From a virus: a stretch of DNA of 48,733 nt. Location: the IMG/VR virus record IMGVR_UViG_3300027754_000009, positions 1 through 48,733 of that record; one strand, written 5' to 3'. The number at the start of each line of letters is the position of its first letter. Positions within the stretch are counted from its first letter, which is position 1. Below, one piece after another: positions 1 through 48,733 of the stretch. Made by a program: the position numbers and the translations under genes. Below the pieces are notes generated by a model. That model was not told where the DNA came from. It ran no database searches and saw only the letters and a list, made by a program, of their open reading frames with translations.

Positions 1-428
1 AGAGTAGAGCTGAACGTGCCCGTTGTGGCGCTTAAGCCGGCCAGTGTCGTTGCTCCAGTAACGCCCAGAGTCGAGCTGAACGTGCCCGTTGTGGCGCTTA
101 AGCCGGCCGACGCCTTGATCTGCCCTGCCGTTGCGCCAGTCGCAGTGCCTACATTCAGACCACCGCTAAACGCCGCGTCGTTTGCGCTCACGTCGCCAGA
201 CAATTTGATATTTCCAGCACCCGCGCTGGTTGTGCCTACGTTTATTCCGCCGCTAAATGTCGCTGCTCCAGTAACGCCCAGAGTAGAGCTGAACGTGCCC
301 GTTGTGGCGCTTAAGCCGGCCAGTGTCGTTGCTCCAGTAACGCCCAGAGTCGAGCTGAACGTGCCCGTTGTGGCGCTTAAGCCGGCCGACGCCTTGATCT
401 GCCCTGCCGTTGCGCCAGTCGCAGTGCC
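1..428. repeat. Direct terminal repeat, left copy, made of 279-bp tandem repeats
   Basis: Bases 1-428 match 48306-48733 throughout as far as I can compare. Inside the block, 1-149 recurs as 280-428, giving a 279-bp (93-codon) period, and each unit holds two 66-bp subrepeats (for example the segments starting at 11 and 77). The whole block is coding on the minus strand in the tail-fibre frame. The redundancy therefore looks like an assembler overlap where a circular or circularly permuted genome was opened inside a repeat, rather than physical phage ends. Copy number may be collapsed or expanded by 279-bp steps. Confidence 0.9.
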
Positions 429-2744
429 GACGTTCAAGCCGTAATCGACGCTGAGCGAAGCGTTGTCAATAGACACAGCGCCCTGCCGAACAGACAACGT
501 TGTGGTTCCGGTCGTATTCACGGCTTTAATGTCCACCCCAACAGTGGGCCAAGCGGCGCTGGTAGATTCGCCTGAAATTGACACAATGCGGGATCCGTAC
601 GAACCCACGTTTAGCAAGTACAGAGTGTGTTGCACCGTATCGTTGGTCGCGTCGTACAACCCTAAAAACGTTGTGGTTGCAGCGGCCGTGAAACGATATC
701 CATTTTCAAGATTCCATCCGGTTCCTCGCGTTCCAGAATTAAAGGCCATAGACACGCCTGTGCTCGACAGAGTCACGTCTCCTCCGCCAGCGTACAACTT
801 CCCGTCCGTGTCTGCGTACCATTGCAACGTTCCGCCTCCGTAGCCTCCGATGCGGCCGACGCCGGAAGCGTTCCATATTTTCAGGCCGGTAGTTGGAGCC
901 GCAAATGTTCCAGTCCCTTGATAAATTCCGCCGTTTGTGCCGATGTTCAGCACGTTGTCGATGCGGGCGCTTGTGCTGTCCATCGTAATCACTGCGCCGC
1001 CGGCCGCGTTGCGGATTGTGAGCGCCCCAGCCGCGTCTACTTGAAAGCGCGTTGCCGTGTTGTCGACGACACGAAAGCCGTTGGTCGAATCGACGGCCAG
1101 AAACGTTGTCGCAATGTTGCCGGTCGCAAACCCATACGTGTTTGTGCTGTAGTCGTAGCTGCCGTTAAGATTGCCGAGGCGCAGGTGCAGCGTGCGAGCG
1201 CTCCACGGGCTGCCAGTGTGCGATTGGACCGACAGGTTTGCCGATGCGCCGATCGTCCCGTCGGCGCTCAGCGTCACCGCGCCCGATCCGCTTGGGCCCC
1301 AGTCGGCAATTGCCACGCCGGCCGGGATCACCACGGCAGTCGATCCGCTGCGCAGCGTGACGCTGTATGAAGTGCGCTCGGTGTTGTTCGTGCGCCCGGT
1401 CACCTGGAGCCAGATGTCCACGATCGCTGTGCCCGTCCACGCCTTGATTTCGAGCATATCGCCGACCGCAAACAGCGGCGCGTCGGCGTCGCTGTTCTTG
1501 GCAAGCAGTGTGCCGGCACCATTGATGGCGGACGGCGTCGTAAAGCTTTCCCACACTACGCCTGCGCTCTTGAATACGCCGAGCGTGCCGGCAGACGCAG
1601 CAATTTCGTTAATCGTAAACACGGACGCGCTCAGCTCGCCGCGCACGCGCACGTTGTTGAACTCGGCGTCCCCTGCGCTGGTGATACTCCAGCCGCTTAC
1701 GCCGGACTGGAACGTCGTCGACTCCATGTTGTCGCCGGACGCCAGGGACAAAATGTTGGCGGCTTTGCGCTGGAGATCGACGTCTGCGCCAAAGCGCAGC
1801 GTCTGGCCGGCGGCAACGGTCGCGCCGGAGTTGAACGTCGGCCTGGCCGCGAACGTGTGCGCCGCTGTCCAAGCGAACGCATAGGACTGGTCGACGGCGA
1901 CGGACGACGTGAGCACGCTGATGCCGTTTCCCGCGCCGACGGCAAGGCCACTCGTCGTATTCAGGCCTGAAGTCGTGGCGAGATTGATTGCGACGGCCGA
2001 CGGCGAAGAAGCAACGCTAATGCCGCTACCCGCGCTCACACTGATTGCCTTCGTCGTGCTGTTGATGGCCAGCCCTGCGCCCGCGACACCGTCGGCGAGC
2101 GACAAAACTTTGGAACTAATGCCCAGACCGGCGCCTGCGATGCTGTCATCCACCTGCAACGCACCGCCTGAATCAAACGACAGCCCGCTTGTGGTCGCGC
2201 GCCGCACCGACACGTTGCTCGTGTCCACGGTGATGCCACTACCCTGCCCGACGTTGAGCGTAATTCCCGCAGGCAGCGTTCCGCCTCCGGTAAGGCCGGT
2301 TCCTGCACTCACCGACATCGACGGGATGTCCGACGTGGACAACGCGCGAAACGACGGAGTGCCGCTGGAGCTTGTCGGCGACCCAAGAAAGACGTTCTGC
2401 GAGAGCACGGGCAGCGTGTGATGCGAGCCGATCAGGTCGTGCGGATCGGGAATCGTCCCTGTGCCCCCGCCGCTCGATCCCGACGCAATCACGTACGCAG
2501 CGCCGCTGTTCGCGCTTGAAGGCCGGCTTCCGAGCGCGGTGTATTTGCCGTGCTCGTCGTAGCGCAGCATGACGCTGTCGCCGGCGATGGCCGCGCCGGC
2601 AAGATCAACGCGCCGAAGAATGTCTCCGCTTCCGAGCTGCACATCCACCGTGCCTGCATCGGAAACGGAAATCACCACGGCCGATACGTCGGGCTTTTGC
2701 GCACGCGAAAAGTAATCCGAGGGAAGTGAGCTGGGTCGATTCAT
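1..2744 (-). CDS. Tail fibre / receptor-binding protein, N-terminal 914 residues (continues at 48305)
   Basis: The frame opens at ATG 2744, overlapping the previous stop as ATGA, and I read it open to base 1 without a stop. It is incomplete only because the window ends. The N-terminus (MNRPSSLPSDYFSRAQKPD) is followed by a small beta-rich domain, then Gly/Ser/Thr-rich repeats such as SAGTGLTGGG and GAGNGISV, a central region and the repeated GLSATTGTFSSTLGVTG motif. These are typical of trimeric, beta-helical phage fibres. Joined across the window ends in the same phase to 48305-47774, the protein would be about 1091 residues. It should act at the tail tip in host recognition. Function rests on composition and position after the tail-tip gene. 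No chaperone or peptidase domain was recognised. Confidence 0.8.
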   Translation of the reverse strand, partial: MNRPSSLPSDYFSRAQKPDVSAVVISVSDAGTVDVQLGSGDILRRVDLAGAAIAGDSVMLRYDEHGKYTALGSRPSSANSGAAYVIASGSSGGGTGTIPDPHDLIGSHHTLPVLSQNVFLGSPTSSSGTPSFRALSTSDIPSMSVSAGTGLTGGGTLPAGITLNVGQGSGITVDTSNVSVRRATTSGLSFDSGGALQVDDSIAGAGLGISSKVLSLADGVAGAGLAINSTTKAISVSAGSGISVASSPSAVAINLATTSGLNTTSGLAVGAGNGISVLTSSVAVDQSYAFAWTAAHTFAARPTFNSGATVAAGQTLRFGADVDLQRKAANILSLASGDNMESTTFQSGVSGWSITSAGDAEFNNVRVRGELSASVFTINEIAASAGTLGVFKSAGVVWESFTTPSAINGAGTLLAKNSDADAPLFAVGDMLEIKAWTGTAIVDIWLQVTGRTNNTERTSYSVTLRSGSTAVVIPAGVAIADWGPSGSGAVTLSADGTIGASANLSVQSHTGSPWSARTLHLRLGNLNGSYDYSTNTYGFATGNIATTFLAVDSTNGFRVVDNTATRFQVDAAGALTIRNAAGGAVITMDSTSARIDNVLNIGTNGGIYQGTGTFAAPTTGLKIWNASGVGRIGGYGGGTLQWYADTDGKLYAGGGDVTLSSTGVSMAFNSGTRGTGWNLENGYRFTAAATTTFLGLYDATNDTVQHTLYLLNVGSYGSRIVSISGESTSAAWPTVGVDIKAVNTTGTTTLSVRQGAVSIDNASLSVDYGLNVGTATGATAGQIKASAGLSATTGTFSSTLGVTGATTLAGLSATTGTFSSTLGVTGAATFSGGINVGTTSAGAGNIKLSGDVSANDAAFSGGLNVGTATGATAGQIKASAGLSATTGTFSSTLGVTGATTLAGLSATTGTFSST

Positions 2745-5700
2745 GCGATGTACCTCCGCAGGGTGTAGCTTCCGGTTGTTTCTCCGACGCCGGCTTTCAA
2801 ACTGACGCTGGTGACGACGTGGGTTGAGCTTTCGTGCTGCGGCGCGTCATCCGTGCCGCCGTACACAAGCGTGATTTTGTCTTCCGGCTGCACTTCAAGC
2901 AGCCCGACTCCGTCCACGCCGCGCGTCTCCTGAAACTCGGCCGCTTCGCGCATCAGGAGCTTCGCTTCGTTTGTCGCATCTTCGGAGGTGGACACACTGT
3001 TGCTGGTCGTGCTCCCAAACTTGTAGCCTTCGGCCGCAATGATGGACGTGTCGATGTATTCGCCGCTTGCGCTTCCTGCGACGAGCTGGTGTCCGCGCTG
3101 CACAAGGTCGCTCTGCGACCACGCGTCCTGCCACAGGTTCTCCGAAAGAGAGCCGGCGTCGTCGCGCGTGGTGAAGCGCGAGAATTCAACCGCGCCGTTA
3201 ATCCCCGCCCTTGTGCGCATCCTGCGCGTCTGAGAGATGGCGTTGATGGCCGCGCTTACCGACGTGCCGAGCGGCGCGGTGTAGCGCGCGACTTCTTCGC
3301 CCAGCTCCTGCACGCGGATGCTTGCCGTGTAGCTGGCGATGCTCAGCGCGTAAGCGAGCGTAATATTGCCTGGCGTGTCTTTGCGCCACGACGTCGTGCC
3401 GTTGGTGTAGCGGTCAAGGTTGAAGGTCCAGATGGGCGCGCCGTTGATTTCCACCGACACAATGCAGCCCTGCACGCACACGCGCAAATCCACCAGCCGC
3501 GCCACGTCTTCGGTGAGCGTGTAAGCAGAGCCGGAAACGGTTGTTGTCCCCGCCATGTTGTAGTCCGTCACGGGAATCGTGGCCAGCTCCAGCCACCGCA
3601 CGCCGTCCGACGCGGCCGTAATGTCTGTGCTCGTGGTGGCAAGGCCGATGCGGATGACGCCGGGCCGGCCCAGATCGTATTCCAAAGTGCCTGCGTACTG
3701 CTGCACGTAGAGCATGTAGTAGCCGCGGAAGCCGATCTTGAGCGCGTTTGCGTTTGCGTATTGACCGAACGAGTCGGTCGAGTTTCCCGGGATGTGCACG
3801 CGCGCGTCGAGCGTGAAGTTGGCGAGCGTTGAGTCCAGCGGGAGCGTGTAGGCGGACGTCCCGAGTGTCGCCGATACCGGCGACGCCGGTGTCGTAAATC
3901 GGTTGCGGAACGCGGCGTTGTGCACGCCTGCCACGCTGCACATGCGCGCGACCATGTCTTCAAGCGTCTGCGTCGGGCCGCTGAAGCAGTCCCACGCGCT
4001 CACTCTGATGTCCGGCAGCGTGCCCGTCAGGCCGTCACCGGATACAGTGCGCGGCGAGTATCGCACCGGCGTTCCTGACTCATGCGTTTTCTTTGTTGTG
4101 CCGAACTGCCCGCGCCCGCTGATGATGGCGATGTCGCCGTTCCCTGCAAGCGTCACGGTGTCCGTGCCGACAATGCCATTTTCGTACTGCTTGTCGAGCG
4201 AGATCGCAGGCGCGTTGTCTGTTCCGGATGTTGGCGTCGTTGCGTCGACGCCGGTAACGTAATACTGTTTGTCGCCGTTAATCTTTCCGCCGTTGCGGCT
4301 GCTGATTTCAACCAGCATTCCCAGCGGATTCGTGATGTTTCGGAAGTCGTCGCCAACGACAGAAGACGACGAGCGCTGTTTCCAGTTTTTGATGGACGAC
4401 GTAGGCCCTGCCGCCTGCAGCGGAGCGTAGTACGTCGGAACAATCGTCCACGTAGCGTCGGTCGACATGTCGCGCCGCTTGAACGTCACGCCTGCGTATC
4501 GGATGCATTCGTTTTCAACGTCGACATACCCGGTTGCCGGCAGATAAACAGATTCCGGCGTGACGTTGAACATGTATCCGTGATGGAACACAACGCGCCA
4601 CGCGTTCGGCGAAGAGCCCGCGTAATAGAAGCTGTCGTCTTCCTGCGCGATTGGATTCGCGCCGTAGTCCCATCCGACGCGCGAGCCACTCTCTGCTCCA
4701 CTGCTCAGCAGCAGGCGCACGCCGTCGGAGCGCACGTAGCGGATGGAGACGGCCGTGGAATCATCCGACACGAACGCGGCGCGGCCGAGAATCTGACGCG
4801 GGCGCTTCTCTGCGCCGGGATCGGTGACAACGCGCACGCCTGATGCCGTCGCCACGCGCTTGCCGCAGTCCGCAAAGCCCCAGTCGTAGGCGAACGACGG
4901 CGTATACACATCTCCGTTCGCGCTTGCTGCGACGCCAAGCCCAAAATTTTCAGTCAACGTCAGCATGCCGCCGGAAATAGATGAGATTCTGTGCCTGTTG
5001 TTGTACCCCGCGGCGCTGAAGTAGACGCGGATGTATTGCCCGACGGTGTACAGGGCTCCGTTGGCAACGCTGATTTTGTTTCTTTCCGTAGGAACGTTCC
5101 ACGCCGTGCAAGCCTGAGAGTACTGCGTGAAGTCGCTCAGCGCGGCGTAGTTTCCAGCCGTCGTCAGGGACTGTTCGATGTCGTCGTACGGACTCTGCGC
5201 AAACGCGGGAAGGTCCACCCAGACGTCCTGCCCGAGCGCAAGGCCGCAGTAGTTCTTCGAGCTCTGCACGCGGCGCGACTGCGAGTCGAACAGAAACTCG
5301 CCGACGAGCGTATAGTCTGCATTTGCCGCCCAGGTGCTTGAACTTGTGACGTGCGTTTTCTGGAAGAGCTGCACGCGCCGGCCCACAACCCGGGCCGCGA
5401 TGTCATACGTCGTGCCGGGCGTCATCGACCACGTGGACTGCGTGCGCGGCGTTGGCGCGCTGACGGCCGCAGTGCGCGCGCCTCCGGACAGCACCGACCG
5501 CCAAAGGCTGTTTACGTTTGCGGAAAAATTCCAGCCGGTGTCTGCGGCCTTCGGGTTCGCCGGATCTACGCTGTTCAGGTTAAGCGCGCGGACAACTGGC
5601 TTTGTCTGCGCGCCGCTTCCGATGTTCCACGTAGATGTCTTGGGAATCATCAGGACGTTGCCCGTGCCTGTTTGAGACGCGCCGAACACGAAGCCAATCG

Positions 5701-7345
5701 AAGCCAGGTGATTTGCGTCCGCGCCGCTCGCCTTGACCGTGGCTTTCATCAGCGCATCGCCGCCATCATTTGCGTCACAGTATGCAATCAGCGGATCGTT
5801 GCGCGCGCTGAACGTCCATCCGTTGACCGAGTCAGCTGTCACGTCCACCTGCGGCGTCTTGATGCTTAGGTCGTTGAGCGAAGACATCGCGCGCGACGCA
5901 GTGATTCTGGATTCAAACGACATCGCCACGGGGAATGCCGTGTCAATCAGCCGCTTGTTGCCGTAGTCGCGTGCGGATATTTTTGTCACTTCCCGGCCGG
6001 AGACGCTGACAGACTGGGAAACTTCGTCGATGCCGTATGCGCCAATATCGGCGAGCGTGGAGCCCTGCCCGGACTGCAGGTAAACCACGCTTCCGCGCGC
6101 AACGCTTGGGTCGTCGTCAAACACCGTCCCGCCGCCCGTCTGCACAGGCCCAATCAGCGTCATGCCGAGCTTGTCCGCTCCGTTTGCAACCTGCGAGAGC
6201 GACCAGTCCGCGATGTAGTCGTCAAGAATTGTGCTCAGCGTCGAAGCGCTCGACTGCAGCTCCGTCACCTGCGCGGTGGACGCCGTGTTGTTTCCCGCGT
6301 AGACGACGACGGTCGGCGAATCGTTTTGCATGATCAGCGTGCCTTTGCCGTCCGTCTGCGAGACAAAGAATGTGCGCGAGCCGAACGACCAGTCGATCCC
6401 GTCTGCGCTGGTAAGAATGCAGTCGAACGCCGTCGTGTGCTGCGCGGATGCGGTGCGGCTGAAGCGCGCCGTCAAATAGAACGTGCCGCCAATGCTTGAA
6501 ATGGAATACGGCATCAGCGCAATCGTCGACGCGTCCGGGTCGATCGGAACCACGGGCCGCAGCGCGGACTCAACGCCGTTCTGAATCGAAAACGTTACCG
6601 CTCGCCCGCGCACCTGATCGGATGCGACGACGATGATGCGCTTGGCCGTCGCGTCATACACCGCGCTCACCATCGACGCATACCTGGCCGTCGCGTAAAA
6701 GCTTGCATACGTCTCGGTGAGCGGCATCTGAATTATGGTGTTGAGCGACACCACCGAAGCCGAATCAGGAAGCAGGTAAAACTGCAGCGTGCTCATGCCG
6801 AGCGTGAAATTGTGCGTGCCAATGCAGACGACCACGCCCCCGTCCGTCGGGCATGTCGCTTCGCAGCGACGCACAAGCGTTGACGTGCTGCTCAAGGGAT
6901 CGCCGAACGCAGGCCCGTAGTTGGCAAGCGTCGCCGTAATCGGATTGGTTCCGCCGCTGAGCGAAGCGCGCTGCACCTGCGCTCCGCCCGAAGACATGTT
7001 TGTCGTGTAGAGCCGAATTGTTCCGCCGTCGTTGATGAGCCCGTGGCGCATGGTCTCAGTAGTCAGAGACGTAGAGCTCGAGCTGGACAGCTGGTAGTCA
7101 ATTGCCGCCGAGCTGTTAATCGCGCGAAGGTAGCTCGCGCCGCTCGTATACCGAAACGTCGCGTACGCCGATACGCCTGCGGGGAACATGACGTACGTCG
7201 GCGCAAGGTCCGAATCCAGTGACGCGTTTGACGTGCTGGCGAATGCCGAAAAGGACAGCAGCTCATTCTGCGCAGTCGCGGCATGCACAGGATCGACAAT
7301 AACGGCGCGCTCGGCCGTGGTGATGGTTGCGCCTACGCTTCTCAT
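2741..7345 (-). CDS. Large tail-tip / baseplate hub protein
   Basis: The protein has 1534 residues. I chose ATG 7345 (MRSVGATITTAERAVIVD) because it overlaps the upstream stop as ATGA; the longer frame up to 7585 is only a shadow of the upstream gene. The protein is beta-rich with many Ser/Thr/Gly loops. A middle part resembles a concanavalin-like sugar-binding fold (an aromatic, Trp- and Tyr-rich stretch around residues 1150-1330). The C-terminus (roughly 1380-1534) looks like the hub segments that close siphophage tail-tip proteins. It lies between the small tail gene and the fibre, where siphophages encode the tip that contacts tape measure and fibre. I do not recognise a specific family, so the call rests on size, composition and order. 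Confidence 0.65.
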   Translation of the reverse strand: MRSVGATITTAERAVIVDPVHAATAQNELLSFSAFASTSNASLDSDLAPTYVMFPAGVSAYATFRYTSGASYLRAINSSAAIDYQLSSSSSTSLTTETMRHGLINDGGTIRLYTTNMSSGGAQVQRASLSGGTNPITATLANYGPAFGDPLSSTSTLVRRCEATCPTDGGVVVCIGTHNFTLGMSTLQFYLLPDSASVVSLNTIIQMPLTETYASFYATARYASMVSAVYDATAKRIIVVASDQVRGRAVTFSIQNGVESALRPVVPIDPDASTIALMPYSISSIGGTFYLTARFSRTASAQHTTAFDCILTSADGIDWSFGSRTFFVSQTDGKGTLIMQNDSPTVVVYAGNNTASTAQVTELQSSASTLSTILDDYIADWSLSQVANGADKLGMTLIGPVQTGGGTVFDDDPSVARGSVVYLQSGQGSTLADIGAYGIDEVSQSVSVSGREVTKISARDYGNKRLIDTAFPVAMSFESRITASRAMSSLNDLSIKTPQVDVTADSVNGWTFSARNDPLIAYCDANDGGDALMKATVKASGADANHLASIGFVFGASQTGTGNVLMIPKTSTWNIGSGAQTKPVVRALNLNSVDPANPKAADTGWNFSANVNSLWRSVLSGGARTAAVSAPTPRTQSTWSMTPGTTYDIAARVVGRRVQLFQKTHVTSSSTWAANADYTLVGEFLFDSQSRRVQSSKNYCGLALGQDVWVDLPAFAQSPYDDIEQSLTTAGNYAALSDFTQYSQACTAWNVPTERNKISVANGALYTVGQYIRVYFSAAGYNNRHRISSISGGMLTLTENFGLGVAASANGDVYTPSFAYDWGFADCGKRVATASGVRVVTDPGAEKRPRQILGRAAFVSDDSTAVSIRYVRSDGVRLLLSSGAESGSRVGWDYGANPIAQEDDSFYYAGSSPNAWRVVFHHGYMFNVTPESVYLPATGYVDVENECIRYAGVTFKRRDMSTDATWTIVPTYYAPLQAAGPTSSIKNWKQRSSSSVVGDDFRNITNPLGMLVEISSRNGGKINGDKQYYVTGVDATTPTSGTDNAPAISLDKQYENGIVGTDTVTLAGNGDIAIISGRGQFGTTKKTHESGTPVRYSPRTVSGDGLTGTLPDIRVSAWDCFSGPTQTLEDMVARMCSVAGVHNAAFRNRFTTPASPVSATLGTSAYTLPLDSTLANFTLDARVHIPGNSTDSFGQYANANALKIGFRGYYMLYVQQYAGTLEYDLGRPGVIRIGLATTSTDITAASDGVRWLELATIPVTDYNMAGTTTVSGSAYTLTEDVARLVDLRVCVQGCIVSVEINGAPIWTFNLDRYTNGTTSWRKDTPGNITLAYALSIASYTASIRVQELGEEVARYTAPLGTSVSAAINAISQTRRMRTRAGINGAVEFSRFTTRDDAGSLSENLWQDAWSQSDLVQRGHQLVAGSASGEYIDTSIIAAEGYKFGSTTSNSVSTSEDATNEAKLLMREAAEFQETRGVDGVGLLEVQPEDKITLVYGGTDDAPQHESSTHVVTSVSLKAGVGETTGSYTLRRYIA

Positions 7346-7728
7346 GATGCTTTGACGAGCTTGATGGTGGCTGTGTAGACCGCTCTGGAGCCGTCGATGT
7401 CCTGTCCCTTTGGCGTGGGTTTGCCCATGTCTTCGATTGTGACGTTCCCCTGCGATGTGCCGTATTCGTCGACAAACGCGAGTGTGTTGCCGGCCACGGT
7501 GCGACTGAAGCGCCATGTGCGCATCTGGGTGTATCCGGCGTATCCAGAAGCGGGCACGTAGCGCACCTTTACGGAGTAGGACCACTCTTCCATCGTGATG
7601 CCGATGGACTTGTAGGTTTTGTTGTTCAGCGTGCGGCGGATGACATCGCCCGTTTTCCAGTCTCCGCCAATGCCGCCATACATGATGTCAAGCTTGTATC
7701 CACCGAGCGTGATGTAGCAGTTCGCCAT
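7342..7728 (-). CDS. Small tail protein, possibly distal-tail or tip adaptor
   Basis: A 128-residue protein (MANCYITLGGYKLDIMYG...) directly after the tape measure gene and overlapping the tail-tip gene by ATGA. It is beta-rich with aromatic residues (TMEEWSYSVKVRYVP, TQMRTWRFSRT). Position between tape measure and hub suggests an adaptor that caps the tail tube, as distal tail proteins do. It is much shorter than classic Dit proteins, so it may be only the ring-forming core or an unrelated protein. A GGAG lies 3 bases before the ATG, close spacing for a ribosome site. Confidence 0.6.
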   Translation of the reverse strand: MANCYITLGGYKLDIMYGGIGGDWKTGDVIRRTLNNKTYKSIGITMEEWSYSVKVRYVPASGYAGYTQMRTWRFSRTVAGNTLAFVDEYGTSQGNVTIEDMGKPTPKGQDIDGSRAVYTATIKLVKAS

Positions 7729-7734
7729 GCTCTC

Positions 7735-10602
7735 CTATGCCGCATATGAGCGGCGGACGTTTCCAGCAATGGCCGGAGCCAAAAAGTCGTAGACCGTGCT
7801 GGCGATGGTTTGCCCGTCCACCTTCAGGTGGATCACAATTGGCTGCGACGGCCCGGAAGTTCGCATCATCGACGCGGTGGCATCCGCGCCCGCGTTTTGC
7901 GCGCCGCTTCCCGCAGACGGCGACGCATTCGGGCCAAGGGGAGCCGCCCCGCCTCCGATTCCGGCAATCGGATCCGAGACCGCAGCCGCAAGCTGCATTG
8001 CGCTGGCCGCGGCCTTGCCCGTGCTGGCAAGGATGCCGTTTGAAATGCCCGTGCCCATCATGGAGCCGTACCAGTGCATCAGCCGCGACGGCGACGCGAT
8101 GCCGAGGTAGTCGGCGAGCTTGCCGAGCGCCGACTTCACGAGCGCAATCAGAAAGCCCTTGAGCTTGTCTCCCGCGCTGCGCAGGCCGCTCGTGATGCCT
8201 TCGACAATCTGCCGGCCGATCTCCTGCATCTTCGGAAGGATGCCCCGCACCCAGTCCATGATGCCGTTAAACGCGCTTACGTACGCATTCTTCAGCGTGT
8301 CGAGCGCGCCCTTCGTATCGCCGTTGATGAGCAGCATCACCGACTTGATAATGCCGCCAATAATGGTAATCACGCCAGACACGATGGCCTTGATTCCGCC
8401 AAACACGTCGGTAAAAATGGCCTGAATCGCCGGCAGATACTGCTTGATGTATCCGACGATGGTGTCTATCACCACGGTGACCACTGTCACCACCGCGCCG
8501 AAAACAATAGAGAACGTGCTTTCGATGAGCGGCAGATTTTCAACGAACCAGTTCACGATCTGCATCACTACGTCGCGGATCACGATGAACGCAGGAACCA
8601 GCACGGCCGTCAGCACGCCGACGACAACGTCAATGACACCTTCGATGGTGCTCTGGATGCGCGGCCAGTTTGCTGCGATCCACTCCACCACGAACACGAC
8701 CGCACTGCGAACCACTTCGAACGCCGGCGCCAGAATTGTGTTGAAGATGACTCCGATCTGATCAACGACGACGCCGATTGTCTCCTGAATGGCCGGCCAT
8801 TTCTCAACGAAGTATCCGATGATTTGCCCCGCGATCAGCATGATGCTGCCGAAGATCGGAATCACCGTCGTCTGAATGAAGCTCGACACTTTGTCGAAGA
8901 CGGCCGTAAACGTGGCTTGAATTTGCGGCCAGTTTGCCGTGATCCACGCAACAACGCCGCCAACAATCTGCGACAGTGTCTCAAAAACTGAGGAAGTGCC
9001 GCTTACCGCGCTCGGCAGGTTGTCGGTGAGAATTCCTGCCACCCAGGAAATGGCTTGCGCAAACAGCGGAATTGCCACCGACGCAATGGACAAAATAATG
9101 CCAATCACCGGCTGCACTGCTTCCCACACTTTCCCGAATGCGGTGAAGAGCTGCGGCATGATGTTTTTTGCCAGCTCGCCAAATTTTTCCAGAAGCGGGC
9201 GCACGGCGCCAATCACCTGCGGAATGATCACCATGCCCATCTGCCCAAGATGCCCGAGCACGGGCACGAGCACGGGAAGCAGCTGGTTGCCGACGTTGAT
9301 GGCGACGGCCTTGAACATGATGCTCAGGTCCGCCATGTTCTGCGTGTAGGCGTCGGCCTGGTTGTCGTCGATGACAAGGCCGAGGTCCTGCGCCATTTTC
9401 GTCGCGCGGTCGATGCCTCCGTTGGCCAGCTGATGCAGGACGTCGTCTAAATCTTTGCCGCTGCGGCCGAAGATTTTCATCTGTGCCTGCGTCTTCTCAA
9501 GGCCGGGAGGCATCGCGTCAATTTTCGACGCGACTTCCGCCAGCAGCGCCACCGAGTCTTTCATCGGTCCCTGCTTTGTCAGGTTCTTTGTGATGACGGC
9601 GCCGCCGTCCGCCACCGCAGCGCTAAGCTCGTTTATTTTTGCGCGCTGGCGCTCAATGGCCAGCGTTTGCGTTTCAGTTGGGTTTTTTGCTTTTGCGAAC
9701 GCGCCCTGCATGTCGTTCAGGCGCGTCTGCGCGGTTTTCAGGCTCTCGCTCATTTCGGCGAGCTTCCCCGCGGGGAGCTTGGTGCCGGTGCTCTGGAGCT
9801 GCTCGCCGGCCTGAAAGGCGTTGATGCCGAGTGCCTTGAGCGCTTCGCCGGACGGGCCGAGCTGTCCGTTTGCGCCTTGCAGTCCATTCGTGAGCTTCAT
9901 CATCTGGCCGGAAATCATCTCTACATTTCCGCCGCCGCGCTGCACCGCAATGCTTAAGCCCGCAGCCTGCTCTGCCGTCAGCCCGAGCTGGCTCTGCAAA
10001 TCGTCCTGCTGGTTGTCCCACTCCAGCGCCGCGTCGATGCTGCCCTTAATCGCTCCGCTGAGCGCGCCAATGCCGGCCGACGCAATCCCAGGAAGCGCGC
10101 CGAATACGCTGATGGCCGCGCTCTTCAGAACGCCGAACCCGGCCGACGCAATGGCTCCGAGCCCGCTCAGCGCCGTGCTGACGACGTTCTTGAGTCCTTC
10201 AAGCCCGCCTCCTGCGAGACCGCCCAGCGCGCCCACGGCGCTGCTCGTTGCGCTCTTGACACCCTCCCATCCACTGGCCACAGCTTCACCCACGCGGCCC
10301 ATCGCGCTGTCTACGGTGTTTCGGACGCCGTCGTAACCCGACTCCGTAGCCGTTTTGGTGTTATCCGCCGATTCTTTCGCGGCAGTTTCCACGCCGGAGA
10401 GCCCTTCTTTTGCCTGCTCGCCGGCCTGAACGACGGCGTCCCCCATTTCCGAAGCTGCTTCGCCTACGCCTGCAAGACTTTCTACGGCCTGCTCGCTTGA
10501 CTGTGCTATAGACGCGCCCATTTCCGCCACGGAGGAGCCGACGGCGGCAATGACGGAGCTGGCTGCGTCAATTGCGGAGATGGTGATTTCGATCGGGTTC
10601 AT
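7735..10602 (-). CDS. Tail tape measure protein
   Basis: A 955-residue protein. It starts with a low-complexity Ala/Gly/Ser/Glu region (VAEMGASIAQSSEQAVES), passes through Ala/Gly-rich helical hydrophobic segments, has a coiled-coil part near residues 230-330, and then multiple strongly hydrophobic membrane-like segments from about 430 to 760, where the pattern W-x-x-N-[WL]-P-x-I-[QE]-x-T recurs. The C-terminus ends in a beta-type segment (QPIVIHLKVDGQTIAS). Length, hydrophobic repeats and position after the tail chaperone are diagnostic. At the usual ~0.15 nm per residue the tail would be about 140 nm (inference). The ATG overlaps the stop of the frameshifted chaperone by one base (TAATG). 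Confidence 0.93.
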   Translation of the reverse strand: MNPIEITISAIDAASSVIAAVGSSVAEMGASIAQSSEQAVESLAGVGEAASEMGDAVVQAGEQAKEGLSGVETAAKESADNTKTATESGYDGVRNTVDSAMGRVGEAVASGWEGVKSATSSAVGALGGLAGGGLEGLKNVVSTALSGLGAIASAGFGVLKSAAISVFGALPGIASAGIGALSGAIKGSIDAALEWDNQQDDLQSQLGLTAEQAAGLSIAVQRGGGNVEMISGQMMKLTNGLQGANGQLGPSGEALKALGINAFQAGEQLQSTGTKLPAGKLAEMSESLKTAQTRLNDMQGAFAKAKNPTETQTLAIERQRAKINELSAAVADGGAVITKNLTKQGPMKDSVALLAEVASKIDAMPPGLEKTQAQMKIFGRSGKDLDDVLHQLANGGIDRATKMAQDLGLVIDDNQADAYTQNMADLSIMFKAVAINVGNQLLPVLVPVLGHLGQMGMVIIPQVIGAVRPLLEKFGELAKNIMPQLFTAFGKVWEAVQPVIGIILSIASVAIPLFAQAISWVAGILTDNLPSAVSGTSSVFETLSQIVGGVVAWITANWPQIQATFTAVFDKVSSFIQTTVIPIFGSIMLIAGQIIGYFVEKWPAIQETIGVVVDQIGVIFNTILAPAFEVVRSAVVFVVEWIAANWPRIQSTIEGVIDVVVGVLTAVLVPAFIVIRDVVMQIVNWFVENLPLIESTFSIVFGAVVTVVTVVIDTIVGYIKQYLPAIQAIFTDVFGGIKAIVSGVITIIGGIIKSVMLLINGDTKGALDTLKNAYVSAFNGIMDWVRGILPKMQEIGRQIVEGITSGLRSAGDKLKGFLIALVKSALGKLADYLGIASPSRLMHWYGSMMGTGISNGILASTGKAAASAMQLAAAVSDPIAGIGGGAAPLGPNASPSAGSGAQNAGADATASMMRTSGPSQPIVIHLKVDGQTIASTVYDFLAPAIAGNVRRSYAA

Positions 10603-11182
10603 TAGTTGCGCCTTTCGTTTTTTGCGCTGTCTACCGCGCCAATCAATCCCCAGATCCGGATCATTGTCGATGCGTCTTCAGCCATCAGCTCTGATGGGAG
10701 GCAGTGGAATCGGTCGCACATCATCGCGAGCGTGACGTCAAAGGGCGCGTCCACGGGCACGCCTTCTACGAGCATGGCAATCAGGTGCCGCTCTTCGTCG
10801 GTGACGCCACCTGAAAATTTGCGGCTGCACCCGCAGCTTGGATGACGGGAATCACCATCTCCGCAGGAAGTTCAGAAAACGCTTTTTCGCTGATGGGAAC
10901 CGGCCGTCGTTCGTACAGAGCGTCGATATCTGCGTCGCTGATTTCTTCGCCGTCCGCGAGCGGATCCCGCAGCGGGTCGCGCGGGACAAGCTCGGTGATG
11001 CTCCATCGCTCAAGCAGCGTCGACGCAAGCAGCAGGCCGCGCTCCACATCGGAGCCTTCAAATGCCTGCAGCTTTGCGACGTCGCCAAGCGTCGGCTGCG
11101 CACGGATGATGAACCAGTCTTCGTATCCGCCGCCCGCCGCAATCTTCTTTCTCAGGTTGGTGTATCTTTTGAGTTCGCTCAT
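10602..11182 (-). CDS. Tail-assembly chaperone, -1 frameshift (gpGT-like) product
   Basis: The upstream frame (ATG 11182) contains the slippery heptamer AAATTTT at 10820-10814 in the correct phase (A AAT TTT). A -1 slip there enters a second frame that starts SGGVTDEERH and runs 70 codons to a TAA at 10604-10602, overlapping the tape measure ATG. The fusion would have 193 residues. This is the arrangement of lambda gpG/gpGT: a chaperone, its frameshifted longer form, then the tape measure gene. The downstream part (KFSGGVTDEERHLIAMLV) has no start codon or ribosome site of its own, supporting expression by frameshifting. Confidence 0.82.
10781..11182 (-). CDS. Tail-assembly chaperone, unshifted (gpG-like) product
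   Basis: A 133-residue protein (MSELKRYTNLRKKIAAGGGY...) between the tail tube gene and the tape measure, the standard place for the gpG-type chaperone that coats the tape measure before tube assembly. The zero-frame stop lies 30 bases beyond the slippery site. The start ATG follows immediately after a T-run that ends a hairpin (11192-11211), and no Shine-Dalgarno sequence lies in the usual window. Expression may depend on the hairpin, on weak initiation, or on a GGAG located in the hairpin loop. Family assignment rests on order and on the frameshift architecture. Confidence 0.8.
   Translation of the reverse strand: MSELKRYTNLRKKIAAGGGYEDWFIIRAQPTLGDVAKLQAFEGSDVERGLLLASTLLERWSITELVPRDPLRDPLADGEEISDADIDALYERRPVPISEKAFSELPAEMVIPVIQAAGAAANFQVASPTKSGT
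10814..10820 (-). other. Programmed -1 ribosomal frameshift site AAATTTT
   Basis: On the minus strand the heptamer reads A AAT TTT in the phase of the 11182 start, a canonical X XXY YYZ site. Directly after it a CAGGTG (10813-10808) can pair with CACCTG (10787-10782), and a shorter GGTG/CACC pairing is also possible, giving a candidate stimulatory stem. The -1 frame is then open to the tape measure start. Confidence 0.8.
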
Positions 11183-11211
11183 AAAAAGTCAGGGCCGCGT
11201 CTCCGCGGCCC
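11183..11211 (-). terminator. Hairpin plus T-run between tail tube and chaperone genes
   Basis: GGGCCGCG and CGCGGCCC (11192-11199 and 11204-11211) form a perfect 8-bp stem with a 4-base loop. On the minus strand it is followed by TGACTTTTT and then the chaperone ATG with no gap. It probably attenuates transcription after the abundant tail tube gene. There is no room for a new promoter, so downstream tail genes must be read through it. Confidence 0.65.
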
Positions 11212-11217
11212 ATCGGT

Positions 11218-11895
11218 CTAGCTCTGCGCCGCAATCGTCGGCCATCCGTTCGTGATGCCGTCAAAGTCGAACGACCAGCTGCCCTTGTCCTCAGGGAAGT
11301 TCATCTTCCAGCCCGTTGGCACGAAGTAACCGGTGTAGCTCGGCTTGCCCGTGGCGTCGCCGTCCGGGTGGATCTCGTAGTAAATACGTCCGCCGGTCGT
11401 AAGATTCCCGGAGAACAGCGGCTCCAGCCAGTCACTGTTGTAGCCCGTGATCTTCGCCGTGGCCGCAGCGCCCGTGCCGCCTCCACCCGTGAAGGAAATC
11501 GTCGGCGCGCTGGTGTAGCCGGAGCCGTTGGAAGTCACGAGCACGGCCGTCACGGTCTTGGTTACCGCGTCAATGACGGCTTTGGCAGCCGCGCCTGTGC
11601 CGGCGCCTCCGGCAAACACCACCGTCGGCGCACTAGTGAAGTTGCTCCCGCCATTCGTGACGGCGATGCTGACAACGACACCAGGGCTGCCTTTCTTAGC
11701 GTAGAGTGTGCCCTTGATAGAGCCTGTCTGCGCGCCCGCCACCGGCTCGACCTCGCAGTAGGTGATGATTTCTTCCGTGCCGATTTTGCGATCGATTTCG
11801 AACTTGCTGGCGATGTCGCAGATTGCGTAAAGCGCCGTCGAACTGCCGCCCAACAGAATCGTGCTGTTGCGGCCGCTGATTTTTGTCCCGTCCAT
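11218..11895 (-). CDS. Major tail tube protein with inserted beta-repeat domain
   Basis: A 225-residue protein. The N-terminus (GTKISGRNSTILLGG) and C-terminus (SYTGYFVPTGWKMNFPEDKG) fit a siphophage tail tube subunit, and the gene sits just before the chaperone and tape measure. Between residues about 70 and 150 lie two copies of a Gly-rich module of the form GG/GSGYTSAPT(V/I)xFxGGxGTGAAA. The same module appears twice in the protein at 12120-12788. Such insertions usually decorate the tube surface. The tube call is by order and general character. Confidence 0.75.
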   Translation of the reverse strand: MDGTKISGRNSTILLGGSSTALYAICDIASKFEIDRKIGTEEIITYCEVEPVAGAQTGSIKGTLYAKKGSPGVVVSIAVTNGGSNFTSAPTVVFAGGAGTGAAAKAVIDAVTKTVTAVLVTSNGSGYTSAPTISFTGGGGTGAAATAKITGYNSDWLEPLFSGNLTTGGRIYYEIHPDGDATGKPSYTGYFVPTGWKMNFPEDKGSWSFDFDGITNGWPTIAAQS

Positions 11896-12120
11896 TTAAG
11901 CCTCCGCAGCCGGCAAGGTTTTTGCCGACGCCTTTGCCGACGTTGTCGCCGGCGCCTCCGCCGGCGTTTCCGCCGGCGCTTCCGTTACGCGCGCGATGAG
12001 CCCGCACCTGAGCTGCTCTTCTATGCGCGCCTGCACAAATCGGTCGCCGCGGATGATTGAGCCGACGGGAATCACTTCTCCGTTGTCGATCATTTGGGTG
12101 ATCACGATGAATTCGTCCAT
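11896..12120 (-). CDS. Small head-tail region protein, unknown
   Basis: A 74-residue protein starting at ATG 12120, chosen because it overlaps the upstream stop by one base (TGATG); the frame extends upstream only as a shadow. The first 45 residues (MDEFIVITQMIDNGEVIPVG) look like a small beta domain. The tail is an Ala/Pro/Thr/Lys low-complexity stretch (APAETPAEAPATTSAKAS). Such short acidic-then-Ala/Pro proteins are often found near connector genes. No family recognised. Confidence 0.6.
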   Translation of the reverse strand: MDEFIVITQMIDNGEVIPVGSIIRGDRFVQARIEEQLRCGLIARVTEAPAETPAEAPATTSAKASAKTLPAAEA

Positions 12121-12788
12121 CAGTCTCCGTCGATGACGAGCACGTCGAACATGTTCGCCAGATACTGCACCCCGCCGTTGGGCGAGCTGCGAAGATTTAC
12201 GGTAACGACGTTGTCCGAGACAACGATGGCTTCTCTCACCACGCCGCCAATGCTGTAGTTCCGCAGCATGAAATCCATAAACATTCCCGGGAACTCGCGC
12301 GTCATCAGGTCGGCCTGCCGCGTTTCCTGAAGCAGGCACTGCGCCGCAATCACGTGGATGTTGTATTCGCGGCGCGTCAGGCAGTAGGTTTCGTAGGCAT
12401 TCGACCCACCCTGATAGGTGAAGTACATGAACGGCGCCGTCTCGCTGAACAGCAACGGGATGGCGTCGAATACGTAGTTCACGGCAGGCGCGATCGTCGC
12501 CGTCGGAGCCGTCGTGTAGCCGCTGCCGCCGGCAATCAGAGAAGCGCCGGCGACCGCTCCACCCGTTACTTTCAAAAACGCCTCCGCAGAGATGTCCCCG
12601 CCGTCAAACGTGATGCGCTGATATTCTCCGTAACCGCTTCCGCCCGACGCCACCGTCAGGCCTGTTACTGCGCCTCCCGCAAGCGTCGGCGTAACGGCTG
12701 CGCCGCTTCCCGCCGCGGCAAACGACGCGCGGCACAGCGACGCAAGCGAGCGCATCACCGGCCGGATGTCGTAGCGCGGAATGCTCAT
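12120..12788 (-). CDS. Tail completion / terminator-like protein with beta-repeat insertion
   Basis: A 222-residue protein located between the connector and the tail tube, where the tail terminator is usually encoded. N-terminus MSIPRYDIRPVMRSLASLC. Residues about 30-105 carry two Gly-rich modules (VASGGSGYGEY and IAGGSGYTTAPTATI) related to those in the tail tube protein. The C-terminal half (from YVFDAIPLLFSETAPFMYF) probably holds the functional fold. Starts with ATGA overlap. The terminator role is inferred from order only. Confidence 0.6.
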   Translation of the reverse strand: MSIPRYDIRPVMRSLASLCRASFAAAGSGAAVTPTLAGGAVTGLTVASGGSGYGEYQRITFDGGDISAEAFLKVTGGAVAGASLIAGGSGYTTAPTATIAPAVNYVFDAIPLLFSETAPFMYFTYQGGSNAYETYCLTRREYNIHVIAAQCLLQETRQADLMTREFPGMFMDFMLRNYSIGGVVREAIVVSDNVVTVNLRSSPNGGVQYLANMFDVLVIDGD

Positions 12789-13384
12789 GGCCGCACCCGC
12801 CTATAGGCATATACCATTCTCGAAAAGGAATTCGGCAAGTCGCCCTGAACCACAACATTGCCGCCATCCGGATAGATGATGGTCCCCGAAGGAGCCTCCC
12901 GGCGCGTAAAGAGCCACGCGGACAGCATCGTTGCAGCCTGCGTGATTTCGTCGGGCAAAGCCAGGAATCCGCCGCGATAACTGAGACGCGCAAACAGCCG
13001 CGACGCGCTCGGCACGTTCGCTCCAAGAAAGCTCAGCACGTAGCCGTCGATGTCGAGCTGAGACAGGCTTAGCGCCTGCCACGTTCGCAGGTCCGACGAC
13101 CACTCAGCCGATGTCACGCTCTGGCAGAACCCCTTGGACACAGTGACGGTGAGCACGCCGTCGGCGCTCATCTGCACCTGCTGCCCGCGCCGGATTTCGC
13201 CGGCGATGGCTTCGTCGTCAAACGCGCGCCGATGAGATGCGCCCTGAAAGTCATACCTGCACTCGCGGTCGAGCCAGCCGCAGGCGCGCGGAATGCGCGC
13301 CGTGATGGCCGCGTCGTCTGCTGCGCCCGAGCCCTGCTTGACAAGCTCTTCGCGCACTTGCGCGAGCGTGCAGTAGTCTGTCAT
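12785..13384 (-). CDS. Head-tail connector (gp6/Ad1-like) protein
   Basis: A 199-residue protein. The N-terminus (CTLAQVREELVKQGSG...ITARIPRACGWLDRECRYDF) matches the helical start of HK97 gp6-type connectors, in which a first helix is followed by an acid-rich helix ending in an aromatic residue. The C-terminal helical part (LPDEITQAATMLSAWLFTRR) is also typical. It stands downstream of the capsid gene and overlaps the next gene by ATGA. In such phages it forms the ring bound below the portal. Confidence 0.75.
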   Translation of the reverse strand: MTDYCTLAQVREELVKQGSGAADDAAITARIPRACGWLDRECRYDFQGASHRRAFDDEAIAGEIRRGQQVQMSADGVLTVTVSKGFCQSVTSAEWSSDLRTWQALSLSQLDIDGYVLSFLGANVPSASRLFARLSYRGGFLALPDEITQAATMLSAWLFTRREAPSGTIIYPDGGNVVVQGDLPNSFSRMVYAYRRVRP

Positions 13385-13588
13385 TTAGCGCCGTCCCTTT
13401 TTCGGCTTGTCCGCCAGGTCTTCCTGCTCTGCCGCCACCCCTTCGCTCGCCAGCATCAAATCTCCGCACGCCACCATGTCGGAGACGAAATCCGCAAACT
13501 CGTCAGGGATGTCGATTGCGCCATTCGCGGCGAAAAATTCCTTTCCGCCGCAGCTCACGCTGGTAAAGTCGGTTACGTATTTCGCCAC
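13385..13588 (-). CDS. Small protein after major capsid gene, unknown
   Basis: A 67-residue protein with GTG start at 13588, preceded by AGGAAGG at good spacing. Sequence MAKYVTDFTSVSCGGKEFF then an acidic helix and a basic tail (DLADKPKKGRR). It may be a minor head or connector accessory protein. It lies just past a hairpin that follows the capsid gene. No family recognised. Confidence 0.65.
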   Translation of the reverse strand: MAKYVTDFTSVSCGGKEFFAANGAIDIPDEFADFVSDMVACGDLMLASEGVAAEQEDLADKPKKGRR

Positions 13589-13601
13589 GAATGCCTTCCT
13601 G

Positions 13602-13631
13602 GCGGAGCGCAGAAGTAATCCTGCGCTCCGC
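13602..13631 (-). other. Hairpin after major capsid gene (no T-run)
   Basis: GCGGAGCGCAG (13602-13612) pairs perfectly with CTGCGCTCCGC (13621-13631), an 11-bp stem with an 8-base loop, between the capsid stop and the ribosome site of the next gene. No T-run follows on either strand, so it is more likely an mRNA stabiliser or processing site than a terminator. Confidence 0.6.
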
Positions 13632-13647
13632 TGCTATGCGCCGTCGA

Positions 13648-15168
13648 CTAGATGCCGTCGGCGATGTTATTGATGAGGCCGATCGCGCCCGGGAAGTAGT
13701 GCGCCATCGTGATGTCGCTGTACACGCCCGTCTCGTACTGGCGCTTCGTCACCGGCCAGTCAATCTGGTAGTAGTCCTGCCGGTAGTGCATCTCTACGAC
13801 GTTGCCGACGTTGGAGATCGGATACGGCAGCGTATCGGTGTGCGCCAGAATCGTGCCCGCGGGCATGTTCGGGTGCAGCTCGATACGCACGGCCTGCCCG
13901 CCGTTCATGGCGTAGCGGTTCAGGTAGGAGCCAACCACCGAGCCGGCTGTGACGTTGTTGGCGCCGTTGCCAAAATCTCCGTTCAGTCGAACAATCGGAG
14001 CGCCGCCGTTCTTGATCACAAGAGCGGTGATGTTCTTGGCTTCCTGCGAGCCTACATAAATCACGTTCGGCGACAAGCGGTATGTATCCCACATGGAGCG
14101 GAACAACGTTTCGATCTGATCCACCGATGCGTCGCTGTTGCTGGCAGTGAGTTTCGTGCCCGTGCCGGCTGTGCCCGTGGCGAGCGTCTGCACCGTCGCG
14201 CCCGTGCCGGCTGCGGCAATGCTCAGCAGGCCGTCAAACTCGTACGTGTTCTTCGAGTAGTCGGCTGCGAACAGTGCGGCCGACGCCTGACCGGTGCCGG
14301 CCAAAGAAGTGAATTTCACCGAGTTAATCGTGGTGATGGCTTCGAGCTTCTCGGAGCCGCTCACGCCCACATACCACGCATACGCCGCCGCGCCCAGCAC
14401 GGCCGCAACCGACGCGCTAATGGTCGAAGTGGTTCCGCTGGTTGTAGTAGCCGTCGCGGCAGACTTCTGGCCCGTGCCGGAGTTGTAGCTGTACGTCGAG
14501 CCGTCCGGCATCGTCACCGTTTGAACGGCGGGAACACCTCCGCTCATCGAAGCCACAGACCAGCCTGCATGTGTCAGCGCCACGCAGACGACGTTGTAGG
14601 TTGCCGCGGCAACACTGCCACCCGTTGCAGCATTGGCCACCGTCGGCGTCGGCGTGGTGCCGAGCGCGACCGCGTCGCCGTTTCCGCCGAGGATGAGCTG
14701 CTCCTCCATAATCATGTTCGCCCAGAGCAGGCGCTGGCCGGTGGTGGCGCGAATGTCTTCGAAGTTCACCCCAGCGTTCACGGCTTCGAAAGTCACCGAG
14801 TCTTCCAGGCCGATGGTCTTATAGGAAGCGAGCTTGTCGGCCGTCGTGGTCGACACGCTGCCGTTGCGCTTGCCTTCCGGCACGCCGCCGCGCAGCTTGC
14901 CGGTGTTGATTGCAGTCACAACTTTCCAGCGGGTAGCGATGTCGCCGTTGCCGCGCACGCGCGCAATCTTGTTGCGCAGCGGCGTGATGACGGGAAACAG
15001 GTTCTTGGCCGGAGCCTGAAGGTCGTAGTACGTCAGGCCGGTTGCCTGAGAAACGGCCTTGTTCAGGATGCGCGGATCGCCGGCGATCGGCGAATTCGCA
15101 GCCTTGCGAAACATGTCCACGGTTTCCTGCGACAAATCGCCGAGACCGGTAATAACGTTGCGAGCCAT
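13648..15168 (-). CDS. Major capsid protein with inserted Ig/fibronectin-like domain
   Basis: A 506-residue protein. It follows the protease-scaffold gene and precedes connectors, the HK97-fold order. The flanks (ITPLRNKIARVRGNG, SYKTIGLEDSVTFEAVNAG, LETLFRSMWDT-like helix near 340, and the C-terminal YYQIDWPVTKRQYETGVYSD) fit an HK97-type capsid core. Residues about 170-300 are a Thr/Ser/Ala-rich insertion containing AYAWYVGVSGSEKLEAIT, a pattern seen in surface Ig/Fn3-like domains that project from capsids. GAGG lies about 8 bases before the ATG. Confidence 0.88.
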   Translation of the reverse strand: MARNVITGLGDLSQETVDMFRKAANSPIAGDPRILNKAVSQATGLTYYDLQAPAKNLFPVITPLRNKIARVRGNGDIATRWKVVTAINTGKLRGGVPEGKRNGSVSTTTADKLASYKTIGLEDSVTFEAVNAGVNFEDIRATTGQRLLWANMIMEEQLILGGNGDAVALGTTPTPTVANAATGGSVAAATYNVVCVALTHAGWSVASMSGGVPAVQTVTMPDGSTYSYNSGTGQKSAATATTTSGTTSTISASVAAVLGAAAYAWYVGVSGSEKLEAITTINSVKFTSLAGTGQASAALFAADYSKNTYEFDGLLSIAAAGTGATVQTLATGTAGTGTKLTASNSDASVDQIETLFRSMWDTYRLSPNVIYVGSQEAKNITALVIKNGGAPIVRLNGDFGNGANNVTAGSVVGSYLNRYAMNGGQAVRIELHPNMPAGTILAHTDTLPYPISNVGNVVEMHYRQDYYQIDWPVTKRQYETGVYSDITMAHYFPGAIGLINNIADGI

Positions 15169-15220
15169 GTAAGTGCCTCAGTGCGCGCAGGCAAACGCCC
15201 TTGCGCGAGAATGACGATTC

Positions 15221-16720
15221 CTAGCCGATTCGCACGCCGCCAGAGCGGTACGTGTTCTTCAGCGCAGCCGCAGCGCGCCTGGCCATCAGGGCCTGCCGCA
15301 CCGTCGGATCGGATTCGTCCTTGATAAGCTGGTCGAGCGACGCGATGAACGCGCCGTCGTCTGAACCACTGCCGATTCCCACTTCGCGCAGCACAGGTCC
15401 CGTGCCTACCGGCGCAGACTCCACCTTCACGAGCCGACCTTCGAGCGCACCCAGCCGGGTCGCTACTTCATCGAATCGCTTGGTGAGTTCGGCGTTGGCC
15501 GACTCGATCTTGTGCAGCGGCGCAGCGGCGCCGGCGTTGACGATGTCCTTCACGGCTGCTTTAACGTCCGCGAGCAATGCGCCGCGGAACTCAGCCATGT
15601 CAGCTTTGTTGATTGCGTTCTCCTGCTCCGGCTCCATCGCCGCCGTCGCAGCAGGAGCGGACGCAGGGGCTGCGGGTGCTTCCGCAGCGGGAGTCTCGGG
15701 CATTTCTGCGGCCGGAGCCGTTTGCTCGGCTGGAGAAACAGAGCCGAACTCTTTGCTTGCAGCCTGCTGGCCTGCGGCGTTTGCGGCAACCTGCGCTTTG
15801 ATCTGCGCTTCCATTGCCTCGTCGCTGGCTTCGTCGACGGCTGCGGCGCGCGCGGCCACAACCTGCTCATTGGCTTTGTCGGCGAGCGCAGACTGAATCA
15901 TGCTGACGGCGTCGCCGAGCTTTGCGGCAACGGCTGCGTCGTCGGACACAAGCCGAGCGGCAAGCTGCGACACAAATGCCAGCGCCGAAGCGATGTCGGA
16001 TACAGCCGAACCCGCAGCCCACGCGATGCGCTCGGGTTCCGAGTCTCCCTTGCGCATCAAAGAACCTGCGGATTTCATCGCGTCGGATTTCTCCGGAGTC
16101 GCGCAAGATGCGCCGAGAGTGCACGCGTGATCGTGCATTGTCTGGATCATCTGCATGTCGGACGAGCTGTGTCGCGCACCGGCTTTTGCCAGCGCGCCAA
16201 GCGCCTGTGCCGCCTTCGCCAGTTCAGGCGATGCAGACACAAAGGGGACCTGCTCCGTCATTCCGTTTGCCTTGACCATCGAAAAAGTCGCTCCCTGCAT
16301 GCATGGGTTGTCCACGATGCTCACTTCGGCGGGGATGGCTTCGTACCGCATCAGCCCGCCTTCGTATTTCTGGGAGCCGTAGCGACCCCCGACAGAAAAG
16401 CCGGTGTAGACACCTTCAGTGACTTTGCGCCACTCGTTGTCGTCGACGATGCGAGCACCGACGTAGACGCGCTTGGCCTCGTCGTCGAACTGCATGTCGA
16501 TGACTTTCCCAGCCGCAATAGATTGATGCATGGCGCGGACGTTGCCGAGCGACTTGCCGCCCGTCGCGTCCGAAATTGATTTCGACCACGCGACGAAGCG
16601 CGGCTTCGACAGGACGTAGTCCATGATTTCGCCTGACTTGTCCGGCGCTTCTTCCGCCGCAACGCCCCAGACTTCGCGGCGGGTTTCGTCTACTTTCGTG
16701 ATTGGAATGAATAGATTCAT
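15221..16720 (-). CDS. Prohead protease (XkdF/HK97-like) fused to scaffold
   Basis: A 499-residue protein. The N-terminal ~160 residues look like the XkdF/HK97 serine protease family: VDETRREVWGVAAEEAPDKSGEI, then candidate catalytic His65 (RAMHQS), Ser109 (YTGFSVGGR) and Glu132 (AEVSIVDNPC). A HDHACTLGASC motif follows near 190, then a long Ala/Glu/Gln-rich helical region (230-450) that fits an internal scaffold cleaved during head maturation. The fusion of protease and scaffold is common in this family. The start has no clear ribosome site; the sequence before it is the T-rich tail of a hairpin whose loop holds GGAGG. Confidence 0.85.
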   Translation of the reverse strand: MNLFIPITKVDETRREVWGVAAEEAPDKSGEIMDYVLSKPRFVAWSKSISDATGGKSLGNVRAMHQSIAAGKVIDMQFDDEAKRVYVGARIVDDNEWRKVTEGVYTGFSVGGRYGSQKYEGGLMRYEAIPAEVSIVDNPCMQGATFSMVKANGMTEQVPFVSASPELAKAAQALGALAKAGARHSSSDMQMIQTMHDHACTLGASCATPEKSDAMKSAGSLMRKGDSEPERIAWAAGSAVSDIASALAFVSQLAARLVSDDAAVAAKLGDAVSMIQSALADKANEQVVAARAAAVDEASDEAMEAQIKAQVAANAAGQQAASKEFGSVSPAEQTAPAAEMPETPAAEAPAAPASAPAATAAMEPEQENAINKADMAEFRGALLADVKAAVKDIVNAGAAAPLHKIESANAELTKRFDEVATRLGALEGRLVKVESAPVGTGPVLREVGIGSGSDDGAFIASLDQLIKDESDPTVRQALMARRAAAALKNTYRSGGVRIG

Positions 16721-16725
16721 GAGTG

Positions 16726-16785
16726 AAAAACAAAAAACGCGGCGCTGAAAACAGAGACTTCCGCCTCCGGTTCTTCAGCGCCGCG
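16726..16785 (-). terminator. Large hairpin plus double T-run before protease gene
   Basis: CGCGGCGCTGAA (16738-16749) pairs perfectly with TTCAGCGCCGCG (16774-16785), 12 bp with a 24-base loop. On the minus strand it is followed by TTTTTTGTTTTT and, six bases on, by the protease ATG. It can end transcripts of the portal/gp10 part. There is no room for a promoter after it, so read-through or antitermination is implied. The loop contains GGAGG in the sense direction. Confidence 0.7.
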
Positions 16786-16841
16786 TCTGATTGTTCAGAT
16801 TAGGCCGTTCAACACCGCGTAACTTCTGAGACTATATCATA

Positions 16842-16906
16842 AAGTTTGCAGAAGTTAACTTTGAAGTTAACACACAACACCTGTGAAGTTTGCAGCAGTT
16901 AACTTT
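16842..16906. promoter_or_regulatory. Two 21-bp direct repeats 44 bp apart with AGTTAAC core
   Basis: The sequence AGTTTGCAGMAGTTAACTT (within 21-bp copies) occurs at 16842-16862 and 16886-16906 with one difference, and a third AGTTAAC lies between them (16865-16871). The spacing of 44 bp is about four helical turns, and AGTTAACT is palindromic. The second copy contains the stop codon of the gp10-like gene. The layout suggests a protein-binding site in the late operon. Function is unknown. Confidence 0.5.
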
Positions 16907-17354
16907 TTAGCACCTCGTTGATTCGATCGCTCATGATCTGCTGCGCAATGCCGCCCTCAATAATCTCCCGCTGTGCGTCCTCGTCCGTCTTCCAGCCGCG
17001 CTCCGCGTGGAACCACGCCTGATACTCCGCGAGATGCACGTACGGCGCATAGCTGGCCGTGTTGATGATGTTGACGCTTGTCGGGCCTGCGCTTTCCAGC
17101 GACCACTTTCTGCCCAGCGTTTGCGACGTTTGCCTTCCCCCGCCTCCGGGGTATTTCACGCCGAATCCGCGCTGATACCAATATGGGCTTCGCCCTGCGG
17201 TGTTGGCTCCGCTCGAAGGCGCGTAAGGCGCAATGACGCCCTGAAACGCAGCCGCAATCTCCATCGTCGCGGCCTTGATTTGCGGCGTCAGGTCGGCCGA
17301 CATCTTTTCGGCGACTTCGCGCAGGCCGGTGGGCTCCACTGTAAACGTCGTCAC
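16899..17354 (-). CDS. HK97 gp10-like neck / minor head protein
   Basis: A 151-residue protein with GTG start at 17354, overlapping the portal stop as GTGA. The middle and end (NIINTASYAPYVHLAEYQAWF followed by a basic aromatic segment) resemble the HK97 gp10 / tail-completion family, in which Tyr-Ala-x-Tyr-x-His/Glu marks the core. Its location directly after the portal-MuF gene rather than after the connectors is unusual for gp10. Confidence 0.6.
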   Translation of the reverse strand: MTTFTVEPTGLREVAEKMSADLTPQIKAATMEIAAAFQGVIAPYAPSSGANTAGRSPYWYQRGFGVKYPGGGGRQTSQTLGRKWSLESAGPTSVNIINTASYAPYVHLAEYQAWFHAERGWKTDEDAQREIIEGGIAQQIMSDRINEVLKS

Positions 17355-19867
17355 TCTTCTTCTCCTCCTTCGCCGCCGTTCTCTTCCGCCTGGCCAGGCG
17401 CAGGACGGCTGACCACCTTAAACGTAATAAAGCAACGGCAGCGCGGATGCCACGGCGGACCCTGCGGGTCTTCCCACTCACTCTCCGGCGCTCCGTTGAG
17501 CGGCTCGCAGATGGGGCATACCAGATCGTCGTAGTTGGTGTTGTTTACGCGCTCCAGCCGCAGGCCGAGCTTCTCGGCTTCGTCCCGGAATGCGCCCATC
17601 CCCGCCGCTGCCGCGCGCGTGACTTCGGTGACTGCGATGCTCTCCGCGCGCGCTTCGCCGAATGCAGGCGCGAGCGCGTCCACCAGATCGCCGAGCGTCA
17701 TCTCGTTCCCGGCCAGATATTCCGACACGGCTCCGCCCACGATTTCGCGCGTTGTATCCGCGAGTCCGTCGATGAGCTTGCCGGCGTGCTCTTCGGCCCA
17801 CTCGGAGGCACGAGTAGACGCGACGCCTTCGCCGAGCGGGACGCCGACATCCTCCTGCCCTGCATAGATCGACTCTTCCATGATGTCGCGCAGCATCGGG
17901 CGAAGCTGGTCAAGCATCTCGTCGTCAAAATCCGAAAGCGCCACAGGCTCTCCGCGCAGGATGGCATCGGCGAATTCGTCGGAAGCTTCGCTCATGACAG
18001 CGAGAAGAGCGGCGTATACCTTTTTCTCCTGCACCGTCATCTTCTTCTTTGCCGCCTTGCTCAGCCCTGCCGCGCTGCAATGCGCACACGTGCATCCGCG
18101 CGCATGCTCACCCGGCAGGGCGCGTGCTTTTGGGCTGGAGATCGCCTTAAAAATCGTCGCCACCATTGCTGCGTCGCCGGCCAGCGCCAGTCCGCGACGC
18201 ACCTTCGTCACCATTCCGGCGCTGAGCACCGGCGCACTGGCTGCAGGCGGATCGCAGTCCGCACGCTTGCCGTCCTTCATGCGCCGTACGGCTTTTTCGC
18301 GCCAGTGGTCGAGCGCCATCTTCTCAAAAGCCGTCAGTGGTTCAGGTTCCGGCTCAAAGACTTTGCCATAGCGCCGCTCGCTCGGGAGTGCGCCGGCGAC
18401 ATTGTCTGCTGCGCCGGGAACAGGCGAAGCCGGAACCGGCTCAGGCGCAGGTTCAGCGGAAGGCTCCGTTGTTTCAGGCGCAGGCGCAGACGCATCCGGT
18501 ATGGTCGCGGGCGCGGCGGGCTCCGGCGCATCTGAAAAGATTTTGTCGAGCGTCGTAGGCACTCCCCCGACCATCATGAACGGTTTGGCGTTTTCGATGG
18601 GTGGCTGCCCTGCCTTGGCGCGCCAGACGTTGATGTCGATAATGCCGTTTTGCAGCTGAATCTGCAGCAGCGACGCCTCCGCCGCCTTGTCCTCCGACGG
18701 GCCCATATCCTTGAAGCGCCACACAAGCGGCGCTTTCGTCTGCCGCGCGACGATGCCCGAAAACAAGTTCTGCAGATACTGCACGAGCGGGCCGATGCCG
18801 AAGCGATACAGCGCGTTCTCCTGACCGTCCATGAATCCCTTGCCCCCAAGGCCGGAGCCTGGCGTGAGCCCGAGCTCGGACGGCAGGAAGCCGAAGGCGT
18901 AGCACGTCATCTTCAGCATCCATTCGTCGAAGGCGTTGTTGGCCGCAGCGTCAGGCCGTCGGAACTCGTAAATCGGCGTGCCGCCCCCCGCCGAAGGCAT
19001 GAACTTGATGCGTCGCAGCTTGGCGACGTCGCCGACCAGCATTGCATCGAAGTAGTCTTGAAATTTGGATATGTTCTCCGGCGTCCAGTCCGACGGCAGG
19101 TAAGCCATCGCCTCAGGAACGTTCGTCTGGTCCCAGTACGCCGTAGATGCGAACTGCCTGCGCAGTGCTTCGTTGATGCGCAGCACGAGAAACTCAATCG
19201 GAGACTTCCCGTAGGGCGAGCCGGCCGACGTGTTGAACGGTCGATACAGCAGGCGATCGGCCGTGAACCACTGCCAGTTGCGGCCCTTGATGGCCTGCGT
19301 ATATGCCGGGATGGGCGGGCGTGGCGTTCGGCCGCGCATGTCAAGCAGCGGACGGATAGTAGACCCGTCAATCTGCTCCACGGACACCAGGTTGCCGCCC
19401 GCGTCCACATCCAGCCACAGGCTCACCGCGTCGTAGACGAGCAGGTCTTCCAGCACAGAGTTGCACCACGTGTCGAATTCAAGAATGCCGTCCGGCATGC
19501 GCCACATCTCGGTGATGCGCTCGATTTCGCGCGAGTAGTCCTGCTCGTCGTTTTCGTTCTTTGGTTTGATGTGCCACTCCGCCGAGCGGATTTCGCGCTT
19601 GATGGCTTCGATGACGATGCGCACCGCGTCAGACATGTCGGCGAAATTCTTCAGCGAAGAAAACGGCAGCTGTCCGTATCCTGAGCGCGGCTGCATATAT
19701 AGGTTGATGCCGCTCTGATAGTCGAACACGCGCGGCTTCTCGTCGTCGGAGACGACAGGAGGCATCGGCACGCCGGGCGCAAACACGCCGCGCGCGCCGA
19801 AAGCGTCGATGTACCGCTGCCGGTCTTCGCCGGTGACGTCGGTGATTGCATTCGGGTCTACGGCCAT
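17351..19867 (-). CDS. Portal protein fused to MuF-type head morphogenesis domain
   Basis: An 838-residue protein. ATG 19867 is chosen for its AAGGAG at 5-base spacing, although the frame extends to 20155. Residues 1-~450 are a phage portal (WFTADRLLYRPFNTSAGSPYG, FGFLPSELGLTPGSGLGGKG). A Pro/Ala/Glu linker follows (~475-540). The C-terminal ~300 residues match the MuF/SPP1 gp7 family: AVTEVTRAAAAGMGAFRDEA, then the cysteine pairs VCPICEPLNG and HPRCRCF near the end. The portal forms the DNA entry ring; MuF proteins are minor head proteins ejected or bound inside. The natural fusion of the two is known but not universal. Confidence 0.9.
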   Translation of the reverse strand: MAVDPNAITDVTGEDRQRYIDAFGARGVFAPGVPMPPVVSDDEKPRVFDYQSGINLYMQPRSGYGQLPFSSLKNFADMSDAVRIVIEAIKREIRSAEWHIKPKNENDEQDYSREIERITEMWRMPDGILEFDTWCNSVLEDLLVYDAVSLWLDVDAGGNLVSVEQIDGSTIRPLLDMRGRTPRPPIPAYTQAIKGRNWQWFTADRLLYRPFNTSAGSPYGKSPIEFLVLRINEALRRQFASTAYWDQTNVPEAMAYLPSDWTPENISKFQDYFDAMLVGDVAKLRRIKFMPSAGGGTPIYEFRRPDAAANNAFDEWMLKMTCYAFGFLPSELGLTPGSGLGGKGFMDGQENALYRFGIGPLVQYLQNLFSGIVARQTKAPLVWRFKDMGPSEDKAAEASLLQIQLQNGIIDINVWRAKAGQPPIENAKPFMMVGGVPTTLDKIFSDAPEPAAPATIPDASAPAPETTEPSAEPAPEPVPASPVPGAADNVAGALPSERRYGKVFEPEPEPLTAFEKMALDHWREKAVRRMKDGKRADCDPPAASAPVLSAGMVTKVRRGLALAGDAAMVATIFKAISSPKARALPGEHARGCTCAHCSAAGLSKAAKKKMTVQEKKVYAALLAVMSEASDEFADAILRGEPVALSDFDDEMLDQLRPMLRDIMEESIYAGQEDVGVPLGEGVASTRASEWAEEHAGKLIDGLADTTREIVGGAVSEYLAGNEMTLGDLVDALAPAFGEARAESIAVTEVTRAAAAGMGAFRDEAEKLGLRLERVNNTNYDDLVCPICEPLNGAPESEWEDPQGPPWHPRCRCFITFKVVSRPAPGQAEENGGEGGEEE

Positions 19868-19910
19868 GTCCACTCCTTCGCGGCGCTGCGCCATCGCAGC
19901 ACTGCCGCCA

Positions 19911-21194
19911 TCAGCTCGCAGCCTTGTCCAGCTGCGCCTGCGCAAATCGCACCCATCCGGGTGCGCCCAGTTCGTCCGCGTCAATTGCGTACCACGCGAG
20001 CGCAAGCGACATGACGCAGTCGTCGTGCATCCCTGACGGCGCGCCGTAGCGCACTGCGCCGGATGCCATGCGCTCTGCTTCGTACGCCTCCAGCTCGGTG
20101 ATGAGCACGATGTCGTCTGTGATGGCGACGCCGCGATGATCAAAGGCGGACGCAAGACGCTCGATCAGCTCCGCCTTGCTGCCCGAAGTTGTCGTGAAGT
20201 CGCGCACCGGAAGGCCCATCGTGCGCAGCATGTCGTTGTTCGGCTTGCCCATCGCGTTGCTTTCCGCAATGAGAGTCTGAATCCCAAAGCGCGCGCACGT
20301 CGCCGCAATACGCGAGCGCTGCATCTCGTAGGTGAGTCCGTTGAATCGGTCCACGTACGCGATGGCCTTCGTCGTCGCGTCCATGACGGTGAGCACGGTG
20401 TAGTCGGTGGTGAGCGCCCAGTCCAGCCCGGCGACATACGTATGCCCCGGCATCATCCTGCCCTGCACGTGCGCCGTCGCTGCCGCCCTCACTCCCTGAA
20501 ACACGCCCGCGCCGTCTTCGACAAACTCTGCCATCCATTCCTGCCGGAATGTTCGGTCGCTGATGGTTTCCCGCGCGCGCTCAAACGCCTCGCGAATCAT
20601 CGGATTTGGATTCGCCGACGACGGAGCCGTGTAGCTCACGATTCGATTGCTCATAAGCCCTTCAGCCATGCCGCGCTGGAACTCGCGATAGAACCAGTTG
20701 CGCCCGAACGGCGTCGAGATCAGCACCGCGCGCCCGCCGCGGTCGGCGAGCGTCGGCTGAATCGCATCCGTCCACGCCTCCTCGGATACGCGGCTTGCTT
20801 CGTCGATGATGACAAGGTCAAACGCCATGCCGCGGATGCTGTCCGGGTTGTCTGCGCTGTATACAGACAGACTGCCGCCCGACGGGAAAACAATCTCGCG
20901 CTCCGAGCGCCGCACCTGCAGCAGACCGGCAACAGGCGCGATTGCCTTCTCTGCTGCGCGCCACAGCGGCCTGCTGTTGCGGTACGTGGGCGCAATCCAC
21001 GCCGCCTGCGCGCCGTGGTCCGCGCAGGAGAGCGCATAGGCAGCGCACATGAAGGACTTACCCCACCGGCGCCCCATCGCCACTACCTTCACTTTCGCCG
21101 GGTGCGCCACGATCGCCGCCTGGTCTTCGCGTAATGCTGGCAACCGCTGCGTCGTGGTCGAATACCGTAACTTTTGCTTCAATCGGACCGCCAT
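19911..21194 (-). CDS. terL: Large terminase subunit
   Basis: A 427-residue protein from ATG 21194, supported by AGGA a few bases upstream; an ATG at 21248 would add 18 residues. Walker A is GRRWGKS (41-47), Walker B LVIIDEAS (127-134). The C-terminal nuclease is RNase H-like, with candidate metal ligands in AGLDWAL, LIAESNAMG and GMHDDCVMS. It packages DNA into the head through the portal. The gene overlaps the preceding small-terminase-like gene by 137 bp in another frame and ends 43 bases before the portal start. Confidence 0.92.
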   Translation of the reverse strand: MAVRLKQKLRYSTTTQRLPALREDQAAIVAHPAKVKVVAMGRRWGKSFMCAAYALSCADHGAQAAWIAPTYRNSRPLWRAAEKAIAPVAGLLQVRRSEREIVFPSGGSLSVYSADNPDSIRGMAFDLVIIDEASRVSEEAWTDAIQPTLADRGGRAVLISTPFGRNWFYREFQRGMAEGLMSNRIVSYTAPSSANPNPMIREAFERARETISDRTFRQEWMAEFVEDGAGVFQGVRAAATAHVQGRMMPGHTYVAGLDWALTTDYTVLTVMDATTKAIAYVDRFNGLTYEMQRSRIAATCARFGIQTLIAESNAMGKPNNDMLRTMGLPVRDFTTTSGSKAELIERLASAFDHRGVAITDDIVLITELEAYEAERMASGAVRYGAPSGMHDDCVMSLALAWYAIDADELGAPGWVRFAQAQLDKAAS

Positions 21195-21489
21195 TTTTTC
21201 CTGTGACTTCAAGCTCTCCGCGCTCCACGTAGCCTCGATTGCGGCCAAGCGTGCGCAGCGTCAGCGATACGGCCCACGGCTCTCCGTTGACAACTGCACG
21301 ATGTAGAGACGACTCGGCATGGTCCACAATGGCCGCGCGCGCGTCGTCGACGATGCTATGCAGCTCGTGCTTATTCACGAACTGGTGGACAGCGCAGCGG
21401 GTGACGCCGAGAAGCTGTGCGGCAATGGTGATGTTCCCCTTGGTTTCCCGCAGCCTCTCTTTGACGGTTTTTAGTTTTAGCTTCGGCAT
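21058..21489 (-). CDS. Small terminase-like HTH protein
   Basis: A 143-residue protein. The N-terminal 50 residues form a Fis-type helix-turn-helix (RETKGNITIAAQLLGVTRCA), then a helical segment (DDARAAIVDHAESSLHRAV) and NRGYVERGE, as in small terminases that recognise packaging sites. The C-terminal ~45 residues are Gly/Glu/Asp-rich and are encoded over the start of terL. Position immediately before terL supports the role. The adjacent upstream gene carries a second, related HTH. Confidence 0.7.
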   Translation of the reverse strand: MPKLKLKTVKERLRETKGNITIAAQLLGVTRCAVHQFVNKHELHSIVDDARAAIVDHAESSLHRAVVNGEPWAVSLTLRTLGRNRGYVERGELEVTGKNGGPIEAKVTVFDHDAAVASITRRPGGDRGAPGESEGSGDGAPVG

Positions 21490-21686
21490 ACGTCACCCGC
21501 TCCTCTCCTAGCCGCCGTTGTTGCGACCACGAAGCTTTGTGCGAACAACTGCTCGGATTTGGAAATGATCTTGTGCAGGCCATGGCGCTGCATCCCAAGA
21601 CTTCTAGCTGCGGCAGAGACGTTCCCGGAAACGGCGATGAGCGTTTCTTCAATTTTGCTTTTCGTGTATCTTGGAGTGCGCGCCAT
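21477..21686 (-). CDS. Small Fis-like HTH protein, paralogue of the next gene
   Basis: A 69-residue protein (MARTPRYTKSKIEETLIAVSG) with the pattern GNVSAAARSLGMQRHGLHKI, parallel to GNITIAAQLLGVTRCAVHQF in the adjacent 143-residue protein. It is little more than an HTH. It overlaps that gene by 13 bases. It may be a DNA-binding partner in packaging or a regulator. The two genes look like a tandem duplication followed by divergence. Confidence 0.7.
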   Translation of the reverse strand: MARTPRYTKSKIEETLIAVSGNVSAAARSLGMQRHGLHKIISKSEQLFAQSFVVATTAARRGAGDVCRS

Positions 21687-21717
21687 TTTTTACCTGTACA
21701 CTATTTTCTAGCCGATC

Positions 21718-22107
21718 TCAAAAGATCCGTATTTTTTTTATCTCGGCAATCAGTTTCTTTTGTTTTCTAGTGTTACCCCTAACAAGTTCATTGAGCGGCT
21801 TGGACGTTTGTATGGCTTCGCGCTTCAACTGTCTTGCAAATCTATATTGCGAATTAAGGGCAAGACGGTCATTGAGAATGTCTGCTGCTCTGCGAAATTT
21901 TGCGCTTGATTCCGTGAGCTTTTCTTCCGCTACACGAATCTCCGATGCAAGCCTGTTGATCTCTCCTCTTTGCCTGTTTATTGAGCTTGTAATTTCGCTT
22001 TCACTTGGCGCGGCACCGCGTTTTGATCCACCACCAGTCGACTTTGAGTCGACGCGCGCCTTGTCCCCACCGCTTACGCGTCCACCAGACGATCCATTCC
22101 TACCCAT
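21718..22107 (-). CDS. Coiled-coil protein of unknown function
   Basis: A 129-residue protein with ATG 22107 chosen for GGAGG seven bases upstream. Residues 1-45 are a Gly/Ser/Lys-rich basic, probably disordered, stretch. Residues about 48-90 form a heptad-rich coiled coil (INRQRGEINRLASEIRVAEE). The C-terminus is very basic (RKQKKLIAEIKKIRIF), suggesting nucleic-acid contact. It sits just upstream of the terminase genes. The local sequence is more AT-rich than its neighbours, which may indicate recent acquisition. Confidence 0.65.
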   Translation of the reverse strand: MGRNGSSGGRVSGGDKARVDSKSTGGGSKRGAAPSESEITSSINRQRGEINRLASEIRVAEEKLTESSAKFRRAADILNDRLALNSQYRFARQLKREAIQTSKPLNELVRGNTRKQKKLIAEIKKIRIF

Positions 22108-23203
22108 CTGAGTGCCTCCCTTCGATAGCGTGCGCTTCCTGCGGAACGTGCACCCATCCATTAATGCGACAAGCCTCATGCGTAGCCTTGCCGCCCCCAA
22201 TCACAACAAACACGACGGGCTTGCCGTCCGCGTGCTCACACGCCGTTTTGTAGTCTTCTTCGAGCAGCTCAAAGCGCGTGTCGTAACCGCGCGTGGCATA
22301 GTGCGTCCATCCGCGCGGGATTCCCAGCATGTTGATATCCCGGAATTCCGGCTCAACGTTCAGGTCGACGAACACGACCACGCCGTGCTGCTGCACCCAG
22401 CGCGAAATCCACCGCTTGCGGTAGATGCCCCAGAGCGCAAAGGCGCGGGGCGTCATGCTGCCGGTGGATACGTTCGGTTCGCAGATGGCCTTGCACTGCG
22501 ACATGACGATTTTTTCCGGCGTCTCCCAGATTGTTTCGAAGCGCGCGTCGTTCGTGTAAAAGTGCAGCGTGCCGCCATTAAACGAACCGCGCGCATATCG
22601 GCCCCATCGCTCGCACGGCATCGGAAGGCCTGCGAGCGGAGCCTGCGGGAGCAGCGTCGGAATGCCCCACTCGTTGTCCGACGGGAAAACCATGTCAAAC
22701 GCCTTGTCCGGAAGCGGAACGGAGTCGAGCTCGCCTTCTTCGCCGTCGCCGATCTCATCGGCGGGGATGATGCCGTTCTCTTCTGCGAGATCGGACATGA
22801 GCTTTTGCAGCGCCGCGCTCTCCGTGCTCACCGCGTGCAGCAGGGCGTCGAGCTGTGCCTTGTCCGTTGCGGCCATTGCGCCGATCGGGTCGATGGTGGC
22901 GAGAATCTTGGCTTCTTCGTCTTCCGTCAGGTCGACTTCAACAAACGGTACAGGCGTTTCGTCTCCGAGCTTGAGCGCTTCTTCGATGCGCGCGTGTCCA
23001 TCCAGCACGTGCCCGGTAGCGCGGTTGACGACGACGGACTGCACCCAGCCGACTTCTCCGAGCACGCCCGTAAGTGCCTGTCGCTGCGCCTTCGGGTGGA
23101 TGCGCCAGTTCAGCGGATTGGCCATGTATTGCCCTGCCGCCTGCTCGCCATGGCTGACGATTCGGTTGCGCCACGGAGCAGTCTGCTCGCGCTTCTTGCT
23201 CAC
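22100..23203 (-). CDS. ParB-like N-domain fused to DUF4417-like domain
   Basis: A 367-residue protein with GTG start 23203, preceded by GGAGG and overlapping the upstream stop as GTGA. Residues 25-125 resemble the ParB/Sulfiredoxin-type nucleotide-binding domain: NPLNWRIHP, GHVLDGHAR and a helical segment. Residues about 185-345 match what I recall of DUF4417: LHFYTNDARFE, GVVVFVDLNVEPEF and a C-terminal VVFVVIGGGK. DUF4417 has no assigned activity. The gene lies between an unknown 130-residue gene and the packaging genes, so a role in DNA modification or packaging choice is possible but unproven. Confidence 0.7.
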   Translation of the reverse strand: MSKKREQTAPWRNRIVSHGEQAAGQYMANPLNWRIHPKAQRQALTGVLGEVGWVQSVVVNRATGHVLDGHARIEEALKLGDETPVPFVEVDLTEDEEAKILATIDPIGAMAATDKAQLDALLHAVSTESAALQKLMSDLAEENGIIPADEIGDGEEGELDSVPLPDKAFDMVFPSDNEWGIPTLLPQAPLAGLPMPCERWGRYARGSFNGGTLHFYTNDARFETIWETPEKIVMSQCKAICEPNVSTGSMTPRAFALWGIYRKRWISRWVQQHGVVVFVDLNVEPEFRDINMLGIPRGWTHYATRGYDTRFELLEEDYKTACEHADGKPVVFVVIGGGKATHEACRINGWVHVPQEAHAIEGRHSDG

Positions 23204-23592
23204 GCGTCCTCCGTCATAGCCACGAACCGCCCGGGGTCCGGCGGAAGGTGCGGCGGATTCGTGCCGGAGATCCCGTTCGCCCACAGCATGCGCCACACGC
23301 CGCTTCCGTTGTCCTGCGCCACCTGAACGGCGCACTTCGCCAGCCGGTCATACATGTTCGGCTCAAAGTCCACCAGAATGCGAAGGTCGCGCGCGCGCGC
23401 GGCTCTGAATACATTCTGAAAGTCCTGCGAGTCGAAGGCCGGCTTCAGGCCGGCGTCCGTGACGTACGAATCGAAGGCCAGCCGCGGGTCGGTGATGCCG
23501 ATGAATTTGTAGTGCGAGCAGACGTCCTCGATCGGCATCTCTTGGACGATTTGCGAGAACCGCGCCGCAATCTTCTTTTTGCCGCCGCTCAT
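23200..23592 (-). CDS. Unknown protein, 130 residues
   Basis: Starts at ATG 23592, one base overlapping the endolysin stop (TGATG). Sequence MSGGKKKIAARFSQIVQEMPI then an alpha/beta-like fold with FIGITDPRLAFDSYV and DLRILVDFEPNMYDRLA. The C-terminus has NPPHLPPDPGRF. Not recognised. It is translationally coupled to the ParB-like/DUF4417 gene (GTGA), so the two products may act together. Adjacent coding in the same block with a methyltransferase hints at DNA metabolism. Confidence 0.6.
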   Translation of the reverse strand: MSGGKKKIAARFSQIVQEMPIEDVCSHYKFIGITDPRLAFDSYVTDAGLKPAFDSQDFQNVFRAARARDLRILVDFEPNMYDRLAKCAVQVAQDNGSGVWRMLWANGISGTNPPHLPPDPGRFVAMTEDA

Positions 23593-25208
23593 CACGCGCG
23601 CCTGCCTTGCCAAAAGTCTGTCAGGATGCCGAGATAGCGCGCGACGTTGTATCCCTGCCAATTGGAGTGGCTACCCAATTGGAAGATGCACGCGCCGTCA
23701 AGCACAACAGGAAGGCTGCGTCGATACTCCAGCCACCACGAGCACCAGCGCGCAAACTGATCGTCGGAGTAGCCAGCCCATGGGAAACCACCTGCGCCAG
23801 CTTCAACGCCAGTTTCACCAGACGTGTGAACAACAGCCTTGTTGCCGCCGCACTGTATCCAGAACGATGAGTCGCGTCCTTCGAACCATTTCGGATCATA
23901 TGGCGTGTGTTTGTCAAAATGTCCGGGATGATCTAAAAACCGCTTGTATCGCGTATACAGGTGCCAGCCAATTTTTATTCGGCCTGTGTTCTGCACTGCG
24001 AAAGCGTAGTACGTTTCTTTGAACGCCTGCACGATCTCTGGAGTTTCGGTGTCCGGCGTGCCGTGGCTGAACTCTCCAATGACGATTTTGCGCGACGGGT
24101 TCTTCGCCCACACGTTCTGCGCGAACGCCTTCTCGTACTCGAACCGCCGCCTCATCTCGTCAGGCGAGCCATATCCAATCCAGTCACCTTCATTCGCACA
24201 GGTCGTCCACATGTTGCCTGGAATGTCCATCAGCCCAGCGCCAGCGTGATCGGCTAGGAATTTAGGGTCAGGAGCATTTTGGAACCAGAAGCGCGCCATG
24301 ATACGAGCGTCCGGATACTGACGCGCTGCTGCAACTGCGCCCATCAGGTTATCCATGAACAACACGCTGCGACAGCCGCGCGCGAGTGCGTCCATGCCAG
24401 CGTTGCCGTCGTTCAGGCAGTTCACACCGAGCAGATATTTTGCGTGCTTCCAGTCAGCTGGAATCACTGGCGGGATAACAGGCTGCGGGACGACGGGCGT
24501 CGTCGTCGTCATCCATTGCCAGCCGTCGGAGCGGACGTAGCCGTCGCCGACGCGGACGTTGCCCGCCGTGACGCTGATGCGGCCCCACGACTGCTTGTCT
24601 GCGCCCGCTGCCGTCGAAAGAACTTCAAACTCCGCACCTGCGGGAAGCAGGTATCCCGTCGCAGTCGAAGCCGAAACGCTCGGCGCGGTGCGGACGTTCC
24701 ACGGCGTGCCCTTGATGCGCGCCTTGCCGGAGGTTTGTGTGGTCATAGGCTCCTTGAGAGTGACTCGGTTGGGAACAATGGACGACCAGCGCCGCGCGCC
24801 GTTTTCGGCTTGATCGAGCGCAGCTTTCGTCGCGTTCAGATTTGCGCCGCCGTTGCCGCGGAACAGCGGGTCGTGATACGCCGTGTCCGACAGGCGCACA
24901 ATCCAGTGCGCGAAGTCGCCGCGCGACTGCAGGCGCACGGGGAGCAGCCGGTAATCCACCAGGGCGATATACGGGTATTCAGCGGTGGTCGTCGTGCGCA
25001 GCTGGACGCCGACGGACTGCCCCATCGCAAGCAAATCGCGCTGCGTAGTGCCATCCTGAGGAGGATCGAAGCGCATCGACAGCTCGGTCACAGTCGCGCC
25101 GTTGGCGAGCGCAGGCTTGGATGATCCGCACAACATCGCGATGCATGCAGGCCCGCAGTCATTACCGCGCGGTGCGTTGTCGAGCTGATTGACATAGGGC
25201 ACGTTCAT
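23592..25208 (-). CDS. Endolysin: C39-like peptidase + SH3 + TIM-barrel glycosidase-like domain
   Basis: A 538-residue protein, ATG 25208 with GGAGG 7 bases upstream. Residues 1-125 fit a C39/papain-like peptidase with candidate Cys18 (NDCGPACIAML), His101 (DFAHWIV) and Asp113 (YHDPLF). Residues about 165-240 look like an SH3b cell-wall-binding domain (TPWNVRTAPSVSASTATG). Residues about 255-538 resemble a clan GH-A glycosidase, with candidate catalytic Glu in TTCANEGDW and VIGEFSHGT. It probably cleaves peptide and glycan bonds of the cell wall at lysis. The three-domain combination is unusual. Holin-like genes lie just upstream. Confidence 0.75.
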   Translation of the reverse strand: MNVPYVNQLDNAPRGNDCGPACIAMLCGSSKPALANGATVTELSMRFDPPQDGTTQRDLLAMGQSVGVQLRTTTTAEYPYIALVDYRLLPVRLQSRGDFAHWIVRLSDTAYHDPLFRGNGGANLNATKAALDQAENGARRWSSIVPNRVTLKEPMTTQTSGKARIKGTPWNVRTAPSVSASTATGYLLPAGAEFEVLSTAAGADKQSWGRISVTAGNVRVGDGYVRSDGWQWMTTTTPVVPQPVIPPVIPADWKHAKYLLGVNCLNDGNAGMDALARGCRSVLFMDNLMGAVAAARQYPDARIMARFWFQNAPDPKFLADHAGAGLMDIPGNMWTTCANEGDWIGYGSPDEMRRRFEYEKAFAQNVWAKNPSRKIVIGEFSHGTPDTETPEIVQAFKETYYAFAVQNTGRIKIGWHLYTRYKRFLDHPGHFDKHTPYDPKWFEGRDSSFWIQCGGNKAVVHTSGETGVEAGAGGFPWAGYSDDQFARWCSWWLEYRRSLPVVLDGACIFQLGSHSNWQGYNVARYLGILTDFWQGRRA

Positions 25209-26287
25209 ACAAATGCCTCCTGCGTAGCGCGCTCTCGCGTCCAATGCTCCAGCCGCGCGCGTGCGATTCGCGCGTAGTCAGCTTCGCGTTCTACACCGAC
25301 GACGGTGTGCCATCCTGCGAGCGCGGCTCCGATGCACTCCGATCCGCTGCCAGCGAATGGAACGAGGATCCTCGATTCGACGTGCTGAGGAGGCAGGATG
25401 AGCGCTGCGAGATATTGCGTGAGCGTGAGAGGCTTTACGGTCGGGTGATAATTGGCCCTTGGGATTGTCGGAGGCAGCCCAGCCTCAGCGCGCTTCCGGG
25501 AGCCTTCTCCGTATTGATTACCGGGATTCGTTGAGTCACGACCGCTCGCCTCGTCAACGTTACCGACACTAGCGACGCAAAATTCAAATCCATCCAGCCC
25601 CTCTTCTTTCTCGCGTCTCCCAGCCTTCGCGCAGTAGAAAAATCGCGCGGCGTCTCCGAGGACTTCCGCCGTCTCATCGCTGCCGTCGTGGATGATGTTC
25701 GCTGGCCAGCGACCAAGGCCTTCATGACGCGGTGATGACGTTGCAATGTTTAGGCCTTTGCCGTAAATATTGTTAGAAGTGCTAGAAAGTTCTTTCTTGA
25801 TTAGCCTGCACCCGCCTTCTTCGCCGACTCTTCCTCCATCGACGTTGATCGCGCCCGCGCCGTGCTCCAACGCATTCTGCGCCACAGTGCCGACGAGCGG
25901 GTTCCTCGCGACGATGACAGGCTCCCACGCAGGCTTCAGCGCTGTGCCGTAGCCCTGCCATGCATCGTGCAGATTATGACCTTTTGGAAATCCTGAACCG
26001 TAGAGCCAACCGAGCGTATCGCGAATCTCAAAGCCTGAATCTTCAATGGCAACTGCAATCCGATGAAACGTGCGAGTGCCGCCGAACGCCAGTAGATGCG
26101 CGCCGGGCAAAAGCAGAGAGCGAATTGCGGCCCACGTCTCAGCGCGAAAAGATACACCGCGCGAATCCCACGACTTGTTCATGAACCCCAGCTCATACGG
26201 AGGATCGCAGAGCACGGCGTGAAATTTCGGCCCGTGATAGTGCGCTGCTAAGCGCATGATGTCGCCGTTCACGATTCGATGCATCAT
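25205..26287 (-). CDS. DNA N6-adenine or N4-cytosine methyltransferase
   Basis: A 360-residue protein. Motif IV DPPY is at residues 28-31 (CDPPYELGFMNKSWD) and the SAM-binding FxGSGS motif (VPFAGSGSECIGA) is near residue 305, the beta-class order. A HPTVKPLTL segment (near 275-285) is typical of this family. It methylates phage DNA, perhaps protecting it against host restriction; no cognate restriction enzyme is visible. Start overlaps the upstream gene by ATGA and its stop overlaps the endolysin start. Confidence 0.85.
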   Translation of the reverse strand: MMHRIVNGDIMRLAAHYHGPKFHAVLCDPPYELGFMNKSWDSRGVSFRAETWAAIRSLLLPGAHLLAFGGTRTFHRIAVAIEDSGFEIRDTLGWLYGSGFPKGHNLHDAWQGYGTALKPAWEPVIVARNPLVGTVAQNALEHGAGAINVDGGRVGEEGGCRLIKKELSSTSNNIYGKGLNIATSSPRHEGLGRWPANIIHDGSDETAEVLGDAARFFYCAKAGRREKEEGLDGFEFCVASVGNVDEASGRDSTNPGNQYGEGSRKRAEAGLPPTIPRANYHPTVKPLTLTQYLAALILPPQHVESRILVPFAGSGSECIGAALAGWHTVVGVEREADYARIARARLEHWTRERATQEAFV

Positions 26288-26514
26288 TCGTCCTTCCGTA
26301 GACGATCGATTTCGCGCACGAGAGAGTCGAGCTGGCTGGAAATGCGCATGATTGTTTGCGACAGGTCGTCCAGCTTCGCCAGCACTTTTTCTTCGCGTGC
26401 CATGAGCCGCTCTTCGCGTTTGTTGCTTGTGATGAGCGTGTACATGAGCAGCGTGGCGAACATCGCAGGAATGCCGCCATTCGTCAAAATCTGAATGATG
26501 GAGGCTTCAGCCAT
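26284..26514 (-). CDS. Holin-like protein (BhlA/UviB type)
   Basis: A 76-residue protein with one N-terminal membrane segment (IPAMFATLLMYTLITSN) followed by a charged coiled-coil tail (REEKVLAKLDDLSQTI...IDRLRKDE). This layout matches the BhlA/UviB holin family. It sits immediately before another small membrane gene, methyltransferase and endolysin, a lysis-cassette arrangement. Overlaps the preceding gene by 8 bases. Confidence 0.75.
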   Translation of the reverse strand: MAEASIIQILTNGGIPAMFATLLMYTLITSNKREERLMAREEKVLAKLDDLSQTIMRISSQLDSLVREIDRLRKDE

Positions 26515-26806
26515 TGGTTACTCCCGATCGGCGCGCGGCGTGCGTGAACTGCTGTACCAAAATTGATACGGCCGTGATGGCGATCTGCGCGTACGGCGTC
26601 ATCTCAGCCAGCGCCGCAGGATTCACCGAGAGCCAGTCACGCGCAGCCATCGCGGCGACGGCAATCAGCACGGCGACCACCATGGCGATCGTCTGCTTGC
26701 CGTTGGGCGAAAGCGAAGCGAAGCCGTCGATGCGGTCGAGCACAAACGACGAGACAGCGCTGAGCCCCGCGCCTGCGAGCCACGTGAGAAGGGAGACGAT
26801 ATCCAT
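26507..26806 (-). CDS. Small membrane protein, second holin-like component
   Basis: A 99-residue protein, ATG 26806 with GGAGG five bases upstream. Hydrophobic segments are MDIVSLLTWLAGAGLSAVSS, TIAMVVAVLIAVAAMAA and IAITAVSILVQQF, so two or three membrane passes. It is coupled to the BhlA-like gene and may be a holin partner or antiholin. The gene starts directly after a strong hairpin terminator. Confidence 0.65.
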   Translation of the reverse strand: MDIVSLLTWLAGAGLSAVSSFVLDRIDGFASLSPNGKQTIAMVVAVLIAVAAMAARDWLSVNPAALAEMTPYAQIAITAVSILVQQFTHAARRSGVTNG

Positions 26807-26821
26807 GGAACCTCCGGGGAA

Positions 26822-26856
26822 AACAAAAAAGCGGCACCTCGGAATTGAGATGCCGC
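26822..26856 (-). terminator. Intrinsic terminator just upstream of holin genes
   Basis: On the minus strand GCGGCATCTC pairs with GAGGTGCCGC (26856-26847 with 26840-26831), using a U-G pair that would be a C-A mismatch on the plus strand, so the structure belongs to the minus transcript. TTTTTTGTTTT follows and then GGAGG for the holin gene. It ends upstream transcripts, yet no promoter fits between it and the next ribosome site. Confidence 0.75.
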
Positions 26857-26897
26857 ACAAGCGGTTGGTATTTAGTTGATTCTCACGCCGGCCCACA

Positions 26898-26944
26898 GGC
26901 CTGCACTTTCAAAATTTTGGCGTTCGCGTTAAGGACTGCAGGCC
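26898..26944. repeat. Hairpin element, inverted homologue of 47419-47465
   Basis: The 25 bases from 26898 (starting GGCCTGCACTTTCAAAATTT) match the reverse complement of 47439-47463 at 23 of 25 positions. GGCCTGCA (26898-26905) can pair with TGCAGGCC (26937-26944). Similarity is seen over the hairpin stem and most of the loop. The two copies are far apart and in opposite orientation. It lies in the 172-base gap before the holin genes. Confidence 0.7.
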
Positions 26945-26978
26945 AGCTTTGACAGTATAGCACTACAAACTGCCGCCG

Positions 26979-27188
26979 TTATGAGCGCAAACTATAAGGC
27001 TTTGCACGCGGCAAGTTCTCTGACGCGTGAACGGAAATCTCAACCTTTGTGCCGTTTGCCGTCATGACGATGCGCAGCTCAACCAGGGCGCCTGCGCGAT
27101 GTGCGGCCGAAGCCTGTGCGCGCTCCCACTGCGCACGCAGCGCGGCGATGAGCTGCGCTTCGTTCGGAAGCGGATCCGGTGTCGTCAT
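26979..27188 (-). CDS. Unknown small protein, 69 residues
   Basis: ATG 27188 overlaps the previous stop as ATGA. Sequence MTTPDPLPNEAQLIAALRAQ, a predicted helix, then a strand-rich part (ELRIVMTANGTKVEISVHAS). Not recognised. Its 3' end is followed by the gap with the hairpin element and terminator at 26822-26944. Confidence 0.55.
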   Translation of the reverse strand: MTTPDPLPNEAQLIAALRAQWERAQASAAHRAGALVELRIVMTANGTKVEISVHASENLPRAKPYSLRS

Positions 27189-27484
27189 TCCGCGTCCACC
27201 ATGCGCCAGTACGTCACATCGCGCACGCTCCGACATGTCACCAGATTTTCAGCGAGCATTTCAGCAAGAATCCGCGTTGCCGTTTGGTGCGACACGCCTT
27301 TTAGTCGGCTGAACGCGTGCGCCGTGAACTCGCCCGCTTCGGCTTTGCGGACGGAATATCGATTTGCGATTTCAAGGAGCCGCGCGACGTCAAAACCGCC
27401 GCCATGATTCGCGGCGCTTCCGGCACCGTCCACATCAACCGTTCTTTTTCCCATTCGCCGTCTTTTTGGATTTCGATTAACCAT
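27185..27484 (-). CDS. Small winged-helix DNA-binding protein
   Basis: A 99-residue frame from ATG 27484; an ATG at 27454 is an alternative. The recognisable part is a winged helix: VARLLEIANRYSVRKAEAGE, HAFSRLKGVSHQTATRILAE and a wing with VTYWRMVDAE. The N-terminal part overlaps the 3' end of the phosphoesterase gene by about 180 bases, so the shorter start is possible. It could regulate the late minus operon, which it opens together with the phosphoesterase. Not tied to a known family. Confidence 0.6.
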   Translation of the reverse strand: MVNRNPKRRRMGKRTVDVDGAGSAANHGGGFDVARLLEIANRYSVRKAEAGEFTAHAFSRLKGVSHQTATRILAEMLAENLVTCRSVRDVTYWRMVDAE

Positions 27485-28224
27485 GTCCCCACCGTGAACG
27501 CTTCTCGCCTCGTGACGCGATGCGTGAACGCAGTCTTCAGCTGCCATGCCGGGATCACGGCACCCCAGCGCTGCAGGCCGTACGCTTCGCCGGTGTCGGC
27601 GACGCGGTGCACGTGTCCGCGCAGGACGACGTGCGTGTCCGGGCGCTCCATCAGCATTGCCGCCGTTTCTCGCCGAATCGCTCCGCCGTAGAGCCGCGGG
27701 TCGTCGCCCCCGCCTCCGACGTGGTGCGCCACATCGAAATGAACGCCGGCCACGGTGAGCAGCAGTCGGTAGAACGCGTGCATGCCCGTCGACGGATCGC
27801 GCCGTGCGCCGAGCTCCCGGCCGATGGCGTAATCCGATGCTGAGCCCTTTCCGCTGTGAGCTTCCGTGCCACGCAGGACGTACAGCTCATGCGCAAGCGC
27901 CGCGAGCGGCTGCATGACGTCAAGCGCGGCCGTCGCCTGGATTTCGGGTGCCTGGCTCAGCAGCTGCGACGACTCGTGGTGTCGGCCGTCGACGAATTCG
28001 CCCAGGCTCACCACGACGACGTGATAGCCGCGCCTGCGCAGCGCACGCACGCGCGCCGTCATCTCGAGCCAGCGCTCCCATAGCCAGCGCTGCGCCTCGT
28101 TCGGCGTGTATCGCCCGCCGTCTTCGAGGCGCACGCCGTGCGCCGGGCACAGCGCGACGGATGAGCCGACGTGCAGGTCTCCGACGGGCACCACGACGAT
28201 GGGCGACCGGGCGTAGCGCGTCAT
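27301..28224 (-). CDS. Calcineurin-like metallophosphoesterase
   Basis: A 307-residue protein. Motifs: VPVGDLHVGSS (metal Asp and His near residues 16-18), VVSLGEFVDGRHHE (normally GDxxD), LRGTEAHSG (normally GNHE) and LRGHVHRVAD. The C-terminal region is basic (KPKRASSRRTRSAD). It may hydrolyse phosphodiesters in DNA or nucleotides. The Glu in place of Asp in the second motif and Thr-Glu in place of Asn-His are departures worth noting. The ATG overlaps a 21-codon ORF by ATGA. Confidence 0.75.
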   Translation of the reverse strand: MTRYARSPIVVVPVGDLHVGSSVALCPAHGVRLEDGGRYTPNEAQRWLWERWLEMTARVRALRRRGYHVVVVSLGEFVDGRHHESSQLLSQAPEIQATAALDVMQPLAALAHELYVLRGTEAHSGKGSASDYAIGRELGARRDPSTGMHAFYRLLLTVAGVHFDVAHHVGGGGDDPRLYGGAIRRETAAMLMERPDTHVVLRGHVHRVADTGEAYGLQRWGAVIPAWQLKTAFTHRVTRREAFTVGTWLIEIQKDGEWEKERLMWTVPEAPRIMAAVLTSRGSLKSQIDIPSAKPKRASSRRTRSAD

Positions 28225-28286
28225 ATAGAGCGCCTGTCGTCGGCCAGGTGCGCGGTGTGCCGCGGATCGGATTCGGTGTTTTCCAT
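28221..28286 (-). CDS. 21-residue leader ORF coupled to phosphoesterase
   Basis: ATG 28286 opens MENTESDPRHTAHLADDRRS followed by Ile, and its stop overlaps the phosphoesterase ATG (ATGA), as in most genes of this phage. The phosphoesterase itself has only a weak ribosome site, so translation could be coupled through this ORF. No ribosome site is clear ahead of 28286. It lies six bases after the operator-like palindrome at 28292-28314, so the transcript may be nearly leaderless. Confidence 0.45.
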   Translation of the reverse strand: MENTESDPRHTAHLADDRRSI

Positions 28287-28291
28287 ATGTT

Positions 28292-28314
28292 ACTTAGATA
28301 ATCAATTTCTAAGT
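28292..28314. promoter_or_regulatory. Inverted repeat operator in divergent promoter region
   Basis: ACTTAGA (28292-28298) and TCTAAGT (28308-28314) form a perfect 7-bp dyad with a 9-base spacer, inside the AT-rich 28285-28340 gap between the minus late genes and the plus gene at 28420. It differs from the operators at 36463 and 37183, implying another regulator. Promoter elements are probable here on both strands but I could not place them with confidence. Confidence 0.55.
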
Positions 28315-28419
28315 GAAATCTAATTTATATGCGGCGTCAATCGGCGTATAGTCATCGCATCAGACACACCCGACCAGCGGCCAAGCGCGGACGGGCACTC
28401 AGCAGGAGACACAAAAATC

Positions 28420-28938
28420 ATGAACACCAACGACCGCACAGTCACCATCGACACCCGCACGCAGACGCCTGCGCAGATCGTCGAGCGCATCGCAGAGCTC
28501 GCCGGGATCAAGCGGCCCGACGATGCCATCAGCGTCTGCTACCTGCTCGACCGACGTTACGACATCGTCGACCACGACGGCAAGGTCTTGAGCGCATTCC
28601 AGTGGCGCGACGCGTGGCGCGCGCTGCTGGGCGTCGAAGAACGGCACCTGAGCTCCTACGGCGACACGGCGCAGAGCCTGCGGCGCTACGCCACGACGCA
28701 GGGCTACATCTACGTCGACCAGCACGCGGCAGCGCTCGCCGAAGCCTGCGACGACGAGGCGCTCGCGCTCAACGGAGAGGTGTGGGACGCAGAGCTCGAG
28801 TCGGACTGGGGCGACGCCGACCCGGACTGCAAGGGCAGTGACGACGGCTGGGATTACGCCGAATGGCGCATGATTTGCGCCACCGCTGCAGCCTACGCCT
28901 GCGAGCGGGCGTATCGCGCCATCGTTGCCAGCCGCTGA
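28420..28938 (+). CDS. Unknown acidic protein
   Basis: A 172-residue protein (MNTNDRTVTIDTRTQTPAQI) with GGAG eleven bases upstream of the ATG. Central part has HDGKVLSAFQWRDAWRALLG; the C-terminal third is very acidic (DAELESDWGDADPDCKGSDD). It is the first gene of a two-gene plus unit, separated from the rest of the plus genes by the minus replication block, so it is likely controlled by the divergent promoter region at 28290-28420. No family recognised. Confidence 0.65.
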   Translation: MNTNDRTVTIDTRTQTPAQIVERIAELAGIKRPDDAISVCYLLDRRYDIVDHDGKVLSAFQWRDAWRALLGVEERHLSSYGDTAQSLRRYATTQGYIYVDQHAAALAEACDDEALALNGEVWDAELESDWGDADPDCKGSDDGWDYAEWRMICATAAAYACERAYRAIVASR

Positions 28939-28953
28939 TTCACACACACACGA

Positions 28954-28985
28954 CGCCGGGCGTTTAGCGCGCCCGGCGTTTTTTT
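28954..28985 (+). terminator. Strong intrinsic terminator immediately before next start
   Basis: CGCCGGGCG (28954-28962) pairs perfectly with CGCCCGGCG (28970-28978), loop 7 bases, then seven T residues. The next ATG (28991) comes five bases after the T-run, with no ribosome-binding site and no space for a promoter. Confidence 0.8.
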
Positions 28986-28990
28986 GCACT

Positions 28991-29524
28991 ATGAACCAAG
29001 ACACACCAACCCCTGAAGAGTCCGCGCAGATCTGGCTCCGCGTCCACCGCAGGCGCTCGCGCGTGCAGGCGCATCGCGACATCAACGAAGCGGAGCGCAT
29101 CATCGCCGAAGCGCACCGCTGCGCCGACGTGATCCGCGATTCCGGCGCCGCGCCCGGCGTCGCCGCGTGGGCGAAAGAAGCCGCAGGCCAGATCGCCGCG
29201 ACGGCGCGCGAGCACATCGAACGCACGCTGCGGCCGGTCGCCGTGCGCAGGGCCGCGCGCGAAGCTGCGGACGCTGAAGACGCGCGCGCGGCAGAAGCGT
29301 CTGCGCACGAGCAAACCAATCGAGCCCGTGCGCGAGCGCGCGACGCGCTGCTGAGCCTGGCCGGGATGGACGTCGTGATCGACGTCGACGGCGAGCGCAT
29401 GAAGGGCAGCGTAACCAGCGTCACGCACGGGCCGCTCGTGCACGTCGCGCTGGCGGACGGGCGCGAAATGACGCTGCGCCTTGCGCGCGCCATCGACGTC
29501 ACGGACGCATCTCCCGAATCGTGA
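28991..29524 (+). CDS. Unknown Ala/Arg-rich helical protein
   Basis: A 177-residue protein starting MNQDTPTPEESAQIWLRVHR. Residues 20-120 are Ala/Arg/Glu-rich helices; residues 125-165 form a small beta domain (VVIDVDGERMKGSVTSVTHG). The upstream extension to 28925 is rejected because it crosses the terminator and lacks support. No Shine-Dalgarno lies before the ATG, so it may be translated at low level or from a leaderless read-through product. It ends convergently with, and overlaps by 26 bases, the minus gene at 29499. Confidence 0.6.
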   Translation: MNQDTPTPEESAQIWLRVHRRRSRVQAHRDINEAERIIAEAHRCADVIRDSGAAPGVAAWAKEAAGQIAATAREHIERTLRPVAVRRAAREAADAEDARAAEASAHEQTNRARARARDALLSLAGMDVVIDVDGERMKGSVTSVTHGPLVHVALADGREMTLRLARAIDVTDASPES

Positions 29525-29846
29525 CAATGTCCGCGCCGGCTTCGTGCTTCTGCAAGAAGTCGGCGAATTCGTCTACGTCGCTCGCCTGCGTGCTGGCGAG
29601 CGTGAGCCGCTCATGCGGGCCGATTTCTTCGGCGAACTGGCGCTGCGATTCTCGCATCTTGCCGCCGCGCCGCTTGCACTCGATGAGCAGCGTGTGGCCC
29701 ATCTTCCAGGCAATGACATCCGGCACGCCGACCAGTTCGCGCGTGACGGCCTGCGGCTGCGACAGCTCACGCACCATCCATCCGTGCCAGCGCAGGCGCG
29801 CGACGACGGCCTCCTGAATGTTTCGCTCAGAGACTTTCGCTTTCAT
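29499..29846 (-). CDS. VRR-NUC family nuclease
   Basis: A 115-residue protein, ATG 29846 with GGAGG six bases upstream. It has the VRR-NUC core: ELVGVPDVIAWKMG (catalytic Asp in GVPD, residues 40-43), LLIECKRRGGKM (Glu56-x-Lys58) and SQRQFAEEI. Such enzymes cut branched DNA, for example resolving recombination junctions. It follows thyX in the replication block, overlapping it by 20 bases, and could supply junction or exonuclease activity beside the Bet recombinase. Confidence 0.85.
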   Translation of the reverse strand: MKAKVSERNIQEAVVARLRWHGWMVRELSQPQAVTRELVGVPDVIAWKMGHTLLIECKRRGGKMRESQRQFAEEIGPHERLTLASTQASDVDEFADFLQKHEAGADIVTIREMRP

Positions 29847-30534
29847 CAAATGCCTCCATCGTCCACGGCATCACGTCGCGCATGATTGCGCGCATCGCCT
29901 GAGCATAGACGCGGATTTCGTGCTGCGCATGATCGTGATCGCGCAGGCGGATAAAGCTCATCAGGTTGTGCGCGTCGATGCTAGCCACGGCCGTGTAGTA
30001 GGCCGAAAAGCCGGACAGGAAGAGCCGCGCCATCTCGCGCGCCGCGCCTAGCTTCAGCGCTTCCTGGTAGAGCTGATATCCGCGTGCTGCATGCACGCTG
30101 AGCATATAGCCGAGTTCGCGAGAATCCTTCTCATTAATCGGCCCGTCGCTCGCCTGCTTGTTTGACTTCGACTGCTGCCGCCAAACATCGGGCACGTAGA
30201 AGTCCTGTTCGTCGAACTCAGTGTAGCGGCCGCTCTGGAAATTGAACGACCACGTGCGGTGCCGCACCCATTGCCACCACGCAACAAGCGGCGCGCGCAC
30301 GCGGAACTTGAACACCACCTGCTCAAACGGCGACGTGTGCCGATTGCGCAGCAGGTAGCGCAGCAGCCTGCGGTCCTGCTCGTCGCCCTTGCTCTCTCCC
30401 AGGAACGACACGCGCGCTGCGTTGACGACGGCGAGATCGGCGCTTACGCCCGTGCCCGGATGCGGCATCAGGTCGAGCAGCTCAACGCAGCCCTTGTCAA
30501 GCACGTCGATACGCCTGCCGACGGGGCTGCTCAA
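29827..30534 (-). CDS. thyX: Flavin-dependent thymidylate synthase
   Basis: A 235-residue protein with TTG start 30534 overlapping the ssb stop as TTGA. The ThyX signature RHRTWSFNFQSGRY is at residues 91-104, and RNRHTSPFEQ at 64-72. It converts dUMP to dTMP using methylene-tetrahydrofolate, FAD and NADPH. With the dCTP deaminase two genes away it forms a short route from dCTP to dTMP for phage DNA synthesis. Confidence 0.95.
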   Translation of the reverse strand: MSSPVGRRIDVLDKGCVELLDLMPHPGTGVSADLAVVNAARVSFLGESKGDEQDRRLLRYLLRNRHTSPFEQVVFKFRVRAPLVAWWQWVRHRTWSFNFQSGRYTEFDEQDFYVPDVWRQQSKSNKQASDGPINEKDSRELGYMLSVHAARGYQLYQEALKLGAAREMARLFLSGFSAYYTAVASIDAHNLMSFIRLRDHDHAQHEIRVYAQAMRAIMRDVMPWTMEAFDESESL

Positions 30535-30959
30535 AACGGAAAGTCCTCGCTGCGCACGGCAGGCTTGCTGCCGCCCGGCGCCGCGCTCGGCCTAACGGAT
30601 TCGTCGCCCTGCTCGCTCGCCGAAAGGAAGCGCACGGTGTTCGCCACGATCTCGAAGCTCGTGCCCGTTTTGCCGGCTGTGCCCGTGAAGAGCTTCGGCC
30701 CGCCGGTAGCAGGGTCAACGCCCATGCGCCCTTCGACGAGCACCATCTTCCCCTTGCTCAGATACTGATTGCAGGTCTCGGCCTGCTTGCCGAACACCGA
30801 CACGCGGAACCACGTCGTCTCTTTCTGTTTCGCGCCGGCCTTGTCGTTGTAGACGCGGTCTGTCGCGACGCTGAACGATGTTACCGGGTCACCGTTGGCC
30901 ATGTGGCGCATCTCAGGATCGCGTCCGAGTCGTCCGATTACAGTGATGCTCTGATACAT
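30531..30959 (-). CDS. ssb: Single-stranded DNA-binding protein
   Basis: A 142-residue OB-fold protein (MYQSITVIGRLGRDPEMRHM), with ETTWFRVSVFGKQAE and a C-terminal acidic tip ending SEDFPF, close to the usual DDIPF that recruits repair proteins. AGGAG precedes the ATG. It coats single strands during replication and Bet-dependent annealing. Confidence 0.95.
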   Translation of the reverse strand: MYQSITVIGRLGRDPEMRHMANGDPVTSFSVATDRVYNDKAGAKQKETTWFRVSVFGKQAETCNQYLSKGKMVLVEGRMGVDPATGGPKLFTGTAGKTGTSFEIVANTVRFLSASEQGDESVRPSAAPGGSKPAVRSEDFPF

Positions 30960-30968
30960 GATGTTCTC

Positions 30969-31547
30969 CTAGATTCGCGCAGCCACGGGGGCCGCGTGCT
31001 GGTCCTGATACTTGCCGCCGCGATCCGCGTACGTTGTTTGCGGACGCTGATCGAGGGGCATGAATATGAGCTGTGCAATTCCCTCTTCGGTGTAAACGCG
31101 AATTGGCAGCTGGCCGACGTTGCTGAGTTCGAGCGTGATGTGCCCACGCCACCCGGCTTCAATCGGCGTCGCGTTGACAAGAAGTCCGCAGCGCGCATAC
31201 GTTGACTTGCCGATGCACAGTGCCATCACGTCATCGGGCATGTCGATGTGTTCTACCGTGGAACCCAGCACGCATTCACCTGGCCGCAGTTCAAAAAATC
31301 TGTTTTTGCGATCGAACGTGAACACGTCGTCCCATTGCATGTCGTCTGGATTTTTTGGATCGATAGTCGCCTTGCCAAAAAAACTTTGCACCTTCACCTG
31401 GCGCGACAGGCGCACGTCATAGCCATTGCATGATGTGCCGTAGCTGATTACTTTTTTGAATGTTTCATCGATGCGCACCTGCTGCGGCATGAATGGTGTA
31501 ATGCGTTCGCTCATTCGTTCGATAATTGTTTTGTCAGACCAGACCAT
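30969..31547 (-). CDS. dcd: dCTP deaminase
   Basis: A 192-residue protein with AAGGAG four bases before the ATG. Features of the Dcd/dUTPase family: SCNGYDVRLSR, VLGSTVEHIDMPDDVM, GKSTYARCGLLVNATP and EAGWRGHITLELSN with the catalytic Glu. It yields dUTP (or dUMP if bifunctional; I cannot tell from the sequence) for ThyX. Overlaps the preceding zinc-knuckle gene by 14 bases. Confidence 0.93.
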   Translation of the reverse strand: MVWSDKTIIERMSERITPFMPQQVRIDETFKKVISYGTSCNGYDVRLSRQVKVQSFFGKATIDPKNPDDMQWDDVFTFDRKNRFFELRPGECVLGSTVEHIDMPDDVMALCIGKSTYARCGLLVNATPIEAGWRGHITLELSNVGQLPIRVYTEEGIAQLIFMPLDQRPQTTYADRGGKYQDQHAAPVAARI

Positions 31548-32001
31548 TTTTCTCCTTATGGACTTTGCCGCCCCGCGGAAGCGCGGACGCGCTCCAAAAA
31601 AACGCGCATTCCCGCAGCGAAGAGAGTACGCTGAGAAGCGCGGCGCGAGAAGACTCGGTGGTGTGCTTCGACGCCGTCATAGCGCGCTTGAGATCGACAA
31701 TCATTCCGTCAATGTCGAGGATGTGCTGACGGCACGCGCCAAAGCTTTCGTTGCTGGGCGCGCCGCGTGTGGCCGTGTTGTGCACTGCGATGCAGGACTC
31801 AATGATGTATGCGGTGAAATCAAAAGCCGCGTCGCCGGATTCTCGGCGCACAATTTCGACTCCTGTTTCTTTTGCAGCAATCGAGGCGATCTTGTTTCGC
31901 GCGCGGCTGTCTTTCCCCTGGCACCGTTCCGAGCAGTACATTTGCTTTCCGGAGCGAGGCTCAAACGAATCGCCGCACTCCGCGCAGTTTTTTTTGTTCA
32001 A
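31534..32001 (-). CDS. Single zinc-knuckle protein with helical domain
   Basis: A 155-residue protein with TTG start 32001, overlapping the upstream stop as TTGA and preceded by AGGAGAGGA. Cysteines 6, 9, 23 and 27 have the spacing C-x2-C-x13-C-x3-C. The rest is helical (residues 35-130), with IIESCIAVHNTATRG and LDIDGMIVDLKRAM. The knuckle matches those repeated five times in the next protein, so the two are related parts of one module. Function unknown; DNA or RNA binding is likely. Confidence 0.7.
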   Translation of the reverse strand: MNKKNCAECGDSFEPRSGKQMYCSERCQGKDSRARNKIASIAAKETGVEIVRRESGDAAFDFTAYIIESCIAVHNTATRGAPSNESFGACRQHILDIDGMIVDLKRAMTASKHTTESSRAALLSVLSSLRECAFFWSASALPRGGKVHKEKNGLV

Positions 32002-33218
32002 CCGATCCTCTCCTTTTTGACAAACTCGCCGGCTTTGTTGCGCTGTCTGTACGTCTCTTCGCGCTCGCCGGCGATTCTGAGCTTGATGCGCTGCACCGCT
32101 CCGACGGTGCGCTCGATTTCGTCGGCGGAGAAGTCCAGCATGCGGCCGACGCTTTCGACTCGCACGCTGCCGCCGTCAATCGCGACGATGCGCCCGGCGT
32201 CGGACGCTTCAATCAAACGTTCACGGCCACCGATGCTCATTGCGCGCGCCGACCGCACGAGCACCGGCGCGCCGACGCTGATTTCGTCGACCAGCGCCTT
32301 AACGAAGATGCGCTGCATGACGGCATCAGCACACGCCGCACTGCAGCAGTCGAGCACGGCTGCGTTACGCTCCACCGTGCGCCCGCATCCGCGGCAGCAG
32401 ATCGTCGCCGGCGTTTCCCAGACTGTCACCGGCTTCGTCTTCGGCTTCGGCGCAGGTTTTAGCTCGGTGCGCGCAGGTATTGGTGCGCGCAGGTCTTGGC
32501 GCGCGATGTAATCGGCAACGAACCTGTCTCGATTTTCTGCGCCGCGAATTCCGTAATAAATCGCCGCGTGCAGCGCGTTTCGGCGAAGATTTTTGCATTT
32601 ATCGCTGCACACGACGCTGCGCCGCGACACGGATTTTTGTTTGTACAGATTTCCGCACACCGCGCAGGTGGTGCTGGCGACTTCGGCAGGTGTCTTTAGT
32701 TTTGCCGGCAATCGCACGCGTCCTGAGCGCCTTCTTTCTTCGGCTTTAAGCTCTTGCCGCCGTTTATACCGGCACGCGGTTCCACACGTGACTTCTGCGC
32801 CGTTGCTTTTTTTGGTGAACCTCACGCCGCAGACAATGCACGTCTGCTTTTTTGCATCTTTGGTGCCCGCGGCGCCGATTCGAATTCTTTTCAGTCGCTC
32901 ATGTCGTGCGCGCTGGCACCGCTTCGAGCACGCGTGATGATTGACGCGCGACTTTGCAAACTTTGCGCCGCACTCCGAGCAGGAAGATATTTCCTGACTG
33001 TGCCCTGAAATTATTTTCACGCCAAGCGCTTCGTTGCGGCGCTTGTGCCACTCGCGCTGATAGATTCTGTTGTTGGCGCTGTAGCACGTCGGGCCGCACA
33101 GTGCGTGCAACCTGTTTTTCGGCGTAAAAAGATTTCCGCAGATGGCGCAGGCGCGTTTTTCATTCTCTGCCGCCGCGCCTAAGGCCTGCTGATGGTGCGG
33201 CTGTTGTGATGTCTCCAT
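31998..33218 (-). CDS. Five-zinc-knuckle array protein
   Basis: A 406-residue protein starting METSQQPHHQQALG. Five C-x2-C-x(13-15)-C-x3-C knuckles at cysteines 24/27/41/45, 80/83/97/101, 127/130/145/149, 185/188/204/208 and 275/278/292/296, separated by basic segments (RHERLKRIRIG, RRSGRVRLPAKLK). The C-terminal 110 residues (VKALVDEISVGAPVLVRSAR...RIVAIDGGSVRVESVGR) look like a small beta-barrel and a helix, perhaps an adaptor. Many tandem knuckles suggest sequence recognition of nucleic acid. No ribosome site is evident at 33218; the upstream frame is a shadow. I know no phage family with this array. Confidence 0.7.
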   Translation of the reverse strand: METSQQPHHQQALGAAAENEKRACAICGNLFTPKNRLHALCGPTCYSANNRIYQREWHKRRNEALGVKIISGHSQEISSCSECGAKFAKSRVNHHACSKRCQRARHERLKRIRIGAAGTKDAKKQTCIVCGVRFTKKSNGAEVTCGTACRYKRRQELKAEERRRSGRVRLPAKLKTPAEVASTTCAVCGNLYKQKSVSRRSVVCSDKCKNLRRNALHAAIYYGIRGAENRDRFVADYIARQDLRAPIPARTELKPAPKPKTKPVTVWETPATICCRGCGRTVERNAAVLDCCSAACADAVMQRIFVKALVDEISVGAPVLVRSARAMSIGGRERLIEASDAGRIVAIDGGSVRVESVGRMLDFSADEIERTVGAVQRIKLRIAGEREETYRQRNKAGEFVKKERIG

Positions 33219-33243
33219 AAATGTAAAGTACGGATATACGCAG

Positions 33244-33888
33244 TCACTGGTATTGCGTGAAAAGGAACTCCCAGTAGCACTCCTGCGTCTCATCCAGCAT
33301 GTTCAAGATTTTTGTTTCGCGCGCATATTGCTGCGGACGCAGCCGCTCGAGTTCTTCGTAACCGGCAAGCCACAAAAGGCAGTTTGAGTCCCAATACACC
33401 ATGCCGTGCTGCTGCCCGCGCATTGGCTTCGTCCACTGGTGGTCTTCGTGCTGAGACAGGTAGGACAGCGGGCGCGCAAACAGTCCCGTTGGGCTTTTCC
33501 CTTTCAGTTGGTCGGGCGTATCTTTTGCTTCGTTTCCGGGCTTATGCAGAAAATACATCCACACGGGGAACGGCGTCGACTCCTGCACGCTCATGTAGTG
33601 CTCGTAGTGGTGCAGGTCAATGCCCGTCGTCCATCTTTCGCGCGTTCGATTCCACGAAAACGCGCTCTTGTGTTTCGCCTCCACCCAGAACGTTCGCTCG
33701 CTGCCCATCACCAGCATGTCGGGAGCGACCAGCGTGCGCTCCATCTGAAACAGCGTCGGCCCTTTGTAGTCCCCGGTCTGTTTCTCGTAAACAGGAAGCA
33801 CGCTGTATCCCTGCGACATGAGCCAGAGCGCAATCAGGCTCTCGCCCACTTTGCCGCCTTCCAGCGACGTCTCAAAATTGCTACGCAT
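33244..33888 (-). CDS. PD-(D/E)XK nuclease-like protein
   Basis: A 214-residue protein, ATG 33888 with GGAGG close upstream (the frame extends to 34182 as a shadow). An N-terminal GGKVGESLIALWLMSQGY leads to VAPDMLV (Asp57), then WVEAKHK (Glu70-x-Lys72), the D...ExK core of restriction-type nucleases. The C-terminal half (PVWMYFLHKPGNEAKD, LLWLAGYEEL) is unassigned. Holliday-junction resolvase or repair nuclease is plausible. Overlaps the ParB-Dam gene by 8 bases. Confidence 0.7.
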   Translation of the reverse strand: MRSNFETSLEGGKVGESLIALWLMSQGYSVLPVYEKQTGDYKGPTLFQMERTLVAPDMLVMGSERTFWVEAKHKSAFSWNRTRERWTTGIDLHHYEHYMSVQESTPFPVWMYFLHKPGNEAKDTPDQLKGKSPTGLFARPLSYLSQHEDHQWTKPMRGQQHGMVYWDSNCLLWLAGYEELERLRPQQYARETKILNMLDETQECYWEFLFTQYQ

Positions 33889-35059
33889 CAATCCTCCGGA
33901 CAACTGCGCCGTGCTTGCCAAATGCCTCAGCAAATTTCTGCACGTTTTGCCCAAGATACACGACCGCGTTGGAGTGCGTCGGCGCGCCGGAGCCGTTGAT
34001 GAAATGGATGCGCCGATAAACGAAGCAGACGGTGTGCTCCCAGAGCGGATGAAACCACTTGTTGCCGGGCACTGCGTTGACGAGCACCATCGCCTCGGTG
34101 ATGTTGCCTGCTGCGTATTCCTCGCAGGCGCGTCGCACCCAGCGCGCCTGATTGGTTTCCGACTCGCCTTCGTCCTTGCCATACGGCGGATTCATCCACA
34201 CGCGGCCGGCCCACGGCTTGCTGAATCCGTCTTCGTCGATGGTGTAGTAGGTTTCGGCGCGGACGTTGGCGTTTGCCTCTGCGCAGCTGGCCGGGTCAAG
34301 ATCAACGCCGCCCATGACTTCGCGCGCGGAGTCGAGGAACTCAAGCGGCGTGTAGTACTCGTTGGATTTGGAGGAGTTGATGAGCTGGTGCGAAGACACT
34401 TGCTTGAATGCTTCTTTTGGCGTTACGCCTTCGTCCAGTTTGCCGATGAATTCCCGAATAGCAGCCGGTGTTTTAGCTGCCACTTCTTTCGCCTGCGGAA
34501 TCGTCAACTCGCCGCTGCGCACACGTTCGAGCAGTTCAGGCGCTTCGTCGCGCAAGCGTTTCGCGTCGCTAACGTACTGGCGATTCGTGCCGACTAGTTG
34601 CGCGGCTTGTTGCACGGCTTCGTTAGTGTGTTGTTCGCGCGGCTCCTCAAACCCTTCCCCAATTAATTGGGGAAGGGTTTTTGCATTTCCGCGTCCGCCT
34701 TCGTTTCCACGTTCTCCCGCTGCACGCTGCCGTTCCTTCGCCTCCGCCTCCAGCATCGGCAACACGTCCATAGCCACCGTCGCTTTCTGCGACGACGACA
34801 AATGCCGACGCTGCAAGTTCAGCGACACCACGAACGACACCAGCGAGCCTGCGCCGTCCCACACGCGCGTATCCGGCTCAATGCCGAGCTGCTGGCACGC
34901 GCGGTAGCGGTTGCGCCCGTCGATGATCTGGCCGTCGTGCACGTAGATGGGCTGACGCTGCCCGTTCAAGCGAATGTCTTCGACGAGCGCGGAGAACTCG
35001 TCGTCGCTCATCATCGGGAAGATGTTGGCGACTTCGTGGAAGGTGTATTGAGTTGTCAT
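33881..35059 (-). CDS. ParB-like domain fused to Dam-type adenine methyltransferase
   Basis: A 392-residue protein. Residues 1-110 resemble a ParB N-domain (ISDGRNRYRACQQLG-like motif: IIDGRNRYRACQQ at 45-57), 145-195 a ParB HTH (QQAAQLVGTNRQYVSDAKR), and 230-392 a phage N6-adenine methyltransferase (YYTPLEFLDSAREVMGG, DLDPAS, NPPYG at 290-294). It is in the replication block after the O-like initiator (TGATG overlap). It may mark phage DNA or control methylation during replication. A 32-bp perfect palindrome lies in the coding part for residues 127-138. Confidence 0.85.
   Translation of the reverse strand: MTTQYTFHEVANIFPMMSDDEFSALVEDIRLNGQRQPIYVHDGQIIDGRNRYRACQQLGIEPDTRVWDGAGSLVSFVVSLNLQRRHLSSSQKATVAMDVLPMLEAEAKERQRAAGERGNEGGRGNAKTLPQLIGEGFEEPREQHTNEAVQQAAQLVGTNRQYVSDAKRLRDEAPELLERVRSGELTIPQAKEVAAKTPAAIREFIGKLDEGVTPKEAFKQVSSHQLINSSKSNEYYTPLEFLDSAREVMGGVDLDPASCAEANANVRAETYYTIDEDGFSKPWAGRVWMNPPYGKDEGESETNQARWVRRACEEYAAGNITEAMVLVNAVPGNKWFHPLWEHTVCFVYRRIHFINGSGAPTHSNAVVYLGQNVQKFAEAFGKHGAVVRRIDA
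34649..34680. repeat. Perfect 32-bp palindrome inside the ParB-Dam gene
   Basis: The two 16-base arms (34649-34664 and 34665-34680) are exact reverse complements; the centre is AATTAATT. On the plus strand the hairpin is followed by further T residues (TTTTT in all), like an intrinsic terminator reading against the gene. In the gene it encodes TLPQLIGEGF. A perfect palindrome of this size within coding sequence is not expected by chance. Confidence 0.9.
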
Positions 35060-36105
35060 CAGTTCGTCTCTTCTTCGAGTTCGCGCCGGGCGCGCTCTTC
35101 GTTGGCGCGGCGCTGCTCGTCGGTGAACGTCACCTGGGCGCGCCGGAACTTCCCGTTGCTGCCGCCGTTGTTCGCCGTCGTCGTCGCAGGCTTCGGCGAG
35201 TGCCTGGATTCTTCAAACTGCACCCAGAGCTCGGTGATGCGCTCAGGAGTCGGCTTGTCGCCGCGCTTGCCGCGCCAGTCGTTTGCGTGCCACCACGCCG
35301 CGAAGTCGGCGACGGCCGCAGGGTCAATCCCGCGCTGCGCCAGGTATTTCGCGGCAACGCTGATGCGCTTAGCCGACATCGGAGCCTTCGCGTCCATGAC
35401 GCAGGCCTTGCCGACCGCGGCGAAGCAATCGCCGTAAAGCGGTGACTTCGCCGGGCGCTCAGGGCGTACCGGTTCTTCGCAAGCGGGAGCGTCTGGAATG
35501 GATTCGGCGCGCGGCTGTTCTGGAGTCGGCGTCGGTGCAGGTATTGGCGCGCTTGCAGTCTGCTGCACCTGAACGTCCATTGAAAGGCGAGAGGTCGAAG
35601 GCGTCGCGCCAGCGGCGCGAGAGCTTTCTTTCTCTTTCTTTGTTTTCTTTCCTTTCTTTTGTGTGTGGAGTTTTTCCACTGGTAGCGGTGTACTTTCTCC
35701 ACTGGTAGCGGTGGAGTTTTTCCACTCCTTCCAGTGGAGTTTTTCCACTAGTGCAGAATTTCCACTAGTGGCGTCGTCGCTGTCTTCTGCCGCCACGCGG
35801 AACTCGTAGACGTAGGAAGCGCCGCGGTCCGTCATCACCTCGCGGCGCGCAATCCACTTCAAGCGCAGGGCTTCGTCGATGGCGCTGATAACCGTTTTGC
35901 GGGACATTCCGGTCTGCGCTTCCAGCTGAGACAGGCTAATCAGGTCGGCCTGACGGTGCCACCCGCGCGTTCGCCGGAGGACGACGCACACGACGCGGAA
36001 CGCGGCGTTGCTCAGGCCCTGCCCGCGGTCGAGCAGCGCGTTGGGAATCTGCGTGTAGTTCGGCTTTTCGCCGGTCCACTCTTCGGGCTTTCGTTCGTCG
36101 GTCAA
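35059..36105 (-). CDS. Lambda O-like replication initiator containing the origin iterons
   Basis: A 348-residue protein with TTG start 36105 preceded by AAGGAG at six bases. Residues 15-95 form the winged-helix domain of O-type initiators (YTQIPNALLDRGQGLSNAAF, DLISLSQLEAQTGMSRKT). Residues 115-150 encode five iterons as repeated EKLH/EWKNSTATSGES. A Lys/Pro/Ala-rich linker follows (150-220), and a C-terminal helical part (ISVAAKYLAQRGIDPAAVADF) may load the helicase. No helicase or helicase-loader gene is obvious, so host proteins may be used. Located beside the switch region, as O is in lambda. Confidence 0.85.
   Translation of the reverse strand: MTDERKPEEWTGEKPNYTQIPNALLDRGQGLSNAAFRVVCVVLRRTRGWHRQADLISLSQLEAQTGMSRKTVISAIDEALRLKWIARREVMTDRGASYVYEFRVAAEDSDDATSGNSALVEKLHWKEWKNSTATSGESTPLPVEKLHTQKKGKKTKKEKESSRAAGATPSTSRLSMDVQVQQTASAPIPAPTPTPEQPRAESIPDAPACEEPVRPERPAKSPLYGDCFAAVGKACVMDAKAPMSAKRISVAAKYLAQRGIDPAAVADFAAWWHANDWRGKRGDKPTPERITELWVQFEESRHSPKPATTTANNGGSNGKFRRAQVTFTDEQRRANEERARRELEEETN
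35628..35766. other. Probable replication origin: five iterons next to T-rich tract
   Basis: Near-repeats of GTGGAGTTTTTCCACT start at 35665, 35688, 35711, 35734 and 35751; the first four are exactly 23 bp apart and carry AGTGGA/TCCACT arms. The preceding ~40 bases (35628-35662) are almost all T and C, an easily melted one-sided tract. Iterons inside the initiator gene beside such a tract is the lambda ori layout. Copies 2 and 5 diverge from the consensus. Confidence 0.8.
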
Positions 36106-36168
36106 GAATTGCTCCTTGCCATCTGCCGCCGACCGTGATACAGTCAGTAGCGCATGGCTCTTTGGTTG

Positions 36169-36447
36169 CTAGACCACAGAGTTCTGTGTCTCCGGCGCGG
36201 ATTCCGACTTGGTCGTTGGGAATCCGCGCTTTTCTTTTTCCAGCATTCCCGCAAGACGCAGCTCATGCATGGGTTCCAAATTGAACGCAAGCGCCATGCG
36301 CACTACGAGCTGCGCGCTAGGGTTTTTTCGCCTGCGCTCGACGTTGCATATCTGCTGCTGAGTCACCCCGGTCGCCCGCGCCAGATCGGCCTGTGTCATG
36401 CGCCGCGCTTTGCGCAGTTCTCGGATTCGTTGTGAGTAGCCGGTCAT
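36169..36447 (-). CDS. XRE-family regulator (Cro-like)
   Basis: A 92-residue protein from ATG 36447 (MTGYSQRIRELRKARRMTQA), helix-turn-helix about 16-40 with LARATGVTQQQICNVERRRK; the tail is acidic/Ser-rich. No ribosome site precedes the ATG, and the operator at 36463-36478 with TATA-like sequence is just upstream, so the transcript may be leaderless. Its operator shares the sequence with that of the early promoter at 37176. It is likely one of the two switch regulators. Confidence 0.75.
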   Translation of the reverse strand: MTGYSQRIRELRKARRMTQADLARATGVTQQQICNVERRRKNPSAQLVVRMALAFNLEPMHELRLAGMLEKEKRGFPTTKSESAPETQNSVV

Positions 36448-36462
36448 TGGTCTGTGATGATA

Positions 36463-36478
36463 TAACACTACGGTAATA
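36463..36478. promoter_or_regulatory. Operator TAACACTACGGTAATA in promoter of 36447 gene
   Basis: Matches the early operator TATCACTACGGTGATA at 37183-37198 in 14 of 16 positions. On the minus strand it is flanked upstream by TTGACT (36490-36485 region) and downstream by TTATAT, so a repressor bound here would cover the promoter of the regulator gene. Confidence 0.7.
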
Positions 36479-36486
36479 AACACAAG

Positions 36487-36524
36487 TCAAAGAAAAGCCG
36501 CTGCTGGAATTTCAGCAGCGGCTT
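36487..36524 (-). terminator. Terminator after the 37127 regulator gene
   Basis: AAGCCGCTGCTG (36495-36506) and CAGCAGCGGCTT (36513-36524) form a perfect 12-bp stem with a 6-base loop. On the minus strand it is followed by TTCTTTGACTT, a weak T-run. It separates the two regulator transcripts. Confidence 0.65.
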
Positions 36525-36571
36525 GACGTGACTTGGAGTGTCACTGCCGCCAAGGCAGCTTTATATCTCAA

Positions 36572-36605
36572 GTAATTAAGCTGCAAACTTAATTACCCCC
36601 CCCCC
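36572..36605. repeat. GTAATTAAG dyad followed by ten C
   Basis: GTAATTAAG (36572-36580) and CTTAATTAC (36588-36596) form a perfect 9-bp dyad with a 7-base spacer, abutting a run of ten C at 36596-36605. It lies in the non-coding 36525-36683 stretch between the terminator and the 36684 gene end. It may be an operator; no gene is visible in this stretch. Confidence 0.5.
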
Positions 36606-36683
36606 GACATAACTATTTTATGGTTGACGCGTGCGCTGGCCACCGCGTTGATTTGTTCAAGCAACTTTGCCGCTTTAGCAGCT

Positions 36684-37127
36684 TTACCGTGCCTTGCCAG
36701 TTTGAGAATTGCTGCCACCAGTCGAATCAGCATCTGCGCCCCCATTGTTCAGCATGGCTTCGAGCATTGCAACTGCGACCGCCATGCGTTGCTTGTCGTG
36801 CATCATGAGCCGCACGGCTCTTACGAGCCGGATGGCAACGGGATCGCTGCTCCCGTTCACGACAATTGCATCAGTTATAGGCGCATAGCCCGCAAGTTGC
36901 AACAAGGTGTTTACGTCCTCCTCGAGGAAGTTCGCAATGCCAATTACCACTTCTGCGGATGGGCGTCGTTTGCCCGTTACCAGGTTATGCACCTGTGCCT
37001 GGGCGATGCCCGCAGCGGTGGCGAGGTCCTGCTGTGTGTAGAAGCGTTTCGTGGCCGAATTAACGCGCGTGCGGATGATGCGCATCAGCCACGCGCTGAA
37101 CGGCGTTTCGAATGTGATGTCCGACAT
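36684..37127 (-). CDS. XRE-family repressor (CI-like)
   Basis: A 147-residue protein from ATG 37127. HTH lies about residues 28-60 (YTQQDLATAAGIAQAQVHN followed by LVTGKRRPS), then IGIANFLEEDVNTLLQLAG. The C-terminal part has a helical AVRLMMHDKQRMAVAVAML segment and a low-complexity tail; no protease (S24) domain is seen, so it is not a LexA-type repressor. No ribosome site is clear. It is divergent from the early plus operon and probably controls the promoter at 37176. Confidence 0.75.
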   Translation of the reverse strand: MSDITFETPFSAWLMRIIRTRVNSATKRFYTQQDLATAAGIAQAQVHNLVTGKRRPSAEVVIGIANFLEEDVNTLLQLAGYAPITDAIVVNGSSDPVAIRLVRAVRLMMHDKQRMAVAVAMLEAMLNNGGADADSTGGSNSQTGKAR

Positions 37128-37175
37128 ACAGATATGGTAGCAGAAAAACAACTGCAGTAAGTGTCTAATTGGCTA

Positions 37176-37204
37176 TTGACAGTATCACTACGGTGATATA
37201 AAAT
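37176..37204 (+). promoter_or_regulatory. Early promoter with repressor operator between -35 and -10
   Basis: TTGACA (37176-37181), 17-base spacer, TAAAAT (37199-37204). The spacer holds the perfect dyad TATCAC-TACG-GTGATA (37183-37198). A repressor bound there would block polymerase. The first gene starts at 37266 with GAAGGAG. This is the clearest promoter in the window. Confidence 0.85.
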
Positions 37205-37265
37205 CACAGCCATCGACGGGCGAACGACCAACTAACCAGCCCGGCGACGTGAAGGAGACACACAG

Positions 37266-37760
37266 ATGAACACCAAAACCTACACCCAGCGCAGCAAGGG
37301 CGGGCGAACGACGGCGCGCCTCGGACGGATGCATGACGGTGCAGTGCTTGCCCGCGCATTCGATGGAGACGTCACCGACGAGGCGCGTGTCACCATGGCG
37401 CGCGAGATCAAGACCGCGCTGAAGCGGTTCCGGGCCGCTGCGGCCGGCGAGTTCGACGCGCTGGCGCAGGCCATCCCGGGCCGCTGCGAAGGCGACCAGC
37501 GCAGCGCCACAACGATCCTGCGCGAAGTTGCGCGCGCGAACGGCGACGCGGCTGCGCTCGCTGCGCTCATGAACGAGTGGATTGCCCGCGCCGTGCAGGC
37601 CGAGCTCGCATCCGACGAAGCGCGCAACGGCTGGCGCGGCGCGGGCAAGACGTGGGCACAAGTAGAGCCGGTGGCCGGCGCGGCCGACGCCGAGCGCGCC
37701 AACTATGCGACAGCATCGCGCATGGCGCGTCTGATGCTCATGACGGGGGTGGCAGCATGA
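37266..37760 (+). CDS. Unknown first early protein
   Basis: A 164-residue protein, ATG with AAGGAG at good spacing. Basic N-terminus (MNTKTYTQRSKGGRTTARLG), then Ala/Arg/Glu-rich helices. It is the first gene of the repressed early operon, so it is expressed earliest after infection and may act on the host or as an antitermination factor; there is no sequence evidence for either. No family recognised. Confidence 0.65.
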   Translation: MNTKTYTQRSKGGRTTARLGRMHDGAVLARAFDGDVTDEARVTMAREIKTALKRFRAAAAGEFDALAQAIPGRCEGDQRSATTILREVARANGDAAALAALMNEWIARAVQAELASDEARNGWRGAGKTWAQVEPVAGAADAERANYATASRMARLMLMTGVAA

Positions 37761-37987
37761 GCCGCTCTACCGGCATCACTGGCCGCGCGATGGCCGTCGG
37801 GGTAGCGCGCGCGTGGCTCCGGCACGCGGCAGACCGCGCGCAGGTCCTGATGAGCCACGAGGCGCGTATTTGCCTGGCAGCCGCAGAGCGCGCCACGCAG
37901 AGCCCGGCACTGACGGCGGAAGACCGCGCGCAGCTCATGAGCGAGCGCGCAGCCGTGGTGGCTGCGATGCCGTGGGGGCGAGCGTGA
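37757..37987 (+). CDS. Unknown small early protein, 76 residues
   Basis: ATG 37757 overlaps the previous stop (ATGA). Ala/Arg-rich helical sequence (MSRSTGITGRAMAVGVARAW). The longer frame from 37577 crosses the previous gene and is rejected. Not recognised. Confidence 0.6.
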   Translation: MSRSTGITGRAMAVGVARAWLRHAADRAQVLMSHEARICLAAAERATQSPALTAEDRAQLMSERAAVVAAMPWGRA

Positions 37988-38154
37988 TGCCGAGCACACC
38001 AAAGGGATGGGCCATCAGCGCGCTCGTGCTCTGCGCAATCTGGGGCGTCATGATCCTGATCGGATCGTGGGACGCCGAAAACAACGCCGCGTATGCGCGG
38101 CACCAGAACTGCCGCGTTGCGCAGGTCGCAACCTGCGCGGAGGCGTCGAAATGA
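37987..38154 (+). CDS. Small single-pass membrane protein
   Basis: 55 residues, ATG overlapping the previous stop (TGATG). One hydrophobic segment, AISALVLCAIWGVMILIGSW (residues 9-28), then a polar tail with two cysteines. Perhaps a superinfection-exclusion or envelope-acting early protein; this is inference from topology only. Confidence 0.6.
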   Translation: MPSTPKGWAISALVLCAIWGVMILIGSWDAENNAAYARHQNCRVAQVATCAEASK

Positions 38155-38255
38155 AAATCGGCATCGGCTATGTGATCGCAATTGCGTTGAGCGTCGTGTT
38201 GTGCGTTGGCTTCACCGTCGCTGCGGCGTCGGGGCTTGCCGGGGTGGCGCGATGA
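38151..38255 (+). CDS. Tiny membrane peptide, 34 residues
   Basis: ATG 38151 overlaps the previous stop (ATGA); the stop overlaps the next ATG. Sequence begins MKIGIGYVIAIALSVVLCVG and is almost entirely hydrophobic. Its tight coupling on both sides in the early operon supports expression. Confidence 0.55.
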   Translation: MKIGIGYVIAIALSVVLCVGFTVAAASGLAGVAR

Positions 38256-38545
38256 GCGCGCGTGCGCTGTCGGACATCGTCGCGGAAATGCGCGCGCTGC
38301 GTGAATCTGCCGATACGGATGAGCCGATGTTTAGTTCAAGCTATTTCGACGCGCTGCACGCGCAGGCCTGCACCGCAGCCGACGCCGAGGAGGCCGCGGC
38401 GTGGCGGGCCTACAACGATTACGTCATCGATGAGTGCGCGTGGCAAGCGCGCACAGCAGCGATTGATTCGCTATGGGACACCGTGCGGACGCTCACGCGC
38501 TACAGCATGGCGCACCGGGCGGACATGGAACAGGACCTGGCGTAA
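38252..38545 (+). CDS. Unknown early protein, 97 residues
   Basis: ATGA overlap with the preceding peptide. Sequence MSARALSDIVAEMRALRESA, acidic and Ala-rich throughout, with Trp/Tyr pairs (AAAWRAYNDYVIDECAW). Helical. Not recognised. It directly precedes the Bet recombinase. Confidence 0.6.
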   Translation: MSARALSDIVAEMRALRESADTDEPMFSSSYFDALHAQACTAADAEEAAAWRAYNDYVIDECAWQARTAAIDSLWDTVRTLTRYSMAHRADMEQDLA

Positions 38546-38567
38546 GCCGGCCCAAGAAGGATAAAAA

Positions 38568-39470
38568 ATGGGACAGATGGAAATCACAGGCAGCTCGCAG
38601 GCTCTTGCGCCGGTGCGCGACTTCTCGGCGGCAGAGATGGACGTCATCAAAACCGTCATCGCGCGCGGCGCGTCCGACGTTGAACTCAAGATGTTCGTGG
38701 CAATGGCCACCAAGCTTGGCCTCGACCCGCTGAGCAAACAGATCTACTGCGTCAAGCGCCACGTGAAGCAGGCCAACGGCCAGTGGGTCGACGCAATAAC
38801 GATTGTCGTCGGCATCGACGGCTACCGGCTGGCGGCGGACCGCACCGGGCGCTACTGCCCCGGCCGTGCGCCGACCTACGAATACGACGACGACGGGCGC
38901 GTGACGTCGGCCACGGCGTACGTGCTCAAGCTCGCCGGTGGCGCGTGGCACGAAGTGTCGGCCGTCGCATTCTGGGACGAGTACGCGCAGACAAACAAAG
39001 AAGGCGCGCCGACAGCAATGTGGGTCAAGATGCCGCGGCTCATGCTGGGCAAGTGCGCCGAAGCGCTTGCGCTGCGCCGGGCCTTCCCGGCTGAACTCTC
39101 GGGCGTCTACACCGAGGATGAGATGGCGCAGGCGCAAAACGACGCGCCTCCTGCGATGGTCGCGCATCCCGTCGTCAACGCGCCACCGGCCATCACGGCG
39201 CCGGCGGCAACGGCAAAGCCGCACAGCGGGAATGTTGGTGACGCCATGTGGAAGATGGAAATCTCCGCGCTCGGCGTCAAGGCGAAATCAATTATCAAAG
39301 AAGTCGCCGACTTGCCCGACGAGCAGCGCGAGCGACTGGTGAACGCGATGAAGATCGCGCGCGACGTGCTGAGCCAGAACGGGTCCAGCACCGCAGACCA
39401 TCGCGCGTTCGCGATCTCGGCGCTCAAGCGCGCCATCGGGATCGAGAAGGAAAAATCGCAGCAGGCGTAG
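38568..39470 (+). CDS. bet: Bet/RecT-type single-strand annealing recombinase
   Basis: A 300-residue protein, AAGGA six bases before the ATG. Redbeta family motifs: GLDPLSKQIYCVKRHVK (residues ~51-67), TIVVGIDGYRLAADRTG, MWVKMPRLMLGKCAEALALR. It anneals single strands during phage recombination. The usual partner exonuclease (lambda Exo or RecE) is not seen next to it; VRR-NUC, HNH and PD-(D/E)XK nucleases elsewhere might serve. The C-terminal 90 residues are a variable linker and helical tail. Confidence 0.93.
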   Translation: MGQMEITGSSQALAPVRDFSAAEMDVIKTVIARGASDVELKMFVAMATKLGLDPLSKQIYCVKRHVKQANGQWVDAITIVVGIDGYRLAADRTGRYCPGRAPTYEYDDDGRVTSATAYVLKLAGGAWHEVSAVAFWDEYAQTNKEGAPTAMWVKMPRLMLGKCAEALALRRAFPAELSGVYTEDEMAQAQNDAPPAMVAHPVVNAPPAITAPAATAKPHSGNVGDAMWKMEISALGVKAKSIIKEVADLPDEQRERLVNAMKIARDVLSQNGSSTADHRAFAISALKRAIGIEKEKSQQA

Positions 39471-39520
39471 ATCGGCCAGGGCTTCGGCGGCGCAGGCTGT
39501 CGGAGCATTCAGGAGAAAAA

Positions 39521-39829
39521 ATGATTCAGGAAACGATTCAGGAAATGATCGACTACGACAAAGACCTTATCGAGCCCGGCCGCGACTGGGGCAACGTGTG
39601 GCGACGTAACGCCGTCGCCCTGCTCACGCGCACCAACATGGATCTGCACTGGCTGTACACCATGCGCGACGTCGACGCGGCGTGCGATGAGCTGCTCAGC
39701 AGCACAGAGCCCGTGCGCGTGTCGTTCAACGCGTTTATGCGCGCGCCGGAGCGCATCAGGCACCTGTGCGTGGACGACCTTGAATGCAAGCACGCGAATG
39801 CGGCATACCGGGCGTTTTTCAACCGCTAG
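39521..39829 (+). CDS. Unknown early protein, 102 residues
   Basis: ATG 39521 with AGGAG six bases upstream. Sequence MIQETIQEMIDYDKDLIEPG, charged and helical, with Trp/His-rich middle (NMDLHWLYTMRDVD) and FNAFMRAPERIRHL. Not recognised. It follows bet by 50 bases. The 39248 extension is a shadow of bet. Confidence 0.6.
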   Translation: MIQETIQEMIDYDKDLIEPGRDWGNVWRRNAVALLTRTNMDLHWLYTMRDVDAACDELLSSTEPVRVSFNAFMRAPERIRHLCVDDLECKHANAAYRAFFNR

Positions 39830-39870
39830 TTGATTTGCCCGGCGGCACAGGTCGCCGGGCGCATCAAATC

Positions 39871-40251
39871 ATGGACACGAAAAGATTCACCCGCAATTAC
39901 CTTGGCAGCCAGTGGCACACACAGGAAGGCGCGTTCCGCTGCATATCGCACGTGCTGGCCGGCATCGCGCTCACGATTTCGCGCGGCGATTTGCTCGACG
40001 AAGCGCAGATTGCCGACCTGGAGGAAATTGCAAAAGAGAAGTCGCTCTGGCCCGAAACGCGCAAAACGGTCAACAAGCTGTTTGCCGAAAACAAAGCGCA
40101 AAACGAAGAAACTCAAAAGATGCAAGACACCCTTTTGGCGCTCGGAGAGCACCAGCGCGAACGCAATCGCATTTTCATAGAACGGGCGCGCGCCGTATTT
40201 CGCGCGGCCGACGATGACAGCAACGACAACAAGAGCGCTTCGGAGGCTTAG
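39871..40251 (+). CDS. Unknown helical early protein, 126 residues
   Basis: ATG 39871 (MDTKRFTRNYLGSQWHTQEG). Helical and charged, with HVLAGIALTISRGDLLDEAQ and a coiled C-terminal half. No ribosome site; just upstream a hairpin GCCCGGCG/CGCCGGGC (39837-39844 with 39853-39860) occupies the leader without a T-run. Upstream ATG at 39784 is in-frame but inside the previous gene. Confidence 0.55.
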   Translation: MDTKRFTRNYLGSQWHTQEGAFRCISHVLAGIALTISRGDLLDEAQIADLEEIAKEKSLWPETRKTVNKLFAENKAQNEETQKMQDTLLALGEHQRERNRIFIERARAVFRAADDDSNDNKSASEA

Positions 40252-40270
40252 GTCGCCGGCATTACTCACC

Positions 40271-40660
40271 ATGAACCACGAAGACGCAAGACGCATCATT
40301 GACGAGCTGAGCAACGCGCGCACCGCGATCGACGCAGCAACCGTTGAGCGCGACATGCTCATCGACTCCCTGCTTACGCTCGAACAGAAGGCGCAGATCC
40401 AAGAAATCCGCGACGAGTTCGACGAGCGCATCGACGCCGCGCGTGCCACTGCGGAATTGATGGAAGCGCAGGCGAAAGCCGCGGTGAAGGAAATCGGCGA
40501 GTCGGTCAAGGGCGAGCGCATGACGGCCGTGTGGTCCAGGCCGCAGGTGACGTGGGACGGCGACGGCCTGCTCGCCATGGCTAAAAATCCAGAGTTTGTC
40601 TGGCTCAAAGAATTCATGAAATGCGGAGAGCCGCGAATCTCCATCAGGACGCGATCATGA
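40271..40660 (+). CDS. Gam-like / conserved early coiled-coil protein
   Basis: A 129-residue protein (MNHEDARRIIDELSNARTAI). A coiled coil (residues 1-90) is followed by AVWSRPQVTWDGDGLLAMAK and CGEPRISIRTRS. This end resembles a conserved family often found next to phage recombinases, in which the sequence VKGExxxAVxSRxxVxWD recurs. Whether it protects DNA ends like Gam is not established. Its location soon after bet agrees. Confidence 0.6.
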   Translation: MNHEDARRIIDELSNARTAIDAATVERDMLIDSLLTLEQKAQIQEIRDEFDERIDAARATAELMEAQAKAAVKEIGESVKGERMTAVWSRPQVTWDGDGLLAMAKNPEFVWLKEFMKCGEPRISIRTRS

Positions 40661-41220
40661 CACCAGAACAAATCGAAGTCACCACGGTTTCGGCCACGTG
40701 GAATCCTGAACGCGCTGATAAAGCCTTCGCAGATGGCCGGCATGCCGTCAGTCTCGCCTTTATGGCGAATCCGGATTCACTCAAGGGCGTTCAGCGTGTC
40801 GTCGTGGACGCCGACGCGTGGTCCATGCATATCTACCGCTCAGGAGAACCGAGCGACGAGCAAATGCATTTGTGGGAAGAGGTGCGGGAAGGCGCGCGGG
40901 AAGGCGCGCGGGAAGGCACGGAAATCTATTGGTATGACGTATCGGAGTTGTGGACCAACGCAAAAAGTTTTCGGGATCAACACGGCGTAATTGAAAGTTT
41001 AGACGTAAGCCTGCACGGACTGATTGAAACCTTTCAAAGGTTTATAGGCGGCAAATGCCAAGACGATGACGCGTTGGGCGCGTCTTATCTTTGTTTTTAC
41101 ACAGACGCTGTTATTCATCCGCTTATTTACGACATCGTGAACGCCATCGCGTTGCAGACACACCTGCGCATGACGGCGCTGCAGAAGCGCGCCATTGGCG
41201 ACAAGGACATCGCGCAATGA
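40657..41220 (+). CDS. Unknown early protein with REGA tandem repeat
   Basis: 187 residues, ATGA overlap. Mixed alpha/beta N-terminus (TWNPERADKAFADGRHAVSL, RVVVDADAWSMHIYRSG), a three-copy REGA repeat at residues ~76-88, then an acidic/aromatic region. Function unknown; the fold near VVVDADAWSMHIYR suggests a ligand- or nucleic-acid-binding beta domain, without family support. Confidence 0.6.
   Translation: MTPEQIEVTTVSATWNPERADKAFADGRHAVSLAFMANPDSLKGVQRVVVDADAWSMHIYRSGEPSDEQMHLWEEVREGAREGAREGTEIYWYDVSELWTNAKSFRDQHGVIESLDVSLHGLIETFQRFIGGKCQDDDALGASYLCFYTDAVIHPLIYDIVNAIALQTHLRMTALQKRAIGDKDIAQ
40882..40917 (+). repeat. 12-bp tandem repeat in coding sequence
   Basis: Three copies of a 12-base unit (GYGCGGGAAGGC) in frame, coding for repeated Arg-Glu-Gly-Ala. 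A short expansion-prone microsatellite inside the 40657 gene. Confidence 0.85.
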
Positions 41221-41489
41221 GTTTCGGAATATTTTGCATTGCTTGCGGCGCAACTGACTGCGATTTTGAAAAACATCACTATCCGGTTCCAAGACTTGCA
41301 GGCGGAAAGAGCACCATATCGCTGTGCAGAACGTGCCACAACCTGGTATCTCGCATTCCTTTGAAAGACTGGCCGTGGGAAGTTTACAAAGCGGTAATTG
41401 AGTCCGACTTTCGCGGGCCTGCGTTGCTGGCGTTTTTGAAAATCGTTGAAAAGTATTACAGAGAGCCGGAGAACCATGACAACCAATGA
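41217..41489 (+). CDS. HNH endonuclease
   Basis: A 90-residue protein, ATG overlapping previous stop (ATGA). Cys7 and Cys10 (FCIACGATDC), the HH of FEKHHYPVPRLAGG at 20-21, and Cys37/Cys40-His41 (LCRTCHN) give a zinc-HNH domain. Such small HNH nucleases may nick DNA in recombination or assist packaging. Here it lies in the early operon away from terminase, so recombination is more likely. No homing-type target is visible. Confidence 0.85.
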   Translation: MSFGIFCIACGATDCDFEKHHYPVPRLAGGKSTISLCRTCHNLVSRIPLKDWPWEVYKAVIESDFRGPALLAFLKIVEKYYREPENHDNQ

Positions 41490-41709
41490 AAGACTCCTGC
41501 TGGAAATGCTTCGCGCGGTAACGCTCGTGCTGCGCGTGCTGCTCGGGCACACGGAAATGGCGCACGCGCAATCGGCGCGCAACATCGCCACGGACGTATT
41601 TACCGACGATTCGTATCGCGCGCTCACACCTGCGATGCGCGCCGTATTTGCCGACGCGGGCACAGCCATCACCGACGCCGCAGGCGCGGTGAAAGGATTG
41701 AAGCCGTGA
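41476..41709 (+). CDS. Unknown small early protein, 77 residues
   Basis: ATG 41476 overlaps the HNH stop by 14 bases. Helical (MTTNERLLLEMLRAVTLVLR), Ala-rich C-terminus. Not recognised. Confidence 0.55.
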   Translation: MTTNERLLLEMLRAVTLVLRVLLGHTEMAHAQSARNIATDVFTDDSYRALTPAMRAVFADAGTAITDAAGAVKGLKP

Positions 41710-41942
41710 CTCCGCAGCAGAAAGACATCGTAATCCGCATGCTCACCGAGTCGCTGCAGGCGCTCTCCTGCCCGCACGCTCACGCAAGAAAAATTATTGC
41801 GCAGCATCGCGACGACATCGGACGGCTTCGCGCGCAGATTGTGGCTGAGCCGACGGACGAAGGCGCGGGGCTGTTGCTTGTGCACGAAGCGCAGCTCGCG
41901 CTGTGGGCCGCGTGGAAATCGGCGACGGACGCCGCGCAATAA
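41706..41942 (+). CDS. Unknown small early protein, 78 residues
   Basis: GTG start 41706 overlapping the previous stop as GTGA. Sequence MTPQQKDIVIRMLTESLQAL with CPHAHARKIIAQHRDD and a coiled helical end. Not recognised. Confidence 0.6.
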   Translation: MTPQQKDIVIRMLTESLQALSCPHAHARKIIAQHRDDIGRLRAQIVAEPTDEGAGLLLVHEAQLALWAAWKSATDAAQ

Positions 41943-41954
41943 ACCGGGAATTTT

Positions 41955-42758
41955 ATGAGTGAAGAAAATTTCGAAATCGGCGTGCTGCCATTTGGAAAAC
42001 TGGCGGCAATGGTGAACAGCGTTTCGTATCTCGCCAGGCTCAACCGCGAGTGCTACCGCTCTGTTTATTTTGCCGTGAAGGACGGCGCGCTGCGCCTGTT
42101 CGCCACCGACGGAATATCGGCCGCGTGGATTACGCACCCGGTTGAAGCCGGCGACTGCGAGAGCATCGCCGCAAACAACGCGGAGCTGGAAACGGCAGTT
42201 GCTTCGTTTAAAAAAGACGCCGCAAAGCAGAACGTGTTTTTGTCGCGCGTTGGCAACGAGCTCGTGCTGGAATCGTACGGCCTTGCGCAGCGGCGCGCGT
42301 CGATTGCAAGCAGCATTAAGTACGAGTCTCTAACGGCGCACAAGATCCCGGCGGCAAGCGCGCACGTCAACGTCAAAGACGCTTTGAAGGCACTGACTTC
42401 AATTTCAAAAAATCACAAAACCATTGCGATTCACTTTCAGCGCGGCGACGAAGCAACTGCGGCGTGGATGGACGTAAAAATAAAAACCGTCAACACCGAA
42501 GCTTCCTTTAAATCGCACGCCACGTGGAGCCCGGTGCTCGCGCTCTCAGGCGCAGCGGCCTGCCCTGCTCTCGGCGACGGCAAAAGCTTTCGCTTGTATT
42601 TTCAGACAAAATTTTTTATAGACGCGCTGAGGCATTCCGGGAAAGAAGCCATCGTGCGTATGTTTCCATCGCATCCGACGGGATACGGCGGCGTGTCTGT
42701 AACGGGCGACAACGAATGCACGCATCTCATCAGCCCGGTCAAGGAAACGGCGGTTTGA
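41955..42758 (+). CDS. Possible DNA sliding clamp-like protein
   Basis: 267 residues (MSEENFEIGVLPFGKLAAMV). VYFAVKDGALRLFATDGISA early on, and a C-terminal VSVTGDNECTHLISPVKE that is similar to the end of bacterial beta clamps, where a final strand reads VxMPMR. The alternating strand/loop pattern with repeated hydrophobic/charged positions agrees with a clamp domain, but two or three domains would need about 370 residues for DnaN and it is shorter. No polymerase is in the window. Confidence is moderate; it could be another beta-rich protein. Confidence 0.5.
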   Translation: MSEENFEIGVLPFGKLAAMVNSVSYLARLNRECYRSVYFAVKDGALRLFATDGISAAWITHPVEAGDCESIAANNAELETAVASFKKDAAKQNVFLSRVGNELVLESYGLAQRRASIASSIKYESLTAHKIPAASAHVNVKDALKALTSISKNHKTIAIHFQRGDEATAAWMDVKIKTVNTEASFKSHATWSPVLALSGAAACPALGDGKSFRLYFQTKFFIDALRHSGKEAIVRMFPSHPTGYGGVSVTGDNECTHLISPVKETAV

Positions 42759-42759
42759 A

Positions 42760-42990
42760 ATGAACATCGACGAAATCATTATCCAGATGAACCGCACGGC
42801 TGCGCCCGCTCGCAGCGAGTCTATCGAGTCCGTCGCCGCGCGGATCGAAGTCATGCATTCCCTTCTCGCACGCGCGAAGGAGCTGGGCCGCAGCCCTGAG
42901 ATGCGCGCGCGAATTTTGCACAACACGCTCGTGCCGCAGATGCGCGTACGCATGCGCGAGCTGTTTTGCGCGGAAGGAATCCAACTGTGA
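42760..42990 (+). CDS. Unknown small helical protein, 76 residues
   Basis: ATG directly after the previous stop. MNIDEIIIQMNRTAAPARSE followed by charged helices (ARIEVMHSLLARAKELGRS). Coupled to the next gene by GTGA. Not recognised. Confidence 0.55.
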   Translation: MNIDEIIIQMNRTAAPARSESIESVAARIEVMHSLLARAKELGRSPEMRARILHNTLVPQMRVRMRELFCAEGIQL

Positions 42991-43232
42991 AAAAAGAAAT
43001 TGCCAGCAACCTGCTCATCGAAGAAATCCGCGCCGTCAGTCGTCACACTCGCGGCGACGCCACCGACGTGCTCGCGCAAAAATTGCGCCGCGTTCTGGAA
43101 ATTGAGCGCGAAGCCCGCATCGGAAACAGGATCGACGCGGGCGTTCGCGCCGAAATTGAACGGGCGCACGACCAGCTTCAGCGCGGCATCCTGCATCGTT
43201 TGGGAATCACGCGCACGGAATGGTGGTACTGA
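42987..43232 (+). CDS. Unknown small helical protein, 81 residues
   Basis: GTG 42987 with GGAAGGA upstream; a TTG at 42966 is possible but less well placed. Charged helical sequence (MKKEIASNLLIEEIRAVSRH), ending ITRTEWWY. The stop overlaps the next ATG (TGATG). Not recognised. Confidence 0.55.
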   Translation: MKKEIASNLLIEEIRAVSRHTRGDATDVLAQKLRRVLEIEREARIGNRIDAGVRAEIERAHDQLQRGILHRLGITRTEWWY

Positions 43233-43615
43233 TGCCAACGCGCTACGTCAACCTTACGACGCATGACGTGCGCGTGTATACCGGACACTGCCACGATCCA
43301 TACTCCGACCGGAATTTGGAGAACTGGATCATGCTCCCGTATACCGGCTTGGTAGCGCGCGTGGATTCAATCTCAGAGACGACCAGCGTTGGCGGCGTCC
43401 AAACGCTGCGCATGCACATGGGCGCAACCGTTGGAATTCCAGGCGCTCAGCCTGGCGTTGTCTATGTCACGTCTTCGCTCAGCGCGCGCACTGCAATGCG
43501 CATCGACGTTGTCAGCCCGGACATTGACCGGAGCCCGGTGCTCGACAGTCAGGACAGAATTTACGCCGTGCGCGGCTGGAAGCAGTGGATTGAAAAGGAA
43601 AGCGAAGGCGAATGA
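43232..43615 (+). CDS. Conserved phage protein of unknown function, 127 residues
   Basis: ATG 43232 (MPTRYVNLTTHDVRVYTGHC). Pattern NLTxHDVxVY, LVARVDSISETT, GAQPGVVYVTSSLSARTAM, DVVSPDIDRSP and GRIYAVRGW-like end resembles a widespread phage/bacterial family in which a first strand with NLTPH and a middle VxxSxL occur. Its function is not known to me. Strand-rich. Confidence 0.65.
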   Translation: MPTRYVNLTTHDVRVYTGHCHDPYSDRNLENWIMLPYTGLVARVDSISETTSVGGVQTLRMHMGATVGIPGAQPGVVYVTSSLSARTAMRIDVVSPDIDRSPVLDSQDRIYAVRGWKQWIEKESEGE

Positions 43616-43881
43616 ACCGCGACGAACTTCTTTCTGCGCTCAACGCGTGCGGGTGGCGCGCAAAAGCGGCGGCGGAGATGCTGCACTTTTCGCCTCACAC
43701 TGTAAACCTTTACACCCGCATTTACCGGCTGTATGCGCTGCGCCCGTGCTCCGTGTGCGGCAGGCAGTGGGAGCGCACAAACATGCGCCGCGTGTGCAGC
43801 GACGGGTGCCGCGTGCAGGCCAATCGCAAAAGAGCGAGCGCGTACAAACGACGACGCGCCGCGGCACAGGTGCGATGGTGA
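43612..43881 (+). CDS. Small HTH plus zinc-knuckle protein
   Basis: 89 residues. An N-terminal HTH-like region (LNACGWRAKAAAEMLHFSPH) and a knuckle with cysteines 46/49/62/66 (C-x2-C-x12-C-x3-C), then a very basic tail (KRASAYKRRRAAAQ). The knuckle is a relative of those in the 31534-33218 genes. Overlaps its neighbours (ATGA and within the next gene). Likely DNA-binding. Confidence 0.7.
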   Translation: MNRDELLSALNACGWRAKAAAEMLHFSPHTVNLYTRIYRLYALRPCSVCGRQWERTNMRRVCSDGCRVQANRKRASAYKRRRAAAQVRW

Positions 43882-44255
43882 TCGCAGCTGTGCTCACCCT
43901 GACGCTCAGCATCAGCGCCTACACCCCATCCGCTAACGCCATCAGCAGCGGGCGCATCATGGCGGACGGACGCGCGCCTTTCTTCGGCGCGTTCGCCTGC
44001 CCGCACAACATCCCGCTCGGTTCGCGCGTCACGCTCATCGGCCGCATCGCCGAACGCGCGCGCGCAATGCGCCTGCCCGTCGTCGGCGTGTGCGCAGACC
44101 GATTCTCGCGGCAATACGCGAGCGGGCATCTTGATATCTGCATCCCGCAGTCCTATGCGGGATTTGGGAATTCGGCGCGCCTGCGCTGGGCGTATCTCTG
44201 GGGACGCGCGCGCGGACAGGTCGTCATTGACACCAGCACAATGGAGAACAGATAA
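43875..44255 (+). CDS. Secreted 3D/barwin-like protein
   Basis: 126 residues. N-terminal signal-like stretch (MVIAAVLTLTLSISAYTPSA) followed by GRIMADGRAPFFGAFACP, IPLGSRVTLIGRI, VVGVCADRFSRQYASGHLDI. This resembles RlpA/3D-domain (double-psi barrel) proteins that act on cell-wall glycan; the Asp of VCADRF and HLDI would be in the site. Finding a secreted wall-active protein in the early operon, away from the lysis genes, is unexpected. The longer upstream frame is a shadow. Confidence 0.6.
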   Translation: MVIAAVLTLTLSISAYTPSANAISSGRIMADGRAPFFGAFACPHNIPLGSRVTLIGRIAERARAMRLPVVGVCADRFSRQYASGHLDICIPQSYAGFGNSARLRWAYLWGRARGQVVIDTSTMENR

Positions 44256-44428
44256 TGGACGCAGAGATTGAAACGTGCGACGGCGGCGAGATGTTGCCGT
44301 GGGTGGTCGCCATCGAAAAGCCTTCCTACGGCGACGACCCATGGTTCCGCTCTTTCTGCCGCGCGATGGCCGAAGGTTTGCTCCACTACAAAAAACAAGA
44401 TGAACACCTCGAACAGCGAGACGAATGA
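44255..44428 (+). CDS. Unknown acidic protein, 57 residues
   Basis: ATG overlaps the previous stop (TAATG). MDAEIETCDGGEMLPWVVAI with later PWFRSFCRAMAEGLLH. It overlaps the recombinase start (44400) by 29 bases. Small acidic proteins at this position may be recombination-directionality factors, but there is no motif evidence. Confidence 0.5.
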   Translation: MDAEIETCDGGEMLPWVVAIEKPSYGDDPWFRSFCRAMAEGLLHYKKQDEHLEQRDE

Positions 44429-46094
44429 ATACTGGCGCTCCGGCGAAATATTCGCGTACGTGCGCAAGTCGCTCGTACTCGGAGAAGAAGATCGCATCAG
44501 CGAAGTCAAGCAGCGCGACTCGATTGCCAGCGAATGCGAGCGCCTTGGGCTTCCGGAGCCGCAGTGGTATTCCGACGTCGACGGACACCGCAGCGGACGG
44601 TACGAACACACGCGGCCCGGCTGGCGCGCATGCAAGTCGCGCTTCCTTGCGTCGCCGCGTTCGGTGCTTGTCGTCTACGAGCTCGACCGCTCGAACCGAA
44701 ACGTGCAGGCGATGGCAGGACTCATTGAGCGGCTCCGCGTCGCGCCTGAGCGGCACCGCATGGTGATGGTGATGAACCGCTACGACTCCGCACGCGATGG
44801 ATACGGCGCGCGTGAAGTTCGAGACCTGCTCGCCGAGTCCGTCAGCGCGCAGTACGAAAGCGACAAGGCGAGCGAGCGGATGGCGGCAACAATCGCGACG
44901 CTCAAACGCCATAAGCTTCCGTGGGGGCAGCCCGCTTACGGATTCGATCGAGTCGGAAGCGGCATGAAGTCGCGGCTGAATCCTGCACCGTTTGCCGAAC
45001 AGGTGAGATTCATTTTTCGCGAGTGGGTTGCTGGCGCCACATTCCGCGCAATTGTTCAGCGCCTGAATTCCGAAGGGCACCACTATCACAAGAGCCGCAT
45101 GACAGGGCGCGCCTCTTACCGCTCGCCTGAGCCGTGGACGTATGCACGCGTCGCCACTTTGCCGGAGATGGTGATGCTCTACGCCGGATACGTGAGCACG
45201 GAAAAAGGCGCGACGGTAAAACATGACGTCAAAGACTGCGATCCGGAAACAATTCTTGCCGACCACGCGCGCCGATACAGATACACCAGGACCGACGCAG
45301 TCACGTCCATCATCGACGACGACATGTGCGCGCAGGTGCTGCGCACGCGGATGGCGTGGGCGCAGCGCAACTCGAGCGGCCACATGCCTAAAGTCCCCCT
45401 GCTCTCCGGGTGCGCGCAACACCTTGGGCAACGCATGCGCTCGCAGACAATGCGCGGGAAGCGCGTCTATCGCACGCGCTGCGTCGGCTCAGTCGTCATC
45501 GACGCCGAGACAGTCGAGAAAGATTTTCTCGGGCACATGGCGGGAATCCGATTCCCGATCGGCGTCGTCAGCGGCATTCGGGCGGCGCTTGAGGAGCTGG
45601 TACCGAGCAAGCGCGATCGCACCAAGGCTCAGACGTCAATCCAGAAATACACGCGCGGCCTTGCGCAAGCCGAGCGCCGCTACACGCTGGGGGAGATTGA
45701 CCGCGCTACGTACAATGCACTGCGGGGCGATTTCTCGCAGAGCATTCTGGAGGCCGAGAAGCTGCTGCGGCAGCCGAGCAGCGCAGACCGCGCCATCGAC
45801 GCGCTCGAGCAGGTCGGCGAAGTGCTTGCCGCTGCGCCTCCGATTGTGCGCCAGCGCGCAGTGACGGCGCTGTTTGAGCGCGTGCAGATTTCGCGCGAAG
45901 GCCGAGTTGTGGAGCTCGTGCCGCGCCCGTGGGCGCGCGAAGCGTTCGGCCTGTTGTCGAATGCGTGGGAGCGTTACCAGGCTCACGAAGAACGACCATT
46001 AAACCGGGGCGTGGTAACAGACGACGACCACATCGCCGCCGAGTCCATACAGTGGGTAATCGACAGGCTCCGGCCTGTCGTAGTTCCGAAATAG
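44400..46094 (+). CDS. Large serine recombinase (integrase)
   Basis: 564 residues from ATG 44400. Catalytic domain: nucleophile in AYVRKSLV (Ser24), HRSGRYEHTRPGW (64-76) and YELDRSNRN (93-101), typical of the resolvase fold. Residues ~190-330 contain a recombinase-type domain (LPWGQPAYGFDRVGSG, GATFRAIVQRLNSEGHHYH). A zinc-ribbon-like region (GCAQHLGQR...YRTRC) is followed by a coiled coil near 430-520 (AEKLLRQPSSADRAIDALEQ). It should integrate the phage at attP/attB. The core site is not identifiable here. It is the last large gene of the early operon. Confidence 0.92.
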   Translation: MNTSNSETNEYWRSGEIFAYVRKSLVLGEEDRISEVKQRDSIASECERLGLPEPQWYSDVDGHRSGRYEHTRPGWRACKSRFLASPRSVLVVYELDRSNRNVQAMAGLIERLRVAPERHRMVMVMNRYDSARDGYGAREVRDLLAESVSAQYESDKASERMAATIATLKRHKLPWGQPAYGFDRVGSGMKSRLNPAPFAEQVRFIFREWVAGATFRAIVQRLNSEGHHYHKSRMTGRASYRSPEPWTYARVATLPEMVMLYAGYVSTEKGATVKHDVKDCDPETILADHARRYRYTRTDAVTSIIDDDMCAQVLRTRMAWAQRNSSGHMPKVPLLSGCAQHLGQRMRSQTMRGKRVYRTRCVGSVVIDAETVEKDFLGHMAGIRFPIGVVSGIRAALEELVPSKRDRTKAQTSIQKYTRGLAQAERRYTLGEIDRATYNALRGDFSQSILEAEKLLRQPSSADRAIDALEQVGEVLAAAPPIVRQRAVTALFERVQISREGRVVELVPRPWAREAFGLLSNAWERYQAHEERPLNRGVVTDDDHIAAESIQWVIDRLRPVVVPK

Positions 46095-46102
46095 AAAACC
46101 AA

Positions 46103-46495
46103 ATGACAACCACACACACCACCACCCTGCCGCTTGAATCGTGGCTTCTCATGACGCAGGTTATCGACAAGCTGCTGTCTGCGCCCTACTCCGGCCGCGA
46201 GTCCGTGGCCGCAGCGTCGCGGCTCATCCGCATGCAGCGCGCCATTGAACGCGCGAAGGATGACTCCGGCCTTGAGCCGGTGACGACAAAAGCCGCAAAG
46301 GAATACGGCGAGCTTGACGAGAAGAGTCAGCGCTACGCGTTCATCGACCGCGAGAAATACGCGCTGTATGTGCAGGCGCGGCGCGCCGTTCTCGAACAGG
46401 ACGTGACGATTGAAGCGCCGGCGATTGCCGAGTCGGACATCTCAATTTCGCTGAACGCTGCGGAACGCGCGGTGATTGAACCGATCGTGAAGTAG
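46103..46495 (+). CDS. Unknown protein after integrase, 130 residues
   Basis: ATG 46103 (MTTTHTTTLPLESWLLMTQV). Helical, charged, with QRYAFIDREKYALYVQARRA and an end ISISLNAAERAVIEPIVK. No ribosome site is obvious. Not recognised; a possible excision partner by position. Confidence 0.55.
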   Translation: MTTTHTTTLPLESWLLMTQVIDKLLSAPYSGRESVAAASRLIRMQRAIERAKDDSGLEPVTTKAAKEYGELDEKSQRYAFIDREKYALYVQARRAVLEQDVTIEAPAIAESDISISLNAAERAVIEPIVK

Positions 46496-46537
46496 CACAT
46501 TTGCGCGATTTGGTTTTGCCGCCTAAAGTTTTGAGCT

Positions 46538-47266
46538 ATGAACACGCTAAAAAAAATATTGTCAGGGCTTCGTGCACTATGGAGCCGAAATGTTTTTGGC
46601 AAGCTGCTGGTCGGATTCATCGTCATCGCCGCATGCTGCATTCTGACGTTTGCGTTTGCCGCACTTCAGCCGGCACGGCCGGCGCAAATTCGACGGACTC
46701 CGATGCCTGGCGGAAGCGTGTTTATTGCGCCGACGATTCCAGCGCAGCCATCTGCAACACCGGAACCGACGTTGATTCCGGAGCCTACCGAAATTCCTAT
46801 TCCGACGCCTGAGCCAACTGCGACGCCTGAGCCAACTGCGACGCCATCTCCAGATGATGCGGTAAAAATGGCTGCGCAGAGCGTGTGCGCAGAACGTTTT
46901 TTGAGCGCAGAAATCGGCGATGGAGCCGAAATCGTCTGCGCCATGAAAGACGAGCCGATTGTCGGGTTGGTGGTTAACGACGTCCGCAAAGACTTCTACA
47001 AAATCGTAAGATCTGCGTGGGCTGCGAAGCCGGGGCTTGCGTACGTCAAGTACCAAGTCGTTGGAAAGTTTTCAACCAAGTACGGCGAAACAATAGAAAT
47101 GCCTGCAATCACTTTGACGATGCGCGACGTGTTGTTCAAAAAAATAGTATGGGACAAGCTGAGCGAGTATCAGGTAATTGCTCTCATTACAAATAAAAAC
47201 CCGGAAGAGTCGGCAATCGAAGTCCACCCGTCTCTTGCAAAAGAATGGGTGGACATGGTGAAGTAG
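46538..47266 (+). CDS. Membrane-anchored protein with TPEP-repeat linker
   Basis: 242 residues. N-terminal TM (KLLVGFIVIAACCILTFAFA, 22-41), then a linker of repeated TP-EP-T units (PEPTATPEPTATPSP, 75-105), then an extracellular domain (VCAERFLSAEIGDGAEIVCA, ...TKYGETIEMPAITLTMRDV). The linker is a hallmark of Chloroflexota secreted proteins, suggesting host ancestry. The gene is at the end of the plus unit, right before the structured RNA. Such lysogeny-region proteins can alter the host surface (inference). Confidence 0.65.
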   Translation: MNTLKKILSGLRALWSRNVFGKLLVGFIVIAACCILTFAFAALQPARPAQIRRTPMPGGSVFIAPTIPAQPSATPEPTLIPEPTEIPIPTPEPTATPEPTATPSPDDAVKMAAQSVCAERFLSAEIGDGAEIVCAMKDEPIVGLVVNDVRKDFYKIVRSAWAAKPGLAYVKYQVVGKFSTKYGETIEMPAITLTMRDVLFKKIVWDKLSEYQVIALITNKNPEESAIEVHPSLAKEWVDMVK

Positions 47267-47307
47267 CGCACTTGCCGCCAGTAAACTTCTCGTATATACT
47301 TCTTCTT

Positions 47308-47475
47308 GCAGCGCGATTTCCACGTGCTACTAAACGGTGCTGGCCGGGTACGTGGCTCCGCCGGACTTGAAATCCGGCTCCAGCATCGCGCTGCACAAGC
47401 GGCGAACGCTGCGTACTGCCGGCCTGCACTTCTTTTGTCGCCAAACTTTTGGAAGTGCAGGCCGGATTCTTTTTT
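47308..47475 (+). ncRNA. Structured non-coding RNA with terminator
   Basis: GCAGCGCGA (47308-47316) pairs with TCGCGCTGC (47386-47394), enclosing TGCTGG/CCAGCA (47338-47343, 47380-47385) and GCCGGA/TCCGGC (47360-47365, 47373-47378) with the seven-base loop CTTGAAA. The last stem-loop looks like a tRNA-Ser(UGA) anticodon arm and GCC...GGC before it like a D-arm, but acceptor and T-arm do not fit. A 14-bp terminator closes the unit. TATATA at 47293-47298 with TTGCCG about 15 bases upstream is a weak promoter candidate. Likely an RNA of about 100-170 bases; function unknown. Confidence 0.5.
47419..47475 (+). terminator. Strong terminator, homologue of the 26898 hairpin
   Basis: CCGGCCTGCACTTC (47419-47432) and GAAGTGCAGGCCGG (47452-47465) form a perfect 14-bp stem, followed by ATTCTTTTTT. 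The 25 bases 47439-47463 recur inverted at 26898-26922 with 23 matches. Ends the plus transcript or the small RNA. Confidence 0.85.
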
Positions 47476-47493
47476 CCGTGCGGCAATGGCACA

Positions 47494-47769
47494 ATGGACG
47501 GCGTGAGAATTACAGTGGGCCTTGTCCAGTATCCGGCGATGATTCCTGCGCCTGCTGCGCGGTCGTGGCTGTGCGCCGTTGTCTGCGGAGCAGTGATGTG
47601 GCTCGACGGCACGCCGCAGAGACTCAGCCGCGCCGACATGCTGCACCTTGAGCGCGCGTGCGCCGACTACGCAGCGCGTTGCGCGCGCGACGACGAGGCG
47701 AGATGCTATGCGCAGGTGCGGGACGCCGACGATCGCAGGCACGTGTTCTTCGAGATTGCGGGTCGCTAG
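47494..47769 (+). CDS. Unknown small protein, 91 residues
   Basis: ATG 47494 (MDGVRITVGLVQYPAMIPAP) comes 18 bases after the terminator T-run with no ribosome site; upstream in-frame extension crosses the terminator. Contains WLCAVVCGAVMWLDG and a Cys/Arg/Asp-rich helical C-terminus. It is convergent with the fibre gene, stopping five bases from it. Weakly supported. Confidence 0.45.
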   Translation: MDGVRITVGLVQYPAMIPAPAARSWLCAVVCGAVMWLDGTPQRLSRADMLHLERACADYAARCARDDEARCYAQVRDADDRRHVFFEIAGR

Positions 47770-47773
47770 GCGA

Positions 47774-48733
47774 TCAGATGTAATAGCCAATAACACGGAT
47801 AAGGCCGTTGGACACAGACGCTCCGGCCACTTCAACCACAATGCTGCTACCTGCGCCAACGTTAACCACGCCAACGTTGTCAATTGGGATGTTGGCAGCC
47901 TGCGCCGTAACAAGAAGTTGATTAGTTCCAAGAGTTAAATCAGAAGTTGAAGCGCAATTTCTAATATTAATTCTATTAGAGGCGCTTGCTGTTGTCCATG
48001 AACCGCGGACAGCAAGAACCACGGCTTTTATTGAACCGTTTAAGCCGTTTGCGGCGGCGTTTAAATTTATCTGATAATTTCCAACGGCTCTTGTTGCAGA
48101 ACCAGCCCACTGAGTTCCTGCACCGGTAGAACCATCTGTAAGGTTTGTGTACGCAGTATTGGGCACGTAAATATAACCGGTGATAAAAACACTGCTAACA
48201 CCAACAACCAAAGTTCTGTTTGCAGTCAAATCACCACTATAGTACACGTCGCCGCCACTTGCGCCGGTTATCGAAGAGCCTACGTTCAAGCCGGCGCTTG
48301 TGGAAAGAGTAGAGCTGAACGTGCCCGTTGTGGCGCTTAAGCCGGCCAGTGTCGTTGCTCCAGTAACGCCCAGAGTCGAGCTGAACGTGCCCGTTGTGGC
48401 GCTTAAGCCGGCCGACGCCTTGATCTGCCCTGCCGTTGCGCCAGTCGCAGTGCCTACATTCAGACCACCGCTAAACGCCGCGTCGTTTGCGCTCACGTCG
48501 CCAGACAATTTGATATTTCCAGCACCCGCGCTGGTTGTGCCTACGTTTATTCCGCCGCTAAATGTCGCTGCTCCAGTAACGCCCAGAGTAGAGCTGAACG
48601 TGCCCGTTGTGGCGCTTAAGCCGGCCAGTGTCGTTGCTCCAGTAACGCCCAGAGTCGAGCTGAACGTGCCCGTTGTGGCGCTTAAGCCGGCCGACGCCTT
48701 GATCTGCCCTGCCGTTGCGCCAGTCGCAGTGCC
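47774..48733 (-). CDS. Tail fibre, C-terminal part (partial, runs off right edge)
   Basis: 319 codons open to the right edge in the same phase as the fibre piece at 1-2744. After the repeats, unique sequence runs STSAGLNVGSSITGASGGDV, TLVVGVSSVFITGYIYVPNT, then a C-terminal beta domain ending LIRVIGYYI. The unique part (48305-47774, 177 residues) is the probable trimeric tip that binds the receptor. The whole fibre would be about 1091 residues. Confidence 0.85.
   Translation of the reverse strand, partial: GTATGATAGQIKASAGLSATTGTFSSTLGVTGATTLAGLSATTGTFSSTLGVTGAATFSGGINVGTTSAGAGNIKLSGDVSANDAAFSGGLNVGTATGATAGQIKASAGLSATTGTFSSTLGVTGATTLAGLSATTGTFSSTLSTSAGLNVGSSITGASGGDVYYSGDLTANRTLVVGVSSVFITGYIYVPNTAYTNLTDGSTGAGTQWAGSATRAVGNYQINLNAAANGLNGSIKAVVLAVRGSWTTASASNRINIRNCASTSDLTLGTNQLLVTAQAANIPIDNVGVVNVGAGSSIVVEVAGASVSNGLIRVIGYYI
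48306..48733. repeat. Direct terminal repeat, right copy
   Basis: Matches 1-428 over its full length. It marks the circular closure of the assembly and lies in the fibre repeat region. Confidence 0.9.

Follow-up and report, generated by a model that had tools for sequence, protein, structure and literature searches.

A nuclease-free protein with five predicted treble-clef-like zinc fingers encoded in a phage replication operon

Introduction

The closest described relatives of the protein studied here are phage HNH endonucleases of the family phrog_1271, which carry tandem CxxCGxxF...CSxxC fingers with basic helices. Examples are gp105 of Mycobacterium phage Dante, gp80 of Gordonia phage GAL1 and UYE95861.1 of Sinorhizobium phage NV1.1.1. 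A literature search found no study of the phage finger arrays as such. A paper from 2025 reports on an HNH element of phages that has CXX(X)C zinc fingers on its flanks (PMC11855218). ShiLan, as it is called, is a homing element situated in the methylase gene of a phage (PMC11855218). At the level of the single finger, YacG, FCS and L24 have been grouped as the TRASH family of treble-clef fingers (PMC4999995).

We analysed a whole virus record of 48,733 bases, referred to as the window and belonging to a phage represented solely in metagenomes, in which a protein with a five-knuckle array had been singled out as the best candidate for an undescribed system. The features discussed are collected in Table 1.

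Table 1. Coordinates of the array gene, its fingers and the genes discussed with it
Feature	Position	Strand	Remarks
Lambda-O-like replication initiator	35059..36105	(-)	
ParB-Dam protein	33881..35059	(-)	ParB-like N-terminal domain fused to Dam-type N6-adenine methyltransferase
Upstream neighbour of the array gene	33244..33888	(-)	214 aa; PD-x(11)-EAK motif
Five-finger array protein	31998..33218	(-)	406 aa; ATG at 33218
Finger 1	33084..33149	(-)	residues 24-45; CAICGNLFTPKNRLHALCGPTC
Finger 2	32916..32981	(-)	residues 80-101
Finger 3	32772..32840	(-)	residues 127-149
Finger 4	32595..32666	(-)	residues 185-208
Finger 5	32331..32396	(-)	residues 275-296; next helix hydrophobic/acidic, not basic
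C-terminal tail of the array protein	32001..32330	(-)	110 residues; no family match, no HNH
Single-finger neighbour	31534..32001	(-)	155 aa; TTG start; one N-terminal finger (31921-31986); tail without family match
dCTP deaminase / dUTPase family protein	30969..31547	(-)	directly downstream of the single-finger neighbour
HTH-like protein	43612..43881	(+)	89 aa; HTH-like N-terminus and one probable finger (43747-43809)

Results

The five units were readily recovered. The pattern C-x2-C-x(10-16)-C-x3-C was found five times in the array protein with spacings of 13, 13, 14, 15 and 13, in agreement with the original prediction. When the protein was shuffled 20,000 times, no shuffle contained three or more finger units, so the five units are beyond chance. 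Likewise, when the window was copied 20 times with a second-order Markov model, a frame held two units at most. The frame of the array gene has the highest codon score of its six frames, and an alternative in-frame start is possible at an ATG further upstream (33293). An additional C4 match at 19426-19650 did not score with the finger HMM and was discarded as a chance match.

The finger HMM, which was trained on fingers from other loci only, recovered all five array fingers (whole-protein E 1.3e-17). Judged by their sequences, the fingers are old, since they share only 16-37% protein identity with each other and all 20 ligand cysteines are kept. They are joined by linkers of 25-66 residues. 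The linkers had been described as basic, and this holds for the linkers and helices of fingers 1-4, where the helix behind each finger has a charge of +3 to +6; the helix behind finger 5 departs from this with a charge of -1.

Two other proteins of the window had been proposed to contain a single unit each. The gene of the first lies downstream of the array gene, and its start overlaps the array gene stop by 4 bp. Its finger was clearly matched by the finger HMM (7.8e-10), and the protein may be a partner of the array protein. In the HTH-like protein the HMM match was weak (domain E 0.0027, 13.0 bits) and lay below the best domain of the decoys made by shuffling the window ORFs 20 times (14.7 bits); it is therefore not significant by itself. 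The protein also matches phrog_32573 at 4e-5, and with this match the finger appears likely, not certain. The HTH-like protein is a related module outside the array operon. The comparison of the knuckles by HMM, as proposed originally, thus placed the five array fingers and that of the neighbour in one family, and the finger of the HTH-like protein weakly.

The array protein was then modelled with AlphaFold2 from an alignment of 34 array segments, and the structure prediction called for originally gave five treble-clef-like units (mean pLDDT 73, pTM 0.37). Each unit consists of hairpin strands and a helix, the strands of finger 1 being very short. The pLDDT values by block were mostly 82-96 in the cores of fingers 1-4 and 68-84 in finger 5; with a pTM of 0.37, the orientation of the fingers to each other is unreliable. 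The tail was modelled as a helix, a low-confidence stretch (311-341), three strands and a long helix. From the model, the array units are predicted to be five treble-clef-like fingers.

A profile of alignment A3 reached the FCS, L24e, MYM and YacG treble clefs, with matches to 2l8e, 1lv3/4tma, L24e and 2das. The same profile scored C2H2 arrays above treble clefs, so its signal is presumably in part that of generic finger spacing. The treble-clef assignment is based on the ligand pattern and the predicted fold together, which support it short of proof. The five units share the C-x2-C...C-x3-C ligands with the TRASH, YacG, FCS and L24e fingers (PMC4999995), and the model predicts a hairpin and helix like theirs, whereas the matched members of these groups are single fingers and the sequence similarity is weak. 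None of the Pfam zinc-finger families scored above the cut-off for the array protein. One finger was matched by the N-terminal finger of lambda NinG (PF05766) with an E-value of 0.0042, but this match stayed below the cut-off (17.4 vs 25.4 bits) and covered 46 of 193 profile positions.

A fold search of the PDB with the array model returned nothing below E 0.001, and the best match by whole-protein sequence had an E-value of only 0.18. YacG was among the weak fold matches (4tma_K, probability 0.69, E 3.0). Matches to SH3, Hfq and integrase-tail folds were set aside as too weak for use. Foldseek against viral models gave many HNH nucleases, a WhiB and a DUF559 protein at E < 0.001, with NinG proteins ranking lower.

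The finger was also found in many other phage proteins. The family phrog_1271 (HNH endonuclease) matched residues 17-157 of the array protein with an E-value of 3e-23 over positions 112-246 of its 361-position profile. The relatives in named phages were reached by a permissive tblastn search, whose matches are not significant by themselves. Dante gp105 and GAL1 gp80 have three fingers followed by HNH, and UYE95861.1 has four fingers followed by HNH; these HNH domains all exceed the Pfam cut-offs. Two fingers in a row, searched as an exact DNA pattern, were matched in viral contigs and in bacterial genomes, the matches listed being a minimum in both, and the viral matches listed include proteins with up to six counted fingers. 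In a contig of Selenomonadaceae (L240), six tandem-finger pattern matches lie within 3.8 kb, apparently in several consecutive array genes.

Alignment A2 combined the array protein with 65 proteins that have three or more fingers, and 64 of these 66 matched phrog_1271. The commonest partner domains were Pfam HNH models. The restriction-enzyme-like domains DUF559 and MTES_1575 were joined to arrays in four members each; among the viral matches, L022 and L050 are apparently such proteins. As far as sequences tell, tandem arrays of this finger are ordinary and widespread in phages, mostly in HNH endonucleases. The view that such arrays were not known from phages could not be upheld, since many phage proteins carry 3 to 6 counted copies. 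A match of all knuckles to one known family had been named beforehand as part of what would argue against novelty, and such a match was found. The candidate for an undescribed system turned out to be a phage finger array of a known and abundant sort, in a version that lacks the nuclease.

Its own architecture was not met elsewhere: no homologue with it was found in the phage, viral-contig and bacterial collections searched. Close relatives of the array protein were absent at 0.01 from the phage collection and absent from the bacterial genomes, and in viral contigs they were confined to one contig with 100% identity, which also holds the only further copy found of the pair formed with the single-finger neighbour. 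Compared with the three to four fingers and terminal HNH of the phrog_1271 endonucleases, the array protein has five fingers, longer linkers and a different tail. It resembles ShiLan in that the fingers are CXX(X)C pairs on loose linkers, but ShiLan has a central HNH with the fingers on its flanks (PMC11855218), whereas the array protein has neither an HNH nor signs of insertion.

We searched the array protein for a DNA-cleaving domain of the HNH, GIY-YIG, LAGLIDADG or PD-(D/E)XK kind. None was found in Pfam or PHROGs, where the PHROG match covers the fingers only, and the Pfam HNH models matched neither the protein nor its tail. The tail gave nothing significant against Pfam, PHROGs and phages. 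A degenerate HNH in the tail was considered but is not claimed, because a MAFFT alignment with HNH domains showed a few shared residues yet had no profile support. HNH (PF01844) was not found above the cut-off anywhere in the window. The peculiarity of the array protein, by sequence comparison, is the missing HNH domain together with an unfamiliar C-terminal tail.

Other arrays also appear to be free of nucleases. By Pfam, this applies to ten other array proteins, one of them a WhiB fusion; the count is restricted to these ten Pfam-scanned proteins, as sorting into classes by motif was too loose. The group L028/L088/L115 and the WhiB fusions L057 and L040 have two to five such fingers, and Pfam shows no nuclease in them (for L040 this was judged solely from its sequence), but they differ from the array protein in their N-terminal parts and have no equivalent of its tail. 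In L028/L088/L115, most finger cysteines are kept across divergent members, which speaks for a function without a nuclease. A PF01844 gene was present somewhere in six of the 11 records with apparently nuclease-free arrays and absent from the other five, so a general partner HNH was not seen. L040, L054, L057 and L070 are WhiB-like transcription factors with two or more such fingers at the C-terminus, where WhiB was confirmed by Pfam for L057 only.

The array gene had been placed in a replication block with nucleases and a methyltransferase, and its surroundings confirmed this. The gene order is O-like initiator, ParB-Dam, PD-x11-EAK protein, array, single-finger protein, dCTP deaminase/dUTPase, SSB, ThyX and endonuclease. 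The right arm of the window encodes RecT, a possible sliding clamp and a large serine recombinase, which suggests that the virus is a temperate phage. The gene at 41955-42758 distantly matches a phage DNA polymerase processivity factor (phrog_947, 1.6e-6). Another IMG/VR contig matches the window with 100% identity over at least 15 kb.

Two repeated elements were noted in this operon. The ParB-Dam gene contains a perfect 32-bp palindrome at 34649-34680 (AAACCCTTCCCCAATT/AATTGGGGAAGGGTTT), for which we estimate a chance expectation of about 1e-5 in the window; it is possibly a ParB-like or regulatory site. The O-like initiator gene holds five imperfect 17-bp repeats at 35664-35766 (GTGGAGTTTTTCCACT-like, spaced by 23, 23, 23 and 17 bp), which resemble iterons in a replication origin of the lambda type. 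The ParB-Dam protein is matched at 33% over nearly its whole length in contigs L131-L133 and L135. Near another relative of it (L128), a seven-finger, HNH-like-looking protein is encoded, and in four near-identical contigs (L149-L152) a two-finger protein lies directly downstream of a Dam methyltransferase with no HNH seen; both cases are suggestive only.

Discussion

The most plausible function of the array, going by its sequence, is modular nucleic-acid binding, and we infer binding to DNA from the kinship of the fingers. Our preferred reading, to which we give about an even chance, is that the array protein derives from the finger module of phage HNH endonucleases and, free of a nuclease, serves the replication operon as a DNA-binding accessory or regulator. 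Fingers 1-4, with their strongly basic helices and linkers, would bind along the DNA and together would recognise phage (or host) DNA in a composite manner. Finger 5, along with the strand-helix tail, may touch a protein partner or self-associate. The protein would then probably act as a site-specific accessory or regulator of the early or replication operon, in a role derived from the DNA-reading part of the array-HNH endonucleases.

Small nucleases are common on their own in phage operons of this kind. It is conceivable, if unlikely, that the array protein is the DNA-reading subunit of a split nuclease and its upstream neighbour the cutting subunit, so that the two genes encode a homing endonuclease or one that cuts host DNA. 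The two genes lie on the same strand with 25 bp between them, the PD-x(11)-EAK motif points to a PD-(D/E)XK-like nuclease, and fusions of arrays to DUF559 and MTES_1575 domains exist. However, the neighbour had no Pfam match, no significant PHROG match and no relatives in the phage or viral collections searched, its single-sequence model was unusable (pLDDT 31), and a small nuclease of its own would be nothing unusual at this place.

RNA binding is known for FCS and L24e fingers and gyrase binding for YacG. The array fingers might likewise bind RNA or a host protein, for example for host takeover, and the A3 profile matches to FCS, L24e and YacG, the weak fold matches to YacG and the non-basic helix behind finger 5 are consistent with this. 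We regard it as rather improbable, because the finger in phages accompanies DNA-acting nucleases and WhiB or HTH-like regulators and the array gene sits among DNA-replication genes. The least probable of the three alternatives is a decayed homing endonuclease, surviving as a passenger after the loss of its nuclease domain: the array relatives are mostly HNH proteins and mobility in phages is documented for an HNH gene that bears fingers (PMC11855218), but the frame of 406 codons is intact with 20 of 20 cysteines, the protein is longer than the related HNH proteins of the named phages, its modelled tail is partly structured where the HNH would be, no HNH above the cut-off occurs in the window, and most cysteines are retained across the divergent members of another group without a nuclease.

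The finger array is a widespread phage module and hence no new system. The arrays without a nuclease suggest, however, that the array-HNH endonucleases have a DNA-reading half which is usable by itself or in fusion with regulators, for example WhiB. A bolder and quite doubtful extension is that phages possess a modular class of DNA readers made up of treble-clef arrays without a nuclease. Each finger would read a few base pairs, and the length of the site would follow from the finger number; the five-finger protein would then be a prokaryotic counterpart of the C2H2 arrays and would serve phage replication or gene control. Should the arrays read DNA in this modular way, prokaryotes would have in them a natural set of multi-finger DNA binders of great diversity, and the nuclease-free array protein would be convenient for testing their recognition code.
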